This document shows positions 1 to 61,616 of a stretch of DNA of 61,616 bases, in pieces. Origin of the DNA: Alicyclobacillaceae bacterium I2511 (GTDB lineage Bacteria; Bacillota; Bacilli; Alicyclobacillales; Alicyclobacillaceae). The notes under the pieces were generated by a model. That model saw nothing but the letters and a program-made list of their open reading frames with translations, was not told the DNA's origin and did no database searches. The translations under genes and the position numbers were made by a program. Numbering within the stretch: position 1 is the stretch's first letter; the number at the start of each line of letters is the position of its first letter. Location: contig QXHL01000017.1 in assembly GCA_003584005.1 (NCBI GenBank), forward strand, positions 1 to 61,616, read 5' to 3'.

Positions 1-467
1 TGATTCCAGAAGGCGGGTTTCACTCCATGCCAGCGCTAGCAGGCAATGGCTGGATGATTTGCGGGGACGCGGCGCAAATGGTCAATGCGGTGAATGGCGA
101 GGGCACCAACCTGGCCATTTTGTCTGGACGGTTGGCTGGAGAAACAGCAATTTTAGCGCACATTCGCGGGGACTACCGGGCTAGAGTGTTGGACCAGTAT
201 ACCCAGTCTGTACAGTCCTCCATTATTTACAAGGACCTGAAAAAGTATAGCGGTATTCACGGATTATTAAGTGGACCGGAGCGGCGGGTACTGTTTGGGA
301 AATTGCCTGGCGTACTCAATGAGTCGCTTTCCGACTATATGTCCGTGAATGGGACAACAAAGGAAGAGAAACAAAAACAACTCATTCACCAGTTGCGAGA
401 TGCGGCTGGTGGCAATGTGGAGTTGTTGCGCCTCGGCTTAAAGGGATGGAGGGCGATTAATCGATGA
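1..467 (+). CDS. fixC: FixC-type flavoprotein (electron-transfer flavoprotein:quinone oxidoreductase), C-terminal part
   Basis: The reading frame is open to the left edge (first full codon at 3), so only about the last 154 residues are present. The segment GWMICGDAAQMVNAVNGEGTN is the late FAD-binding motif of the FixC/ETF-QO family, followed by the usual helical C-terminal domain. FixC accepts electrons from the FixAB flavoprotein and, in FixABCX complexes, takes part in flavin-based bifurcation to quinone and ferredoxin at the membrane face. The stop overlaps the start of fixX by 4 bases (ATGA), which indicates translational coupling; fixA and fixB are expected just left of the window. The internal ATG at 27 is not a real start. 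Confidence 0.9.
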   Translation, partial: IPEGGFHSMPALAGNGWMICGDAAQMVNAVNGEGTNLAILSGRLAGETAILAHIRGDYRARVLDQYTQSVQSSIIYKDLKKYSGIHGLLSGPERRVLFGKLPGVLNESLSDYMSVNGTTKEEKQKQLIHQLRDAAGGNVELLRLGLKGWRAINR

Positions 468-748
468 GTGTGAGCATTGAAGAGCGACTGTATACGATTC
501 GTTATAAGGCGGATGAACAGTCCCACTTGGCCGTCCAGAATCCTCAGGTATGCACGGATTGTAAATTAAAGGAATGTCTTTCTTTCTGTCCAGCGGACGT
601 GTACGATTGGGATGTAGAAACGCAGACACTCACCATCGCGTATGAGAACTGTGTGGAGTGTGGAACCTGTCGGGTGGCGTGTGCGGAAGATAACATTGAA
701 TGGAAATACCCTACGGGTGGATATGGGATTTCATATAAATTAGGATAA
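464..748 (+). CDS. fixX: FixX ferredoxin-like protein
   Basis: A 94-residue ferredoxin-like protein coupled to fixC through an ATGA overlap. It carries a cysteine-rich segment near residues 30-45 (CTDCKLKECLSFCPADVY) and a second CVECGTCRVAC cluster near residues 63-73. This layout is typical of FixX, in which the C-terminal cluster binds one [4Fe-4S] centre and the first cluster is partly degenerate. FixX shuttles electrons as partner of FixC. Length and order (fixC then fixX) match the family. The final aromatic segment (WKYPTGGYGISYKLG) is also characteristic. Confidence 0.93.
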   Translation: MSVSIEERLYTIRYKADEQSHLAVQNPQVCTDCKLKECLSFCPADVYDWDVETQTLTIAYENCVECGTCRVACAEDNIEWKYPTGGYGISYKLG

Positions 749-755
749 GCGGGAC

Positions 756-794
756 ACTATTAGTGCGTGTCCGAAAAGGGGTCTGGTCAGACCC
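756..794 (+). repeat. Interspersed palindromic repeat, copy A
   Basis: About 39 bases starting ACTATTAGTGCGTGTCCG and ending in the short palindrome GGGTCTGGTCAGACCC. A nearly identical sequence lies in inverted orientation at 53022-53060, and the leading ACTAAAAGTG-GTGTC part recurs in inverted orientation at 46941-46961. It sits just after fixX and could act as a transcript-end stem. Confidence 0.7.
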
Positions 795-848
795 AAGCAG
801 GTGGAGACTTGTCTTTTATATGGGGCATGGAGTGAGGAGGGATTAGTT

Positions 849-1346
849 GTGGCAATGGAAGTAGAGAAATTGGAACCAGGGGCAAGCCCGCTAGGAGGCT
901 TGGAGTCTGCAGACCCACTGGAGCGGCTACTTGACGTGGTTGTAGGTCGTGAAGAGACTCTGGGTAGAGCATTACACGTATTGGAACTTGCGGATAAACG
1001 TGGCATTTTAAACTTGACCGCTGATCTCCTTGAGGATTTTGATGAAATTATTGAAGGATTGATAGGGGTTTTAACAAAACCTGATCCAGATAAGCTGTTT
1101 GCAAATGGGGGGGCACTGTTAAAAGCTGCGAAAGCTTTTGACGTGAACGCTCTCCCCACATTAGCGCAGGGTGCGGCGGAGGCCATGAAGCGCATGGCAG
1201 ACCCAAATCCGAGTCCGCAAATTCATGGGGCTTGGGATCTTATGAAAGTTCTCAAGGATCCCGATGTCAGTCGAGCACTGTCTGCAATGATGGCGGGTCT
1301 CAAAGGATTGGGTGCTGCGTTACGGGCGGCTGAGCGTTCAGAGTAA
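849..1346 (+). CDS. DUF1641-type helical protein
   Basis: A 165-residue protein rich in alpha helix, with repeated short Leu/Ala-rich segments. The pattern with LLD near the N-terminus, ELADKRGILNL in the middle and a C-terminal ALSAMMAGLKGLGAALR stretch resembles DUF1641 proteins (B. subtilis YrhD type), which are often encoded beside formate dehydrogenase or redox complexes. The start is taken at GTG 849 because GAGGAGG at 834-840 lies the right distance upstream; ATG 855 is an alternative, and the in-frame GTG at 801 lacks a ribosome site. No membrane segment or catalytic motif is visible. The family name is a recognition by eye, and the function is unknown. Confidence 0.75.
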   Translation: MAMEVEKLEPGASPLGGLESADPLERLLDVVVGREETLGRALHVLELADKRGILNLTADLLEDFDEIIEGLIGVLTKPDPDKLFANGGALLKAAKAFDVNALPTLAQGAAEAMKRMADPNPSPQIHGAWDLMKVLKDPDVSRALSAMMAGLKGLGAALRAAERSE

Positions 1347-1362
1347 AGTTCTTAGAATTAGT

Positions 1363-1400
1363 AAAAAAAGTCGAGTCCCATTGCGGACTCGACTTTTTTT
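1363..1400 (+). terminator. Rho-independent terminator
   Basis: Perfect stem with arms AAAAAAAGTCGAGTCC and GGACTCGACTTTTTTT around a CATTGC loop, ending in a T-run. Because the left arm is A-rich it can also terminate the minus-strand fabV transcript; it lies between the two convergent genes. Confidence 0.92.
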
Positions 1401-1482
1401 ACTTGCATCGCCTTTTTTGGTTACATCTTTGGAGACTCTACAGTTTTATAAGCTTTGGCGTATAGCCACGATGTCTTTAGGA

Positions 1483-2670
1483 TTATGAAGGATTCACAGC
1501 GACCACAGGATTGACTTCTTCAGCATAGTGAATCTTCTCGTTACTAAAGCCAAACAGACTAAGAAACTCCTGTTGATATTCCTCCAAATTGGCCAATAAA
1601 GTTAAATTTTCTTGGTTCATATGATTCCAGGCATTGAGTACTTCCGTCTGTACATCGGGTCGCATTTCGTAATCGTCAATCCGAATGCGGCCTTTTTCGT
1701 CCACGGGTACGGTGTCACCGGTGTACAATCGCTTTGCGAAGAGGCGATAGATTTGTTCAATACAGCCCTCATGAATGCCTTTTTCCTGCATTATTTTATA
1801 AAGTATAGAAATATATAAGGGTACGACTGGAATCGCAGAACTTGACTGGGTGACGACGGCCTTATTGATGGAGACAAACGCTCTTCCACCCGTTTTCTGT
1901 AGCGAGGCATTAAGTCGAATGGCGGTGGCCTCTAGGTCGTCTTTTGCCTTGCCAATTGTCCCCTCACGGTACATGGGGAAAGTAATTGCTGGCCCTATGT
2001 AAGAATAGGCCACCGTGGTGGCGTTTTTAGCCAACACACCCGCATCATTCAGTGCGTTAATCCAAAGCTCCCAATCCTCTCCGCCCATTACCCCAACGGT
2101 TTGACGGATTTCTTCGTCATTGGCGGGTTCCAAGGTTACCTGTGAAAGGGTGCCTGTGTTTACATCGATAGTTTGACTGGTGAAGGACTTACCCACGGGT
2201 TTGATTACTGAAAAAAGGGATTCACCGGTACGAGGATGAGTTCGTCGCGGCGATGCCAGACTGTAGATGATGAGGTCGACGCTACCGAAGTGTTTGCGAA
2301 TCATGTCAATGGCTTGTTCTTTAACGGCATCAGAGAAGGCGTCCCCGTTAATGTTGAGGGCTGTGCGCCCCACTGCATGTGCGGCCTGCTGGAAAGCGGC
2401 CGTATTATACCATCCTGCCGTTGCAGTACGTTTATCTGTGGCAGATTTTTCAAAAAAAATCCCCAGTGTATCCGCACCTGCGGCAAAAGTGGAAATAATT
2501 CTTGAAGCTAGGCCATATCCGGTGGAACTGCCAATCACCAAAACCTTTTTGGGCCCTTGGATGGCACTTTGTTCACGGGCGTATTCAATTTGTCGTTGTA
2601 CTTGCAAAGCACACCCGAGGGGGTGTGCAGTGGTGCAAATAAAGCCACGAATTTTTGGTTGAATGATCAT
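1483..2670 (-). CDS. fabV: Enoyl-[acyl-carrier-protein]/trans-2-enoyl-CoA reductase FabV
   Basis: A 395-residue protein matching FabV end to end. The N-terminus MIIQPKIRGFICTTAHPLGC, the nucleotide-binding loop VLVIGSSTGYGLASR, and the Tyr-X8-Lys catalytic motif (MYREGTIGKAK) are all present. FabV reduces trans-2-enoyl-ACP (or CoA) with NADH in the last step of fatty acid elongation; it is a triclosan-tolerant alternative to FabI. The gene is monocistronic and shares the terminator at 1363-1400 with the convergent DUF1641 gene. The ATG start is preceded in the minus orientation by a GAAAGGACA ribosome site. Confidence 0.97.
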   Translation of the reverse strand: MIIQPKIRGFICTTAHPLGCALQVQRQIEYAREQSAIQGPKKVLVIGSSTGYGLASRIISTFAAGADTLGIFFEKSATDKRTATAGWYNTAAFQQAAHAVGRTALNINGDAFSDAVKEQAIDMIRKHFGSVDLIIYSLASPRRTHPRTGESLFSVIKPVGKSFTSQTIDVNTGTLSQVTLEPANDEEIRQTVGVMGGEDWELWINALNDAGVLAKNATTVAYSYIGPAITFPMYREGTIGKAKDDLEATAIRLNASLQKTGGRAFVSINKAVVTQSSSAIPVVPLYISILYKIMQEKGIHEGCIEQIYRLFAKRLYTGDTVPVDEKGRIRIDDYEMRPDVQTEVLNAWNHMNQENLTLLANLEEYQQEFLSLFGFSNEKIHYAEEVNPVVAVNPS

Positions 2671-2880
2671 TCTACATTGTCCTTTCTCTTGAAAACATCG
2701 CCAGTCCTTTCATCTTTCACGTTCTTGCCACGGTAGCTAGCAAGGCCATCGCGGACAGGGCTGACAGATACTTTACTGTCGATTATACAGGAAGTTCCTC
2801 ATGTCTGCCCCTATGGATCACCACACGTTCCTATCACACCAAAGAATTACATCTGTAGCGAAACAGGCTGGATGTTGTAA

Positions 2881-2923
2881 CACACGCTACAGTTGTAGCG
2901 TGTGGGCGTGCTACAACTGTAGC
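2881..2923 (+). promoter_or_regulatory. Upstream activator palindromes for the acx promoter
   Basis: Two related inverted repeats. The first (2881-2904) has 11-bp perfect arms CACACGCTACA and TGTAGCGTGTG around GT. The second (2910-2923) is GCTACAACTGTAGC. A further half site TGTAGCG lies at 2854-2860. They end about 60 bases upstream of the -24/-12 promoter, the usual place for enhancer sites of sigma-54 activators. I infer that they bind the AcxR-type protein encoded at 8368-10380. The rest of 2671-3110 holds no gene. Confidence 0.7.
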
Positions 2924-2984
2924 GAATCTTCAGCTTATGAAGGTGATATAGGTGGAATTGCCCGGGATTAGGGGCAGGTTTGAT

Positions 2985-2999
2985 TGGCACTAAAATTGC
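2985..2999 (+). promoter_or_regulatory. Sigma-54 (-24/-12) promoter of acxABC
   Basis: TGGCACTAAAATTGC matches the sigma-54 consensus TGGCAC-N5-TTGC exactly, with ten bases between the invariant GG and GC. It is about 110 bases upstream of the acxA start, in the same orientation, and the locus encodes a sigma-54 activator. Confidence 0.88.
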
Positions 3000-3110
3000 T
3001 ATATATAAAATAGTAAGCGATTTCATTTCGCAATTCCATGAAATTGATTAGAACGATGGGAAATCAGAACAAAGGTTAACACTGATTTCACTTTGAAAGG
3101 AGAGAAAATT

Positions 3111-5261
3111 GTGTCTAGCAGGAAAACTCAGATTTTAGCGATTGATGCAGGCGGCACGATGACGGATACCTTTATTATTGATGACCATGGGGAGTTTGTT
3201 GTCGGAAAAGCCCAGACAACTCCTGGGGATGAATCTGTAGGATTGCTGTACTCGGCTGAGGACGCCTTGAGTTTATGGGACATGAAAGTGGAGGACGCAT
3301 TTCCTCAGTTGCTAACCGGGGTCTATTCAGGTACAGCGATGCTGAACCGTTTGGTGTCCAGAAAAGGACGAAAGGTGGGTTTGATTGTCAATCGGGGCAT
3401 GGAGGATTTTCATCGCATGGGCCGGTCTATTCAATCGTACTTAGGCTACTCTTATTCAGATAGACTGCACATTAACACCCATCGGTATGACCCGCCATTG
3501 GTTCCCAGGGAGTGGACCCGGGGTGTGACAGAGCGGGTGGATCTGTTTGGCAACGTGGTTATTCCGCTGTATGAACAAGAAGTGGCACCAGCGGTGCGAG
3601 AATTGGTCGATGCGGGTGTAGAAGCCATTGTTATTTCGTTCTTGCACTCTTATAAAAACCCTATCCATGAACGGAGAGCGCGGGATATTGTCCAGGAGAC
3701 CTTGGACACTTTGGAATCAGACATTCCGATTTTTGCTTCTGTAGACTATTACCCAGTGCGCAAGGAAACGCCTCGGACCAATACCACTATTATTGAGGCC
3801 TATGCGGCAGACCCTTCTCGTCGCACTTTGGAACTGGTGAATGAAAGGGTCAAGGAAAAGGGAGCAAACTTTGATATTCGGGTCATGGCGAGCCATGGCG
3901 GCACCATTAGTATTAAAGCCAACGAATTGGCGCGTACCCTGGTTTCGGGACCCATCGGCGGTGTGGTGGGTGGAAGGTACTTGGGTCAGGCCCTCGGTTT
4001 AAAAAACATTGTTTGTTCCGACATCGGCGGCACCAGTTTTGACATTGCCTTGATTAATCAAGGGGATTTCAGCATTGATACAAGCCCCGATATGGCTCGT
4101 CTGGTGCTCTCCCTACCGCTTGTGGCGATGGATTCTGTTGGCGCCGGAACGGGAAGCTTTGTACGGGTGGATCCCTATACAAAATCTATTGTGCTCGGTC
4201 CAGACAGTGCCGGTTATCGGGTGGGAGTGTGCTATCCAGATGGGGGCCTGGACACCATCACCGTATCCGATTGTCACGTTGTGCTGGGACTGATTAACCC
4301 GGATAACTTCCTCGGCGGACAGGTTAAATTGGACCGTCAACGGGCATATGACGCAGTCAAAGAACAACTTGCGACCCCTCTTGGCATGTCGGTCGAAGCG
4401 GCCTCTTTTGGGGTGATTGAACTACTGGAGGCACAACTGCGCAATTACTTGGAATCACTGGTCATGGGGAAAGGATATTCCCCCACCCAATTCTCCTGTT
4501 TTTCTTATGGCGGTGGTGGTCCATTACACACGGCAGGTTATGTCAAAGGGCTAGGATTTGAGGACGTGTTGGTGCCAGCCTGGGCCGCTGGGTTCTCCGC
4601 CTTTGGGTGTGGTGCTGCAGACTTCGAGTATCGGTATGACAAGACTCTGGATATTAATGTGGGATATCAGGCTACGGAAAATGTGCGGGACGATGCGGCA
4701 GAAGCGTTGCAAGGGGCCTGGAACGAGCTCACGGAAAAGGTTCGTGATGAGTTTGACAAAAATGGATTTGCAAGTTCGGCTGTTCAATTGAGATTGAATT
4801 TCCGCATGCAGTACCAGGGCCAACTGAATGACTTGGAAATTGAATCTCCCTTAACTGTTTTAAATGGGGCTACCGATTGGGACAAACTTGCGGACACTTT
4901 CGAGGATGTTTACGCACGAGTGTACGCCCGTGCCGCACGATCTCCGGAACTGGGGTACACCGTGACAGGTGCGATTGTACGGGGTTCTGTCGAGATCCCC
5001 AAACCGAAGATTCCAGAAGAACCGTATGAAAGTGAAACTCCAAATTCGGCGGCCTTTCAGGGGCAACGCAAGGTGTATTGGGATGGCGAGTTTCTAATGG
5101 CGGATATTTGGGAGATGGAGGCTTTAAAAGCGGGCAATCGCGTTCGTGCTTTTGCGGTCATTGAATCCCCAGCCACCACATTTGTGATACCGCCAGGTTT
5201 TGAAGCGGTTCTCGATACACATCGGATATTTCATTTGCGCCAGGTCAGTGAAGGACGATAA
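3111..5261 (+). CDS. acxA: Acetone carboxylase beta subunit (hydantoinase A/oxoprolinase family)
   Basis: A 716-residue HyuA/OplA-family protein. The ASKHA-fold ATPase motifs are visible: AIDAGGTMTDTF near the N-terminus, SHGGTISIKANELARTLVSG near residue 262, DIGGTSFDIA in the middle, and YGGGGPLHTAGY at the end of the core. With acxB and acxC it matches the three-subunit acetone carboxylase, which converts acetone plus bicarbonate to acetoacetate with ATP hydrolysed to AMP and two phosphates. GTG 3111 is chosen because AAAGGAGAG lies just upstream; the in-frame TTG at 3093 would place that site inside the gene. It is first in an operon behind the sigma-54 promoter at 2985. Acetophenone carboxylase or hydantoinase are less likely given subunit sizes and the gamma gene. 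Confidence 0.92.
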   Translation: MSSRKTQILAIDAGGTMTDTFIIDDHGEFVVGKAQTTPGDESVGLLYSAEDALSLWDMKVEDAFPQLLTGVYSGTAMLNRLVSRKGRKVGLIVNRGMEDFHRMGRSIQSYLGYSYSDRLHINTHRYDPPLVPREWTRGVTERVDLFGNVVIPLYEQEVAPAVRELVDAGVEAIVISFLHSYKNPIHERRARDIVQETLDTLESDIPIFASVDYYPVRKETPRTNTTIIEAYAADPSRRTLELVNERVKEKGANFDIRVMASHGGTISIKANELARTLVSGPIGGVVGGRYLGQALGLKNIVCSDIGGTSFDIALINQGDFSIDTSPDMARLVLSLPLVAMDSVGAGTGSFVRVDPYTKSIVLGPDSAGYRVGVCYPDGGLDTITVSDCHVVLGLINPDNFLGGQVKLDRQRAYDAVKEQLATPLGMSVEAASFGVIELLEAQLRNYLESLVMGKGYSPTQFSCFSYGGGGPLHTAGYVKGLGFEDVLVPAWAAGFSAFGCGAADFEYRYDKTLDINVGYQATENVRDDAAEALQGAWNELTEKVRDEFDKNGFASSAVQLRLNFRMQYQGQLNDLEIESPLTVLNGATDWDKLADTFEDVYARVYARAARSPELGYTVTGAIVRGSVEIPKPKIPEEPYESETPNSAAFQGQRKVYWDGEFLMADIWEMEALKAGNRVRAFAVIESPATTFVIPPGFEAVLDTHRIFHLRQVSEGR

Positions 5262-5317
5262 GAGGACAAAGGAAGCAAACAAGCCTGACGATTTATCAAT
5301 AAGAGGGAGGAAATGTT

Positions 5318-7636
5318 ATGGCCATGCAATCGTCTGATGTCAATCTTAAGCAGGAGGAATTGCTGAACCAGCAGTACAGGCAATCCATTGGATGGAATGG
5401 GAAAACGCTTAAGGAGATGCGCGAAGAAACGGATCGGCTCACAGCGCAGTCCGGGTATTATGCGGGACTTCGCGAATTGGAGTTTAAACAATCTGAACCG
5501 ATTCGTTACGAGAAAATTTTTTCTAAGTTGCGGGGTGGGTTGGTTCACGCCCGAGAAACGGCTAAGCGGGTAGCGGCTTCGCCTATTGTGGAACAGGAAG
5601 GGGAGCTGTGCTTTACCCTGTACACTCCGGAGGGGGACAGCATTGTCACATCCACCGGCATCATCATTCACGTGGGGACTATGGGGTCTGCCATCAAGTA
5701 TATGGTGAACCACAACTACGAGGACAATCCAGGGATTGAACCGGGGGATATCTTTTGCAATAACGATTGCCACATTGGGAATGTTCACCCCTGTGATGTC
5801 CACACCATCGTACCTATTTTTTGGGCGGGTGAGGTGATTGGCTGGGTGGGTGGTGTGACCCACGTCATCGATACAGGCGCCACCGGTCCTGGCAGTATGA
5901 CGGTTGGACCTGTTACTCGGTATGACGACGGATATCAGATTGCCTGTCGCAAAATTGGGCATGACGATCTGCTGTTTCAAGATTGGGTGATTGAAAGTCA
6001 GCGATCTGTTCGCACCACCAAATACTGGTTGCTGGATGAACGCACTCGGATTGCAGGTTGTCACATGATTCGTGACCTCGTGCTTGGTGTCATCGCTGAA
6101 GAGGGTGTGGACACCTACAAGCATTTTTCACGCGAGGTGATTGAAGAAGGGCGTAGAGGTCTGATTAATCGGATTAAGGCGATGACGATTCCAGGTCGCT
6201 ACCGTCAGGTTGGTTTTGTCGATGTACCTTACCGTCACGAGGATGTCGAGGTTCCCCCCTATGCCAAGGTGGATACCATCATGCACGCACCTTCAGAAAT
6301 TGTGATTGATCGCAGTGGCAAAATGTCCTTGGATTTTGATGGCTCGAGTCGCTGGGGTTGGCACAGTTACAACGCGACACCGGTGGCTTTCACCAGCGGA
6401 ATTTGGGTGATGATGACGCAAACGCTGATACCGAATGATCGCATTAACGATGGCGCTTACTATGCCACCCAGTTTAACCTGCCCTATGGGTCTTGGATGA
6501 ACCCGGACGACATTCGCACGGCTCACAGTTACGCGTGGCACTTCTTGGTGACTGGTTGGAGCCCGTTGTGGCGGGGATTGAGCCGGGCTTACTTTGCTCG
6601 AGGATATTTGGAAGAGGTCAATTCCGGAAATGCAAATACCAGCAATTGGCTACAGGGGGGCGGCTATAACCAGTACGACGAGATGCATGCGGTAAACAGT
6701 TTTGAGGCCGCAGCAGAGGGAACTGGCGCCAGTGCGGTGAAGGATGGGTTGGACAACGCAGCAGCCATCTGGAATCCAGAGGGTGACATGGGAGATATGG
6801 AGATTTGGGAATATGCAGAACCCCTGCTGTATCTGGGTAGAAACTCAAAACCCAATACAGGTGGTTTTGGCAAGTATCGTGGTGGCAATGGATATGAGAC
6901 ATTGCGCATGGTTTGGGGGGCCAAAGACTGGACCATGTTTTTCATGGGCAATGGGTATGTGAGTAGCGACTGCGGCATGATGGGTGGATATCCTGCTGCC
7001 ACTGGGTACCGATTCGAAGCACACAATACGGATTTGGCTGAACGGTTTGCCAAGCAGCTGCCGTTCCCTCGCGGGGGTGACCCGCGTCCGGCAGAAAAAG
7101 TCTACGAAAAAGACTTGAAGGCGGACGTGAAGCGGGACAAACAGGCAATTACCACGGAGGCTATTTTCGAAAATTATGACCTTTACTTGAACTATCTGCG
7201 GGGAGGTCCGGGTTTTGGCGACCCACTGGAACGCCGACCACAGGACGTGGAAAAGGACCTCAATGGGAACTATTTATTACCGGAGTTTGCGCTGAAGGTG
7301 TATGGCGTGGTGTTTCAACAGGAGAAAAACGGGCATTATCGCGTTGATGTCGAGCAGACTGCGGCCAAACGCCTGGAAATGCGGCGGGAGCGTTTGCAGC
7401 GGGGTCGTCCGACACACGAATGGATGCGGGAGGAACGGGGTCGGATTTTGAAAGACCAAGCATCGACACAGGTCCGTCACATGTATGCAACCAGCTTTGA
7501 ACTCAGCGGAAGGTTTTTACAGGAATTCCGCAGCTTTTGGGACCTACCAGAAGACTGGAATTTGTACGAAAAGGACTTGGATATGCCGACTTTTGGCTCC
7601 CATCACCGGGCAATGAATTCTAATAAATTAGTGTAA
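5318..7636 (+). CDS. acxB: Acetone carboxylase alpha subunit (hydantoinase B family)
   Basis: A 772-residue HyuB-family protein, close to the ~775 residues usual for acetone carboxylase alpha. Characteristic stretches are EGDSIVTSTGIIIHVGTMG, GDIFCNNDCHIGNVHPCDVH (candidate metal ligands), and the glycine-rich NTGGFGKYRGGNGYETL. In the family this subunit holds the Mn-containing active site where phosphorylated acetone enolate and carboxy-phosphate react. ATG 5318 has an AGGGAGGAAATGTT ribosome site. It lies 56 bases after acxA and about 30 bases before acxC in a tight operon. A long minus-strand reading frame across its 5' half is only a shadow. Confidence 0.94.
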   Translation: MAMQSSDVNLKQEELLNQQYRQSIGWNGKTLKEMREETDRLTAQSGYYAGLRELEFKQSEPIRYEKIFSKLRGGLVHARETAKRVAASPIVEQEGELCFTLYTPEGDSIVTSTGIIIHVGTMGSAIKYMVNHNYEDNPGIEPGDIFCNNDCHIGNVHPCDVHTIVPIFWAGEVIGWVGGVTHVIDTGATGPGSMTVGPVTRYDDGYQIACRKIGHDDLLFQDWVIESQRSVRTTKYWLLDERTRIAGCHMIRDLVLGVIAEEGVDTYKHFSREVIEEGRRGLINRIKAMTIPGRYRQVGFVDVPYRHEDVEVPPYAKVDTIMHAPSEIVIDRSGKMSLDFDGSSRWGWHSYNATPVAFTSGIWVMMTQTLIPNDRINDGAYYATQFNLPYGSWMNPDDIRTAHSYAWHFLVTGWSPLWRGLSRAYFARGYLEEVNSGNANTSNWLQGGGYNQYDEMHAVNSFEAAAEGTGASAVKDGLDNAAAIWNPEGDMGDMEIWEYAEPLLYLGRNSKPNTGGFGKYRGGNGYETLRMVWGAKDWTMFFMGNGYVSSDCGMMGGYPAATGYRFEAHNTDLAERFAKQLPFPRGGDPRPAEKVYEKDLKADVKRDKQAITTEAIFENYDLYLNYLRGGPGFGDPLERRPQDVEKDLNGNYLLPEFALKVYGVVFQQEKNGHYRVDVEQTAAKRLEMRRERLQRGRPTHEWMREERGRILKDQASTQVRHMYATSFELSGRFLQEFRSFWDLPEDWNLYEKDLDMPTFGSHHRAMNSNKLV

Positions 7637-7667
7637 TAAACTCTTATGAGAAAATGAGGTGAGTCGT

Positions 7668-8180
7668 TTGGCAAAATATGATAAGGCAACGATTGAAGAG
7701 TTAATAGACGGAACCATTGATTTCTTTCAACTCAAGGATATGCTGTCTTCTTTTAAGGACCCGGGACGGTTTGACACTTACCTGGAAATTTTACAGGAAC
7801 GAGTTCCCTGGGAAGACCGCATTTTAATGCCTTACAGCTTGCACCTGTATGTGGTACAAAAATCAGACGGACAGCGTATCATCAAGTGTGATTGCGGGCA
7901 TGAGTTTTGCGAGGCACATGACAACTGGAAACTCCATGCTTTGATTCATGTGCGGGAAACCGACGAGAAATTGCAGGTGCTGTATCCCGAACTACTGGCG
8001 CCAGATCCACAGTGGCAAGTTATTCGGGAATACTATTGTCCTGGTTGTGCCTCCCAGTTAGAGGTGGAGTCGGTAACCCCATGGTATCCAGTGCTGCATG
8101 ATTTTGATCCCGATATTGATGGGTTTTATGAGGAATGGTTGGGTCGTCCTGTTCCCCAACCTAGTGGAAAGAGTCGGTGA
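7668..8180 (+). CDS. acxC: Acetone carboxylase gamma subunit
   Basis: A 170-residue protein matching the small third subunit of acetone carboxylase. Cysteine/histidine motifs CDCGHEFC (about residue 70) and CPGC (about residue 125) form a probable zinc site, as reported for this subunit. TTG 7668 is preferred because GAGGTGAG immediately precedes it; GTG 7659 in the same frame overlaps that ribosome site. As last gene of acxABC it is followed by the terminator at 8266-8293. The presence of this gene distinguishes acetone carboxylase from two-subunit hydantoinases and oxoprolinases. Confidence 0.92.
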   Translation: MAKYDKATIEELIDGTIDFFQLKDMLSSFKDPGRFDTYLEILQERVPWEDRILMPYSLHLYVVQKSDGQRIIKCDCGHEFCEAHDNWKLHALIHVRETDEKLQVLYPELLAPDPQWQVIREYYCPGCASQLEVESVTPWYPVLHDFDPDIDGFYEEWLGRPVPQPSGKSR

Positions 8181-8265
8181 AGGCGAACCACCGCGCTGTC
8201 AGGCATTCTGTGGCGGCGACGAGAGAGATGTGGAAGACAGCTTGCATAGGGGGATAAAAAGATGG

Positions 8266-8293
8266 AAAAGGCGGCAGGTTGCCGCCTTTTCTT
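8266..8293 (+). terminator. Bidirectional terminator between acxC and acxR
   Basis: Perfect 10-bp stem AAAAGGCGGC / GCCGCCTTTT with an AGGTT loop. The T-rich right flank serves acxC and the A-rich left flank serves the convergent regulator gene. Confidence 0.92.
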
Positions 8294-8367
8294 TATGGCT
8301 TGACGTGTCCGGAGTTGTGTGTTCGACTTTATGTCGGCAAAATTGTGTCGACACAGCTTAGGGTGTG

Positions 8368-10380
8368 TCAGGAAGGTTCATCAAGTAAACCATGCTTGCG
8401 TAAACGACGATACACTGTTGTCCGGGCTACTCCGAGGCGACGGCTGAGTTCAGATAAGTTTCCCTTGCTGTCGGTTAGGAGTAAGGAAAGCTGTTCTCGC
8501 TCGCCATGGATATTTTCAATGGAAACACAGGTTGCGCTATTGTCCGCTGAATGCCTTTGTTCAACCGCCAACGGGTCAAAAATATCCTTTGTTTTGTAGG
8601 AATGAAAGGATGTAGGTAGATCTGTCCAGGTGATGATTCCGTTATGGCAAAACAATATGGCGTGTTCCAGGACATTCCACAGTTCTCGCACGTTTCCTGG
8701 CCAGAGATACTCATCCCGCAGGAAAGACAAGACATCTGGGCTGAGCAACGGCGTATCTTTTCCGTGTTTGTGGGTCAACATCTGCAGTGCGTGGCGAATC
8801 AGCATGGGAATGTCATCTCTTCTGTCACGCAGGGCGGGGAGGTTAATGGTTACCACATTGAGTCGATAGTACAGGTCCATACGAAAGCTACCTTCTTGGA
8901 CCTGTTGCTCTAGTCTGCGGTGGGTGGCGGCAACAATTCGGACATCCAACGTCACTGGGCGAGAACTGCCTAGGCGGATGACTTCTTTTTCTTGCAAAAC
9001 CCGCAACAAATAGACCTGGGCTTCTAAAGAAAGTTCCCCAATTTCATCTAAAAATAAGGTTCCCCCCTGCGCTTCTTCAAACTTTCCTTTGCGTCCGCTA
9101 CGAGCTCCACCAGTGAAAGTTCCAGGTTCATAACCGAACAATTCGCTTGCGATGAGTTCCTTTGGGATTGCTCCGCAGTTTACCGCCACAAATGACTTGG
9201 CGTGGCGGGCCCCACTTTCGTGAATGGCATGTGCGAATAGTTCCTTTCCAGTCCCACTTTCCCCCTGTAGGAGAATGGGAACTTCCGATTGAGCTACAAT
9301 GTCTCCCTGTTTGATAGCAGATAACAGGGATGGGCTGTTGCCGACGACATGTACCCATGGTCCCAGTTTTTGTTCTAATTTTGACAGTGGGTGTTGCTGA
9401 GAAATGACGAGAATGAAACCAGCACGACGATTTGCATACGGGATGGGGTACAGGTGTGCCATCCTGTCCAGTGCTGGGAGGGGAACATCGCTGATGTGGG
9501 GTGCACCCTGGTTTAGTTGCTGGTTTAAAATGTGTTGGTGCAATTGCTCCGCATTCCACACCTGTGACAGCGGTAACCCTGCTTTTTCCAAAGCGAATTG
9601 CTGGGCAAAGTGATTGGATTCAACTAGGCGACAGGTTGCATCGATAGCAATCACTCCGTCCCTCGGATAACGTCGGCAGGCGTCTAAGTAGTGGTCTATT
9701 ACCTGCATGCGGGTTTGCACAGATTGGTAGTACAGGCGTTCTTCAACCAATTTGGCAGCGGTTCCGACAAACCCAGCGGTGTGTGTCTGAGCGTGATCCC
9801 ACATGCCTGTAATATCAATGACTCCCAACACCGTATTTGTTAAAGGTTCACGAATGGGTGAGGCTGTGCACACCCAATCATGGACTCCGCTACAGAAGTG
9901 TTCAGCAGCGAAAATCTGTACAGGTTTTTTTAGTGCTAGACAGGTCCCAATTGCGTTGGTACCGATGGCTTCCTCACTCCAATCGGCACCCACGGAAAAG
10001 TTCATCCAAGCAGCTTGGCGCAGTACTTGCGGGTCTCCATCCAGGTACAAAATACGACCTTTGCGGTCACTAAGTGTCAACAGGTAGCCGGTGTACTGGG
10101 CGTGTGTACTCATTTCGCGCAGAACAGGAAAAGCGTAATCATAGAGGTGAGAGGTTTGCAGCAGGGCCCTCACCTCTTCAGATGCCAGTGTAGTATCTGT
10201 TTGGGTTTTGAGGGGACTGAGGCCCTGCGTAAGACAGCGCTTCCAAGACGCTTGGACAAAGGGGCGTACCCGCAGTGAGTGCTCTGGATTCTCAAGAAAA
10301 TGGGTCCAGTTTTTCTCCGTGGTATTGCGGTATTCTAGCAAGTTGTCAGGTTTCAGATCTAGAAACTCCGAAAACGCCAT
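8368..10380 (-). CDS. acxR: Sigma-54-dependent transcriptional activator, AcoR/AcxR type
   Basis: A 670-residue bacterial enhancer-binding protein. An N-terminal GAF-type sensor region (about residues 60-220) is followed by a linker, an AAA+ domain with Walker A GESGTGKE, Walker B GGTLFLDEIGE and arginine-rich segments, and a C-terminal Fis-type helix-turn-helix (LSRRLGVARTTVYRRLRKHG). It should activate sigma-54 RNA polymerase at the acx promoter (2985), probably in response to acetone or a related ketone or alcohol. The sigma-54 contact loop, usually GAFTGA, reads GTFTGG here. The gene is convergent with acxABC; an AAGGAG site precedes its ATG. No confident promoter is seen in the 310 bases upstream. 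Confidence 0.93.
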   Translation of the reverse strand: MAFSEFLDLKPDNLLEYRNTTEKNWTHFLENPEHSLRVRPFVQASWKRCLTQGLSPLKTQTDTTLASEEVRALLQTSHLYDYAFPVLREMSTHAQYTGYLLTLSDRKGRILYLDGDPQVLRQAAWMNFSVGADWSEEAIGTNAIGTCLALKKPVQIFAAEHFCSGVHDWVCTASPIREPLTNTVLGVIDITGMWDHAQTHTAGFVGTAAKLVEERLYYQSVQTRMQVIDHYLDACRRYPRDGVIAIDATCRLVESNHFAQQFALEKAGLPLSQVWNAEQLHQHILNQQLNQGAPHISDVPLPALDRMAHLYPIPYANRRAGFILVISQQHPLSKLEQKLGPWVHVVGNSPSLLSAIKQGDIVAQSEVPILLQGESGTGKELFAHAIHESGARHAKSFVAVNCGAIPKELIASELFGYEPGTFTGGARSGRKGKFEEAQGGTLFLDEIGELSLEAQVYLLRVLQEKEVIRLGSSRPVTLDVRIVAATHRRLEQQVQEGSFRMDLYYRLNVVTINLPALRDRRDDIPMLIRHALQMLTHKHGKDTPLLSPDVLSFLRDEYLWPGNVRELWNVLEHAILFCHNGIITWTDLPTSFHSYKTKDIFDPLAVEQRHSADNSATCVSIENIHGEREQLSLLLTDSKGNLSELSRRLGVARTTVYRRLRKHGLLDEPS

Positions 10381-10613
10381 TTACACGCACTCCTTGTCAC
10401 AAGAGTAAATCGAAACTATGATTACAGCAGGTTCAGCGACAAATTTCGCGAAAAAGGACAGGCAATTCTGTCATATTGATCATATCATAGATACAAATTT
10501 CTGAACAGACATTGAAACACGATATCTATTTTTGAATCTCATTTGCTCAAGAAAGTGAGAAATTTACGTGTCCAGATAAAGGGGAAAGGGGGAGTCCAGT
10601 GGAATTGCCCCCA

Positions 10614-10669
10614 CTCAGACACTCACTTACAATGTACAGGGGCAAGCCAGTTCTTCATGAGTGTCTGAG
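10614..10669. repeat. 12-bp inverted repeat with 32-base loop
   Basis: Perfect arms CTCAGACACTCA (10614-10625) and TGAGTGTCTGAG (10658-10669). It lies in the 310-base gap between acxR and the PAP2 gene, just past the PAP2 stop, so it may end that minus-strand transcript, but it lacks a T-run. A remnant of a small mobile element is also possible. Nothing else is recognised in 10381-10691. Confidence 0.5.
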
Positions 10670-10691
10670 CGACAGGTTAATAATCTATTCT

Positions 10692-11303
10692 CTACAGATT
10701 GGCCGATCTCTTTTTGGTTTGCCGGAAAATTCGCATGCCTATGCGAGTGATGGGCCGTGTGATGGGGCGGAATGAGCGGCTCAGGAGACCAGAAAATATA
10801 CCAATCACAAGTCCACCCAGTACGTCTGTGGGCCAGTGCACACCGACAAACACACGAGCAAACATCACGAGCACGGCCACCAGGGTAAAAATCCACTGGA
10901 CCCAGCGCGGGCCGCCGCTCCAAACGCCCGCCGCAAAGCCAAAACTGCCAGCAGCGTGATCACTCGGAAAAGAGGCATCTGCGGGGTGTGCTATCAGTTG
11001 TGTAAAGGAGTGTGCGGGCAGGGTTACAAAGGGCCGGGGCCGAAACCACAGGTGTGCCACCAGCACATTAATGACAAGGGCTAATACACCGGCAAGGGCC
11101 GCCCTCACCAGCACGTCTCGTTTGCTTACTTCACCTTTTGGTAGAGTGAACCAGGCTATGACAAACAACAAGGCATACGTTTCCGGTGCATAAGAAGCGA
11201 AAAAAACCATGACTCCATCTAGCAAGGCATTGTGCCCAGCAAATTGGTTGATGGCGTGGAATACGGAAACATCAAAGGGATTTTCCCACACGGCGTGGAT
11301 CAC
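10692..11303 (-). CDS. PAP2-family membrane phosphatase (undecaprenyl-diphosphatase BcrC-like)
   Basis: A 203-residue integral membrane protein with the three PAP2 acid phosphatase motifs: HLWFRPRP (KX6RP-like, with His in place of Lys), SFPSDHAAG (PSGH-type), and ARVFVGVHWPTD (SRX5HX3D-type). About five to six membrane segments are visible. BcrC-type members recycle undecaprenyl diphosphate outside the membrane, which would overlap functionally with UppP at 53218. GTG 11303 is chosen because AGGAG lies nine bases upstream; TTG 11309 is only three bases from it. Other lipid phosphatase activities cannot be excluded. Confidence 0.85.
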   Translation of the reverse strand: MIHAVWENPFDVSVFHAINQFAGHNALLDGVMVFFASYAPETYALLFVIAWFTLPKGEVSKRDVLVRAALAGVLALVINVLVAHLWFRPRPFVTLPAHSFTQLIAHPADASFPSDHAAGSFGFAAGVWSGGPRWVQWIFTLVAVLVMFARVFVGVHWPTDVLGGLVIGIFSGLLSRSFRPITRPITRIGMRIFRQTKKRSANL

Positions 11304-11442
11304 AGACAATCACTCCTCAACATTGGATAAATAAATTAGCCTATAGAAATTGTTCTCTAAGGGTGCATAGGTATAGCCAATGGGCACTCAATTCTACCAT
11401 ACTTGTTTCGCGGATAACCAATTCAACTTTGGTGTGATTTCA

Positions 11443-13695
11443 TCAAGGCGTTTTTGACAAAACCGCGTTTAGTCTGGCCCAAGTGATTTGGCGATTTGCT
11501 AGGTCCTGGGCTATGTGTTGGCGGTCCTTTGCCCATTGGGGGCTGGACATAGTCTGCACTTGCGGCCACCAGTTGAGAATTATGCGGATCTGGGATGGGC
11601 TCAATGTTCCGATTCCTGGGAGATTACCACTGTAAATGTCTGAAATCAAGGCCACCCGAGATGCTTTGTTTGCCAGGTACAACTGGTCCAAGCCTGCCAT
11701 TACACCACAAGCCTGCGCTTGTGTGGTCGCACAGGCAGGGGTGAATACGCCAATGAAGGGGGATGCAGACTGGCGCCACCCTAGTAAACTCAGCGTTCCC
11801 ACGGCAGATTCAAGGGTTGCAGGGGTGGCAGATAAAGTTACGGGATTGATTGGTCGTTGATAGGGATGAACTTCCGAGATGAGCAGGATGTTTCTAGCCA
11901 GCGTTGCAGACAGGGTCACAGGTGTGGGGACCACGTCTAAAGTTTTTTCTGCGTGCAAGTCCGTTAGGAATGATGTACCAGGGGTAGTGACAGGACTTTT
12001 AGCGGCGGACGGGTGCGTACTGGACCCAGCTTGTTCCGTGAGACTCTCTAGCAGTCTCCAGGCCTGCAGGTAAGGTTGGTATGCTGCCAAGTCTGTGGAC
12101 GACAGGGGTTGGCGGCTATAGATGCGCAGATCGTCTATCGATGTGACAACATAGGGTGCTGTTAAGAAAATTGCGGTCTGCAAGGGTCCTTGATAGGTGC
12201 CTGTACGCACACTGTACTGTAGATTACTCACAAGTGGAGTGGCCTGTCCTGGAGCCTGATTTCCCTGGGTACTTACCACCCGTAGGGTCAAAGTGCCCTG
12301 TGGCAGGGCTGGAACGGGTTGAGTCCCTGGCTGCAGAAATAACGGCATCCAGGTTCCCGGACCTGACAGAAAAGTTCTACCTTGACCAACGGCCATGGAT
12401 TCATATACCTGGCTGGGTTTGAAGGGTGGATAGGGCAGAGCGGAAAACTGTGGCAACAGTCTTCCCTGATAATGAATGGTGAGGGGCCCCGAAAGAGTTC
12501 CTAGACTTTGTAGTTGCCACAGTGTTGCAGCTGTGCCGGGCAGGACAGCGTCTTGATGGACTGCGTGAACAACCAGGAGGGGACCGCTCGGATCCGTGGC
12601 CAGGACCGGGTGCAACCCAGTATTGAGGGCGAATTCGCTGGTCGACGGGTGTATGGCTGGATATGTCACCGTGCCGATTACTTCGCCAGTTATTGAATTC
12701 ACCGTCATTGTGACGTGCACGCCTGTTTGACCGCCAGTGGTTTGTGCCACCCTACGGGTCCCCATACCTGAAATCGGGAGTATGGTGGGCCCATCCAGAA
12801 CAACGGGGGACAGAGAACGAGTAAATAGTGGGAACCAAAGGGCGATTGCAACCAAACTCGTCATTAACAGGGCGAGTAAAAAATGGTGTGTCCGTCTTTT
12901 TTGCAAGGGGTAGGTGCCCTTATATTTTTCCGCTGTGCCGATGGCGATGCTGAGAAACACCAGCCCAATCCCTCCATAAAGGGTGCGGTTCCACCAAATC
13001 CAAGCCGAAATTGGTGCAAATCCTAATAAACCAGGGGGCAAAGTCAAACCGAGAGCTAGGAAACCAGGAAATGGGTTCCAAAAGGCTAAATGGGGCATGG
13101 TTTGGGATAAAGACTGCCACTTATAACTGACAAAGGCGAGCATCAGTGACAACACAACGGCAGGTATAAAGTAACGCAGGCCAGGGCCAAATCGCTGCAA
13201 CAGCAGTAGGCACCCGCCAATTAGAGTCACGAGGCTGGGAGCAGTGGCAAGGATAAACCAAAAACTCCAGACTAGGCTACCTGCTAGAGAGAGGTGTGTA
13301 ATGGCGCACATCAACAAGGACCCCAGCAACCCAACAAGTCCCAATACGCCTGCGCCAACACCTAAGTACCCCAGAAAACGTCCTGCATAGTACTGACTCT
13401 GAGCAATGGGACGACTCCGCCAAGCCACCTCGTCTGTGCCACCGCGTCCAATTTGGCCAATCACAAGGACGAGGGCAAAGGGAGCCACAGTGTAGCTGTG
13501 GGCAAACATCTGGACGGCGCCAGCCTCTGCTGTGGGCGAACCCTGTGTGGTTATTGCTGCAAACGTGGTTAGCACAGCGAGCATTCCCAACTCCAACCAG
13601 GTCAATGGGTTTCGCCAAGATAAACGCCAAGTGTTGTGGGCGATGGCTTTTGTGGTTGCCAGCCAACCTGGCTGTGTGGGCTCATCCCCGCGCAC
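11443..13695 (-). CDS. ABC-2-like membrane protein with a large extracytoplasmic domain
   Basis: A 750-residue protein. The first ~260 residues hold about six to seven hydrophobic segments in an ABC-2 permease-like pattern (NPLTWLELGMLAVLTTF near the start). A further membrane segment near residue 275 (FLLALLMTSLVAIALWFP) leads to ~460 residues of soluble, Pro/Thr/Ser-rich sequence with no motif I recognise. The GTG start has an AGGAGG site ten bases upstream. The upstream, overlapping frame is the remnant of an ABC ATPase (13682-13825), so this looks like an orphan permease half of a former exporter. Function unknown. Confidence 0.75.
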   Translation of the reverse strand: MRGDEPTQPGWLATTKAIAHNTWRLSWRNPLTWLELGMLAVLTTFAAITTQGSPTAEAGAVQMFAHSYTVAPFALVLVIGQIGRGGTDEVAWRSRPIAQSQYYAGRFLGYLGVGAGVLGLVGLLGSLLMCAITHLSLAGSLVWSFWFILATAPSLVTLIGGCLLLLQRFGPGLRYFIPAVVLSLMLAFVSYKWQSLSQTMPHLAFWNPFPGFLALGLTLPPGLLGFAPISAWIWWNRTLYGGIGLVFLSIAIGTAEKYKGTYPLQKRRTHHFLLALLMTSLVAIALWFPLFTRSLSPVVLDGPTILPISGMGTRRVAQTTGGQTGVHVTMTVNSITGEVIGTVTYPAIHPSTSEFALNTGLHPVLATDPSGPLLVVHAVHQDAVLPGTAATLWQLQSLGTLSGPLTIHYQGRLLPQFSALPYPPFKPSQVYESMAVGQGRTFLSGPGTWMPLFLQPGTQPVPALPQGTLTLRVVSTQGNQAPGQATPLVSNLQYSVRTGTYQGPLQTAIFLTAPYVVTSIDDLRIYSRQPLSSTDLAAYQPYLQAWRLLESLTEQAGSSTHPSAAKSPVTTPGTSFLTDLHAEKTLDVVPTPVTLSATLARNILLISEVHPYQRPINPVTLSATPATLESAVGTLSLLGWRQSASPFIGVFTPACATTQAQACGVMAGLDQLYLANKASRVALISDIYSGNLPGIGTLSPSQIRIILNWWPQVQTMSSPQWAKDRQHIAQDLANRQITWARLNAVLSKTP

Positions 13696-13825
13696 TGTGG
13701 TCAGTCCTCCTGGCCAGCCCCAGCCAATGGCTCCACAGCGTCCGTAATAGGGTATTTTTACTGGCTCCGTTCGGTTCTAAGAGGACGGGTCGCTGTGACG
13801 AGTGGTTCTGCCATGCTTGTGTCAA
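13682..13825 (-). pseudogene. Remnant of an ABC transporter ATPase (Walker A region only)
   Basis: A 47-codon frame starting at TTG 13825 behind a strong GAGGAGG site and ending in a TGA that overlaps the start of the membrane protein gene by 14 bases. Residues 15-30 read LLEPNGASKNTLLRTL, clearly derived from an ABC Walker A segment (LLGPNGAGKSTLLRTL). The P-loop is damaged (Gly to Glu, Gly to Ser, Ser/Thr to Asn) and everything after it is missing. Only the ribosome site, a short N-terminus and the P-loop stretch survive. It may now act as a leader peptide for the downstream gene. Confidence 0.75.
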
Positions 13826-14088
13826 TTGAATTCCTCCTCAATCGCTCCATCAACCACAGGTAGGCATCTTCTACAGGGGGGTTCTAAGGAATGTCCGAAT
13901 TTAAAGCGTTTTCCGAGCGCTATAGAGAAAACGTGTCCCTGAGTATTATTTAGGAGTTGCGGTGGGGCGGTGTCTGCTAACAGTTGGTTCGTCAATCAAA
14001 AAAATGGACGGCAACTGGGGTGCAGAAGTTCGGATGGAAAACGAATTTTGAGTTGATACCGATGGGGTCAGGAGCAACGGAGGAAAAA
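13826..14088. other. Gene-free stretch upstream of the ATPase remnant
   Basis: No intact gene is visible. On the minus strand a short frame near 13965-14010 reads PSIFLIDEPTVS, which resembles an ABC Walker B motif (LLLDEPT) but lacks the preceding signature motif; it is in the wrong order relative to the Walker A remnant. A forward 20-codon ORF from 13892 shows no family likeness. Confidence 0.4.
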
Positions 14089-14114
14089 CCGGGCACGCAA
14101 GGCCGCGTGCCCGG
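14089..14114 (-). terminator. Terminator of the ene-reductase gene
   Basis: Perfect 10-bp stem CCGGGCACGC / GCGTGCCCGG, followed in minus orientation by TTTTT. It lies about 57 bases past the stop of the gene at 14171. Confidence 0.85.
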
Positions 14115-14170
14115 CCGCAACTGGGACTGATTTACACAGTTTGGGAAGCTTATTGAACTCGGGAATTTGC

Positions 14171-15196
14171 TTAGTGGAATGCCCGGGAATACGGGACTGG
14201 CACCTCTGGTTTGACCCGCAGGGAAACCGCAGCATGCAAAGCCCAGTAAGGGTCTCTGAGCAAGCCTCTTGCGATGGCCACCAAGTCCGCATCTTGGTTG
14301 CCAAGGACCGATTCGGCTACGGCTGGGTCTTCGAGCATGCCCACAGCCACCACCGGCACCTCCAGGGATTGCTTGACGGCTCGTGCCAAAGGCACTTGGA
14401 AGCCTGGAAAGTTGCCAGGTCGTCGCTGTCCGGGGGGGCCTTCTCCACCTGAACTCAAGTGAAACACATCGACTCCAGCATTTTTGTATTGCCGACAGAT
14501 TTCAAGGGCGTGATTGAGGTCATACCCACCGTCCACATATTCCATCGCAGAGAGTCGCATAAACAGGGGCATGGAGCTGGGCAGTTCTTGTTTGACGGCT
14601 TGAATGACCTCCATTCCAAATTGGGCCAGGTTTTGGCCATAAACGTCCGTACGTTGATTGGTTAAGGGTGAATGAAATTGGTGGATGAGGTAACCATGGG
14701 CACCGTGTAATTCCACCATGTCTGCTCCGGCAACCACTGCGCGTCGCGCAGCTTGCGCAAACCGCTCCACCATCCGTTTAACCTCATCTGAGGTTAATTC
14801 CTTTGGGGTTTTATAACCCTCTGTGGGATAGCGCAGGGGGGATGGCGCCACAGGCAAGGTGGCATCTTCAGCCTTGCGGCCAGCGTGAGCAATTTGAATG
14901 CCAATCTTGGCCCCATGTTGGTGGCAGGCGTCCAGGATGCGGGCAAAGGCGGGGATTTGCTCATCGGACCATAAACCTAAGTCATAGTCTGTAATGCGTC
15001 CGTCCGGTTCTACATCGGTCATTTCCATAATAATGAGGCCAGTGCCCCCAACGGCGCGGCTGACATAGTGCACAAAGTGCCAGTCATTGGGTCGGCCATC
15101 TTTGGCTGTGACAGAGTATTGGCACATGGGAGCCATGACAATGCGGTTTTTTAAGTGCAGTTGTTTCACGGAAAATGAGTCAAACAGGTGTGTCAT
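14171..15196 (-). CDS. namA: NADPH dehydrogenase / ene-reductase of the Old Yellow Enzyme family (YqjM/NamA-like)
   Basis: A 341-residue FMN-dependent TIM-barrel protein of the YqjM class. Seen motifs: LKNRIVMAPMCQYSV with the class-typical cysteine, IQIAHAGRKAE, HGAHGYLIHQFHSPLTNQRTD, and the C-terminal RGLLRDPYWALHAA phosphate-binding segment. Such enzymes reduce activated C=C bonds of enones and maleimides and nitro compounds. The start is set at ATG 15196, where the family N-terminus (MTHLFDSF) begins and AGGAG lies upstream; a 25-residue in-frame extension is unlikely. The loop after NQRTDVYG is about four residues shorter than in YqjM, and the C-terminal arginine finger is not obvious. 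Confidence 0.92.
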   Translation of the reverse strand: MTHLFDSFSVKQLHLKNRIVMAPMCQYSVTAKDGRPNDWHFVHYVSRAVGGTGLIIMEMTDVEPDGRITDYDLGLWSDEQIPAFARILDACHQHGAKIGIQIAHAGRKAEDATLPVAPSPLRYPTEGYKTPKELTSDEVKRMVERFAQAARRAVVAGADMVELHGAHGYLIHQFHSPLTNQRTDVYGQNLAQFGMEVIQAVKQELPSSMPLFMRLSAMEYVDGGYDLNHALEICRQYKNAGVDVFHLSSGGEGPPGQRRPGNFPGFQVPLARAVKQSLEVPVVAVGMLEDPAVAESVLGNQDADLVAIARGLLRDPYWALHAAVSLRVKPEVPVPYSRAFH

Positions 15197-15873
15197 GGTA
15201 TGGATCGCTCCTGACGGGTTTGATTTAATTCCGGGTTTGAATGAATGTGATGTAGCCATCCCAGCATACACGATGTAGGGATCCCAGTATGCACTTTTAG
15301 TTTACTTGGAACAGGAACGAAAATACAGACGTTTGGTATAAAACAATCATGGCTTGACGGCCGTCCCAAGGATGAAAACGTAGAGGCTCCATTTAACGTC
15401 AGACCCTCCCGACTGCTTCACCTGGGGAGTCTACCCCTACCGATTTGGGTACGGTGTTTTACTCCCACGTGTAGAAGTGGGAGCTTCACGAGAGGATTAA
15501 CTTTTGCTTGAGTCCGCTAAAAAATTGACGATTTGCTGTGAAATGAGTAGAATAACCAGCGGACTATGTACTCGTATAATGCCGAGAATGGGCTTGGCAG
15601 TTTCTACCGGATGACCGTGAATCGTCCGACTACGAGGTTGATTGCAACGGTTGAACATAACGAGGCAGTTGCACCGAACATCTACTGAGCACATCTCGGT
15701 AGCATTCAAATCGAGATTGAAGATGGGATGGCGGTCCTCCTGTTTTGTCTGTGGAATGGACAACCTGGCACCTCGAGTCGTGACTTCCTTCATTTTATAA
15801 GGAGTCCCCGGGGAGGCTGGGTTTTGTGTTTTTTGCAGATTACAGGCAAAAACAAATTGAGGAGGACACGGAA
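15197..15873. other. Long gap with possible mobile-element scar
   Basis: Nearly 680 bases without a convincing gene. Near 15261-15301 lies an AT-mixed duplicated motif (GCATAC...GTATGC) that ends in GCACTTTTAGT, shared with the interspersed repeat family. From about 15395 to 15500 the minus strand has GC-rich stems, including the hairpin at 15462-15483. A minus-strand frame of 133 codons (15497-15898) shows no family likeness and runs into the permease gene, so I do not call it. The promoter for the permease at 15874 is presumably here but is not clear. Confidence 0.45.
15462..15483 (-). repeat. Hairpin resembling an IS200/IS605-type end
   Basis: CTCCCAC and GTGGGAG flank an 8-base loop; on the minus strand it reads GCTCCCACTTCTACACGTGGGAG in two parts. 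Such subterminal hairpins are typical of IS200/IS605 ends, and the adjoining CTCCCCAGGTGAAGCAG stretch is also structured. No tnpA or tnpB gene remains. This is an inference from motif shape only. Confidence 0.35.
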
Positions 15874-17382
15874 ATGGGCAAGGTATCACATAGAACATCC
15901 AGGGTTGGGGAGTTTACCGCTGGCAATAAGGGGGGAATGGATGCGGGGGCAACGCCGCAAGTGGATGCGGCGTTTCACCTTGAGACAGAGGGGACTGGCG
16001 TGATTGCGCGAGAGCGTCGACACGGCCAACCGCGGGAGCTGTTTTTTGTCTGGTTTGCGGCTGTTCTTACTTTTACTGGTGTTATCATGGGTCAATTATT
16101 TACGAGTCTGGGACTGAATATCTGGGAGTCTTTGTTTGCAGCCCTATTGTGTTCCATTTCATTCGTGGCTTTGGGTTGGGTGGCAGCCACCGGGCCGAAG
16201 GGGGGTACCGTCACCTTGACGATTTCCCGGGCGGCTTTCGGAACTCGAGGCAATCGAGTGCCCGCTTTTTTCAGTTGGTTGTCGGCCGTGGGTTGGGAGA
16301 GTGTCACGATGGTTTTGACCGTCTGGGCCCTACTCAGCTTGGCCCAATTCGTGGGGTTGACTGCACAAGGAACCGTACCCACAGTGCTTGCACTTTTACT
16401 AACCATTGCATTAACTTATATTGTGCCCATCATGGGTCACGCCACGGTTATCACAATGCAAAAATGGTTAGCCATTGCATTGGGTGTGTTTGGCATTATT
16501 TTAGTGATTGCGGTGTTCCCCCATGTAAACTGGCACTTTTCCCCTACTGCTAAAGAAATGGCGGCAGACGGGGTGTTCCCTACGTTCCTATTGGCGTTGT
16601 CTGTGGGCCTGATTACGACTGTATATGGTTGGATTAACTTCGCTGCAGATTATTCTCGCTATTTGCCTGAGACTACCTCTGCACGGAAAATTGTCGGCTG
16701 GACGTTGTTGGGTGGCGGCATTGCTTCCATGATCGTCATGACGATTGGGGTGTTGTTGGGAACTTACATTAGCAGTACGGCGTTTTCAGCGAATCCGGTG
16801 ATGGCCATTGCTAAAGCGGTACCCGCATGGGCGGCTATTCCCTTTTTGTTAGTGGTGGTAATTGGAGATATTACGGCCAATTATCTCAATGCATATAGCT
16901 CAGGAATGAGTTTTTTGTCCATGGGTGTGCCTATGAAACGGTTTTGGGCTGTCGTATTAGATGGCACACTGTGCACTTTGATTGCACTGTACGCCTTATT
17001 TTTATCGCCCGGATTTGTAAACTTTTTCGAGAACTTTTTGAGTCTCAACATTTTGGTTATTGGTCCTTGGGCTGTTATTTATTTGATTTATCACCATATG
17101 GCGGGTGGCCAATATGACGCTGCAGGACTGATGAACAATGGGCCTACGGGGGCTTATTGGTATACGAATGGAATTAATTGGAGGGCTATGGTGGCTTTTA
17201 TTATCGGTGTTGTAGGGACTTTCTGGACCGTAAACAGCGCCCTGTGGGTGAGTCCTCTGAGCAAAGAACTGTTTGGTGGAGCGGATCTCAGTGCGTACAT
17301 GGCGCCTGTGATTACCGGCCTGGTATATTATTGGCTTACCGTCAAACGGCAAACTGCGGTTAAGGTCGCTAAGATGCAATGA
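15874..17382 (+). CDS. NCS1-family purine/cytosine permease
   Basis: A 502-residue membrane protein of the nucleobase:cation symporter-1 family, with about twelve hydrophobic segments. Family features include GLNIWESLFAALLCSISFVALGW in TM1-2 (here split), ISRAAFGTRGNRVPAFFSWL, and FAADYSRYLPETTSARKIVGW, the typical NCS1 'DYSRYLP' element. It should import a purine, cytosine, allantoin or a related compound by cation symport. ATG 15874 has GAGGAGG eight bases upstream; the in-frame ATG at 15826 lacks a site. It converges with a class V aminotransferase of the type that includes PucG, which hints at purine-derived substrates, but substrate is not proven. Confidence 0.9.
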   Translation: MGKVSHRTSRVGEFTAGNKGGMDAGATPQVDAAFHLETEGTGVIARERRHGQPRELFFVWFAAVLTFTGVIMGQLFTSLGLNIWESLFAALLCSISFVALGWVAATGPKGGTVTLTISRAAFGTRGNRVPAFFSWLSAVGWESVTMVLTVWALLSLAQFVGLTAQGTVPTVLALLLTIALTYIVPIMGHATVITMQKWLAIALGVFGIILVIAVFPHVNWHFSPTAKEMAADGVFPTFLLALSVGLITTVYGWINFAADYSRYLPETTSARKIVGWTLLGGGIASMIVMTIGVLLGTYISSTAFSANPVMAIAKAVPAWAAIPFLLVVVIGDITANYLNAYSSGMSFLSMGVPMKRFWAVVLDGTLCTLIALYALFLSPGFVNFFENFLSLNILVIGPWAVIYLIYHHMAGGQYDAAGLMNNGPTGAYWYTNGINWRAMVAFIIGVVGTFWTVNSALWVSPLSKELFGGADLSAYMAPVITGLVYYWLTVKRQTAVKVAKMQ

Positions 17383-17397
17383 ATGCATTGTGATGGC

Positions 17398-17437
17398 AAA
17401 AAGCCCTCTGTCCAGCAAGTCTGGCAGAGGGCTTTTT
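17398..17437 (+). terminator. Bidirectional terminator
   Basis: Arms AAAAAGCCCTCTG (17398-17410) and CAGAGGGCTTTTT (17425-17437) form a 13-bp stem between the convergent permease and aminotransferase genes. Confidence 0.93.
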
Positions 17438-17489
17438 GTAGTGCAGACCAACGGATTAGAATTCGTGATTGTGCGCAGGAACCTGTTTC

Positions 17490-18659
17490 TCAAACGAGAG
17501 ACTGGGTGTATACCTCCACAAATGTATCCATAGCTGCTTGTGGATTGACTGAGTGGCCCAGTTCCTGAAGAGTTTCACCAATCAATCGAATTGCTTTGAT
17601 AAAGTCTGCATCGGTCACGTTTCCCATGTGGCCGATGCGAAAGGCTTTGCCCGCCAAATCTGCCAAAGCGCCTGCTACGATAATCCCCTTCTGGGCCAGT
17701 GCTTGACGAAAGTCCCCATCTTTCACACCTTCTGGATAACGAACACAGCTGAGCGTAGGTGCGGCAATGGACTCTTCGGCAAGGGCTTGCATTCCATAGG
17801 TGTGTAAGGCTGCCCGCACTGCTTTGCCTAGGGCTTGATGGCGTTGATAGCGTGACTGAAGTCCTTCTTTAAAAACTAATTCAAGTCCTTGATGGTATGC
17901 ATCCACCATGTTTACCGGGGGAGTTGCAAAATAGCGACCAGGGTTGTCCATAATGGGCCGCCAATTAGCGATGTCTAAGAAATAAGCAGGTACCTGTTTA
18001 CGTTCCGCTCGTGCTGCCAAGGCCTGTCGTCCGAAGGCGACGATACCAAGTCCAGGCGGAACCCCGATGGCCTTCTGTGAGGCTGTGAGGACGATGTCGA
18101 TTTTGTAATCGGGTTGACCGTAAGCTTTTTGCATATCTTCTTCAATAGCTGCTGATGCGCACACACCGTCCAGCAAAAACAGCGCACCGCTTTCTTTCAC
18201 CAGAGGTACCAGAGCATCTAAATCGGCCATCACACCAGTGGAGGTGTCTACATGGGTGACGGTCACGGCCTTAAATTTTTCCCGCGCCAAGGCCTGTCGG
18301 ACCTGCTCCAAATCTGCATGTTGTCCCCAAGGGGCTTGAATGGTTTCAACCTGGATGCCGTATGCTTTTGCGAGCGGCACAAAGCGATCACCAAAATACC
18401 CGTGACTAATCACCAACAGTTTCTCACCTGGTGATATGGTATTTACAATGGCCATTTCCATGGCCAAGGTTCCGGATCCGGCAAAGACATATACCTCTCC
18501 ATCGGTGTTAAATAAGGATTGAGTACGCAAAAGACTTTCTTTAAAAATAGAAACAAAACGAGGGTCCGTGTGGGCCAGAGTTTCACTGGCTAAGGCTTCG
18601 TAAATTTCATCGACGACGGGGGTGGGACCTGGAATCAATAACAGTTCTTTGTTTGGCAA
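17490..18659 (-). CDS. Class V aminotransferase (serine/alanine-glyoxylate or ureidoglycine-glyoxylate type)
   Basis: A 389-residue PLP enzyme of the AGXT/SPT family. Visible are the N-terminal LLIPGPTPV, FAGSGTLAMEMAI, HVDTSTGVMADL, the aspartate-containing LFLLDGVCA, and the PLP lysine in TASQKAIGVPPGLG. It transfers the amino group from a donor such as alanine, serine or ureidoglycine to glyoxylate. TTG 18659 is chosen because GGAGGAG lies eight bases upstream and the family begins there. Proximity to an NCS1 permease favours a PucG-like role in purine breakdown, but the exact donor cannot be read from sequence. It could also supply glycine or serine to the Gcv/Sda route. Confidence 0.9.
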   Translation of the reverse strand: MPNKELLLIPGPTPVVDEIYEALASETLAHTDPRFVSIFKESLLRTQSLFNTDGEVYVFAGSGTLAMEMAIVNTISPGEKLLVISHGYFGDRFVPLAKAYGIQVETIQAPWGQHADLEQVRQALAREKFKAVTVTHVDTSTGVMADLDALVPLVKESGALFLLDGVCASAAIEEDMQKAYGQPDYKIDIVLTASQKAIGVPPGLGIVAFGRQALAARAERKQVPAYFLDIANWRPIMDNPGRYFATPPVNMVDAYHQGLELVFKEGLQSRYQRHQALGKAVRAALHTYGMQALAEESIAAPTLSCVRYPEGVKDGDFRQALAQKGIIVAGALADLAGKAFRIGHMGNVTDADFIKAIRLIGETLQELGHSVNPQAAMDTFVEVYTQSLV

Positions 18660-18738
18660 AGAAGACTCCTCCTTTGACGGGTACGTCCATCTTCGTTCAT
18701 TATAGTTCAGCACCAGGACTTTGCAGCAATTTTCACGT

Positions 18739-19299
18739 TTATTCCCAGGGGAAGCCAGTACCGAGGGAACTGATGAGCTGTGTCTGCTCCTTTCTACGCT
18801 CCAGTCGATGGCTTACCCGTGCCACAGCGGTCTCATATAGTTGCTGTTCCATACGGCTTTGCGGGACAATTTTAGGGACCTCGGTGGGTCGGTTGGTTTC
18901 ATCCAGCGCTACAAAGGTCAAAAAGGCAGTGGTGCTCACCTCGCGTTTTCCTGTCAGTAGATCTTCGGTGGTCACCTTCACAAATACTTCCATAGAAGTA
19001 CGCCCTGCGAAAGTGACAAAGGACTCTAGGCAAACAGTATTACCGAGGCGAACCGGGCGAATAAAATCTACCGAATCGGTGGATGCGGTCACCACCGCAC
19101 AACGGGAGTGGCGAGTGGCGGAAATGGTGGCTACGTCGTCAATATAAGACATCAATCGTCCCCCAAACATGGTGCCATAGTGGTTGGTATCTGGGGGCAA
19201 CACCATGCTTACTTTGATGGCTCGACTTTCGATGGGGTGGCGGAAGTCGACCCTTGAGGAGTTGTTGTTTTTGTCTCGCATCTGGCTGTCAGTGGACAA
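18739..19299 (-). CDS. Acyl-CoA thioesterase (hotdog fold, YkhA-like)
   Basis: A 186-residue BFIT/acyl-CoA hydrolase-family protein. The segment GTMFGGRLMSYIDDVATISATRHS holds the hotdog helix with the catalytic-type aspartate, and VDFIRPVRLGNTV and SFVTFAGRTSMEVFVKV are the family beta strands. It hydrolyses acyl-CoA to free acid and CoA in the cytoplasm. The TTG start has AAGGAGG nine bases upstream. It is in the same orientation as the aminotransferase but 79 bases apart, with no obvious functional link. Confidence 0.9.
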   Translation of the reverse strand: MSTDSQMRDKNNNSSRVDFRHPIESRAIKVSMVLPPDTNHYGTMFGGRLMSYIDDVATISATRHSRCAVVTASTDSVDFIRPVRLGNTVCLESFVTFAGRTSMEVFVKVTTEDLLTGKREVSTTAFLTFVALDETNRPTEVPKIVPQSRMEQQLYETAVARVSHRLERRKEQTQLISSLGTGFPWE

Positions 19300-19623
19300 T
19301 ATACGATTCCTCCTTAGCAGTATTTGCGGGAATTATAAGATTTACTTATGGGGATTCAGTACATAGCAAAGCGGTGTGCACTGGGTATTTTAAAAATAGC
19401 TCTAGAGTGTCAGGTCCCCTCAAACAGATGTGTAAAAAGGTATGAAAACTTGTCCCATCTATGCAAGCTTATTGCAATTAAAAAAGGGAAGCAAGTCTGA
19501 TTATGTAGATTCATTGCCCTATTTAGGGGGCTGCGAGAAGAATGCGCTTGCAAACGAAAGGTCGTTAGAGCTACGCCTCTGTTGGGAGGAAAGTCCTAGC
19601 ATAAGTGTGACAGTCGTGAGACA
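19300..19623. other. Intergenic leader without recognised gene
   Basis: This stretch between the divergent thioesterase and MFS genes holds no convincing gene. An 83-codon forward frame from 19442 runs through the PhoP boxes and is judged spurious. A GAGGAAAGTCC sequence at about 19588 resembles the CR-I motif of RNase P RNA, but no other conserved element follows. Confidence 0.5.
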
Positions 19624-19666
19624 TTTACACAGACTTTACACCAGCTTAACAATTTCTTGTTATGAT
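19624..19666 (+). promoter_or_regulatory. PhoP-box promoter of the MFS transporter
   Basis: TTTACA (19624), TTTACA (19635), TTAACA (19646) and the weaker TTGTTA (19657) repeat at exact 11-base steps and run into a -10 element TATGAT (19661-19666). Bacillus PhoP binds tandem TT(A/T/C)A(C/T)A repeats spaced this way just upstream of the -10 of Pho-activated genes. There is no good -35 hexamer, as expected for an activator-dependent promoter. It predicts induction under phosphate starvation. Confidence 0.8.
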
Positions 19667-19741
19667 AGTTGCGGTCTCGGAGTGGAAAGATAGGAATAGG
19701 GTTCATAATTCGGACGCTCAGAAAGAAGGTGCGCATTCGCG

Positions 19742-21199
19742 ATGCCGAAACTTACTGGTGTTGCGGATCCCTCCATGTCTGAAAACAACACAGTTGCCAA
19801 AGCACTTGACGATGCACCCTTGGGATTATTTCACTTACGGGCTGTGCTTATCTCTGGCCTGGGATTTTTCACAGACGCTTATGACCTTTTCATTATTGGC
19901 GCAGCTTTAGTTTTGATGAAAGAACAGTGGCATCTGAGTGGCACGATGGTGGGGTTGGTGGGCGCAACAACGTTATTCGCTAACTTTATTGGGGCTTTTG
20001 TGTTTGGCCGATTGGCAGACATCCTTGGTCGCAAAAAGTTGTATGGCCTGGTAGCAACCATCATGTCTGCGGGGGCCATTTTGACGGCATTATCTCCCAA
20101 CATTTATTGGCTAATTGCCTTCCGATTTTTACTTGGATTAGGCATTGGCGGGGATTATCCTATCAGTGCCGTTATTATGAGCGAATATGCAAATGTACGA
20201 GATAGGGGCAAATTGGTGGGCATGGTATTTTCCATGCAGGCACTGGGTCTCATCGCGGGCCCTATGGTGGCCATCACCCTTTTGGCAAGTGGCATGAATC
20301 ACGACTTGGCTTGGCGCATTATGTTGGGACTCGGTGCTTTGCCAGCGATGAGTGTCATCTATGCGCGTCGCAAGATGCCTGAGTCACCCCGTTTTCAATC
20401 CCAGGTTTTAGGAAAACAGGTTGCGGCGGCACAGCAATTACGGGCTTACACCGAGGGCCAGCTTGAAGTGATTGAGCAAACCCAGCAAGATATTCAAGCA
20501 CGCCTGACCTTTGGCGAGTTTATTCGCAACCGCCGTACACTTTTGACGTTGATTGGAACTGCGGGAACCTGGTTTTTGTTCGACTATGCGTATTACGGCA
20601 ACTCCATTTCTACACCGCTCATTATGAAAATGATTGCTCCCCATGCCAGCTTGATTGAGAGTGAAGCGTGGGCGCTCATTATGTTTGCTGTTGCCGCCGT
20701 CCCAGGCTATGCATTGGCTGTTGCCAAAATAGACAAGTTTGGACACCGGAGGGTACAATTATTAGGTTTCATCATGATGGGTTTATCTTTTTTAGCTATG
20801 GGGATTATCCCTGACCTCACGACATTGCTCATTCCATTTCTGGCCTTATACGGATTGACCTACTTTTTTGCTGAATTTGGACCCAACACCACTACGTTCA
20901 TTCTGTCTGCAGAGCTTTATCCTGTGAGCATGCGCACCACAGCACACGGAATTTCTGCAGGGGTTGCAAAAATTGGTGCCTTTATTGGAGTGTTCTTATT
21001 TCCGATTTTGAGCAAAAACTTGGGGTTGAGTGGTACTTTTATTATTACGTTTGTCTTTTCTGCTCTCGGAGCCTTATTAACCCTAGTCCTACCAGAGCCA
21101 GCAAACCAGTCTATGGAATCTATGACGACCGCTACAGTTAAAGGTAAAGGGTTGGAGACTGCGGCCGCAAAGGCACGCATCCGTGGTATGGCACACTAA
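19742..21199 (+). CDS. MFS transporter of the phosphate:H+ symporter type
   Basis: A 485-residue twelve-helix MFS protein. GFFTDAYDLFIIGAAL in TM1, GRLADILGRKKLYG in loop 2-3, LGIGGDYPISAVIMSEYAN in TM4 and FGPNTTTFILSAELYPVSMR in the C-half are typical of the PHS (Pho84-like) and related sugar-porter branches. The upstream PhoP-box promoter independently supports phosphate as substrate. The ATG at 19742 follows AGAAGGTG at a slightly long distance; an internal ATG at 19775 has no site. A perfect-stem terminator follows at 21229. Confidence 0.88.
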   Translation: MPKLTGVADPSMSENNTVAKALDDAPLGLFHLRAVLISGLGFFTDAYDLFIIGAALVLMKEQWHLSGTMVGLVGATTLFANFIGAFVFGRLADILGRKKLYGLVATIMSAGAILTALSPNIYWLIAFRFLLGLGIGGDYPISAVIMSEYANVRDRGKLVGMVFSMQALGLIAGPMVAITLLASGMNHDLAWRIMLGLGALPAMSVIYARRKMPESPRFQSQVLGKQVAAAQQLRAYTEGQLEVIEQTQQDIQARLTFGEFIRNRRTLLTLIGTAGTWFLFDYAYYGNSISTPLIMKMIAPHASLIESEAWALIMFAVAAVPGYALAVAKIDKFGHRRVQLLGFIMMGLSFLAMGIIPDLTTLLIPFLALYGLTYFFAEFGPNTTTFILSAELYPVSMRTTAHGISAGVAKIGAFIGVFLFPILSKNLGLSGTFIITFVFSALGALLTLVLPEPANQSMESMTTATVKGKGLETAAAKARIRGMAH

Positions 21200-21228
21200 G
21201 CGGCACACAATGTGTAAAATAACAGGGG

Positions 21229-21259
21229 ACAAGGGATTGGTGGCATACCAATCCCTTGT
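21229..21259 (+). terminator. Terminator hairpin
   Basis: Perfect 12-bp arms ACAAGGGATTGG (21229-21240) and CCAATCCCTTGT (21248-21259), loop TGGCATA, lying between the convergent MFS and TDT genes. The T content after the stem is modest. Confidence 0.8.
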
Positions 21260-21279
21260 TGCTTATTCCAACGGATAAG

Positions 21280-22401
21280 CTATACTGACAAATCCACATC
21301 TCTTTTTTCGGATTTCCACGCAGTCGCGGAGCCTGGAACGTGTTTGTGGGGCCTTAGCAGTTGCCCGTTAATGATGCCTGCAGTGGTACGCAGGGCCACA
21401 ATTGCAAAGAAGACCCAGACGGCTGTGAACTCTATGAAAGAAGCCCCAGTGAACAGTGGGCTGTGCAGGCTCCTTGCTAAGGCGTAGGTGCCGGTAGTGT
21501 AGCTACCAATGGGGAAAACGTAGCTCCACCAGCCCAGATGGAATTTTAAGCCCTCTTTTTCGCCAGTCATGTGCAATAACGTGTGTAGGAGAGCGATTGC
21601 AATCCACCACAGCCCAACGCCCCACATGGCGATGGCCGCAAAAATACCTGTTGCCGCGAACAAAGTACTGGGTAGGTGTAGCAAATGACTGGCGTCCGGG
21701 CCAAAGTTGCTGAAAACGGCCATGGACATGCCGATTGGACCAATCTCAATCCAAAGTGTGGGGGACGTCTCGCCAGTCAACCGCGGATGATATACCAATC
21801 GAGCATATACCAAAACACTGACCATAATAAACAGGAAAAAGGTTGTTCCAAACATGGCTACCAGTACTGTGGCCATTGCTCCTGCAACAGAGGGCTGCCA
21901 GTAGGGCAACAGATTCATCCCTAATGCGGCTGCTACAATCGGGGGAACAACGGGAATTAGCCAGTTAGCGAGAGTTTCTTCTTGTCGAACCTCGTGCAAT
22001 GTAAACAGCAAGAAGGGCACAATAACCACAGCAAACGTGGATACTCCAGCGCCCGCAAGCCACAGGATTTTGCTGAGGGTCACCGCCAGCGACGGTGGAA
22101 GAAGATGTGTACCGACAAGCAGATAGTCATTGCCCACCACATTAATTCCCATTGCAAGCGCCCCATAAAACAAGAGCCGCGATGGATGGTGAAAGTCAGC
22201 CATGGCTACATCGCGGTGAACCACCCAACGGGTAATCCAGAGTGCCAAGGCGATTCCAAATACTCCATTAAGTACACAGAATAGAACACTACTGAGGAGA
22301 TGCTGGTATGGAAAGGGCACGGGTGAGGATGCGGTTAGTCCGGTAACAATTCCTACACCCATTACAACGGTAAACCAGTTTGTGCCAAAGTGTCGTAGCA
22401 T
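21280..22401 (-). CDS. TDT-family transporter (TehA/Mae1/Ssu1-like, SLAC1 fold)
   Basis: A 373-residue membrane protein with about ten helices and the family start FGTNWFTVVMGVGIVTG, followed by NDYLLVGTHLLPPSLA and GLWWIAIALLH further on. TDT members export or import small anions such as sulfite, C4-dicarboxylates or chloride. It is divergently transcribed from a CysL-like LysR gene, and CysL governs sulfite reductase in Bacillus, so sulfite export is the inferred role. The start is placed at ATG 22401 where homology begins and AAGGAG lies upstream (13-base spacing); the 52-residue in-frame extension looks non-coding. Confidence 0.85.
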   Translation of the reverse strand: MLRHFGTNWFTVVMGVGIVTGLTASSPVPFPYQHLLSSVLFCVLNGVFGIALALWITRWVVHRDVAMADFHHPSRLLFYGALAMGINVVGNDYLLVGTHLLPPSLAVTLSKILWLAGAGVSTFAVVIVPFLLFTLHEVRQEETLANWLIPVVPPIVAAALGMNLLPYWQPSVAGAMATVLVAMFGTTFFLFIMVSVLVYARLVYHPRLTGETSPTLWIEIGPIGMSMAVFSNFGPDASHLLHLPSTLFAATGIFAAIAMWGVGLWWIAIALLHTLLHMTGEKEGLKFHLGWWSYVFPIGSYTTGTYALARSLHSPLFTGASFIEFTAVWVFFAIVALRTTAGIINGQLLRPHKHVPGSATAWKSEKRDVDLSV

Positions 22402-22616
22402 GTGCGTTGTGCATCTCCTTCCCAATGGTGGACCGGTCCGGTTGGATCGGTGCCTCTGCTGAGGCTTTATAACACAAGGATAGAGGGTTGCTGTGGCATA
22501 AGTAAAATTGGAAAGTATGATACCATTAATAAGAAATATGAATGTATGGCTTTTCAATTAGACCCTGCTTCACAGACTGTATATTGGGGTAGTTGGTCAT
22601 AAAGGGAGAGAAGTAC

Positions 22617-23498
22617 ATGGATCACACCTTGCAGGTGTTCGTAATTGTGGTGGAGGAACGAAGTTTTTCCAAAGCTGCTGAACGACTGCACTTAACTCAG
22701 CCTGCGGTCACACAACAAATTCGTCACTTGGAAGACCGTCTGGGAGCACAATTGGTGGAACGGGGCCATCGGGTGTTTCGATTAACTCAGGCTGGAGAAC
22801 TGGTGTATGATCACGCCCAGCAAATTTTGTCATTATATGGACGCATGGAGCGATGGGTTCACGAGATGATGCAAGAAGCTAAGGGAAGAATTCATGTCGG
22901 GGCCAGTTATACTTATGGGGAATATTTACTACCGATGCGTATTGCTTCTTTTCGTCAACGTTACCCATTGGTGGATTTGGAAGTTTTTATTGGGAACAGT
23001 CGTGCAGTTTTGGAAGGTGTGAAACGTGGGGCTATTGAACTGGGTATTGTAGAAATTCCAGTTTTTGATGCAACGGATGTTGAAATACAACCTCTTTCAG
23101 AGGATATCTTACGGGTGATTTTATCGAGTAGCCATCCTTTGACAACTCGCTCGCATGTCAGCACCAAAGATTTGGCGAAAGAAACTTGGCTGGTTCGAGA
23201 AGCGGGATCGGGCACTCGTAATATGACAGACGAGCTGTTCACTCGGCTCAAACTGGTACCTCGCGGTGTTGTGGTATTTGGTAGCACACAAGGGATTAAA
23301 GCAGGGGTTGAAGCTGGAATGGGGATTTCCTTGCTGTCCGAATGCACGTTTCAAAAAGAACTTTCATTACAAACGATAAAGACCTTGGAATTTCCAAATT
23401 TCTCTATGCAACGTACATTTTTTTTAGTGCTTCCACAGACCAGTTTTCGTCCTTTTGCAGTAGTAAAACTACTTGAACATTTACAGGGTATAGGATAA
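22617..23498 (+). CDS. LysR-family regulator, CysL-like
   Basis: A 293-residue LysR regulator. The N-terminal winged helix reads FSKAAERLHLTQPAVTQQIR, and the effector domain contains GASYTYGEYLLP, WLVREAGSGTRNMTDE and STQGIKAGVEAGMGISLLSE, closely resembling B. subtilis CysL/YwfK. ATG 22617 has GGGAGAG upstream. It probably controls the divergent TDT transporter gene through the ~215-base shared region and may respond to a sulfur metabolite. A weak inverted repeat (CGGGAACAGTTCCCG) follows the stop. Confidence 0.9.
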   Translation: MDHTLQVFVIVVEERSFSKAAERLHLTQPAVTQQIRHLEDRLGAQLVERGHRVFRLTQAGELVYDHAQQILSLYGRMERWVHEMMQEAKGRIHVGASYTYGEYLLPMRIASFRQRYPLVDLEVFIGNSRAVLEGVKRGAIELGIVEIPVFDATDVEIQPLSEDILRVILSSSHPLTTRSHVSTKDLAKETWLVREAGSGTRNMTDELFTRLKLVPRGVVVFGSTQGIKAGVEAGMGISLLSECTFQKELSLQTIKTLEFPNFSMQRTFFLVLPQTSFRPFAVVKLLEHLQGIG

Positions 23499-23568
23499 AA
23501 CGAACCACCGGGAACAGTTCCCGTCGAGGGCTGCTCCCAGTGATTTTCTCTTAGAAGGTACCATTTTG

Positions 23569-24219
23569 TTAGCGAACTGCTTCTAGCACTTTCTCCAACA
23601 GTGCGGGCTCTGGTACGGCACCTTCGAGTGACAGGGCGTCCGAATCATTGATGACCGTCTTCGGTACACCGTAGACGTTAAACTCATTGGACCATTCAGG
23701 GAACTCCGTAGCTTCCACCATTGCACCTTGTACAAGGCCAGACTCGAAAGCGAACTGGTGGGCTAACCGCACAGCTCGCGGACAATACGGGCACGTGGGG
23801 GTAACAAACACGTTTAAATTCACTGGCTGCGTGAGACCTGCTAGACTCTCTTTAGTACCATCCTGGAGGCCGGATTCGCCCTGGGACACCATCAGGATGT
23901 CTTCCAAGAGAGTGGCAAACTCGTACCCACTGGGAGCACCATAAAAGTGAATTCCGTAGTTCTTTCGTGATGCATCTGTAATATTAAAGGCGGGCACTCT
24001 ATCAATTCCAAGTTCTTTGACCTTGTCTTGTTCAATGTGAAAATTGGTGACTTCCAGAGACAGGAGGTCAGAAAGGTGGACGACCTCTTCCAGTAACTGC
24101 TTGATTTCTCCACAGGTGGGACAGTCCAGGGAAGACTCGAAGTACTGGATGACAACTTCACCCTGCATGGGTGCAAAGCGTTCCTTGATAATAGCTTGAT
24201 TTTCTTCATTGATTAACAA
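23569..24219 (-). CDS. Two-domain thioredoxin-fold protein disulfide oxidoreductase
   Basis: A 216-residue protein of the PDO type, made of two thioredoxin folds each with a redox motif: CPTC at residues 33-36 and CPYC at residues 143-146. The cis-proline segments DRVPAFNI and YGVPKTVIN are both visible. Such proteins reduce disulfides or persulfides in the cytoplasm; thermophiles and acidophiles often use them with thioredoxin reductase. TTG 24219 is chosen because GGAGG lies seven bases upstream. The upstream region has a CsoR/CstR-like operator (24292-24315), which suggests control by copper or by reactive sulfur. Confidence 0.9.
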   Translation of the reverse strand: MLINEENQAIIKERFAPMQGEVVIQYFESSLDCPTCGEIKQLLEEVVHLSDLLSLEVTNFHIEQDKVKELGIDRVPAFNITDASRKNYGIHFYGAPSGYEFATLLEDILMVSQGESGLQDGTKESLAGLTQPVNLNVFVTPTCPYCPRAVRLAHQFAFESGLVQGAMVEATEFPEWSNEFNVYGVPKTVINDSDALSLEGAVPEPALLEKVLEAVR

Positions 24220-24291
24220 GTGAATTCCTCCCGCACACAAGTAAATAGATTTTTATAGGCTGTGCTGCAAAGTAGCAGGATAATACTGTTT

Positions 24292-24315
24292 CATGATACC
24301 CTAAGGGGTATCATG
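24292..24315 (-). promoter_or_regulatory. CsoR/CstR-like operator
   Basis: Perfect inverted repeat with arms CATGATACCC and GGGTATCATG around TAAG. The ATACCC-N4-GGGTAT core matches the operator shape of the CsoR/CstR/RcnR repressor family. A TATTAT hexamer at 24280-24285 (minus strand) could be the -10 of the oxidoreductase gene, so a bound repressor would block it. The repressor gene is not in the window. Confidence 0.6.
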
Positions 24316-24350
24316 CCAAGGACTATTCTGCGCACCAATTTTGCAGTTGT

Positions 24351-24374
24351 CAAGGGGTCTACCCTGACCCCTTG
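24351..24374 (-). terminator. Stem-loop after the G1 peptidase gene
   Basis: Perfect 9-bp arms CAAGGGGTC / GACCCCTTG with a 6-base loop, 12 bases past the stop of the minus-strand peptidase gene. No T-run follows, so it is a weak terminator or an mRNA end stabiliser. Confidence 0.55.
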
Positions 24375-24385
24375 CCGAACAACCT

Positions 24386-25519
24386 CTAATAATCTATTGT
24401 GACGTTCCAGGACCAGCCATTGTCCTCGCCGCTACGGTGTAAAACATGGGAATGATGGGACGCAGTACTCATCTGTGTGAAGCCTTGAATGCCTTGATTC
24501 GACAAGGGAGACAATTGATTCCACATCTGTTGTAGTTGCTGCTGTAATTGCTGTAGCTGTTGTTGCTGCAGTTGGTTTTGGATAAGCATTTGCCACTGGT
24601 TCCACTGCTGTTGCAGTTGTTGTTGCAGTTGTTGTTGCAACTGCTGTGGCGACCAGTTAGAAGCCCCTGTCGATGGACTCTGATTTCCAGGGGTAAGGCC
24701 AATGATTTGCTGTACGATGCCACCAGGAAGCGATTGGATAATACCGGGTAATGGTCCTTGGTCCGCTTCGGATGCGGGCACATTTGTGAAGGACAGTCCC
24801 CCCTGTCCTAATTGCGTTGGAACGTCCAGCGGAACTCCCTGCTGGCTGACTAACACCATCCGGTTTGTGCTGGCATCGCTTTGCGTGACAGGTTGACCAT
24901 TGACCGTTGTATTTTGAAAGGATACGGGGCCTGTTTGCGCCAAAGGCAACAGTTGCTGATTTGCATTGGATGGGTCTTCACTGATCCATTCAGCGGTTTG
25001 CTGGACCTGTTGTGCATAAGCGGCAGAAAGAGTTGTGGTGACTGTTTTGCTTGTGACATGTCCCTGATGGGTGACCTGAACTTGTAGGGACCATGTGTTT
25101 CCATATAGGTGGTCAATTTTTGCGGAAACGGATGATCCGACAGGTATGTTCATGATAGACTGGGCGGGTTGAGGAAGTTGCTCCCAGAATACCTGAACCA
25201 CCTCACCTGCGTGACCCATGTGCTCCACAGTGCCAATTTGCAACAACGAATTGCTGTTTACCCCGCCCAAACCAATCCATTGGGCGGTGTAAGATCCGTT
25301 GTTTCCAGCTGCTGTTGGAACGGTCCAAGTCCCGGTGATTTGCTGAAAGTTGTCTTGCTGGGTGGAGTCCACATAACCTGCCCAATTCGTTGAACCAGAG
25401 ACGGACTGTACCAGAGGTTGCATCCTTACCGACTGGGAATTGGTCCATGCTATTTTCGGCAACACCGCTGCGCCCAGCACAATCAGTCCGGTATAAGACA
25501 AGGTTCGCATAAACCCCAT
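24386..25519 (-). CDS. Secreted G1-family (glutamic) endopeptidase with a Gln-rich C-terminal region
   Basis: A 377-residue secreted protein. An N-terminal hydrophobic signal (residues 5-25) is followed by a G1 peptidase domain: STNWAGYV, TGTWTVP, YTAQWIGLGG with the catalytic glutamine (residue 80) and TAEWISEDP with the catalytic glutamate (residue 177). Residues ~290-345 are a tract dominated by Gln with spaced Leu and Trp/Met, which could form a coiled coil or adhesive segment; it is not part of the G1 fold. G1 peptidases work at low pH, pointing to an acidic habitat. The ATG has AGGAGG eight bases upstream. Confidence 0.9.
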   Translation of the reverse strand: MGFMRTLSYTGLIVLGAAVLPKIAWTNSQSVRMQPLVQSVSGSTNWAGYVDSTQQDNFQQITGTWTVPTAAGNNGSYTAQWIGLGGVNSNSLLQIGTVEHMGHAGEVVQVFWEQLPQPAQSIMNIPVGSSVSAKIDHLYGNTWSLQVQVTHQGHVTSKTVTTTLSAAYAQQVQQTAEWISEDPSNANQQLLPLAQTGPVSFQNTTVNGQPVTQSDASTNRMVLVSQQGVPLDVPTQLGQGGLSFTNVPASEADQGPLPGIIQSLPGGIVQQIIGLTPGNQSPSTGASNWSPQQLQQQLQQQLQQQWNQWQMLIQNQLQQQQLQQLQQQLQQMWNQLSPLSNQGIQGFTQMSTASHHSHVLHRSGEDNGWSWNVTIDY

Positions 25520-25682
25520 GGTTCACCCCTCCTATAAATGTATCATTCATTTGAATTAGCGTCTTATGAAGAATTTAGATCCTGAAGTTCGAAATGAGAT
25601 TGAAATTCATTCGGTCATAAAGACCACGAGATAACACGGAACGTTCAATGACCGGAAGACGGTTCTATCGAGGACCGTTAAC

Positions 25683-26426
25683 TTATACTGGCAGTAACAA
25701 TTTTAGAGCGGTTAAAGCCAACACGGCCAAAATGGCGTATTGAAAACGGCGGACATCGAGGCGAAAGTGAATACGGTTGCCAATCCAAAGTCCGCTGGCC
25801 ATGGCTGGAATTAACCAGAGTCCACTGCTGAGGGTGGGCCCATTTAGCAGACCTAGCCCTGCATAAAAGAAACCCCGCACGAGCCCGTCTGTGACCGCAA
25901 TCAGTTGGAAAGTGGCACGAAAGCCTCGTTTATCTAGGTGGCGCATTTGCAGGTAAGCCACAATGGCGGGACCGCCCCCCCCATATAAACTACCCATGGC
26001 GCCCCCCAGCACTCCCAAAGGCGCTCCCCAAGAACGGTGTGCGCGAGGGAGTGATGCAGGGTTTACCATCCATGCGTATGCAACATAGGCAAGAATGAAT
26101 AAACCCAGTAAGGCGGTCACGTGTTGGGCAGGCAGCACCCGTAGAATCCATGCCCCTGCGGCAAGTCCAATGATTGTGGCGGGCCATAGCCATGGGAGCT
26201 CCTGCCACTTAATCTGCTTGAAGTCATAGGTTCCTAGTGCCAGGCTACCCAGAGTGTCTACCACGTACACAATCGGCACGGCCATGGTGATAGGTAAAAT
26301 AAAAAGCAATAGGGATACGGAAATCAACCCGGAACCGAATCCAAGGCTTCCTCGCACGACAAATGCAAAGAATACAATAACAAAGGCAATGACAAAATCC
26401 GGGGAAGAAAACACACCTAACTGCAC
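25683..26426 (-). CDS. TauE/SafE-family sulfite/organosulfonate exporter
   Basis: A 247-residue membrane protein with seven to eight helices. The N-terminal FVVRGSLGFGSGLISVSLLLF and the second-half GAPLGVLGGAMGSLYGGGGP are the duplicated glycine-rich TauE/SafE motifs. Members export sulfite, sulfoacetate or related anions. GTG 26426 has GAGGGA six bases upstream. It adds to a local group with a sulfur theme (TDT transporter, CysL-like regulator, thiol oxidoreductase). Confidence 0.87.
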   Translation of the reverse strand: MQLGVFSSPDFVIAFVIVFFAFVVRGSLGFGSGLISVSLLLFILPITMAVPIVYVVDTLGSLALGTYDFKQIKWQELPWLWPATIIGLAAGAWILRVLPAQHVTALLGLFILAYVAYAWMVNPASLPRAHRSWGAPLGVLGGAMGSLYGGGGPAIVAYLQMRHLDKRGFRATFQLIAVTDGLVRGFFYAGLGLLNGPTLSSGLWLIPAMASGLWIGNRIHFRLDVRRFQYAILAVLALTALKLLLPV

Positions 26427-26616
26427 TCCATGTCCCTCTTTTCATTCTAGCACGATTCACAAAGTAGTACGATTCACAAAATCCGGGAGGGTTTAGTTTG
26501 ATGCGGACTTCAGTCAATGTCGAAAGAGGCGCTCCCGTTTGTTCTCAGACGCAGGCTGAATTTCATGATATACTTTTTTAAAATTAGATGTAGGACCGTG
26601 TAAAGGAGTGGATTGC

Positions 26617-27447
26617 GTGATTCAGCATATTGCCGATACAACAACCCTCAACAATGGGGTAAAGATGCCCTGGCTTGGACTGGGAGTGTACAAAACCACT
26701 GAAGGACAAGAGGTACGACAGGCGGTGTCAACTGCTTTGGCACAGGGCTACCGCAGCATAGACACAGCCGCACTGTATGGGAATGAGAGGGGTGTGGGTG
26801 AGGCACTGAAGGCTTCTGAACTGTCAAGAGACAGCGTGTTTGTCACAACCAAGGTATGGAATTCTGAACAGGGATATGAATCTACACTGCGAGCCTTTGA
26901 AGACAGCCGACAGCGCTTGGGGCTTGAGTTCATAGACTTGTATCTGATTCACTGGCCAGTGAAAGGTAAATTTAAAGATACATGGAACGCCTTAGAGAAA
27001 CTGTATAATGAGGGGCGGGTGCGTGCTATTGGGGTCAGCAATTTTCAGATTCACCATTTGGAGGAATTGCTGAGCCAAGCAAAGGTGGTACCAGCGGTCA
27101 ATCAGGTGGAGTACCATCCTCGCCTGACACAAGAAGACCTTCGTTTGTATTGCCGCAAACACAATATTCAAATGGAAGCTTGGAGTCCGCTGATGCGTGG
27201 GCAGGTGCTCACACATCCGGTGGTAGAGGAGATTTCCCGGAAATACGGCAAGACCTCTGCACAGGTGGTGTTGCGTTGGGAACTGGAGCAACAGGTCGTC
27301 ACTATTCCAAAATCTGTTCACCCAAATCGCATTGCTGAAAATGCAAATCTTTTTGATTTTGCTTTAAATCCGCAAGAGATCGCTCAAATCAGCAATTTGA
27401 ATGAAAACCATCGAGTGGGTCCAAATCCAGATGATTTCGAATTCTAG
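26617..27447 (+). CDS. Aldo/keto reductase
   Basis: A 276-residue cytosolic AKR of the YtbE/YvgN (AKR5) type. The catalytic tetrad is visible: Asp and Tyr in SIDTAALYGNE, Lys in VTTKVW, and His in YLIHWPVKG; the NADPH phosphate site is TIPKSVHPNRIAEN. It reduces small aldehydes and ketones such as methylglyoxal. GTG 26617 is chosen because AAAGGAG lies eight bases upstream; GTG 26608 overlaps that site. The stop overlaps the stop of the convergent LacI gene by four bases. Confidence 0.93.
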   Translation: MIQHIADTTTLNNGVKMPWLGLGVYKTTEGQEVRQAVSTALAQGYRSIDTAALYGNERGVGEALKASELSRDSVFVTTKVWNSEQGYESTLRAFEDSRQRLGLEFIDLYLIHWPVKGKFKDTWNALEKLYNEGRVRAIGVSNFQIHHLEELLSQAKVVPAVNQVEYHPRLTQEDLRLYCRKHNIQMEAWSPLMRGQVLTHPVVEEISRKYGKTSAQVVLRWELEQQVVTIPKSVHPNRIAENANLFDFALNPQEIAQISNLNENHRVGPNPDDFEF

Positions 27448-28472
27448 GGACGCAGCGCTTCTGTTCGGAATTCGCAACCCTTTCCAATACAACCACAACT
27501 GTGGCGAAACACGACTCGGCTGGGCAATATTGTGCTTGACAGTGGTTTTACCGTCTGTTCAATCATGGTCAAAAGAGTGTGTGCTGCAACGTCTCCCAAC
27601 TGTTGTGTGGGCTGTCTGACAGACGTTAAGGGTGGGTCCACTAAATCGGCGGTCAGGACATCGTCCCAACCAGTGACAGCGACATCTTGCGGAATTCGCT
27701 TGCCAGCTTCCCGCATGGCTTGATAGACACCAAAGGCTACTTCATCATTGGCACACAACAGGCACTCTGGAAGCTGGCCGCTTGCCAGCAAATCATGTGC
27801 AGCCTGTCTACCGTCTGCTTGCCGATACTCGCAACGAATCAAGTCAGGGTCTGGTAGGTGGAACTGCTGGATGGCGGATTGTATTCCTTGCCAACGTTCC
27901 ATGACGTCGAAAGATAAATCTGGATTGCCGAGAAACGCAAACTTGCGATAACCGTGTTCTCCGTTCAAATGACCGACCAATTCCTCGGCGGCTTGACGAT
28001 TTTCACAGCGCACGCAAGGCATGCCCGTAATGGCGGACCGTGCCAGAAGGACAATGGGAATGCCACATCGTGCGATATCCGTAACGGTATCATTGCTGAC
28101 TGTTCTATCCATCATAACCAGTCCATCCACTCTTCCCGCCAAATCCACAATCAACTGAGTGCTTTCTGGCCGTCTGTGGGTAGCCAACACAACCACACTG
28201 TACCCAGCGGTAACAGCTTGGTTTTCAAAGCCCAGCATCACTCCGCTGTAATAAGGGCCGGAAAAATCAGGGAAAACAATCCCCAATGCGGCGTGACGTT
28301 GTCCCTGCAACGCCTGCCCCACTCTGTTAGGAATGTAGTTGAGTTGGCGAATGGCTGCCAAAACTCTTTTCTGTGTTTCTGGAGACACCTGTCCAATTCC
28401 ATTCTGGACCCTGGATACGGTTGCAATAGATACGCCAGCATATTTTGCCACGTCTTTAATGGTTACGGGCAC
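27444..28472 (-). CDS. LacI-family repressor
   Basis: A 342-residue LacI/GalR regulator. The helix-turn-helix is TIKDVAKYAGVSIATVSR, with the hinge helix IPNRVGQALQ and a periplasmic-binding-like effector domain (GIVFPDFSGPYYSGVMLG, DDVLTADLVDPPLTSVRQP). GTG 28472 is preferred because a GTGAGG site precedes it and homology begins there. It is divergent from the GH39/Opp operon, whose promoter carries the palindrome GTAAACGTTTAC, the classic LacI-family operator type, and probably represses that operon until an oligosaccharide is present. A C-terminal CGCIGKGC cysteine cluster is unusual. Confidence 0.93.
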   Translation of the reverse strand: MPVTIKDVAKYAGVSIATVSRVQNGIGQVSPETQKRVLAAIRQLNYIPNRVGQALQGQRHAALGIVFPDFSGPYYSGVMLGFENQAVTAGYSVVVLATHRRPESTQLIVDLAGRVDGLVMMDRTVSNDTVTDIARCGIPIVLLARSAITGMPCVRCENRQAAEELVGHLNGEHGYRKFAFLGNPDLSFDVMERWQGIQSAIQQFHLPDPDLIRCEYRQADGRQAAHDLLASGQLPECLLCANDEVAFGVYQAMREAGKRIPQDVAVTGWDDVLTADLVDPPLTSVRQPTQQLGDVAAHTLLTMIEQTVKPLSSTILPSRVVFRHSCGCIGKGCEFRTEALRP

Positions 28473-28687
28473 TTGAATCGCCTCACTTATTTGGACGTTC
28501 ATTGGGATGCTTTGTATGCAGTAAAAAATCGACATTCATTTATGGAAAGTAATACTAAATCATTCCTATGAGACAGTTTATCCTATCACACTTTGCAGAT
28601 CCAAATTAAGACTCAGTGAACTCAACCAACTAAAGTTGAATAAATAGAATTCATTGGACAGGGGCTGAAATTTTATTAAAAACCTGC

Positions 28688-28728
28688 TTGACATTAGCTT
28701 TTGCTGGGACTATGCTGTAAACGTTTAC
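28688..28728 (+). promoter_or_regulatory. Sigma-A promoter with LacI-family operator
   Basis: TTGACA (28688-28693), 17-base spacer, TATGCT (28711-28716), then the perfect 12-bp palindrome GTAAACGTTTAC at 28717-28728 over the expected transcription start. This drives the glycosidase and oligosaccharide importer genes. The remaining parts of the 28473-28809 gap are AT-rich and show no gene; the lacI promoter is presumably among them. Confidence 0.87.
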
Positions 28729-28809
28729 CGTACATTAAATCATCTTAATTATATACTAGGTATAAAATATATCAATAGAATTGGTTTACATAAGTTGGGG
28801 GGTAGTTTT

Positions 28810-30672
28810 GTGAAGGATTTTGCGGTTGAATCCAAAAAGGTCAATCCAGCGTCCATTTCCGATGGCGAGTGGCTTAGTGTGGACAAACACTCCTTGGGCC
28901 GTGAGGTATTATCTGCACCCACGGGTTTATGGGCAAAAGCGGGACTCGGTCATGTGACCCTAGGTTGGGACCCAGTTTCAGGAGCGTCCGGGTATGTTCT
29001 TTTACGTCGCATAGCCTCGGAAGAGGAGTTCGTTGAAGTAGATCATCACGGGGGTGATGTGAAAGCGTTCCCTGGCAACGCCTACACAGACACAACGGGT
29101 GAATTGGGGCAAAAATACCAATATGCCGTGGCTGCGGTGGCTGCCCCGGAAGGACCGCGAGGACAACTTTCAAGCTCAGTGGTTGCTGCATCTCGCTGGC
29201 AGGGCGACGCTGAAATTCGCTTGTCGGTAGATGTCTCACACACGAAAGGTCCCATTCGTCCAATTTGGCGAATGATAGGAAGCGAACACTTGTCGCAAAT
29301 GTTTAGCAGAGAGATGGTGGGAGGACAATTGGTGGGGGAGGACTTTCTGCATGCATTGGTTCTGGCAAAAGAGCAGTTGGGCGTGCAACGGGTCAGGGCC
29401 CATGGGATATTTCTTGATGAATTACAGGTGTATTCCTTGAATGCCGGAAAATCCGCCGTGAACTTTAAGACCATTGATGATATTTACGACAGGTTGTTGA
29501 AATTAGGTCTGAAGCCTGTTGTGGAGTTGTCTTTTATGCCTAAAGACCTTGCGGCCAATCCCAATCCTACAGTCTTCCACTATCAAGCACACATTTCCCC
29601 CCCTTCTTCCTGGATACGCTGGGGGGAGTTGGTGAAAACCTTTGTACAGCACTTGGTATCTCGTTACGGTGTGGAGGAGGTGTGCCAATGGGGATTTGAG
29701 GTATGGAATGAACCCAACCTGGCAGTGTTTTGGACGGCTAGTCAGGCTGAATACTTTCAAATGTATGAGGTTACTGCCCGTGCGGTCAAGGAAGTCGATG
29801 CCCGTCTGTGGGTTGGTGGACCTGCTACGGCTGCATCGGGGTGGGTTCCAGAGTTTCTCCAGTACGTCAAAGATCATGAATTGCCGCTGGACTTTTTGGC
29901 AACCCATACGTATGGCAATATGCCTCTGAATTTCCGAACCATGCTTATCCAAGCAGGCCTTGCCCAGACGGAAGTCTGGTGGACGGAGTGGGGGGTGACA
30001 CCAACCCATTTTGCTCCAGTCAACGATTCAGCCTACGGTGCGCCATTTGTGCTACATGGACTGAAACAAGCCCAGCACAGTGTGGATTTTTTAGCCTACT
30101 GGGTCGTTAGTGACCAATTTGAGGAACTTGGACGCGGTAGCAAGTTGTTTCACGGTGGGTTCGGCCTATTGACCGTAGGAGGTCTTCGTAAACCTCGCTT
30201 TTGGGCCATTCGTTTGGCGGAGGAAATGGGGCCTACTGAAGTGGCTTCTGAGTTGGCGGGTGATGGAGCTGGAACCCTGGTGGATGCCTGGGCAACGCGT
30301 CACGATGACGGGATGATTGATGTGCTGGTATGGAATGGCACCATGAATCAATATCAGCAAACTGGCTACCCGTGGTTGGACCGCACCGTCAATGTGCAGT
30401 TGTCACACCTGAAGCCCGGGGCGTACCGCGTGACGCTTGCCCGAGTGGACCGCGGACATTCGAATATTATTCGAGCTTGGAATGAAGCAAAAGATTGGCC
30501 GAACGAGTTGGAGTGGCAACAGCTTTCAGCCATGGATCACTTGGATGAAGTCACAATTCATTCTCATTGGGTTCTGGGACAGGATACCTTTCAATTTGCT
30601 TTTGATTTACCGATGCCAGGTGTTGCGAGGCTTCGCCTCGAACCCATTGAGGGTGTCATAGACTTCCGGTAA
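28810..30672 (+). CDS. GH39-like glycoside hydrolase with N-terminal fibronectin type III domain
   Basis: A 620-residue protein with no signal peptide, so probably cytoplasmic. Residues ~30-130 form an FN3-like fold (APTGLWAKAGLGHVTLGWD). A TIM barrel follows with the acid/base glutamate in EVWNEPNL (Glu301) and the nucleophile in WWTEWGV (Glu393), the pattern of GH39 beta-xylosidases and alpha-L-iduronidases. A C-terminal beta domain completes it. GTG 28810 follows a GGGGGG site. Together with the Opp-type importer it should hydrolyse an imported oligosaccharide, for example a xylo-oligosaccharide; the sugar is inferred. Confidence 0.85.
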   Translation: MKDFAVESKKVNPASISDGEWLSVDKHSLGREVLSAPTGLWAKAGLGHVTLGWDPVSGASGYVLLRRIASEEEFVEVDHHGGDVKAFPGNAYTDTTGELGQKYQYAVAAVAAPEGPRGQLSSSVVAASRWQGDAEIRLSVDVSHTKGPIRPIWRMIGSEHLSQMFSREMVGGQLVGEDFLHALVLAKEQLGVQRVRAHGIFLDELQVYSLNAGKSAVNFKTIDDIYDRLLKLGLKPVVELSFMPKDLAANPNPTVFHYQAHISPPSSWIRWGELVKTFVQHLVSRYGVEEVCQWGFEVWNEPNLAVFWTASQAEYFQMYEVTARAVKEVDARLWVGGPATAASGWVPEFLQYVKDHELPLDFLATHTYGNMPLNFRTMLIQAGLAQTEVWWTEWGVTPTHFAPVNDSAYGAPFVLHGLKQAQHSVDFLAYWVVSDQFEELGRGSKLFHGGFGLLTVGGLRKPRFWAIRLAEEMGPTEVASELAGDGAGTLVDAWATRHDDGMIDVLVWNGTMNQYQQTGYPWLDRTVNVQLSHLKPGAYRVTLARVDRGHSNIIRAWNEAKDWPNELEWQQLSAMDHLDEVTIHSHWVLGQDTFQFAFDLPMPGVARLRLEPIEGVIDFR

Positions 30673-30713
30673 TAACTAAAGCATCACGAATTAGACATGT
30701 GGGGGTGCACGTC

Positions 30714-32405
30714 ATGAAGGGTGCAATGAAGGTCTTTTCATTATTTTTGACCGCAGGAATTTCAGCGTCCGTCTTAACCGCTTGCGGAACGGGGGGGACG
30801 CCACAGGGCAGCCATTCAACGGGCAACAGTACCGCAACAAATAACGGATCTGCTGGGAATTCATTGGTGATTGGGGTGGATAACGGGTCGCCAACTTTTA
30901 CTGACAACTTCAATCCCTTTGGTCCGGGAAATCGTATTGGTACGAGTTATATCTATGAGCCTCTGTTTTTTGTCAATTCCATCAATGGCCAAGTGGTTCC
31001 TTGGTTGGCCACAGGGTACAAATGGCAGGGCAATAAAAAGTTGATTTTGACCATTCGTAACGGGGTCAAGTGGAATGATGGTCAACCGTTTAGTGCGGAG
31101 GACGTAGCTTTCACTTTTGCCTATCTCAAACAAAATCCATCGCTCGATTGGCAGGGACTGTGGCAGGTTTTACAGTCGGTCAGCGTGAGTGGCAACCAAG
31201 TCACATTTAATTTTAAAAAGCCAGACGTTCCAGCTTTTTATGAGATTGCTAGTACTGTCATTGTGCCGAAGCACATTTGGTCCACCATTACGAATCCGGT
31301 ACAGGGAATGAATGAACATCCAGTTGGAACAGGTCCATATGTGGTGGGTAGTTTCACTCCCTACCAGTATACTCTGAAGAAAAACCCCAACTATTGGCAG
31401 GCCAGCAAGGTTGCGGTGGACAAGATTGTTTTCCCGGTGCTCGGCAACAACCAGACTGCGGCTTTGAAACTGTCTTCTGGGCAATGGGACTGGGCAACGT
31501 TATTTTTACCCAATGTACAACAGACCTTTGTGAGCAAAGACCCGCAATACAATCAGTACTGGTTTCCACCCGGAGGAATTATCTCATTGGGCATGAATTT
31601 GACCAAGGCCCCCTTTAATGACATTCATTTTCGGGAAGCCATGGCGTATGCCATCGACAAGCAAAAAATTGCGCAACAAGCGGAAGATGGGTATGTAGCT
31701 GTGGCTAGTCAGGTGGGGCTGGTTTTGCCTGGACAAAAGCAATGGCTGAATCCATCCATCCCGAATCAGGGGGTGTATGCCTACAATGTGCAAAAGGCCA
31801 AACAGATTCTGTCACAGGCGGGCTATCACACCAATGCCCAGGGGCAGTTGCTGGATTCTAGTGGAAAGACGATTTCCTTTAACCTTGAAGTTCCCAGCGG
31901 CTGGACAGACTGGATTCAAACCGCGCAGATTGTGCAAAGTAGTTTAAAACAGCTTGGAATTACGGTGAATGTTCAAACACCACAGTATGGGGAATACAGT
32001 CAAAGTCAAGCGACAGGCCAGTATGATGCCGCACTGATGGCCTATGGCGGCACAGCCACACCGTTTACGTCTTATGATACCTTGCTTAACAGCAAGTATG
32101 TGATGCCGGTGGGTAAAGCGGCTAACGCTAATGTGGAACGTTGGAGCAATCCCGAGACGGACCAAATGCTCCACAGTTGGGTTCAGGCGACAGATTCACA
32201 GGCTCAACTGCAGGATGCTTATAAAATTGAAAACGTCATGTATCAGCAATTGCCTGTGGTGAATCTGTTCTATGGTGCGACTTGGAGTGAATTCAGCACG
32301 AAAAAGTTTGTCGGCTGGCCGAGCGCGGCAAATCCTTATGCACCACCGGCACCCTATGGGCAAGCCCCATTGATGATTATGACCCATCTGCAACCCCGCT
32401 CTTAG
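30714..32405 (+). CDS. ABC importer substrate-binding lipoprotein (Opp/Dpp family 5)
   Basis: A 563-residue lipoprotein with signal peptide and lipobox LTAC (Cys24), then a Ser/Asn/Gly-rich tether and an SBP_bac_5 domain (NGVKWNDGQPFSAEDVAFTF, REAMAYAIDKQKIAQQ). In bacteria this family binds oligopeptides, nickel chelates or oligosaccharides. Its place behind LacI and a GH39 enzyme favours an oligosaccharide. ATG 30714 has GGGGGTG seven bases upstream. The hairpin after the gene likely sets a higher level of this protein than of the permeases. Confidence 0.92.
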   Translation: MKGAMKVFSLFLTAGISASVLTACGTGGTPQGSHSTGNSTATNNGSAGNSLVIGVDNGSPTFTDNFNPFGPGNRIGTSYIYEPLFFVNSINGQVVPWLATGYKWQGNKKLILTIRNGVKWNDGQPFSAEDVAFTFAYLKQNPSLDWQGLWQVLQSVSVSGNQVTFNFKKPDVPAFYEIASTVIVPKHIWSTITNPVQGMNEHPVGTGPYVVGSFTPYQYTLKKNPNYWQASKVAVDKIVFPVLGNNQTAALKLSSGQWDWATLFLPNVQQTFVSKDPQYNQYWFPPGGIISLGMNLTKAPFNDIHFREAMAYAIDKQKIAQQAEDGYVAVASQVGLVLPGQKQWLNPSIPNQGVYAYNVQKAKQILSQAGYHTNAQGQLLDSSGKTISFNLEVPSGWTDWIQTAQIVQSSLKQLGITVNVQTPQYGEYSQSQATGQYDAALMAYGGTATPFTSYDTLLNSKYVMPVGKAANANVERWSNPETDQMLHSWVQATDSQAQLQDAYKIENVMYQQLPVVNLFYGATWSEFSTKKFVGWPSAANPYAPPAPYGQAPLMIMTHLQPRS

Positions 32406-32435
32406 TGCCTGGATTGTTTGTCTGGAGCATTGGTA

Positions 32436-32476
32436 GGGCACTTTTCCCAAGAACGATTTCTCGGGGAAAAGTGCCC
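32436..32476 (+). terminator. Intercistronic stem-loop between binding protein and permease genes
   Basis: 13-bp arms GGGCACTTTTCCC (32436-32448) and GGGAAAAGTGCCC (32464-32476). No T-run follows, so it more likely slows 3' decay of the binding-protein message or partly attenuates transcription, a common arrangement in binding-protein operons. Confidence 0.7.
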
Positions 32477-32500
32477 ACCTGGAAAAGGAGTTCGGGAACC

Positions 32501-33493
32501 ATGAAGTATTTTTTGCGCAAGGCCGGTTTTCTGATTTTGACGGTTTGGATAGCAGTTACTCTTAACTTTATTTTGCCCCGACTGATGCCGGGAAATCCCG
32601 CCCAGGCAATGATGGCTAAGTATGCGCAACAGGGCCCCATAAGTCCGTCACAGGAGCATGCCTTAGCATTAATGTTAGGGTTACCAACGGGTTCTTTGTG
32701 GAGTCAATATGGGCAGTATTTGGGGAATCTTTTACACGGTAACTTCGGAATTTCCTACTCTTTCTACCCAGAGCCAGTCATAGCGGTGATTGCTCGAGCC
32801 CTTCCCTGGACTCTGACATTGATAGGGTTGGTCACCATTTTACAGTTTGTGGTGGGAACTCTACTGGGAGTGTATGCAGCATGGAATAGGGGTAAAAAAT
32901 TTGATTCCACTGCTACCGTGTTGTTTTCGTTCACTTCGGCCTTTCCCTATTTTTGGATTGCCCTGGCGTTTATTTATTTATTTAGCTATATGTTGCACTG
33001 GTTTCCTCTCTCCGGGGGATTTTCAGGCTCCTTGTCACCTGCGTGGAGTGGTGCTTTTGCGGGGAGTGCAATCTACCACAGCGTTTTGCCAGCACTCACC
33101 ATTTTTATTACAGGCATCGGGGGGTCCCTGCTGGGGATGCGCAACAACATGATTAATACCCTAGGTGAGGACTATATTTTGTTGGGGAAGGCGGCTGGAT
33201 TACCGGAGTATGTGATTGCCACGCGCTATGCTGCGCGCAATGCTTTGCTCCCCATCGTGACGAATTTCGCCATGTCTCTGGGCTACGTGGTGGGGGGGTC
33301 GCTATTAATGGAAACGGTGTTTGCTTATCCGGGGATGGGGTATTTATTAGCCACCGCCGTTAGTAACCAAGACTATCCGTTGTTACAGGCCCTATTCTTG
33401 TTTATTACGGTGAGTGTGTTACTGGCAAATTTTGTGGCAGACATTTTATACGGTCTATTAGATCCCCGCGTGCGCAAAGGAGGTGTGAGGTGA
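32501..33493 (+). CDS. ABC importer permease (OppB/DppB family)
   Basis: A 330-residue membrane protein with six helices. The N-terminal LILTVWIAVTLNFILPRLMPGNPA is the family signature, and the EAA-type loop is seen in LLGKAAGLPEYVIATRYAARNALLP. It forms half of the transmembrane channel with the next gene. ATG 32501 has AAAGGAG ten bases upstream; the in-frame extension to 32405 would cross the stem-loop. The stop shares one base with the start of the next permease. Confidence 0.94.
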   Translation: MKYFLRKAGFLILTVWIAVTLNFILPRLMPGNPAQAMMAKYAQQGPISPSQEHALALMLGLPTGSLWSQYGQYLGNLLHGNFGISYSFYPEPVIAVIARALPWTLTLIGLVTILQFVVGTLLGVYAAWNRGKKFDSTATVLFSFTSAFPYFWIALAFIYLFSYMLHWFPLSGGFSGSLSPAWSGAFAGSAIYHSVLPALTIFITGIGGSLLGMRNNMINTLGEDYILLGKAAGLPEYVIATRYAARNALLPIVTNFAMSLGYVVGGSLLMETVFAYPGMGYLLATAVSNQDYPLLQALFLFITVSVLLANFVADILYGLLDPRVRKGGVR

Positions 33494-34422
33494 TGGAGTT
33501 TTTGCGTAGACAAGCAAAACTGTCCTCCACACCGATTGAACCCGTCTCACGGGATTCAGTTTCTGAACAGGGGATGCTAAAACAGCCCGGGTTTCTCGCC
33601 CTGCTGTGGGAAAATCGGAAAGCCCGCATGGGTATCATTATTTTGACGATTTTCATGCTGGTGGCCCTTGTGGGTCCCTGGTTGGCACCGTATTCGTTAA
33701 GTGACACCAATTTTGCTCTTTCACATCCTCCGAGCGCGGCTCACTGGCTGGGGACCACGCAGAGTGGTCAGGATGTCTTGACACAACTTATTTACGGTTC
33801 ACGAGTGTCTATGTTTGTGGGTTTTGTCGCTGGTGTCTTAGTTATTTTTATCGCTTTGTTGGTCGGGTTTTTAGCGGGATACTTCGGTGGTTGGGTAGAT
33901 GAGGTCCTTTCACTGGCTATGAACGTGATGCTTGTCTTACCGGGTTTGCCACTGATGATTCTCATTGCTGCCTACATGCCATCACACGGTATTTGGGAAA
34001 TCATTCTGGTGATGTCCATTACGGGTTGGGCATTTGGTGGCCGTTCTCTGCGGGCTCAAATGATGACTGTGGTACAACAGGATTACGTTGTGGCCGCAAA
34101 GTTTGCTGGCGAACGGCCGCTGCGAATTATTTTTCGTGAGATTATGCCCAATATGCTGTCCTACATTATTGCTAATTTTTTTGGAGCGGTGATTGGGGCA
34201 GTTCTGGCGGAAGCAGGGCTGGAATTTTTGGGCCTCGGAAATCCGAGCATTACCAGCTGGGGAACCATGATTTATTGGGCACAGTCCAGTGACGCCATGC
34301 TCAATGGCCAATGGGCGTGGATATTGGCTCCGGGATTGTGCATCGCACTATTAGCAGCTTCTTTGACTCTGGTTAACTTTGGCATTGATGCGGTGGCGAA
34401 CCCGCGTCTACAGGAGGAGTGA
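33493..34422 (+). CDS. ABC importer permease (OppC/DppC family)
   Basis: A 309-residue membrane protein with an N-terminal OppC_N segment (ENRKARMGIIILTIFMLVALVGPWLAPY), the HWLGTTQSGQDVLTQLIYGSRVS element, and an EAA loop (YVVAAKFAGERPLRIIFREIMPN). ATG 33493 overlaps the upstream stop and has GGAGGTG before it. It pairs with the preceding permease. Confidence 0.94.
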   Translation: MEFLRRQAKLSSTPIEPVSRDSVSEQGMLKQPGFLALLWENRKARMGIIILTIFMLVALVGPWLAPYSLSDTNFALSHPPSAAHWLGTTQSGQDVLTQLIYGSRVSMFVGFVAGVLVIFIALLVGFLAGYFGGWVDEVLSLAMNVMLVLPGLPLMILIAAYMPSHGIWEIILVMSITGWAFGGRSLRAQMMTVVQQDYVVAAKFAGERPLRIIFREIMPNMLSYIIANFFGAVIGAVLAEAGLEFLGLGNPSITSWGTMIYWAQSSDAMLNGQWAWILAPGLCIALLAASLTLVNFGIDAVANPRLQEE

Positions 34423-34428
34423 CGGATC

Positions 34429-35403
34429 ATGCTAGAGGTAAAAGATTTATGGGTAACTTACAAATCTCGTCACGGGCGACCTGTCACCGCTGTTCGGGGT
34501 GTGCAGCTCACCATTCCGGACAATATGTTTATTGGTCTTGTGGGTGAATCCGGTTGTGGAAAGTCCACGTTGGGGTTCGCCATTGCACGTCTATTGGATG
34601 GACGCCGTAATGAAGTAACTGGGTCTGTTGTGCTCAATGGGGTGGACCTGCTTAAGCTGGATGTGCGGGAGCTACGGGCACTGCGTTGGAAAAAGCTATC
34701 TGTTGTGCTTCAGGGTGGCATGAATGCCTTTAATCCTGTACACAAAATCCAACAACAGTTCATGGACGCCATGCGTGCACATGGCAATTTTACGGTTGCA
34801 GAAATGACGGAACGAATTGCCGATTTATTGAAACAGGTACAGTTGGACAGGGAAGTCATGGAGATGTACCCCCATGAACTGTCTGGTGGCATGAAGCAAC
34901 GGGCGGCCATCGCGTTGTCTTTGGTTTTAGATCCGGAACTTGTAATTCTAGACGAACCCACCACTGCCTTGGATGTCGTGGTGCAGCATGCGATTGTGGA
35001 CATGTTGAAGAATTTGCAGCGGCGACTGCGTTTCTCCGTCCTGTTCATCAGTCATGACTTAGGACTGGTGCTCGAAGTGGCACAGCGGGTGGTGGTCATG
35101 TACGCGGGCGAGATTGTCGAGGAACGGACCACTGCTACTTTACTTCAGAAGGCCATGCATCCTTATACGCAAGCCCTGCTGGACTGCTATGTGGATCCCC
35201 AAGCTGAAGAGGTACACCTTGCGGGAATTCCGGGAACCCCGCCAGATCTGTCGCTTCCACTTCATGGTTGCGCGTTTGCACCTCGCTGTGCAAAGGTTTT
35301 TGCTGCTTGTCTTAATCAGACACCGGGGTTGACATTCGGAGTGGATGGATTTGTACAGTGTCATCTGTACACACCACAGGGGGGGACCACTGATGAGCCT
35401 TGA
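34429..35403 (+). CDS. ABC importer ATPase (OppD/DppD family)
   Basis: A 324-residue ATPase: Walker A GESGCGKST, signature LSGGMKQR, Walker B LVILDEPTTALD and switch histidine FISHDLG. The C-terminal oligo/dipeptide region with GCAFAPRC may bind an Fe-S cluster as in the family. A GGAGGAG site overlaps the end of the upstream permease. It powers import as heterodimer with the next ATPase, whose start overlaps its end by 11 bases. Confidence 0.95.
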   Translation: MLEVKDLWVTYKSRHGRPVTAVRGVQLTIPDNMFIGLVGESGCGKSTLGFAIARLLDGRRNEVTGSVVLNGVDLLKLDVRELRALRWKKLSVVLQGGMNAFNPVHKIQQQFMDAMRAHGNFTVAEMTERIADLLKQVQLDREVMEMYPHELSGGMKQRAAIALSLVLDPELVILDEPTTALDVVVQHAIVDMLKNLQRRLRFSVLFISHDLGLVLEVAQRVVVMYAGEIVEERTTATLLQKAMHPYTQALLDCYVDPQAEEVHLAGIPGTPPDLSLPLHGCAFAPRCAKVFAACLNQTPGLTFGVDGFVQCHLYTPQGGTTDEP

Positions 35404-36490
35404 AGCCTTACAGGCACATGGGAGTAAAACTGCGCGTTTGGAACTGCGTGAGGTGACAAAGGTCTATCAAAAGCGACGACGCACCACTGTGGCTCTTAAT
35501 CGAGTGTCCTTTTCCGTAGATCCGGGGAAGATTATCGCCTTGGTGGGGGAGAGCGGCAGTGGCAAGACAACGATTGCCCGCATTGTGACAGGCATCGAAC
35601 GACCTACCTCTGGAACTGTCCAGCTTGGGGATTGGCAAGTGGATACACTTCCTACCCGGAGGCTACGGGAATACCGCCGATTTGTGCAGATGGTGTTTCA
35701 GGACCCATTTTCATCTTTAAATCCTCACAACACGGTTTTGCAGACGCTCATGCGGCCGCTCATCAACCATCGACACTACAGTTTTGTCAGCGCCAGGGAG
35801 CAGGCTTTTGAGATTATGAACACCGTCCGCCTGGCTCCAATAGAACAATTTGCTAACAAGAAACCCCATCAACTGTCTGGGGGCCAGCGGCAGAGACTCG
35901 TGATTGGACGAGCGATTGCGCCGGAACCGCAGTTGATGGTGGCCGATGAGCCTGTTTCCATGTTGGACGTTTCCATTCGAGCGGATGTGCTGTATCTGAT
36001 TGATGAATTGCGCCGCCGAACCGGCATGTCTGTACTGTACATTACCCATGACCTGTTGAGTGCGCGAGCGGTTGCAGATGAGGTGGTGGTTTTGTACCGG
36101 GGCCATGTTGTTGAACGTGGCGTAGCCCAAGAGGTTATCCGACATGCTGAGCATCCCTATACGAGGATCTTAATCAACGCGATTCCCAATCCTCGGCGTA
36201 GCCAGTATCAAACCACGAATCAGGGCTTAGAACCTGTCCAAGCAATGGAAGAGGATTCGGGGTTGCACAGCCCTCATGATTTCGCTGAATTGGACGGTGC
36301 CCTGAAAGCTGTGACCACAGTTCCTACACTGCAGACACATGCGACAGTGGGATGCCCATTTATGCAGCGATGCCCCTATGCCACGTTGCAGTGTGTGGAG
36401 CAGACCCCCAGCTTACAAGGGTCGATGAATCATCAGGTGGCTTGTTGGCACGCGTGTGGTTGCAAAGGCTCCGAACCAAACAATGTATAG
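35393..36490 (+). CDS. ABC importer ATPase (OppF/DppF family)
   Basis: A 365-residue ATPase with Walker A GESGSGKTT, signature LSGGQRQR, Walker B LMVADEPVSMLD and switch histidine YITHDLL. In the Walker B-proximal segment the usual 'STALD' is 'SMLD'. The C-terminal oligopeptide-type extension carries cysteines (GCPFMQRCPYATLQC). ATG 35393 follows a GGGGGGA site and overlaps the end of the partner gene. It closes the importer operon; the MFS gene follows after about 90 bases. Confidence 0.94.
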   Translation: MSLEALQAHGSKTARLELREVTKVYQKRRRTTVALNRVSFSVDPGKIIALVGESGSGKTTIARIVTGIERPTSGTVQLGDWQVDTLPTRRLREYRRFVQMVFQDPFSSLNPHNTVLQTLMRPLINHRHYSFVSAREQAFEIMNTVRLAPIEQFANKKPHQLSGGQRQRLVIGRAIAPEPQLMVADEPVSMLDVSIRADVLYLIDELRRRTGMSVLYITHDLLSARAVADEVVVLYRGHVVERGVAQEVIRHAEHPYTRILINAIPNPRRSQYQTTNQGLEPVQAMEEDSGLHSPHDFAELDGALKAVTTVPTLQTHATVGCPFMQRCPYATLQCVEQTPSLQGSMNHQVACWHACGCKGSEPNNV

Positions 36491-36583
36491 GTTGCGCTGC
36501 CAAAGAGGGATTCAAGAAATTACTTCACAAGTAAAAATTTTATTTCCAAAAATCATTTTACACCCTGCGTAAAGCGAGTTAGA

Positions 36584-37945
36584 ATGGGGCACATGGATAC
36601 GTTAAGACGATTAGATGCAGTAGCGAAACGCCTGATTCTTATGCGCGGTTTGCGCAGTGTAGGGCAGGGTGCCATGGTGGTAGATCTGACCCTGTATTTA
36701 AAAGACCTGCACTGGAGCGCCATTGCCATTGGGGGTGTGACTTCTGCCGCCGGATTGGTGGGAGCGGCGCTAATATTGCTGGTAGGGGTGCTCAGTGACC
36801 GCCTTGGCCGGCGGCCCTTTTTGTTGATTTATGAGGCTTTAACCATGCTCAGTGCGATTTTGGCCAGCTTGACTCCAAAGGCGTTGGTGCTGATTTTTGC
36901 CATTGTCATCGCTGGATTTGGGCGCGGTCAAAGTGGCGGTGCGGGGCCCTTTTCGCCAGCCGAACAAGCTTGGTTGGCACGGCACGTGCCACAACGAGAC
37001 AGGGGGGCTGTCTTCAGTGTCAACAATGCGATTGCCTTTACGGGTATGGCGCTTGGCGCACTGATTGGTGGTGTGCCTAGTCTGTTACATGGCCTGACCC
37101 CAGTTGCTGATTACCGTCCGGTATTTTTAATGGTGGGTGGCTTTTCCTTTCTCTGCATGGTTATCTTGCTACAAACGCCAGAGTCCCCCTACCCCGTCAG
37201 ATCCCAGCCGGAATCATCGACAGACCAGCAGGTTGACAGGGAATGGTTGGGGCAAGAATCTTCACCCACAGGGACTGGGTTTGCGGAACAAATGGGGAGA
37301 CATCCTGACTTGCCCAGTAAATCTGCTCAAGAAAGAGAGATTTTGCGGCGGGAAAATAGAGCTATGCTTAAGCTGGCCCTCGTCAATACCCTCAACGGGT
37401 TGGCTGTGGGGCTGACCGGTCCAATGATGGCGTATTGGTTTAGCATTCGATACGGGGTGAGCACAGGCGCGATTGGGGTGACCCTTGCGGTGGGCTTTTT
37501 GGTCACAGGGTTCTTTTCTTTGCTCAGTGGTGTACTGGCAAAGCGTGTGGGAATGGTGCGCAGTGTGACTTGGATGCGGGTGGTGGGATCTCTTTTCATG
37601 CTTGCCTTGCCTTGGATGCCTACTTTTTCTCTGGCTGCTGTGCTCTATGTTTTTCGTAATGCCATTAACCGCGGAACGCAGGGCAATCGTTCTGCGCTGG
37701 GGGCGAGTCTCACCCGTGATAAGCGACGGGGGTTAGCCACAAGTATCAATGCACTGTCGATGCGTTTGCCGTCTTCCATTGGGCCTACCTTGACAGGGTA
37801 CATGTTTGACGCTGGTTGGTTAGCCTTGCCATTGCTGTTGACAGCCAGTTTACAGTTGGTAAACGCGGGGATCTATCAGTGGGTGTTTGGGGCCATGGAC
37901 CACGCGCAGGATGTGCACAATCCTGTGGATCAGCGTCTGGGATAA
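36584..37945 (+). CDS. MFS transporter
   Basis: A 453-residue MFS protein with two six-helix halves separated by a charged loop (residues ~200-260). The loop 2-3 motif reads GVLSDRLGRRPFLL. RGLRSVGQGAMVVDLTLYL at the N-terminus resembles efflux-type permeases of unknown substrate. ATG 36584 and ATG 36593 are both possible starts. It may export a product of oligosaccharide breakdown or act independently. Confidence 0.8.
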   Translation: MGHMDTLRRLDAVAKRLILMRGLRSVGQGAMVVDLTLYLKDLHWSAIAIGGVTSAAGLVGAALILLVGVLSDRLGRRPFLLIYEALTMLSAILASLTPKALVLIFAIVIAGFGRGQSGGAGPFSPAEQAWLARHVPQRDRGAVFSVNNAIAFTGMALGALIGGVPSLLHGLTPVADYRPVFLMVGGFSFLCMVILLQTPESPYPVRSQPESSTDQQVDREWLGQESSPTGTGFAEQMGRHPDLPSKSAQEREILRRENRAMLKLALVNTLNGLAVGLTGPMMAYWFSIRYGVSTGAIGVTLAVGFLVTGFFSLLSGVLAKRVGMVRSVTWMRVVGSLFMLALPWMPTFSLAAVLYVFRNAINRGTQGNRSALGASLTRDKRRGLATSINALSMRLPSSIGPTLTGYMFDAGWLALPLLLTASLQLVNAGIYQWVFGAMDHAQDVHNPVDQRLG

Positions 37946-38141
37946 ACGGTTCCTAATACGGATTGAACTTATCCTAGTCTTTCTGCGCCCCTACGCGCCA
38001 GTCTGAACTGTCAATTGAGCCGGGCAGAATGGGTCATGACAATTAAGAATACACACACTATCATTGTTCACGGGATGCATGATTTGCAGGCGGCTGTAGC
38101 GGATTCGTTTGAATGCGTCCCCACTTGGGAGGCGCGGACAA

Positions 38142-39956
38142 ATGAAATACGACCTCGTTTTTTTGCATGCACCCAGCGTGTATGATTTTCGCCAAAAGGT
38201 GCAGTTCACCGGACCTGTGAGTGATGTCATTCCATCCACATCGGTTTTTGAAATGTACCCAATTGGGCTAACGAGTATGGCTGGATATTTGGAGCGGGCG
38301 GGCTACAGGGTGCGGATTGTCAACCTGGCTAATCGAATGTTGCAAAGTTCTCGCTTTAATGCAGAAAGCAAGGTTCGCAAGCTGCATGCGAATGCCTTTG
38401 GCATTGACTTACACTGGCTGCCGCACGCCCACGGCAGTATTGAAATCGCTAAACTTGTGAAAAAATATCATCCAGATACGCCTGTAATTTTCGGGGGTTT
38501 GTCTGCCACCTATTATCACGAGGAACTTATGCAGTATGACTGTGTAGATTTCGTCTTACGCGGCGATTCAACCGAGAAGCCGCTGATGCTGCTGATGGAG
38601 CAAATTGAAGCTGGTCAAACCGACTTTTCGACGGTGCCAAACCTGACCTGGAAGCGGGCAGATGGTCAGGTCGTGGTCAACCCGTTGTCATATGTCCCAG
38701 ACACCTTGGATGATGTGGATGTGCCAGACTACCGCTATACAGTGCGTTCTGTGTTTAAATACTTAAACTTTCTCGATCCGCTGCCCTACAAGGGCTGGCT
38801 AAAATATCCAAACACTGCATTGCTGACCGCTCGTGGCTGCACACAGGGGTGTCTCATTTGTGGCGGTTCTCGTAACGCCTATGCCTTAAACTGTCAACGT
38901 CATCAGCTAGCCATGCGGTCCCCGAAAAAACTGGTGGAAGACATTTTGTTTATTCAGCGCTTTAGTCGGGCGCCAATTTTCATGCTGCACGACATTCGCC
39001 AGGGTGGACAGGCCTATGTCGATGAACTGTTAGGATTGCTTAAAGGGATTAAGTTGAAAAATGAATTGGTGTTTGAGGTATTTCAATACGCAGACGACGA
39101 GTTTTTTGCCAAAGTTGAAGCTGCGGTCCCTAAATTCAGTCTTGAAATTACCCTAGAAACCTATGAAGAGCGGTTGCGTCGGCTCAATGGCAAATTCATC
39201 AGTTCTAATGACAAACTTATTGATACCCTCCAATCGGCCTTGCGCCACAGTTGTCGCAAAATTGACCTGTTTTTTATGGTGGGACTTCCCCATCAGTCTT
39301 ATGAAAGTGCCTTAGGGAACGTGGAATTTTGTGAGGAGATTCACAACCGTTGTGGGCAAGACCGGCGTCTGTCCTATTTTGTTGCACCGTTGGCCCCTTT
39401 CCTGGACCCGGCCAGCAGTGCTTTTGAGTCGCCAGAAGTTTACGGGTACCACAAGTTCTGCAAGTCCTTTGAAGACTGTCGGCAACTGCTCTTGGAACCT
39501 TCTTGGAAGCATACCCTAAGTTATGAGACAGACCTGCTCAGTCGTGACGACATTGTTCGGGCGACATATGAGAGTGCCCACAACCTGAATGAATTTAAGC
39601 ACCGTTATCACTTGGTGAGCGAGGTTGCCTATCAAGATGTTGCCGGGAAAATTCAGCAATCGCTGGCCTATATCAAAGCAGTGGATGACATTAAAGAACG
39701 TCCATTGCAGGATCAAACCGCCCTGCTCAAAAAATTGCAAGACGAATTGGCACAAACAAACGGGTATGAAATATGTGGAGAACATGAACTGAGATGGGAA
39801 GTTCGCAACAATTACGCAAACTTCTTTTCACTGTTTGTCGTCGGCATGGAGCTTTTGTGGGAAGAACTACGGATAGCCAGGAAAACACGTTTAGGAACGG
39901 CCAAAGAGAGGAGCAGAGAACTCCCAGACCGGATTGAGCAACAGACAACCGTGTGA
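38142..39956 (+). CDS. B12-binding domain / radical SAM protein
   Basis: A 604-residue protein. Residues ~1-150 form a cobalamin-binding-like Rossmann domain (YPIGLTSMAGYLERAGYRVR, VIFGGLSATYY) without the DxHxxG base-on motif. A radical SAM domain follows with the [4Fe-4S] motif CTQGCLIC and the later strands FFMVGLPHQS. A long helical C-terminal region completes it. The architecture resembles the uncharacterised Ta0216-type B12/SAM proteins of acidophiles. ATG 38142 has GGGAGG nine bases upstream. No substrate gene lies next to it, so the reaction (methylation, rearrangement or other) is unknown. Confidence 0.85.
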   Translation: MKYDLVFLHAPSVYDFRQKVQFTGPVSDVIPSTSVFEMYPIGLTSMAGYLERAGYRVRIVNLANRMLQSSRFNAESKVRKLHANAFGIDLHWLPHAHGSIEIAKLVKKYHPDTPVIFGGLSATYYHEELMQYDCVDFVLRGDSTEKPLMLLMEQIEAGQTDFSTVPNLTWKRADGQVVVNPLSYVPDTLDDVDVPDYRYTVRSVFKYLNFLDPLPYKGWLKYPNTALLTARGCTQGCLICGGSRNAYALNCQRHQLAMRSPKKLVEDILFIQRFSRAPIFMLHDIRQGGQAYVDELLGLLKGIKLKNELVFEVFQYADDEFFAKVEAAVPKFSLEITLETYEERLRRLNGKFISSNDKLIDTLQSALRHSCRKIDLFFMVGLPHQSYESALGNVEFCEEIHNRCGQDRRLSYFVAPLAPFLDPASSAFESPEVYGYHKFCKSFEDCRQLLLEPSWKHTLSYETDLLSRDDIVRATYESAHNLNEFKHRYHLVSEVAYQDVAGKIQQSLAYIKAVDDIKERPLQDQTALLKKLQDELAQTNGYEICGEHELRWEVRNNYANFFSLFVVGMELLWEELRIARKTRLGTAKERSRELPDRIEQQTTV

Positions 39957-39977
39957 AACGGATGCTTATATCCGTCA

Positions 39978-40030
39978 AAAAACGGGCAGTGTTAACCCGC
40001 GCTACCCGTTTTTCGTAGCGTGGGTTAACA
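39978..40030 (+). terminator. Overlapping alternative hairpins
   Basis: A terminator-like stem AAAAACGGG (39978-39986) with CCCGTTTTT (40005-40013), and a larger 16-bp inverted repeat whose arms begin TGTTAACCC (39990-40005) and end GGGTTAACA (40015-40030). The left arm of the second lies in the loop of the first, so the two structures compete. Located after the radical SAM gene and before the convergent pepC end. Confidence 0.7.
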
Positions 40031-40125
40031 CATCAGGTTGTAGATGGGTCACATGTCAAATTTTAATTTGCACAGACTTTTTCTTTCAGATCTTGAAACT
40101 TATCCAAGTATGAGCGGGTTAAACT

Positions 40126-41493
40126 TCAATTTCTGCACGCCAGGGAACCCATAGGATCCCACGGGGCTAATGCAAGGGGCGGCGTTTCCAGTGCAGTCTT
40201 TAGGTCTTCAGACAGATATTTGCGGTGAATCACAATTTGATACATGTAGGCGTCAAACCAAGCGTCACTCATGACGAAGTAGCCTTTTTTACCGGGGTCT
40301 TCTCCCCAGGAATTTTCCACCTTCCAGCGATTGGCCCGTTCATCCACCACGTTTACGCCGGTGAGTACCATGGCATGGGTCATCAGGCTTTCACCATAGT
40401 CCAACCGCTCTGCTTTGGTCATCGCAAACGTAACCCCTAGGGCCGCATCGTAATCAAACAGCGCCGGGTCTAAGAGGCCACTCTCGCGGTCGCCCATTTT
40501 CCCTACATCGCAACCAAACCACACGGGCTGCGCGTCTTTTAGCTGTGCCAGAGCGAGTTTCTTAAAGGTATCCATGGGTACATTCAAGTACAGTACATCT
40601 TGCCCGTCTTTCACATTGCCTAAAAACTTTACTGTGTAGGTTTTGCCAAAAGGTTTATCTGCAGTGGGAGCATTGATGATGCTGACATAGTCGCGCAGAT
40701 TTAATTGAACATGGGTTTTATAAAAGCTTTGAGGTGTTAAACCAAGTTCGCGGTGGAACTGGTTATCTTTGTCCCGGTACTCAAAATCAAATGTACGCGG
40801 CGGGTTACCCAAGAAGTGGCGCAACATCCGGTAGACTTCACTCAACATGTGTTCTTTTTCCTCGCGCAATTCCAGCGGACTTGCACCCCGGGTTTTAGCC
40901 GCTTGGCGCAAGCGGGCTGCATCTTCCCGCAATTTGGCTGTTAACAGGTCATTCATTTCCCGCGACTTACTACTGTGGAAGGTTTCTGGCATGACCCACT
41001 TGGGAACCACACCGTATTTCTCCACTAGATTGACAAACATATCCCACTGTCCACCATCTTGCACAGGGCTACTTAATAACCAGGAAATCAGACGTCCGTC
41101 GGTCGGTTCAGAAAGGGTTTCCAAAATACTCTCCAAGAAATAGTTTGCCTTCTCAAATTTATCCCAGAACATAGGGTAGGTTTGCGAGAGTTCGAAGGAC
41201 TCTAAATTGTGGGCTTTAGCGACCTCCTCCCGGAGTACGTTGAGTCCGGCAAACATCCAGCAACGGCCACTGTTTTTTTGATTGGTGACAGGCAATGTCT
41301 TGATTTCATGGGAAAATGTATGCTGCATTGGCACGGTAGCTATGGGTCGGTTGGCAACGGCCTGAATGCCATTTTTGATCACAGCATTGGCAAGGGTATG
41401 GGAGGCCGGTTCGGCCAAGAACTCTTGTTCAAACTTATCAATCATTTGTGAAGTAATGACGGTAATGCGTTCTAATTCAACGCTCATGGACAC
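40126..41493 (-). CDS. pepC: Aminopeptidase C (bleomycin hydrolase family, C1B)
   Basis: A 455-residue cysteine peptidase. Catalytic residues are in NSGRCWMFAGLN (Cys), THAMVLTGV (His) and KVENSWGE (Asn). Length and order match PepC/bleomycin hydrolase, a cytoplasmic hexameric aminopeptidase that trims peptides. GTG 41493 and ATG 41487 are both in reach of an AGGAGGG site. It is monocistronic. Confidence 0.95.
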   Translation of the reverse strand: MSMSVELERITVITSQMIDKFEQEFLAEPASHTLANAVIKNGIQAVANRPIATVPMQHTFSHEIKTLPVTNQKNSGRCWMFAGLNVLREEVAKAHNLESFELSQTYPMFWDKFEKANYFLESILETLSEPTDGRLISWLLSSPVQDGGQWDMFVNLVEKYGVVPKWVMPETFHSSKSREMNDLLTAKLREDAARLRQAAKTRGASPLELREEKEHMLSEVYRMLRHFLGNPPRTFDFEYRDKDNQFHRELGLTPQSFYKTHVQLNLRDYVSIINAPTADKPFGKTYTVKFLGNVKDGQDVLYLNVPMDTFKKLALAQLKDAQPVWFGCDVGKMGDRESGLLDPALFDYDAALGVTFAMTKAERLDYGESLMTHAMVLTGVNVVDERANRWKVENSWGEDPGKKGYFVMSDAWFDAYMYQIVIHRKYLSEDLKTALETPPLALAPWDPMGSLACRN

Positions 41494-41700
41494 AAATCCC
41501 TCCTAAAAACTAGATGATAAAAATCCTGAACAGTTTCATCTTAGCACTTCTGGGCCTGTTGGTGGAGGATGCAAACGGTTGAAATTACCCTGTGCAGCCA
41601 TTGTGAGCTAAACTGTTGAATGAGGTATCCGCGCCCTGCATCATTTGTGGGTACAGTAGTATGGGTGAATTATTGCCACTGTTGAAGGGGAGGGTGTGTG

Positions 41701-42354
41701 ATGAACCAAGAAACAGCCGTGGTGGTGTTTAGCGGCGGTCAGGACAGTACAACCTGCCTGTGTTGGGCGAAACAGCGGTATGACCGCGTAGAGGCTCTGA
41801 CCTTTGATTATGGCCAACGGCACGGCGAAGAGATGAACTGTGCCCGTCGAATTGCCGAAAAACTGAAGGTGCCACATCGAATTTTGGACCTCGGATTACT
41901 GAATCAGCTGGTCCCCAGCGCCCTGACTCGACAGGATATACTGGTGCAAGCAGGAGAAAAGGGGCAGTTACCCAGCACCTTTGTGGATGGACGAAACCAT
42001 ATTTTCCTTTCCTTTGCAGCCATTTATGCCAAACAGGTGGGCGCCAGAAGAATTGTCAGCGGGGTCTGCCAAACGGATTTTTCCGGCTATCCTGACTGCC
42101 GGGATGTATTTATCAAGTCATTGAATGTAACTTTGAACCTGGCTATGGATTTCGAGTTTGTTCTAGAGACCCCTCTCATGTGGTTGAACAAAGAGCAAAC
42201 TTGGGCCCTTGCGGATGACTTGGGCTGTTTTGACTTTGTACGCAAGGAAACCCTGACATGCTATAACGGGGTGATGGGGGATGGTTGTGGTGAGTGTCCT
42301 GCCTGTCAACTACGGAACCGTGGATTACAGGCCTATTTGCAGCACCGTCCCTGA
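41701..42354 (+). CDS. queC: 7-cyano-7-deazaguanine synthase QueC
   Basis: A 217-residue ATP-dependent enzyme with the PP-loop SGGQDSTT and the C-terminal zinc site [19 protein letters not shown]. It converts carboxy-deazaguanine to preQ0 on the queuosine pathway. ATG 41701 has GGGGAGGG upstream; GTG 41698 is adjacent. QueD, QueE and QueF are not present here, and no preQ1 riboswitch is seen in the 200 bases upstream. Confidence 0.96.
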
Positions 42355-42379
42355 TGGGATTGTGCAGCTGGCACCACAA

Positions 42380-42407
42380 TTGCGAGCTAAGGGGAAATAA
42401 GTATAAT
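42380..42407 (+). promoter_or_regulatory. Sigma-A promoter of the tungstate/molybdate importer
   Basis: TTGCGA (42380-42385), 16-base spacer and TATAAT (42402-42407), 28 bases upstream of the lipoprotein start. No ModE-like palindrome is visible. Confidence 0.7.
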
Positions 42408-42434
42408 ATAGTCGCAGAAAAGGGTGGGCGGACT

Positions 42435-43487
42435 GTGGAAAGTGGGAAGAAAAATAAAAATTTGCCGCTGCGTCTGGGCGTGACACTATGTTTGGCTGCA
42501 GGCGTACTTGTCACAGGTTGTGCCACCCAGCAGAGTCAGGGACCTGCACATCCTGTGGCTGTCCACAACAACACAGGCGGGAGCAATGGCGGTGCGGTGT
42601 CAGATTTGGCCAACGTGGCTTATGCAGGGTCCTTACAACTGGTTAACGACACGTTTTTAGGTCCGGCCTTTGAAAAAACCACTGGGCAGAAGTATCAGGG
42701 TCAAGGGGGGGGCGCATATGGAGTAGCCAACCTGATTTTGGGCGGGGAAATTACCCCTAACGTTTTTGAGAGCATAGGGACAGGACCTGTGGCCCTGCTT
42801 TCGCCAAAGTTCACTCACTGGGCGGTGGGATTTGCCAGTTCTCCTTTGGTCATTGCCTATGCCCCCGAAAGTCCCTATGCAACCCAATTAAAGGCCATTG
42901 CTGCAGGAAAGCTACCCCTGTCAGAGCTGTTCCGGCTGATGCAGCAGCCTGGGTTTCACTTGGGCCGAACCAATCCTGACACGGACCCACAGGGCCAGTC
43001 TTTCATCATGATGATGCAATTAGCCCAGCGACAACTGAAACTGCCTGTGGGGACGGCAGACAAAATTTTGGGACCTTTGAACAATCCAGCACAGGTATTT
43101 TCCGAGGAAGGAATTCTTGCTCGTTTACAGGCAGGACAACTTGACGCCTCCAGCGCGTATTTACCGGAGGCGATTGCACGGCACCTTCCCTATATTGCTT
43201 TGCCTGATACGCTCAATATGGGCAACCCTGCAGATAAGTCCCTGTATGCCAGTGAGCACTTGACACTAAGCAATGGCAAGACGGTAACAGGTGCACCGAT
43301 TGAAGTCTACATCACCCCTGTGCAGGGGACACCTAGCCCACAGGCCGGGCAGGCGTTTGTGAATTTTGTTTTGTCTAAGCAAGGATTGCAGCTTTATCAT
43401 GACAATGGCTATACTATGACAAAGTTTATCCTTTGGGGGGACAAGTCCATGGCACCGCCGTCTATTCAGGCAGAACTTCAGAGATGA
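42435..43487 (+). CDS. wtpA: Tungstate/molybdate-binding lipoprotein (WtpA-like)
   Basis: A 350-residue lipoprotein with lipobox LVTGC. The segments YAGSLQLVN, GRTNPDTDPQGQSFIMMMQLA, YIALPDTLNMGNP and GKTVTGAPIEV follow the WtpA pattern (equivalents of YIELPDEINLGNP and GKTVTGKPI), distinguishing it from ordinary ModA. GTG 42435 has an AAGGGTGG site; the in-frame extension back to 42294 overlaps queC. It delivers oxyanion to the permease and ATPase that follow with overlapping starts. Confidence 0.85.
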   Translation: MESGKKNKNLPLRLGVTLCLAAGVLVTGCATQQSQGPAHPVAVHNNTGGSNGGAVSDLANVAYAGSLQLVNDTFLGPAFEKTTGQKYQGQGGGAYGVANLILGGEITPNVFESIGTGPVALLSPKFTHWAVGFASSPLVIAYAPESPYATQLKAIAAGKLPLSELFRLMQQPGFHLGRTNPDTDPQGQSFIMMMQLAQRQLKLPVGTADKILGPLNNPAQVFSEEGILARLQAGQLDASSAYLPEAIARHLPYIALPDTLNMGNPADKSLYASEHLTLSNGKTVTGAPIEVYITPVQGTPSPQAGQAFVNFVLSKQGLQLYHDNGYTMTKFILWGDKSMAPPSIQAELQR

Positions 43488-44275
43488 ATTTTATGAAATC
43501 GCGGCTGTCTAAGTTAAACACGGCGGTAGCCCTAGGTAGTACGCTACTACTGCTCTTACCTTTGCTGGTATTGACATTCCACCTGTCGTGGCCGGGTGTG
43601 TGGCAGGTTTGGCGGGCACAGGGTGGGGCAGCCCTTTGGGTGTCTGTGCAAACAACGCTTATGGCCATGGCTTTTATTCTAGTTTTTGGCACTCCGCTCG
43701 GCTGGCTGTTGTCCCGCGGTCAGGCGCGGACATGGCGCTGGCTGGAGTTTTTTTTGTTAATTCCATTGTTGATGCCTCCCTTGGTGATTGGACTGCTCTT
43801 GATTTATTTGTATGGACCCTATGGGGTGGCCGGGAGGTTGCTGGCATTAGGACATCTGTCCGCCACCAATACCCTGTTGGCGGTTGTAGTGGCCCAGGTG
43901 TATGAGGCCATGCCCTACTACGTATTTGTGGCACAGGAGGCTTTCAACCAGGTGGACCAAGGGTTTGAACGAGCTTCTCTGTCCCTGGGAGTGGCGCCTG
44001 TGAAGACATTTTTGAGGGTGACTTTGCCTTTGTCCCTACCGGGTTTGACTGTCGGGTTTACGATGGCCTTCGCCCGCGCCATTGGGGCTTTTGGGGCGGT
44101 CATTGTGGTGGCCTATTACCCACATACTTTGCCCGTGAGCGTGTGGATTGCGCTCCAGGAACAGGGATTGTCTGTAGCTCTGCCACTAGCTGCGTTGCTG
44201 CTCGTCATTTCATTGCCGTTGCCGCTAGCGGCTGTACTTTGGAGGAGACTGCATCATGTTACAGGTACATCTTGA
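43484..44275 (+). CDS. wtpB: Tungstate/molybdate ABC permease
   Basis: A 263-residue permease of the ModB/CysT/WtpB family with five to six helices. LLIPLLMPPLVIGLLLIYLYGPYG and the EAA-like ASLSLGVAPVKTFLRVTLPLSLPG are visible. Its ATG overlaps the upstream stop (ATGA), and the gene lacks a strong ribosome site, which suggests coupled translation. Confidence 0.88.
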   Translation: MNFMKSRLSKLNTAVALGSTLLLLLPLLVLTFHLSWPGVWQVWRAQGGAALWVSVQTTLMAMAFILVFGTPLGWLLSRGQARTWRWLEFFLLIPLLMPPLVIGLLLIYLYGPYGVAGRLLALGHLSATNTLLAVVVAQVYEAMPYYVFVAQEAFNQVDQGFERASLSLGVAPVKTFLRVTLPLSLPGLTVGFTMAFARAIGAFGAVIVVAYYPHTLPVSVWIALQEQGLSVALPLAALLLVISLPLPLAAVLWRRLHHVTGTS

Positions 44276-45257
44276 AATTTATCGTAAATCTATTGTGATT
44301 TTCGCCGATTTACAAGTGCCCACTGGCGAGATTTACTGTCTGTATGGTCCCTCAGCCGGGGGGAAATCCAGTATTCTTGCCGCCATAGCCGGTTTTGAAA
44401 GTACCTATTCGACAGCAATCATTTCCCTTGACGAGCGTATACTGGTGGATACCACAAGTCACCCGCCCGTGCATGTCCCGATTTGGCAGCGGCGGATGGT
44501 ATATTTGGAGCAGTCGGCAAGGTTGTTTCCCCATCTCACCGTGACGGAGAATCTGTTGTACGGGACGTCTCAAGTTTCATCAAAAGAGTTTGCAGAATTA
44601 GTGGCTGAATTGGGTTTGCAGGATTATTTGACTTACAAACCGAGTCAGTTGTCTGGAGGATTGATTCAGCGGGTGGCCCTCGGCCGAGCCCTCGCGACAC
44701 ATCCCGCTGTACTGCTGTTAGATGAGCCGTTCTCGGCTTTAGACTGGCATGCTCGTCATTCTCTGCAAGACTTACTGCTTCGCTTGCAACGCCGGGCGCC
44801 CATCACCATGGTATTGGTGACACACCAATTAACAGAGGCGCAACGCTTAGCCGACCAAATTGCGCTGGTGGACAAGGGGCACGTTTTGCAGGTGGGGACG
44901 CCTACACATCTGATGGCAAATCCGATTTCCTGGAGGGCCGCCCAACTGCTTGGTTATGGGTGGCTGCTTCCCGCGCCCGGTGGCCAGGCTTACGCAATCC
45001 ACTCCGACCAGATTGTGCTTGGCGAGACACCCGAGTTGGGCCCTACAGGCCAAGGTGTGGTGGTAGAAATCTTTTGGCGCGAGGGACAGCGGCGGGTTCG
45101 AGTAGACTTACAATCTCCCTGGCTTGAAACGGTGGAAGTCCCCTTGTCTGCCAGCGACGGTGTGCGGTTGGGGGACCTGCTTGCCCTGACCTTTGTGCAG
45201 CCCCCTCGTTTTTCTTTGGCACAAGCAGATTTGCCCCCTTCCCAGAAAACGCCGTAA
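44256..45257 (+). CDS. wtpC: Tungstate/molybdate ABC ATPase with TOBE-like domain
   Basis: A 333-residue ATPase: Walker A GPSAGGKSS, signature LSGGLIQR, Walker B LLLDEPFSALD, switch histidine LVTHQLT. The C-terminal ~90 residues form a TOBE/MOP-like domain that may sense oxyanion. The start overlaps the permease end by 20 bases and has GGAGGAG eight bases upstream. It completes the three-gene importer. Confidence 0.9.
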   Translation: MLQVHLEIYRKSIVIFADLQVPTGEIYCLYGPSAGGKSSILAAIAGFESTYSTAIISLDERILVDTTSHPPVHVPIWQRRMVYLEQSARLFPHLTVTENLLYGTSQVSSKEFAELVAELGLQDYLTYKPSQLSGGLIQRVALGRALATHPAVLLLDEPFSALDWHARHSLQDLLLRLQRRAPITMVLVTHQLTEAQRLADQIALVDKGHVLQVGTPTHLMANPISWRAAQLLGYGWLLPAPGGQAYAIHSDQIVLGETPELGPTGQGVVVEIFWREGQRRVRVDLQSPWLETVEVPLSASDGVRLGDLLALTFVQPPRFSLAQADLPPSQKTP

Positions 45258-45284
45258 ACCCTGGTGTTTCAGCACTGGAAAAAC

Positions 45285-45953
45285 TCAGGGAACCCACACC
45301 TGACGAATGTTTTGTAAGTCTGGAATTTTTGTAGATAACAATTTTAGCAGGGCGCTACTGGGTGTTTCATCTATTTCACAGACGGTAATCGCATCCCCGT
45401 GGCGACTTTGGCGGTCCAGGCTGAGGCGGGCAATGTTGTACCCTTGTTGGTCCAGAATTTGTGACAGGTGGGCAATAAAGCCTGGCTTATCCTTATGTGA
45501 AAGAATAAGAGTGGGACGCTCCCCAGAAAATCGCAAGGGCAGTCCGTCCAGTTCTTGCACCTCCGCTTTGCCCCCCCCTAATGAACTGGCAATCATGTCG
45601 AGCTGGTGGTGCTCCCCTTGGGCTAACACCTGAACTGTATTAGGGTGAACCAAGCCTAAATTGGTAGGTTCAAAGGTGTACTCCAAGCCTTCCATCAAGG
45701 CGAGTTGAAAAGCCTTTGGAATGGATTCACTGTCTGTGGTATAACCCATGAGGCCTGCTAACAGGGCCAAGTCTGTACCATGCCCACGGTACGTTTCAGC
45801 AAAAGAGCCGTGCAATAAAAAACGGACGGTTTTTGCTTTTTCTGCTAATAGTTGCCCGGCTAAGTTGCCAATGCGCACGGCCCCTGCAGTGTGGGAACTA
45901 GAGGGACCCACCATCACCGGGCCGATGATTTCAAAGGCGCTCATGTACTTCAC
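45285..45953 (-). CDS. sdaAB: L-serine dehydratase, beta subunit (iron-sulfur type)
   Basis: A 222-residue protein: N-terminal SDH beta domain (IIGPVMVGPSSSHTAGAVRIG) and a C-terminal ACT domain (DKPGFIAHLSQILDQQGYNIA). With SdaAA it deaminates L-serine to pyruvate and ammonia. GTG 45953 is chosen for the AAGGGGG site eight bases upstream. Its start lies 23 bases inside the end of sdaAA, consistent with coupling. Last gene of the glycine-riboswitch operon. Confidence 0.95.
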   Translation of the reverse strand: MKYMSAFEIIGPVMVGPSSSHTAGAVRIGNLAGQLLAEKAKTVRFLLHGSFAETYRGHGTDLALLAGLMGYTTDSESIPKAFQLALMEGLEYTFEPTNLGLVHPNTVQVLAQGEHHQLDMIASSLGGGKAEVQELDGLPLRFSGERPTLILSHKDKPGFIAHLSQILDQQGYNIARLSLDRQSRHGDAITVCEIDETPSSALLKLLSTKIPDLQNIRQVWVP

Positions 45954-46893
45954 AAGGCTGTCCCCCTTGCACACTGTGTGATGGGGATGTAAGATCCGGT
46001 GTCGTACTTTTGGCGGTTGGTCTGCCCAACACCTTTTCGCGCAGTCGCTTGCCTGTGGGAGTCCCCGCTAAACCGCCAATCCCCGTTTCTCGGAGCGAAA
46101 TGGGCATCTGTTGACCAATTTCATACATGGCATGGATGACTTCGTCGGGTGGGATGAGGCTGCGCACACCAGCCAGAGCCATTTCTGCCGCCGCAAGAGC
46201 GGTGATGGCGTGTAGGCCATTGCGTGTGATGCAAGGGATTTCCACCAGACCCGCCACCGGATCACATACCAGACCGAGAGAATTTTTTAAGGCCAGTCCC
46301 ACAGCATGTCCCACCTGTTCCGGGGTGCCGCCAGCAAGTTCCACCAGGGCGCCGGCGGCCATGGCGGTGGCGGAACCCACCTCTGCCTGACAACCACCCG
46401 CCGCCCCCGAAATGGAGGCGGCGTTGGCAATGACCAAACCGAGGGCGGCCGCCGTGAGCAGGGACTGTATCACAGCTTCTCGGGGAAAACGGCCGGTGTC
46501 CAAAATGTACATTAAGACTCCCGGCAAGATGCCTGCAGACCCGGCGGTCGGTGTGGCCACAATTCGTCCCATGGCCGCATTGACTTCAGAAACAGCGGTG
46601 GCATAGGCCACCGAGCGCAGAGAATCGGCGTCCATCAGGCGGGGGCCTTGTTGAATATACGTCCACAGGCGCTGGGCGTCGCCACCGGTGAGGCCACTGC
46701 GTGACACCACGGGCTCGGATACGCCTTGGCGCACCGCCTGTTCCATAACATCAAACTGGGCACTCATGCGGGCCATAATATCCGACTTGGTTTGGCCGGA
46801 TTGTTCTTCTTCCACACTAAGCATGACTTGGGCAATCGTTGTTTTTTGTTGGTTGGCCAAGGCCATCAACTCTTGTAGGCGAGCAAATGCCAT
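45931..46893 (-). CDS. sdaAA: L-serine dehydratase, alpha subunit (iron-sulfur type)
   Basis: A 320-residue catalytic subunit with the cysteines that bind the [4Fe-4S] cluster: GGCQAEVGSA and LVCDPVAGLVEIPCITRN. ATPTAGSAGILPGVL is the family substrate-binding loop. The last ~25 residues (TTPDLTSPSHSVQGGQP) are an extra tail. It is 63 bases after gcvPB with no terminator between, so glycine cleavage and serine deamination appear co-transcribed. Confidence 0.95.
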   Translation of the reverse strand: MAFARLQELMALANQQKTTIAQVMLSVEEEQSGQTKSDIMARMSAQFDVMEQAVRQGVSEPVVSRSGLTGGDAQRLWTYIQQGPRLMDADSLRSVAYATAVSEVNAAMGRIVATPTAGSAGILPGVLMYILDTGRFPREAVIQSLLTAAALGLVIANAASISGAAGGCQAEVGSATAMAAGALVELAGGTPEQVGHAVGLALKNSLGLVCDPVAGLVEIPCITRNGLHAITALAAAEMALAGVRSLIPPDEVIHAMYEIGQQMPISLRETGIGGLAGTPTGKRLREKVLGRPTAKSTTPDLTSPSHSVQGGQPCEVHERL

Positions 46894-46940
46894 GCCCTAC
46901 ACGCTCCTTGTCTGGATTCGTTGTTTGGGTCAAATGAGAT

Positions 46941-46961
46941 TTTTAGACACACACTTTTAGT
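46941..46961 (-). repeat. Interspersed repeat, partial copy
   Basis: On the minus strand ACTAAAAGTGTGTGTC, matching the first 16 bases of the repeat at 53060 (minus) with one change and at 756 (plus) with a few changes. The rest of the repeat is not conserved. It overlaps the end of gcvPB. Confidence 0.5.
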
Positions 46962-48441
46962 CTTGTTCAAACACATAGCGCAAGATTGGGTTACGGGCAG
47001 CGGTGGTTTCATCCAGACGATTGATGACAGTGTGATGTGGTGCCGATAGAACCAATTCTGGCTGTTCTTCTGCTTCCCGAGCAATTTGCAACATCAGGTT
47101 AGCAAAAGTATCGAGCGTCTCCAGACTTTCCGTTTCTGTAGGTTCAATCATCAGACATTCCTCGACAATCAGCGGGAAGTAAATTGTCGGTGGATGGACG
47201 CCAAAGTCGAGCAACCGTTTGGCAATATCTAAGGCTCGAACGCCAGACTGATGTTTCTGTCGTTTGGCGGACAGGACAAATTCGTGTTTGCAAATCTGTG
47301 GATAGGGCAGGTCATAGGCGGACTGCAAACGTCGCATGAGATAGTTGGCGTTAAGTACAGCACCCTCGGCAACCTGTTTTAGGCCCTCGGCGCCCAAGGT
47401 CCGAATGTACGCATAGGCTCGCACTAAAACTCCGAAATTACCATAGAACCCCTTCACCTTCCCAATCGATTGGGGCCGATTAAAATCCAAAGCATAGTAA
47501 CCGTCCACATGCTGGGTGACCACAGGCACTGGCAGGAAGGGGGCCAAAAAGGCTTTTACACCTACCGGGCCAGCACCAGGTCCACCCCCACCGTGGGGTG
47601 TCGAGAATGTTTTATGCAGGTTTAGATGTACCACGTCAAAGCCCATGTCACCTGGCCTGGCCTGGCCTAAAATGGCGTTCATGTTAGCCCCGTCATAATA
47701 CAGTAACCCACCGGCGTTGTGGACAATTTCTGCAATCTCCTGGATATGGGATTCAAATAGTCCCAGCGTACTCGGATTTGTCAGCATCAGTGCGGCAGTG
47801 TTTGGGCCGACCGCTTTTCGTAAGGCATCCAAGTCGACGCTGCCGTCGGAATGGGACGGAATGGTAATGGCCTTAAAACCTGCCATGGTGACACTGGCTG
47901 GATTGGTGCCGTGGGAGGAATCTGGCACGAGCACGTGGGTGCGCAGATTGCCTTGGCTGCGATGGTATGCGCCAATCAGCGTTAACCCTGTCCACTCCCC
48001 TTGCGCACCTGCGGCGGGCTGTAGTGTGACAGCGTCCATGCCCGTGATTTCAGCCAGGTCCAATTGCAATCGATGCAGCAGTGCCAAAGCACCCTGCACG
48101 GTGGATTCCGGTTGATAAGGGTGCAATAAGGCAAACCCAGGCAGTTTGGCCATCGCCTCGTTGCGTTTTGGATTGTATTTCATTGTGCAGGACCCCAGCG
48201 GATAAAAACCGGTGTCCAGGCCATGATTGAGCTTGGATAATGCAGTGAAGTGACGGATTAAGTCCCCCTCGTAAACCTCTGGCAGGTGCGGCGGTGTCAC
48301 GCGACGCAGTCCCTGCAATTCCGCCAAGGAGGCCTCTGGAACGTCCAATTCAGGCAAACTGTAGGACATGCGACCGGATTGGCTCAACTCAAAAATCAAA
48401 GGGGCATCTACACCCACCTCTAAAATGGAAGTCGTGCTCAC
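46957..48441 (-). CDS. gcvPB: Glycine dehydrogenase (decarboxylating) subunit 2
   Basis: A 494-residue PLP subunit of the split glycine cleavage P-protein. The PLP lysine is in [26 protein letters not shown] and [11 protein letters not shown] are further landmarks. It decarboxylates glycine and transfers the aminomethyl group to lipoyl-GcvH. GTG 48441 overlaps the gcvPA stop (GTGA), with GGAGGG six bases upstream. gcvH is not in the window. Confidence 0.96.
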
Positions 48442-49790
48442 AACAATCCCTCCAGTGCCGCAACTGCGGCGTCCATTTCGGCACGGGTTCTTACCTCTGT
48501 GGCATTGAGTAGTACGCAATCTGCCAAGGCTGGGGAAAACCGTCCCAAATCGAACCCAAACAAAATCCCTTGCTGCAACAGGGACTGTTGTACAGTCGTC
48601 ACAGACACCGGTAGGCGTAAGACAAATTCATTGAAAAACGGAGCGGTTGCAAAGGCCGCTTCGACGCCTGGCAGTGTGGTCAACCGTTGTTGGAAGTAGT
48701 GGGCCTTGTGATAGTTCTGCAAAGCCAGTTCAGTTATCCCCTGGGGTCCCAAATAGGTCAGGTAGACTGTCGCGGCCAAAGCGTTGAGGGCTTGGTTGGA
48801 ACAGATGTTGGAGGTGGCCTTTTCTCGGCGAATATGCTGTTCACGGGCCTGCAGGGTCAGGACAAAGCCACGCCGACCGTCGTGGTCGGTCGTTTGTCCG
48901 ACAATCCGGCCGGGCAATTTGCGCATCAAATCTTTGCGGGCTGCCATAATGCCGAGATAGGGACCGCCGTAGGCCAGAGAGTTGCCAAGCGACTGGCCCT
49001 CTGCGACAACCATGTCGGCGCCCAAGTTGCCGGGTGCTTCCAGCAGACCGAGGGCCACTGGATAACTGCTGACCACCAGCAGAGCACCGCGAGCGTGGGC
49101 AATGTTTGCAATCGCCTGTAAGTCCTCAATCCCACCAAAAAAGTTGGGGTATTGGATAACAATTCCAGCTACAGTGTCGTCACAGAGTGATTCTAACTGA
49201 TGCAAGTCTGTCTGACCGCTGTCGGTCGGGACGTCGACTAACTCCACCTGCTGGCCAGTGGCATAAGTGGTCATGACCGCCCGGTACTCAGGATGCAATG
49301 CGGCAGAGACGAGCACCCTGTTGCGGCGCGTGTGGTTACAGCAAACCAGGGATGCTTCACCCAAGGCGGTGGGGCCATCGTACATGGAGGCGTTGGCCAA
49401 ATCCATGCCAGTCAGTTCCGCTACCATGGTCTGATATTCGAAAATGCTTTGCAAAGTGCCTTGGCTGACTTCTGGTTGGTAGGGAGTGTAGGCGGTGTAA
49501 AACTCGGAACGACCACAAATGGCATCGACTACAGCTGGAATGTGGTGTTCATAAGCTCCAGCCCCGAGAAAACTAACCACAGTGCTAAGGTCCTGATTTT
49601 TCCGCGACAATTCTTGCATATGTCGGTTCAGGTCCAGTTCGGATAGTGCGGGCGGTAACTCTAGGGGACGTTGCAAGCGGATTTCCGGTGCGATGTCAGC
49701 AAACAGTTCGGCAGTATCTTTTATACCTAAAAGGTCCAACATTTTTTCACGATCCCGCTGGGTCTGCGGGAGATAGGCATAGGTTTTCAA
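48438..49790 (-). CDS. gcvPA: Glycine dehydrogenase (decarboxylating) subunit 1
   Basis: A 450-residue partner subunit. [37 protein letters not shown] and [15 protein letters not shown] are diagnostic. TTG 49790 fits the family N-terminus ([10 protein letters not shown]) with a weak AAGGGA site. It forms the heterotetrameric P-protein with GcvPB and lies 70 bases after gcvT. Confidence 0.96.
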
Positions 49791-49860
49791 AACCAGTTCC
49801 CTTCTTCTTCTCTGACGTGTGAGATGATTCTCTATATGGGTAACTGTTGCGCATGGAAAT

Positions 49861-50955
49861 TCAATGATCGCGTTTGTAAAAGGGCGTTTTTACCACCTGT
49901 GCCCCAATCGCCTTGCCGCGAATGTCTACGGTGAAGGGTGTGCCCACAGCGGCGAATTTGGCGTTTACCAAGGCCAAGCCAATAGGCTGATTGAGGGTGG
50001 GGGACAGCGTACCAGAGGTCACATGGCCAATGACTTGACCCGCAGCGCTGACGGTGTAGCCCGGACGTGGAATTCCTCGTTGTGTGAGTACAAAGCCAAC
50101 CACCTTGCGCTGCAATCCGGCTGCCTTTTGTTCTGCCAAGGCTTGTTGACCGACAAAGGATTCCTTGTTTAATTTCACAAAGATTCCCAACCCGGCCTCC
50201 AAAGGAGTGATTTCTGAACTCAGTTCATGGCCATACAGGGGAAGCCTGGCCTCCAAACGTAAGGTGTCGCGCGCCCCTAAGCCACAGGGTAGGATGCCCA
50301 AATCTTGTCCCTTATTTAATAAGGTTTCCCATAAAGCGGGTGCCGCTGTTGCGTCCACGTACAATTCAAACCCATCCTCACCGGTATAACCTGTGCGTGA
50401 GATGAGTGCGGGCAGACCGGCCACCGTGCCAGTAGTGAAGTGGTAATACGCGATGTTGGACAAGTCGGTATCTGTCAGCCGTTGTAGCAGGGTCTGGGAG
50501 CTGGGGCCTTGCACGGCCAACAGGGCCGTCTGCTCTGAGCGGTCTGTTAGTGTCAACTGTTTGCCTTTTGTATGTTCTTTCAGCCAAGCAAAGTCTTTGT
50601 CGATGTTGGATGCGTTGACCACCACTTGATATTGGTCCGCAGCCAGACAGTACACCAACAGGTCGTCCACCGTACCGCCATCGTCATACGTCATGGGCGA
50701 ATACAGCACCTCACCGGGATGTAGCCGCGAAACATCGTTGGTCACCATGTTTTGTAAGAATGCGCTCGCATCTGCACCGGTGACAAAAAATTCGCCCATG
50801 TGGGCCGCGTCAAACAATCCTACAGCATTGCGCACGGCCTGATGCTCTTTGAGAATACTGGAAAACTGTACAGGCATGTCCCAACCGCCGAATTCAACTA
50901 TTTTGCCACTGCTCTGAGCGTATAAAGGATACAAGGGGGTGCGTTTAAAGGTCAT
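49861..50955 (-). CDS. gcvT: Aminomethyltransferase (glycine cleavage T-protein)
   Basis: A 364-residue tetrahydrofolate-dependent enzyme: FGGWDMPVQFSSILKEHQAVR, GLFDAAHMGEF, RTGYTGEDGFELY and ARDTLRLEARLPLYGHEL are characteristic. It releases ammonia and forms methylene-THF. First gene of the operon behind the glycine riboswitch; GGAG lies 13 bases from the ATG, a rather long spacing. Confidence 0.96.
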   Translation of the reverse strand: MTFKRTPLYPLYAQSSGKIVEFGGWDMPVQFSSILKEHQAVRNAVGLFDAAHMGEFFVTGADASAFLQNMVTNDVSRLHPGEVLYSPMTYDDGGTVDDLLVYCLAADQYQVVVNASNIDKDFAWLKEHTKGKQLTLTDRSEQTALLAVQGPSSQTLLQRLTDTDLSNIAYYHFTTGTVAGLPALISRTGYTGEDGFELYVDATAAPALWETLLNKGQDLGILPCGLGARDTLRLEARLPLYGHELSSEITPLEAGLGIFVKLNKESFVGQQALAEQKAAGLQRKVVGFVLTQRGIPRPGYTVSAAGQVIGHVTSGTLSPTLNQPIGLALVNAKFAAVGTPFTVDIRGKAIGAQVVKTPFYKRDH

Positions 50956-51052
50956 ATTTAATTGGATGCTCCTCTCCGATTGGAGTGAAAGTCTGAATTA
51001 AAGTGTCGTGGCTTGTGTAATAGGGCCTATTGGTCACGGCGGTAAACAAACA

Positions 51053-51089
51053 GACAGAGACGCAGAAATAAGCCCTCTGCATCTCTGTC
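51053..51089 (-). terminator. Riboswitch expression platform (conditional terminator)
   Basis: Minus-strand stem GACAGAGATGCAGA (51089-51076) with TCTGCGTCTCTGTC (51066-51053), followed by TGTTTGTTT. It directly follows aptamer 2. Glycine binding is expected to stop it from forming. Confidence 0.82.
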
Positions 51090-51093
51090 CCTG

Positions 51094-51315
51094 CACCTGA
51101 GAGTTCCCTTCGTTTCTGGGTCATCCAGCACCCGCCGCACCAAAGACTGCGATTGGAAAGTGGTGACAAACAAACGAAGTTGCCCCGTCGGTAGCCGACA
51201 CAAGTCGACTTCTCCAGAGTGGCATCCATCCGCGTTTTGCGACCTGAGAGTTTCTGCACGGGTTGAGGTGAATCCGCACATTGCCCCGTCGGTGGGTAGA
51301 AAGCCCCTCTCACGT
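51094..51315 (-). ncRNA. Tandem glycine riboswitch
   Basis: Two glycine aptamers in series on the minus strand. Each carries the conserved CCGACGGGGCAA core and CTCTCAGGT element: aptamer 1 at about 51206-51315 and aptamer 2 at about 51094-51205. Together with the terminator at 51053-51089 they form the leader of gcvT. Tandem glycine riboswitches normally turn glycine cleavage genes on at high glycine. The remaining 50956-51052 is the 5' UTR of gcvT. Confidence 0.93.
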
Positions 51316-51394
51316 GGACTTCATTTGCCCTAGTATGAGCATTAAATTGAACCACTGTGGCCAGAATACACTTACAAATACGAGTTCATCTTTC

Positions 51395-51423
51395 ATCCTA
51401 GGGTGCTGTTGCAGGGTTGTCAA
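51395..51423 (-). promoter_or_regulatory. Sigma-A promoter of the gcv-sda operon
   Basis: Minus strand TTGACA (51423-51418), 17-base spacer, TAGGAT (51400-51395). The predicted start lies about 70 bases before the first riboswitch aptamer. Between here and the MFS gene at 51673 no other gene is seen. Confidence 0.82.
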
Positions 51424-51672
51424 GGATTTAGATCAACAATAGCTCCTTCTTTTTGACACATTCCCCTTGGCTTTCCGCTGAAAGATAAAAAATTGTGTGT
51501 TAAAATGCCCATTGTGAGTCTGATTTCGCTTTCAAACGAGGAACGCTTGATAGCGTTCACAGGGTTTTCGCCCCTATGCGGACAGGCTTACGGCAGGGTT
51601 TGCGTCCTTTATATTATCTGTTTTTTGTTACACTTTGGCCTATTTTACAGATTTTCAAGAGGGGGAAGGAGT

Positions 51673-52989
51673 ATGCAAGCTACACGTTTTCGGTGGACTG
51701 TCATTGCGTTACTATTTTTTATCACGGTGGTCAATTACATCGACCGCTCAGCAATCTCCTATGCTGTGCCAGACATTTCTAAGTTGTTTCATCTCAATCC
51801 AGCAGAAATTGGGATGATTTTGGGCGCGTTTGGCATTGGTTATATGATTATGACCTTTTTCGGAGGTATTTGGGTAGATAAATCTGGGGCCCGTCTGGTC
51901 CTGTTTTTGGCCTCTTTGCTGTGGTCTCTGTCCATTGGGTTAACCGGATTGGCGACCGGATTTGCGATGATTTACACGATGCGAATTTTGCTGGGCGTTG
52001 CAGAAGGACCAAATTTTCCGGCCATCAACAGGGCCGTTGGTGACTGGCTCTCGAAGGATGAACGCGCGATTGCCTTGGGAAATTCTTTGGTGGCAGTGCC
52101 CTTAGCCTTGGCCATTGGAGCACCGATTGTCACACAGTTGATTATTCACGTCTCATGGCGGGGCACGTTTATTATTCTGGGTGTATTTGGATTGCTGTGG
52201 GTGGCATTGTGGATGTGGCTGTTCCGGGATTTTCCAGAACACAGTCGGCGGGTCAACCGGAAAGAATTGGAACATATTCGGGACGGGAAGGTTTGGACCG
52301 AGACTGATGCCAAGACCATGCGCAAGGTTCACACAGGGGACGGTAAGGGAATATGGGGATTTTTGTTGTCCAATCCTACATTAATGGCCAATAACTGGGC
52401 ATTCTTCGTTTTTGGCTACTATCTGTTCTTTTTCATGGCGTGGTTGCCCAGTTATCTCCATGACCAGTTTCACCTAGACCTCCAATCTGTGGGATTATTT
52501 AGTATTCTACCCTGGCTGTTGGCGGCCATCTTGTTGTGGGGTGTGGGGTACCTGTCAGACGGGTTGCTGAAACGCACCGGTAATTTACGGATTGCTCGTT
52601 CCCATCCCATTTGGATTTCTCAATTACTGGCCGCAATTTTTATTTTGCCGGTGATTTACACACATAACTTGACAGTGGCACTGATTTTTATCTCTTTGGC
52701 GGTGGGCTTTGGCATGAGTTCCAATGCCACTTTTTACGCCATCAATGTAGACGTGGCACGGGAACGTACCGGAACGGCACTGGGTGTGATGGATACATTC
52801 TTTGCCATCGCTGGGTTTGTCGCCCCGGTGATTACTGGTTGGGTGGTCAATTCTACGGGGTCGTTTGTGAACGCTTTCTGGCTCTTGGCCATCCTCGCCC
52901 TGTCCTCAGTGTTGGTGGTGTTGTTATTCCATCACCCGGAGCGGTCACAGAAGTTTTCTAGGGTAGGGTCAGGCAACGCGAGAGTGTAA
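51673..52989 (+). CDS. MFS transporter, anion:cation symporter (sugar-acid) type
   Basis: A 438-residue MFS protein of the ACS family: VVNYIDRSAISYAVPDI in TM1, FGGIWVDKSGARLVL in loop 2-3 and LGVAEGPNFPAINRAVGDWL in TM4, the pattern of hexuronate and glucarate transporters. ATG 51673 is preceded by GGGGGAAGGAG. The upstream in-frame 60 codons look like leader sequence. Substrate is inferred as an organic acid such as a sugar acid. Confidence 0.88.
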   Translation: MQATRFRWTVIALLFFITVVNYIDRSAISYAVPDISKLFHLNPAEIGMILGAFGIGYMIMTFFGGIWVDKSGARLVLFLASLLWSLSIGLTGLATGFAMIYTMRILLGVAEGPNFPAINRAVGDWLSKDERAIALGNSLVAVPLALAIGAPIVTQLIIHVSWRGTFIILGVFGLLWVALWMWLFRDFPEHSRRVNRKELEHIRDGKVWTETDAKTMRKVHTGDGKGIWGFLLSNPTLMANNWAFFVFGYYLFFFMAWLPSYLHDQFHLDLQSVGLFSILPWLLAAILLWGVGYLSDGLLKRTGNLRIARSHPIWISQLLAAIFILPVIYTHNLTVALIFISLAVGFGMSSNATFYAINVDVARERTGTALGVMDTFFAIAGFVAPVITGWVVNSTGSFVNAFWLLAILALSSVLVVLLFHHPERSQKFSRVGSGNARV

Positions 52990-53012
52990 CATTTTCATTT
53001 TCTTTTAGAGGA

Positions 53013-53060
53013 TGTCCGGAAAGGGTCTGACCAGACCCTTTCCGGACACGCACTTTTAGT
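53013..53060 (-). repeat. Interspersed palindromic repeat, copy B
   Basis: 17-bp perfect arms (left 53013-53029, starting TGTCCGGAAAGGG; right 53032-53048) around AC, continued by CGCACTTTTAGT. Inverted copy of the 756-794 repeat, with a longer stem. It lies 24 bases after the MFS stop and may terminate that gene. Confidence 0.8.
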
Positions 53061-53128
53061 ATTTTGGGAGTGTATTGCAGAGCGCTTCTCGAGTGATTTA
53101 CCGAACTTTTACCTTTGGTTTACGGTGT

Positions 53129-53164
53129 GTTCATCCCCCTGGGATATACTACAGGGGGATGAAC
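53129..53164. promoter_or_regulatory. Palindrome upstream of uppP
   Basis: Perfect 13-bp arms GTTCATCCCCCTG (53129-53141) and CAGGGGGATGAAC (53152-53164) with loop GGATATACTA. The loop contains a TATACT that could be a -10 element, so this is either an operator across the uppP promoter or a 5' UTR hairpin. Confidence 0.5.
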
Positions 53165-53217
53165 TGAATTATCTTGGAAAATTTGCGGGTTACCTTGAGA
53201 GGAGTCGATGGGGTTAC

Positions 53218-54048
53218 ATGCACACGGCACAAATTGTTCTTTATGCGCTCGTGCAAGGAATTACAGAATTGTTTCCAGTTAGCAGTGTGGGCCATGCTGT
53301 TCTCCTTCCCTATTTGGCGGGTTGGAGTAATATTTCTAATTCACCCCAATTTTTGCCCTTTATTGTCATGCTTCACCTAGGAACAGCCGTAGCCCTACTC
53401 CTCTATTTTTGGCAGGACTGGGTTCGGCTGATTGCTTCCATTTTTGACAGCTCGATGCACAAGCAGCGTCGTTTGTTGCTGTTGATTATTGTTGCAACCA
53501 TTCCGGCAGCGATTATCGGAAAAGTATTTGAACATAAGTTTCGCGAACTTTTTCCCTCTGCTCTTTCTGCTGCTCTATTTTTGATAGTAAATGGCATTAT
53601 TTTGCTGATTGCGGACCGCTTAAAGCACCGACAGGGAAGTGTGCCATTACATCGACTGTCCTTTGGTAAAGGGTTTCTTGTCGGTCTGGTGCAGGTACTG
53701 GCCTTAATTCCTGGATTTTCACGATCCGGAATCACCATGACGGCGGGTCTAGGCGTGGGGCTGGAGTATGACGAGGCGGCACGGTTTGCGTTTTTGCTTG
53801 CCACTCCGATTATTGCCGGGGCGGGGATATTAGAGGTACCCAAGGTATTAGCCAGTCACGACACCACAATGATTCACCTGGGTCTTTTGGGGGGCTTGCT
53901 ATCTGGATTGGTGGCTTTTCTCAGTACTGCGTTTTTGATGCACTACTTCCGCACCCACGAGGTGCGCGCATTACGTCCGTTTGCCTATTACTGCATCGTC
54001 GTGGGTGGAGTGGTGTCCATCTTGGCTGCGCTGGGATTACATGCCTGA
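53218..54048 (+). CDS. uppP: Undecaprenyl-diphosphatase UppP (BacA)
   Basis: A 276-residue membrane protein with motifs GITELFPVSSVGHAVLLP and GFSRSGITM. It removes phosphate from undecaprenyl diphosphate to recycle the cell-wall lipid carrier and gives bacitracin tolerance. ATG 53218 fits the family start; the best site, GAGAGGAG, is 13 bases upstream. The motif has Phe for the usual Leu (ELFPVSS) and Val for Ser (SVGH). Confidence 0.93.
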   Translation: MHTAQIVLYALVQGITELFPVSSVGHAVLLPYLAGWSNISNSPQFLPFIVMLHLGTAVALLLYFWQDWVRLIASIFDSSMHKQRRLLLLIIVATIPAAIIGKVFEHKFRELFPSALSAALFLIVNGIILLIADRLKHRQGSVPLHRLSFGKGFLVGLVQVLALIPGFSRSGITMTAGLGVGLEYDEAARFAFLLATPIIAGAGILEVPKVLASHDTTMIHLGLLGGLLSGLVAFLSTAFLMHYFRTHEVRALRPFAYYCIVVGGVVSILAALGLHA

Positions 54049-54100
54049 CCATCTGGGCTGCGCTGGGGGCAGTTACCGGACATGAAATTACATAGCTTAG

Positions 54101-55315
54101 TTAACGCGTGTGCATCTCCAAAATGGCAAACTTTAAGTAGTGACTTTCTGGCACCCCTAAAATTTCCGGATGGTCTGCAGCGGCTCCAGACCAGCGCACC
54201 TCGCGCAAGACCTTGTGGGCATCGACTGCGGCCTCGAGTAAAACTTCCCGGAACATTTCTGGATTCATGGCGTACGAGCAACTGGCAGTGACCAGAAATC
54301 CTCCTTCTCGAAGCAATCGCATGGCCCGCAAGTTGATTTCCTTGTATCCACGGCGGGCGCCAGGGAGGGCTGATTTTGACTTGGCAAAGGCGGGCGGGTC
54401 GAGAATAATGACGTCAAAGTGCATCCCTGCGGCCGCAGCTTCCCGTAAGTAGTCGAACGCATTGGCCACCCGTAGGGTCGCCTGACCCACAAAATGATTG
54501 ATTTCCAGATTGTGATTAGCCTGGGCAATGGCTTCTTCAGAGATGTCCACGGCCGTTACATGGGTGGCTCCATAGGCCAGAGCGTGGACCGCAAAGGAAC
54601 CCGTGTGACAAAAACAGTCCAGCACCTCGGCACCCCGGGGTTCTCCTTGGGATGTGGACCAACCAGTCATCAAGGGAGCAATGGCAGTGCGGTTGGTCCG
54701 TTGGTCCAAGAAGTAGCCCGTTTTCTGACCGGTGTATACATTTACTAAAAATCGTAGTCCGTTTTCTTCAATTTCTATTTCCTCTGGAACTTCTCCCCAC
54801 CAGACCCCGGATTCCAGAGGGAGCCCTTCTAAGCGGCGCACCGAACTATCGTTGCGCAAATAGATACCGACAGGGTGATAGACTTGCCGCAATGCTTGTA
54901 AAAGCTGTGGCTTTAGTCGTTCCATGCCGGCAGTGAGCAATTGCACGCTAAGGATTTGTTCGTAGCGGTCTACAATGAGCCCCGGCAGAAAGTCTGCTTC
55001 TCCATAGATGAGACGGCTGGAACGCAAGTCGCCAAGCAGACGCTGGCGGTATACTTGGGCCTGTTTGAAACGTCTGATTAAAAAACTTTCATCAATCATT
55101 TCATCTGCAGCGTAGGTCAACACTCTTCCAATAATCTGGGATTGTGGATTTGCGTAGGCACGGGCAAGAAATACCCCCTGGTGATTCACCACATTCACCA
55201 CCTCACCGGGGGAAATGGCTGCGGTTGCGGTTTGAACTTCACTTTGATAAATCCACGGATGTCCTTGTTCCAAGCGGCGCTTGCGATTACGCTGTAATAT
55301 CAAGCTAACTGTCAT
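54101..55315 (-). CDS. RlmI-type 23S rRNA (cytosine) methyltransferase
   Basis: A 404-residue protein: N-terminal PUA domain (RRLEQGHPWIYQSEV), a middle EEHD-type region and a C-terminal Rossmann methyltransferase with SAM motif VLDCFCHTGSFAVHAL and catalytic NPPY-like ILDPPAFAKSK. It belongs to the RlmI/YwbD group that modifies 23S rRNA C1962. ATG 55315 fits the homology start; an in-frame extension to 55423 is unlikely. Confidence 0.92.
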   Translation of the reverse strand: MTVSLILQRNRKRRLEQGHPWIYQSEVQTATAAISPGEVVNVVNHQGVFLARAYANPQSQIIGRVLTYAADEMIDESFLIRRFKQAQVYRQRLLGDLRSSRLIYGEADFLPGLIVDRYEQILSVQLLTAGMERLKPQLLQALRQVYHPVGIYLRNDSSVRRLEGLPLESGVWWGEVPEEIEIEENGLRFLVNVYTGQKTGYFLDQRTNRTAIAPLMTGWSTSQGEPRGAEVLDCFCHTGSFAVHALAYGATHVTAVDISEEAIAQANHNLEINHFVGQATLRVANAFDYLREAAAAGMHFDVIILDPPAFAKSKSALPGARRGYKEINLRAMRLLREGGFLVTASCSYAMNPEMFREVLLEAAVDAHKVLREVRWSGAAADHPEILGVPESHYLKFAILEMHTR

Positions 55316-55361
55316 TCGGTTCCCACCGTTTCCAATGAAGAATAGTAAAACCATGCTTAGG

Positions 55362-55390
55362 CTAGACGGACGTCTAATCCATCCGTCTAG
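55362..55390. promoter_or_regulatory. Operator-like inverted repeat
   Basis: Arms CTAGACGGA (55362-55370) and TCCGTCTAG (55382-55390), with an internal TAGACG-GA-CGTCTA palindrome. Three TAGACG half sites in 29 bases resemble TetR-family operators. It lies 47 bases before the methyltransferase start, between it and amt. Confidence 0.45.
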
Positions 55391-55457
55391 TTCTAAGTGT
55401 AGCGAATCATTGTAGAAAACCAAAGCGAGTGGGAAAAGAAGAATTTTTCAGACTGAA

Positions 55458-55510
55458 TGTTATATTACCTTACATTATGCCTTGATCCCCTCGTTAACCT
55501 CGGGTATTTT
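55458..55510 (+). promoter_or_regulatory. GlnR/TnrA box and promoter of amt
   Basis: TGTTA-TATTACC-TTACA (55458-55474) fits the GlnR/TnrA consensus TGTNA-N7-TNACA exactly. Downstream are TTGATC (55482-55487), a 17-base spacer and TATTTT (55505-55510). The box centre is about 50 bases before the predicted start, the usual position for TnrA activation. Confidence 0.82.
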
Positions 55511-55548
55511 GTACTTAACGCCTAAACGTTGGAGGGAGAGAGAGACCT

Positions 55549-56952
55549 ATGAACCGGAAAAAGACATGGATAACCCTAGTATCTTCATTTTTCATTACAC
55601 TTTTTACCCCGATTGTTAGTTTTGCTAACACTACAGGAAACCCAATTAGTGCTGGGGACACCGCTTGGATCTTGGCTTCGTCTGCTCTTGTACTCATTAT
55701 GACACCTGGACTGGCATTTTTTTACGGCGGATTGGTCCGCAAGAAAAGTGTAATTACTACCATGCTTGAAGTGTTCTCTGTCATTTTGATTGTATCTGTA
55801 CAGTGGGTGTTGTTTGGTTACTCTTTGGCATTTGGCCCAGATTTTCATCACGTGATTGGTGGATTACAGTGGGCCTTTTTTCATGGTGTGGGTGCGGCCC
55901 CAGATGCTAACTACGCAGGCACCATTCCCAATATGGTGTTTGGGATTTTTCAGATGATGTTTGCAATTATCACGCCCGCCCTGATTGTGGGTGGATTGGC
56001 CGAACGCGTGAAGTTTTCCTCCTTTGTGGTGTTCATTATTCTCTGGGCAACTTTTATTTATGACCCTTTGGCACACTGGGTTTGGGGATATGGGGGTTGG
56101 TTGCGCAATCTCGGGGTGCTTGACTTTGCTGGAGGCACCGTTGTCCATATCAGCTCTGGTGTAGCGGGGCTGGTTGCGGCCCTATATCTCGGGAAACGAG
56201 CTGAACACGGGTCAAAAAACCTTCGTGCCCACAATGTACCGTTTGTTCTGTTGGGGACAGCCCTGTTATGGTTTGGCTGGTTTGGTTTTAACGCAGGCAG
56301 TGCTGTGCAAGCAAATTTCCTTTCGGGAGAAGCTTTTCTGGCGACAAACACCGCTACTGCGGCGGCGGCCATCGGGTGGATGTTGGTAGAACGTCTGCAT
56401 ACGGGGCACGTGACCTTGGTGGGAGCCTCGGCGGGGGCGGTGGCTGGGTTGGTGGCCATTACACCGGCAGCAGGCTATGTCAGTCCGTTGTCCTCGATCT
56501 ATGTAGGTGTATTTGGCGGAATATTCTGTTATTTGGCATCGGTGTTCATGAAAAGGAAACTGGGGTATGATGACGCGTTAGACGCTTTCGGAGGACATGG
56601 CATTGGCGGCACCTGGGGGGCCATCGCAACCGGACTGTTCGCATCTACTGCGGTCAATTCGGCTGGGGCCAATGGCTTATTTGCTGGCAATCCTCACCAA
56701 GTGGTGCTGCAATTGGTGGGTGTGGCATCTACTTGGATCTTTTCTGGGCTGGGTACGTGGGTCATTATCAAAGTGGTGGATCTTGTGATGGGCTTCCGGG
56801 TGACCAAAGAGGAAGAGGTCATGGGTCTTGACTTGATGTTGCACAAGGAATCAGCCTATCCGGAAACGCTGTCCCCTGATGAGCTGCCTTTGGTGTATGG
56901 GGACGAATTGCCTGTATTAAACGTGGCCACAACAGGACCCTCAGCCCCGTGA
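55549..56952 (+). CDS. amt: Ammonium transporter (Amt)
   Basis: A 467-residue transporter with signal peptide and eleven helices. Conserved: FIYDPLAHWVWG (Asp of the recruitment site), the twin histidines in GTVVHISSG and FGGHGIGGTWG, and a ~55-residue C-terminal tail. It conducts ammonium under nitrogen limitation, in line with the GlnR/TnrA box. A GGAGGGAGAG site precedes the ATG. No glnK/PII gene follows; instead a glutamine synthetase gene converges. Confidence 0.95.
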   Translation: MNRKKTWITLVSSFFITLFTPIVSFANTTGNPISAGDTAWILASSALVLIMTPGLAFFYGGLVRKKSVITTMLEVFSVILIVSVQWVLFGYSLAFGPDFHHVIGGLQWAFFHGVGAAPDANYAGTIPNMVFGIFQMMFAIITPALIVGGLAERVKFSSFVVFIILWATFIYDPLAHWVWGYGGWLRNLGVLDFAGGTVVHISSGVAGLVAALYLGKRAEHGSKNLRAHNVPFVLLGTALLWFGWFGFNAGSAVQANFLSGEAFLATNTATAAAAIGWMLVERLHTGHVTLVGASAGAVAGLVAITPAAGYVSPLSSIYVGVFGGIFCYLASVFMKRKLGYDDALDAFGGHGIGGTWGAIATGLFASTAVNSAGANGLFAGNPHQVVLQLVGVASTWIFSGLGTWVIIKVVDLVMGFRVTKEEEVMGLDLMLHKESAYPETLSPDELPLVYGDELPVLNVATTGPSAP

Positions 56953-56977
56953 GTTAAATTTGGAAGGTTATTGGGGC

Positions 56978-57016
56978 ACACAACAAGATGGCGGTTTATC
57001 CGTCATCTTGTTGTGT
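56978..57016. terminator. Stem-loop after amt
   Basis: 13-bp arms ACACAACAAGATG (56978-56990) and CATCTTGTTGTGT (57004-57016). No T-run, but it lies just past the amt stop, before the convergent glutamine synthetase end. Confidence 0.65.
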
Positions 57017-57067
57017 GTCGGTGTTATTGCGAAATTTTTTGGCAAGTTTTTACAGGGTGTGACAGAG

Positions 57068-57100
57068 GTTCTTAAGTGGAAGAAATTTCCTCTTAAGAAC
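57068..57100 (-). terminator. Stem-loop over the glutamine synthetase stop
   Basis: Arms GTTCTTAAG (57068-57076) and CTTAAGAAC (57092-57100). The right arm includes the stop codon. Weak terminator or mRNA end. Confidence 0.5.
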
Positions 57101-58427
57101 GTGTGAGGTACTGGTCCCTCTCCCAAGGATGGATTTCGTCGCTGTACATTTCCCACTCCAATAGTTTGGCGCGCATATAGCGGTTGCTGGCGTGGGCTCC
57201 TAGGGCAGCCTGTACCACTTCGTCTTCTTCTAGGGCCTGTACCGCTTCTTCCAGGGTGCTGGGCAGGGGCAAGATGCCCCGCCGTAATCGTGTTTCCACT
57301 GGCATCAAGAAGGGGTCTTCATGAATGGGCGCAGGCAAAGGAAGGGACTGTTGTACCCCGTCTAAACCGGCGTGTAGCAGGACGGCTAGAGCCAGGTAGG
57401 GATTGCAGGATGGGTCGGGAGACCTCACTTCGATGAGGGTGTCGTTTCCAGGGGTAGCGCTCACGCGTACCAAAGGGGCCTGTGCTCGATTAGACCACAC
57501 CGTGTACAGGGGGGCCTCAGAACGAGGTCGCAAGCGCTTGTAGCTGTTGACGGTTGGATTGGTGACGGCGGTTAAGGCGCGGGCGTGTTTGAGAATGCCC
57601 GCAACAAAATGTTTCCCCTGTTCAGTTAATCCAAACGGATCTTCGGAATGAGCCCATGGCGTGCCTAGGGGTGCGTGAAAGCGCAAATGCAGACCGGATC
57701 CTAAACAACTGGTGTAGGGCCTGGGCATGAAGGTGGCATACAGTTGGTGGTGTTTACTGAGGACGCGCGCCGCCATTTTAAAGCTCACCACAGCGTCCGC
57801 TGCCGCCACTGCGGACAAGGGGGCTACGACAACCTCATGTTGTCCGGGAGACCCCTCGTGATGGGAAGAAGCAGCAGGAATTCCTAATTCAATCGACCTT
57901 AGTACTAGATCTCGTCGACACCGTTCCCCTAAGTCTATGGGTGCCACGTCAAAGTACCCGCCTTGGTCACTCAAACGGTTGCTTGCTGTCCCGTCTGGTG
58001 TAACTTCTAAAAGGTAAAACTCAATCTCTGTGCTCACGCCAAGGGTGTCCAGTTTAAGGTCTTGCCCGCCATCCAAAACATTCTTCAGAATTCTCCGCGG
58101 GTCACCCATAAATGGAGTTTCATCTGGAAGGTAGGCCTCACAGATTAAGCGGGCCACTCGTCCACCGTTGACAGTCCAAGGCAACACGGCCCAAGTGGAG
58201 AGGTCTGGATGAAGAAACATGTCCGATTCTTCTAGACGCAGAAAACCCTCGATGGAAGAGCCATCAAAACGAATCCGATTGCTAAAGGTTTTCATCAGCT
58301 TTCGGACGGGCACCTCGACCACCTTGACTGTGCCCATGAGGTCAGTAAATTGAAGCCGAATAAAGCGGATGTCCGACTGAATGGCGATGGCCTGCAGCTG
58401 CTCCAGGGATTCGGGTGTGAGACTCAT
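57093..58427 (-). CDS. glnA: Glutamine synthetase (GSI-alpha-like)
   Basis: A 444-residue glutamine synthetase. Seen: FDGSSIEGFLRLEESDM, EIEFYLLE, HHEGSPGQHEV, GSGLHLRF, NPTVNSYKRL and the C-terminal WERDQYL. No adenylylation tyrosine region is present. By eye alignment, the ATP-contact arginine equivalent to E. coli Arg355 (in the segment before EVRS) is Leu, and the usual GSGMHCN reads GSGLHLR, so it may be a divergent or specialised copy. ATG 58427 has AAAGGAG ten bases upstream. Direct repeats at 58448-58482 may control it. Confidence 0.88.
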   Translation of the reverse strand: MSLTPESLEQLQAIAIQSDIRFIRLQFTDLMGTVKVVEVPVRKLMKTFSNRIRFDGSSIEGFLRLEESDMFLHPDLSTWAVLPWTVNGGRVARLICEAYLPDETPFMGDPRRILKNVLDGGQDLKLDTLGVSTEIEFYLLEVTPDGTASNRLSDQGGYFDVAPIDLGERCRRDLVLRSIELGIPAASSHHEGSPGQHEVVVAPLSAVAAADAVVSFKMAARVLSKHHQLYATFMPRPYTSCLGSGLHLRFHAPLGTPWAHSEDPFGLTEQGKHFVAGILKHARALTAVTNPTVNSYKRLRPRSEAPLYTVWSNRAQAPLVRVSATPGNDTLIEVRSPDPSCNPYLALAVLLHAGLDGVQQSLPLPAPIHEDPFLMPVETRLRRGILPLPSTLEEAVQALEEDEVVQAALGAHASNRYMRAKLLEWEMYSDEIHPWERDQYLTRS

Positions 58428-58447
58428 GGGGTCAAGACTCCTTTAAG

Positions 58448-58482
58448 AAGTTGTCCAAACGTGTGCGACAAGTTGTCCAAAC
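58448..58482. repeat. 13-base direct repeats upstream of glnA
   Basis: AAGTTGTCCAAAC occurs at 58448-58460 and 58470-58482, exactly 22 bases apart (two helical turns), ending 20 bases before the glnA ATG. Possible operator for a repressor or activator; it does not match the GlnR/TnrA box. Confidence 0.6.
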
Positions 58483-58671
58483 AAGCAAGACGTTTGTAGC
58501 CGGCGCAAGGATGCGTGAATACTTCTATGATACGAAAATCCGCCGGAATTGGGTAGTCGTTGGCTCTGGCGGATGGTACAATGGTCCCAATCTCTTGTGT
58601 CGGTCTCAAGTTGCTTTTCTAAAGGGGTCCATGCGGGACGCACGGCGTACAGGCGGGTAGAGGTGAATTTG

Positions 58672-59724
58672 GTGGAGTTCCCAGAACTGAAGGAGCACTG
58701 GATGAGTCATCCGGAGGACGGATCTGGGCGGGAATGGTTGCTTTCAGTTGCAAAATATACGGAGGACTATTTTCAAACGGGCGGACGTGTGGGCCCCTGG
58801 ATGAAAAAGTTCCAATCCATTCGTCATCACATCGTGGAGAACGCTTGGCAGATGGCAATGGCGGGCTTGCCAGTGGAGGATGGGGCGTGCATCAACCTGG
58901 TGGCGTTTGGCTCCACAGCGCGGGCAGAAGACTTGCTGTATAGCGACCTGGACCACGGGGTGCTGTTTTGTTCTACTCGTCCAGCCCAAAACCCCGTGTG
59001 GCAAACAGCCATAACCCAAGCCTTGCGCAAATTTAGTCGAAATTTGCTGGAATTTGGGTTTCCTCCTTGTCACGGCTATGTGATGGCACTAAACGACCGC
59101 TGGTTTGGAACTTCAGAGCAGTGGCGGGGGCGCATAAAACACTATACCTCATTTCCGGATTGGGAACAGACGCGCTATCTGCTCATCATGCTGGACGGTC
59201 GCAGTGTATTGCAACCGGCTGATTCAGAATGGGCTGTGTTGTGGGAGCAAGTGGCCAGCACGGTGCGAGCGTCTGCTTTTTTGCAGTGGGAGGCTGCACA
59301 TCTGGGCATTGCCGCTACCGCTCCTTCTCGACTTGCCGATTTACCATGGGTGGGCAGACCCAAAGCGGGGGATGTCTTGAATGTGAAGGAACGGATTCTT
59401 TCACCACTCATCGATTCACTCCGACTGTGGAGTGTGACAGAGGGGTGCACAGATATCTCTTCACAGGACCGTATTAAATTTTTACGTGAACATCAAATAA
59501 TGCAACCTTCCTTGTTAGATTCGATTGAAGTTGCTTTGCAAGACGGATGGCGATTGCGCCTCATCCATCAAGCGACCTGCCTGCAGGCGGGACGAGACCC
59601 GGAACAACTTCTGCGCTGGGGAGAACTAAGCGAGTTAGATCAAGCTGTGGTTCTGCGCCATTTGGGGACCGTCCAAGAACTGGTTCGGCAAGGCAAAAGA
59701 AAATTTCGTAAACCGAGGTCGTGA
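58672..59724 (+). CDS. DUF294-type nucleotidyltransferase-like protein
   Basis: A 350-residue protein. The N-terminal half contains VAFGSTARAEDLLYSDLDHGVLF, the GSxxR-E-x4-SDxD metal-binding motif of the GlnD-type nucleotidyltransferase fold; the C-terminal half matches DUF294_C. CBS and cyclic-nucleotide domains seen in larger homologues are missing. GTG 58672 follows GAGGTG at six bases. It is coupled to the DnaQ-like exonuclease gene (two-base gap). Target unknown. Confidence 0.82.
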   Translation: MEFPELKEHWMSHPEDGSGREWLLSVAKYTEDYFQTGGRVGPWMKKFQSIRHHIVENAWQMAMAGLPVEDGACINLVAFGSTARAEDLLYSDLDHGVLFCSTRPAQNPVWQTAITQALRKFSRNLLEFGFPPCHGYVMALNDRWFGTSEQWRGRIKHYTSFPDWEQTRYLLIMLDGRSVLQPADSEWAVLWEQVASTVRASAFLQWEAAHLGIAATAPSRLADLPWVGRPKAGDVLNVKERILSPLIDSLRLWSVTEGCTDISSQDRIKFLREHQIMQPSLLDSIEVALQDGWRLRLIHQATCLQAGRDPEQLLRWGELSELDQAVVLRHLGTVQELVRQGKRKFRKPRS

Positions 59725-59726
59725 CC

Positions 59727-60413
59727 ATGGATTGGTTTGGAGGCTTGAGGAACAAGTCCGCAACTCCGCGGGGATTAGGCCCAGGTGTAGACGGGGATTT
59801 TGGCGCAAGGGTCTGGGATGTATCGCTCTTTGAGGCAGGTTATTTCGTGGTTGATTTAGAAACCAGCGGCTTTGCGCCAGACAAAGACCTGATTTTGTCT
59901 TTGGCGGCTAGTTTTATTCAAGGGGATGACCCACAACCTCTGGCCAGTCGCTATGATCTCGTGGCCCATGAAGATCTTACCGGTGTTCTACCAAATATTT
60001 GGCAATTAACGGGACTGTCTCCGGTTACCTTGCAGCAGTCGGGACGGCCTGTGGAGGACGTGTTGCGGGACGCTTTAGCAATGGCTGTCGACTGTGCCTG
60101 GGTGGCACATCACGCACGCCACGAGGTGACCTTTATTCAACGCCAGGTGAGACTCCTATGGAAGATGCGCTTGCGCCCAATTGTGATTGATACCGCCCTA
60201 GTGGCACAGGGACTGTTCCGGTTGCGCACCCCCCCAACGCTGGAATGGCTTTGCGAAGCCTTAGACGTGCCAGTGACACAGCGTCATCAGGCGGATGCCG
60301 ACGTGGCGATGACATCTTCCATTTGGGCCAAAGAGGTTCCCCTGTGTCACAGTATTGGGCTTAAGACAGTGGGCGACGTGGTAGAGTGGTCGTTGGCGCA
60401 CGGCTCTGGCTGA
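59727..60413 (+). CDS. DnaQ-like 3'-5' exonuclease
   Basis: A 228-residue DEDD exonuclease. ExoI reads VVDLETSGFAPDKD, with HHARHEVTFI as ExoII and HQADADVAMT as ExoIII (DEDDh). ATG 59727 has GAGGT before it; GTG 59721 overlaps the upstream stop. The pair DUF294 plus DnaQ-like is seen in many bacteria. It may act in DNA or RNA trimming; the substrate is not evident. Confidence 0.87.
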   Translation: MDWFGGLRNKSATPRGLGPGVDGDFGARVWDVSLFEAGYFVVDLETSGFAPDKDLILSLAASFIQGDDPQPLASRYDLVAHEDLTGVLPNIWQLTGLSPVTLQQSGRPVEDVLRDALAMAVDCAWVAHHARHEVTFIQRQVRLLWKMRLRPIVIDTALVAQGLFRLRTPPTLEWLCEALDVPVTQRHQADADVAMTSSIWAKEVPLCHSIGLKTVGDVVEWSLAHGSG

Positions 60414-60488
60414 AAGGCGTTGGTGGCGAAGCCAATCCATGTGTTAAGATGTGTGGGAAATACGGAAATACAAAAAGGGGGTTAGGCC

Positions 60489-60740
60489 ATGTCGTCACGC
60501 CATGTGGTGATGTACGTTGTTCCACTTTGACCCTACTGTGCCCGCGCGAAGCGGTTCCTTTCGGGGAAAGGAATTACTGTGGAAGAACGGAATATTTTAT
60601 TTAATAAAAAACACCGTGAAGAAATGGCTCAGGTCACAGATGCCCAGACGGTGCCTGTAACTGTCCTGGGGGGTCACGTGGTGGTGGGTCATGATGTCCC
60701 AGCGTTTGACAGGGTCCTATCCCAGCTACATTGGAATTAA
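60489..60740 (+). CDS. Glutaredoxin-like protein with in-frame TGA at the first active-site Cys (probable selenoprotein, UPYC)
   Basis: An 83-residue glutaredoxin/NrdH fold if the TGA at 60528-60530 (codon 14) is read as selenocysteine. ATG 60489 has AAGGGGG seven bases upstream. Before the TGA: RHVVMYVVPL (beta-1). Right after: PYCARAKRFLSGKG (active site XPYC and helix 1). Further on: TVPVTVLGGHVVVGHD, the cis-Pro loop and beta strands. The frame ends at TAA 60738. The TGA falls exactly on the first Cys of CPYC and the rest is intact, which is unlikely for decay. An 8-bp stem with GGG loop (60555-60573) sits at a suitable distance. An internal GTG at 60579 with AAAGGA upstream could mislead gene callers into a 53-residue protein lacking the active site. 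Selenocysteine genes are not in the window. Confidence 0.82.
60555..60573 (+). promoter_or_regulatory. Bacterial SECIS-like hairpin
   Basis: Stem TTCCTTTC (60555-60562) / GAAAGGAA (60566-60573), loop GGG, possibly extended by two G-T pairs. The loop lies 32 bases after the TGA. A short stem with a G at the loop start within about 16-37 bases of the UGA is the usual bacterial SECIS pattern. Confidence 0.7.
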
Positions 60741-60751
60741 TTCCAATGTAG
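60726..60751. repeat. Perfect 26-bp palindrome shared by two gene ends
   Basis: The half CTACATTGGAATT is followed by its exact reverse complement. It encodes the last residues LHWN plus stop of the glutaredoxin on the plus strand and LHWN plus stop of the Fur-family gene on the minus strand; the stops overlap at TTAA (60737-60740). It may form a hairpin at both transcript ends. Confidence 0.9.
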
Positions 60752-61213
60752 TGATGACGGCACTGGGCCCGCGATTGTATCAGAGTCGGGGAGGTCGCGT
60801 TTCTGGCGGCACTGTGCACAGAGTCCGAAGACCTCAAAGCGGTGTTGAAGTATAGTAAATCCCACGGGGATATCTGAAATAGCAGGCATGGGGCAGTGGT
60901 CCATCACGTAAGTGCGGCCACAAGAAATACAAACGAAGTGGTGGTGATGGCTGGGAAAGCAGGGAATTCGGTAATGTGTCTCATCGCCAAAATGAGACTC
61001 TTCAATGAACCCCTCATCCCGGAGTGTGTACAAATTGCGATAGACCGTTTCAAAGCTGAGGGTGGGGTGCCGCTTTTGCAGATACTCAATCAGTTCTTTG
61101 GCTGTAATATACCCATCCGCCCGGGCCAGCAGAAAATCTACAATCTCTTTGCGACGACCGGTCAGACGATACCCTCTGCGTTTTAAGTTTTCGAAAAACT
61201 CTTCGCGTTGCAT
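60737..61213 (-). CDS. Fur-family transcriptional regulator
   Basis: A 158-residue Fur/Zur/PerR-type regulator. The winged helix contains YLQKRHPTLSFETVYRNLYTL; the metal-binding part has HHHHFVCISCGRTY and CAQC, two CxxC pairs for structural zinc. Whether it senses iron, zinc or peroxide is unclear. ATG 61213 has GGGAG seven bases upstream. It converges with the selenoglutaredoxin gene and ends in the same palindrome. Confidence 0.9.
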   Translation of the reverse strand: MQREEFFENLKRRGYRLTGRRKEIVDFLLARADGYITAKELIEYLQKRHPTLSFETVYRNLYTLRDEGFIEESHFGDETHYRIPCFPSHHHHFVCISCGRTYVMDHCPMPAISDIPVGFTILQHRFEVFGLCAQCRQKRDLPDSDTIAGPVPSSLHWN

Positions 61214-61408
61214 TGACTCACTCCCATCAACCTGAAAGCAACTTCCCGATGAAGTAATTACCCGTGTGGATACATTCCTAGTGTACCACAGGAAGCTGTA
61301 CAAAGCCGCCCATCGGACGTTTTGACAATAGGTTATTCCGGTACTTGCAGGCCTGCATTTTTCTCATTCTGCAGGTAATATTGGTATTGATCCCGGAGGG
61401 TTCTTTTC

Positions 61409-61432
61409 TTGACATCCTCCCCACGGCTAAAA
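61409..61432 (-). repeat. Short IS200/IS605-like end scar
   Basis: TTGACATCCTCCCCACGGCTAAAA in two parts (TTGACATCCTCCCC and ACGGCTAAAA); on the minus strand GGGGAGGATGTCAA is the usual right end of IS200/IS605 tnpB-type elements. It adjoins the IS4-type transposase fragment, so one element may have inserted beside or into another. Confidence 0.45.
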
Positions 61433-61452
61433 CCCTTAGCATTACCCATAAG

Positions 61453-61616
61453 TCATGTTGGATGGAGGATCTCCCACATTATGGTTAGGTCCTCAAGTCG
61501 ACGGAGTCCTTTCCAAAGGACTTTCAGACCCGGATTACCGTCATGTGCACGCCCTAGAAAACCGCCGAGCTTTGCAATCCACAGTACTGCGGTTTGCAAG
61601 TTTGGTGGGTGTTCGG
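61453..61616 (-). CDS. IS4-family transposase, C-terminal part (cut by window edge)
   Basis: An open minus-strand frame runs in from the right edge for 54 codons to TGA at 61453-61455. It reads LQTAVLWIAKLGGFLGRAHD and NPGLKVLWKGLRRLEDL, the conserved C-terminal end of IS4/Tn5-like DDE transposases (usual form WLARLGGFLGRKGDGEPG). The left element end is expected between 61432 and 61452. Whether the gene is intact cannot be seen. Confidence 0.85.
   Translation of the reverse strand, partial: EHPPNLQTAVLWIAKLGGFLGRAHDGNPGLKVLWKGLRRLEDLTIMWEILHPT

Follow-up and report, generated by a model that had tools for sequence, protein, structure and literature searches.

The segment from 60489 to 60740 on the + strand of the DNA analysed here (61,616 nucleotides of Alicyclobacillaceae bacterium I2511, hereafter the window) is predicted to encode an 83-residue, dithiol-type selenoglutaredoxin with the active site UPYC, and on the strength of computational tests we put the probability that it is a genuine selenoprotein gene at about 0.96. 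The first-pass annotation had taken the replacement of a catalytic cysteine codon by TGA as the sign of a selenoprotein, a reading that is supported by (i) the selenocysteine machinery of the genome, (ii) the recurrence of the TGA across the order, (iii) selection on the frame, and (iv) the hairpin that follows the codon. The features referred to throughout are these:

60489-60740, + strand: predicted coding sequence of the selenoglutaredoxin (83 residues, U14 included), ending in the stop codon TAA at 60738-60740
60475-60481, + strand: AAGGGGG, resembling a ribosome-binding site, 7 nt upstream of the start codon ATG (from sequence)
60528-60530, + strand: in-frame TGA, interpreted as the selenocysteine codon at the catalytic position of UPYC
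60537-60539, + strand: TGT codon for C17, the second, resolving cysteine of UPYC, which does not vary in alignments A1 or A2
60555-60562, + strand: 5' arm of the predicted SECIS hairpin (codons Phe-Leu-Ser)
60563-60565, + strand: apical loop GGG of the predicted SECIS hairpin
60566-60573, + strand: 3' arm of the predicted SECIS hairpin

When 60489-60740 is translated, MSSRHVVMYVVPL precedes and PYCARAKRFLSGKGITVEERN follows a lone internal stop, the TGA at 60528-60530, which occupies the first position of the xPYC motif; the product ends in LHWN. With the TGA read as U, this product matches the Pfam Glutaredoxin family (PF00462) over the entire profile (1-60 of 60) at 62.7 bits, relative to a gathering threshold of 22.9 (E 3.7e-17). 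Translation and full-length match together confirm the earlier description of a complete glutaredoxin frame in which the first cysteine codon of CPYC has become TGA, and the good ribosome site reported with it was also found. An AF2 model built from 23 sequences (mean pLDDT 94) has its elements in the order of a glutaredoxin: helix 15-26 begins right after U14, and strand 57-60 comes after P56, a proline that is invariant in A1. Many glutaredoxins were among the top matches of a fold search against the PDB, the best of them being 7c10. The truncated 53-residue frame starting from GTG at 60579, foreseen at first pass, is present in the program-made list of open reading frames; the gene is of a type that standard gene calling would overlook or shorten.

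A perfect 26-bp palindrome at 60726-60751 (two 13-nt arms, no spacer) covers the stop codons of both the glutaredoxin gene and the convergent Fur-family gene, and for this reason both proteins end in LHWN. In the same-genus relative, the glutaredoxin terminates earlier, at a TGA.

Selenocysteine machinery and conservation in the order

The genome that contains the window (as contig C88) is a 3.48-Mb draft in 232 contigs, 98.4% complete. As had been proposed, it was searched for selA, selB, selC (tRNA-Sec) and selD, and all four were detected above curated cut-offs. The selA match (549 bits) lies in an unbroken frame, and selB in a frame of 655 residues (318 bits, or 356 with the neighbouring match included); the tRNA-Sec carries the anticodon TCA, scores 70.3 bits relative to a cut-off of 47, and is recognised as such by both the Rfam model and ARAGORN. 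The selD frame (315 bits) is interrupted solely by its own expected TGA, at SGUAAK, which is followed by a 7-bp hairpin with the loop GGG. A formate dehydrogenase FdhA frame has a TGA at NRTUHAPS (TIGR01591, 651.6 bits, slightly under the cut-off of 666.25). As we take the SelD and FdhA sites to be expected selenocysteine positions, at least three genes of this genome, with the UPYC gene, have TGA where selenocysteine is expected. Within the window, TGA terminates 22 of the 46 stop-free frames of at least 200 codons, and is thus no general sense codon. The Rfam model SECIS_1 (RF00031) had no matches in this genome, but likewise detected none of 14 controls. Other Rfam matches in the window were a purine riboswitch (15552-15652, + strand, 71.1 bits) and a glycine riboswitch (51223-51324, - strand, 41.6 bits).

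We surveyed 59 genomes of the order, including this one. A match at E <= 1e-6 was found in 23 of them and a close homologue, scoring at least 65 bits, in 19, in which the catalytic codon is TGA in 16 genomes and cysteine (TGC) in three. Fifteen other genomes of the order therefore have TGA in the same codon, and one of these homologues (L054) belongs to a named strain, Sulfoacidibacillus thermotolerans Y002, of the family Alicyclobacillaceae; it reads PLUPHC around the TGA and has selD as a neighbour. The homologues with cysteine at the TGA column that the annotation had led us to expect were seen in the three genomes of the order and at eight of eight Desulfosporosinus loci. A search of the plasmid collection gave no matches.

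The TGA form and the machinery occur together: of the 16 TGA genomes, 15 have selA, compared with 14 of the 43 others (2 of the 3 cysteine-form genomes and 12 of the remaining 40), a difference with a Fisher p of 2e-5 when each genome is counted as independent. The sole TGA genome without selA (G045) is 65% complete, and this partial genome has no tRNA-Sec either. Among cysteine-form genomes, G038 has neither a selA nor a tRNA-Sec match, and G018 and G020 have both, so that selenocysteine is not essential for the function. The cysteine glutaredoxins of G018 and G020 (L031 and L030) have a TGA-form counterpart in the congeneric G019, which reflects either a recent exchange of selenocysteine and cysteine or the presence of paralogues.

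The choice of selA as the marker of machinery in this survey follows from false matches of the tRNA-Sec model. Although 29 of the 59 genomes exceed the Rfam cut-off, among the matches inspected individually those in G029 and G053 (its only match), as well as the second match in G052, are tRNA-Ser by ARAGORN, which confirmed tRNA-Sec in G000, G052, G055, and G058. Two tRNA-Ser genes with the anticodon TGA (L133 and L134) score 49.7 bits, just above the cut-off, so that in these genomes the cut-off alone yields false tRNA-Sec calls.

Relative to the nearest, same-genus relative (G039), dN is 0.104 and dS 0.85 over the 66 codons that follow the TGA, and the 13 codons upstream of it show four synonymous changes and no others. 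Judged from these substitutions, the frame downstream of the TGA is under purifying selection. One TGA-form homologue in the order (L043, in G027) has an extra in-frame TAG 15 codons past the TGA, and may be a decaying or broken gene.

The SECIS hairpin and its two registers

The hairpin described at first pass, an 8-bp stem with a GGG loop 32 bases past the TGA, is exact in the sequence: TTCCTTTC and GAAAGGAA pair perfectly over 8 bp, or over 10 bp when two further pairs are counted, with 32 nt from TGA to loop. The bSECIS model, as given in section 5 of PMC13188914, specifies a loop of 3-9 nt, a stem of 4-16 bp, a G in the first two loop positions, a distance of 16-37 nt from the UGA, and a minimum free energy of -7.5 or lower. 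With its GGG loop, 8-10 bp, 32 nt, and -9.7 kcal/mol (for the 27-nt hairpin), the window's element fits this description. The proposal to fold the mRNA past the TGA was thus borne out as regards the hairpin itself, but the energy of the single 63-nt sequence resembles that of its shuffles (z -0.27; 72 of 200 shuffles were as good), and the case for the hairpin accordingly rests on comparison rather than on energy.

That comparison concerns, above all, the choice of codons. Phe-Leu-Ser is written TTC-CTT-TCG in every TGA form of the order (15 of 15 distinct sequences), from 2, 6, and 6 possible codons, while the neighbouring conserved residues Pro+1, Gly+14, Glu+19, and Asn+21 vary synonymously in the same forms. 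In 11 cysteine forms (three from the order and eight from Desulfosporosinus) the Phe and Leu codons vary, and the Ser is retained in just four. The stem pairs at seven or eight of eight positions in every TGA form of the order and at three or four of eight in the order's three cysteine forms. The Desulfosporosinus cysteine forms pair at six or seven of eight at the corresponding place, however, indicating that pairing alone owes part to the protein sequence and is weaker evidence than codon choice. When the window's sequence was recoded at random with synonymous codons, its stem was equalled, with a G in the loop, in 0.9% of draws; the same figure ranged from 0.04% to 12% over the TGA forms of the order and from 3.5% to 18% over the Desulfosporosinus cysteine forms.

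We then extended the comparison to 398 Bacillota genomes searched with alignment A1, which gave matches in 107 genomes (119 match rows). Besides the window's own, 89 of the 119 rows were placed; the 29 rows left out list no TGA. Combined with the order and Desulfosporosinus, the set comprises 116 loci, whose 114 distinct sequences divide into 71 with TGA and 43 with cysteine. Outside the order, 56 distinct glutaredoxin-like sequences from the 398 sampled genomes have TGA at the catalytic codon. Selenoglutaredoxins had been called known but rare; the family is indeed already established, but this count does not agree with rarity.

A blind scan, which picks, without reference to register, the best hairpin that is perfectly paired and has a G in its loop, separated the TGA sequences into two groups. 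On the window's branch, the loop lies 31-32 nt past the TGA in 14 of 17 TGA sequences, the exceptions being L032 and L034, where a stronger hairpin lies closer to the UGA, and L160, which pairs at seven of eight positions with an internal mismatch. In the other TGA sequences the loop lies 22-23 nt past the TGA in 51 of 54. Few cysteine sequences behave in this way (1 of 11 on the window's branch at 31-32 nt; 4 of 32 of the rest at 22-23 nt). In the window's register, Phe-Leu-Ser forms the 5' arm, in the arrangement UUCCUUUC-GGN-GAAAGGAA, and the loop falls about 32 nt after the UGA. The second register pairs GAAAGA (within the Val-Lys-Glu codons) with UCUUUC (within Phe-Leu-Ser), and its loop, GUU or GUA, falls about 23 nt after the UGA. 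The same Phe-Leu-Ser codons that make up the 3' arm in most of the other selenoglutaredoxins examined from Bacillota therefore make up the 5' arm on the window's branch, a shift of exactly three codons.

Each register was then scored directly. On the window's branch, 17 of 17 TGA sequences form the window's register (pairing at seven or eight of eight, with a loop G) and 0 of 17 the other (six of six pairs); among the remaining TGA sequences, the counts are 3 of 54 and 50 of 54, respectively, with a loop G in 49 of those 50. Cysteine sequences had the window's register in 3 of 11 cases on its branch and 2 of 32 elsewhere; the second register was absent from the 11 and present in 3 of the 32, two of them with a loop G. 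Leu is encoded by CTT at 16 of 16 Leu codons in the first register and 47 of 49 in the second, as opposed to 9 of 41 in cysteine forms. The registers do overlap, in that 12 of the 54 also pair at seven or eight of eight positions in the window's register; three of these (L172, L219, and L222) have a loop G, and, being able on paper to form either hairpin, are possible stepping stones between the registers.

On an unrooted tree of 112 rows and 65 columns, from which the hairpin columns had been dropped, a single change of register accounts for the 66 TGA rows with an assigned register (four more were assigned to neither), and the window's branch unites 28 rows with an SH-aLRT of 98; with so few columns, and with 49 of 109 forks open, the tree is too weak to root the register change or to count the origins of selenocysteine. 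On balance, we favour the interpretation that the selenoglutaredoxins of Bacillota have their SECIS in two overlapping but mutually exclusive registers on the Phe-Leu-Ser codons, arising either (i) from two origins of selenocysteine that each recruited these codons, or (ii) from a SECIS that slid by swapping its pairing partner. Three cysteine sequences outside the window's branch (L163, L176, and L229) still pair at six of six positions in the second register, as would be expected of reversions from selenocysteine to cysteine; remnant SECIS-like structures have been reported in cysteine genes (PMC1794560).

In the literature searched, mostly without subscription papers and mostly judged from listings, we found no report of the register shift or of selenoproteins of this order; the main text of PMC12013277, which describes a prediction method, mentions neither glutaredoxin nor Bacilli. 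If the interpretation is true, the two registers amount to a natural test of how freely a SelB target can move. They also offer matched natural constructs for the spacing rules of SelB, with the same family and UGA site, a hairpin moved by three codons, and cysteine forms with remnant hairpins.

Alternative readings and a proposed mechanism

Several other readings of the TGA deserve consideration. Recoding of TGA to cysteine by unusual tRNAs exists, and a special tRNA that inserted cysteine, or some other standard amino acid, at the UGA would yield a normal CPYC glutaredoxin, in keeping with the cysteine that homologues have at this column. We nevertheless regard such decoding as very improbable: selA and selD score above their cut-offs in frames intact apart from the expected TGA of selD, the tRNA is a tRNA-Sec by both methods, the hairpin fits the bSECIS model, and TGA ends 22 of the 46 long frames of the window. 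There is even less to recommend the notion that a TGC or TGT was mutated to, or misread as, TGA, which would make the gene dead or ordinary. The genome comes from a draft assembly of 232 contigs, and one relative (L043) does look broken, but the identical TGA is shared by 16 genomes, that of S. thermotolerans Y002 included, purifying selection acts past the TGA, and the hairpin codons are fixed in TGA forms and variable in cysteine forms. We give equally little credence to a true stop, with the 53 residues from GTG 60579 as the sole product; that frame is indeed in the list of open reading frames, but, according to the fold model, its product would have no active site and would also be missing strand 1 and helix 1, and the 13 codons upstream of the TGA change synonymously only.

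Taking the gene to encode a selenoglutaredoxin, we postulate that SelB, with Sec-tRNA(UCA), would bind the hairpin with its GGG loop 32 nt past the UGA, and that selenocysteine would be inserted there, pre-empting the release factor. The selenolate of U14 would attack a disulfide or mixed disulfide, C17 would resolve the resulting selenenyl-sulfide, and the enzyme might be regenerated by a low-molecular-weight thiol or a reductase. The genome has bshC (402.9 bits), making bacillithiol a plausible partner.

The window's own neighbours, an exonuclease-like gene and the Fur-family gene, have no link to selenium, and their arrangement recurs, over flanks of 1.5-3 kb, in the same-genus G039 only. 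In some relatives, the neighbours are more suggestive: the glutaredoxin gene is convergent with selD in G058 and G057, which belong to one genus (L137:3751-4791 and L151:4418-5455), the selD of G058 having an in-frame TGA at AGUAAK; a NifS/IscS-like desulfurase is found beside it in G030, and rhodanese domains in G055, G027, and G040. A CcdA/DsbD-like protein adjoins the cysteine forms of G020 and G018. These neighbours weakly suggest a role in reduction during sulfur or selenium trafficking, weakly because, among the 20 frames scanned at 15 loci, three were without a Pfam match and the majority of the others were unrelated. More broadly, the gene points to a redox enzyme in the Alicyclobacillus group that uses selenocysteine. 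The 2006 census (PMC1794560) reports most selenoproteins from Deltaproteobacteria, Clostridia, and Actinobacteria, and three from Bacillales.

Comparison with known selenoglutaredoxins

UxxC selenoglutaredoxins are already known, and the window's gene belongs to an established kind of family. The UxxC glutaredoxin (PF00462) is a listed selenoprotein family with one selenocysteine (PMC13188914, PMC9312934), and was listed in 2006 for Geobacter sulfurreducens, Alkaliphilus metalliredigenes, and Moorella thermoacetica (PMC1794560). The lists of UxxC glutaredoxins in these three sources, in the portions consulted, name no member from Alicyclobacillaceae, and the main text of PMC13188914 does not contain the string 'alicyclobacill'. 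In NCBIfam, the window's protein matches Uxx-star (NF041212, 53.5 bits) and YruB (TIGR02196, 66.3 bits) best, in both cases under the curated cut-offs (66 and 88.55, respectively).

The cysteine glutaredoxins of Desulfosporosinus (L055-L062) share the window's branch of the tree, are 45-55% identical to its protein, and read CPYCARAK. They differ from it in having a cysteine codon at eight of eight loci and in the variation of their hairpin codons.

The best fold match is cGrx1 of Clostridium (Alkaliphilus) oremlandii (7c10_A; TM 0.78 by query length, 32% identity), with 84 residues versus the 83 of the window's protein. It is described as a native selenoprotein, with the catalytic selenocysteine in U(or C)PXC, and was crystallised with cysteine replacing selenocysteine (PMC7642778). 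The same source gives glutathione as the reductant of cGrx1, whereas the window's genome has bshC. Compared at the protein level only, cGrx1 reads VKEFLSENN, which is the wording of the other hairpin register.
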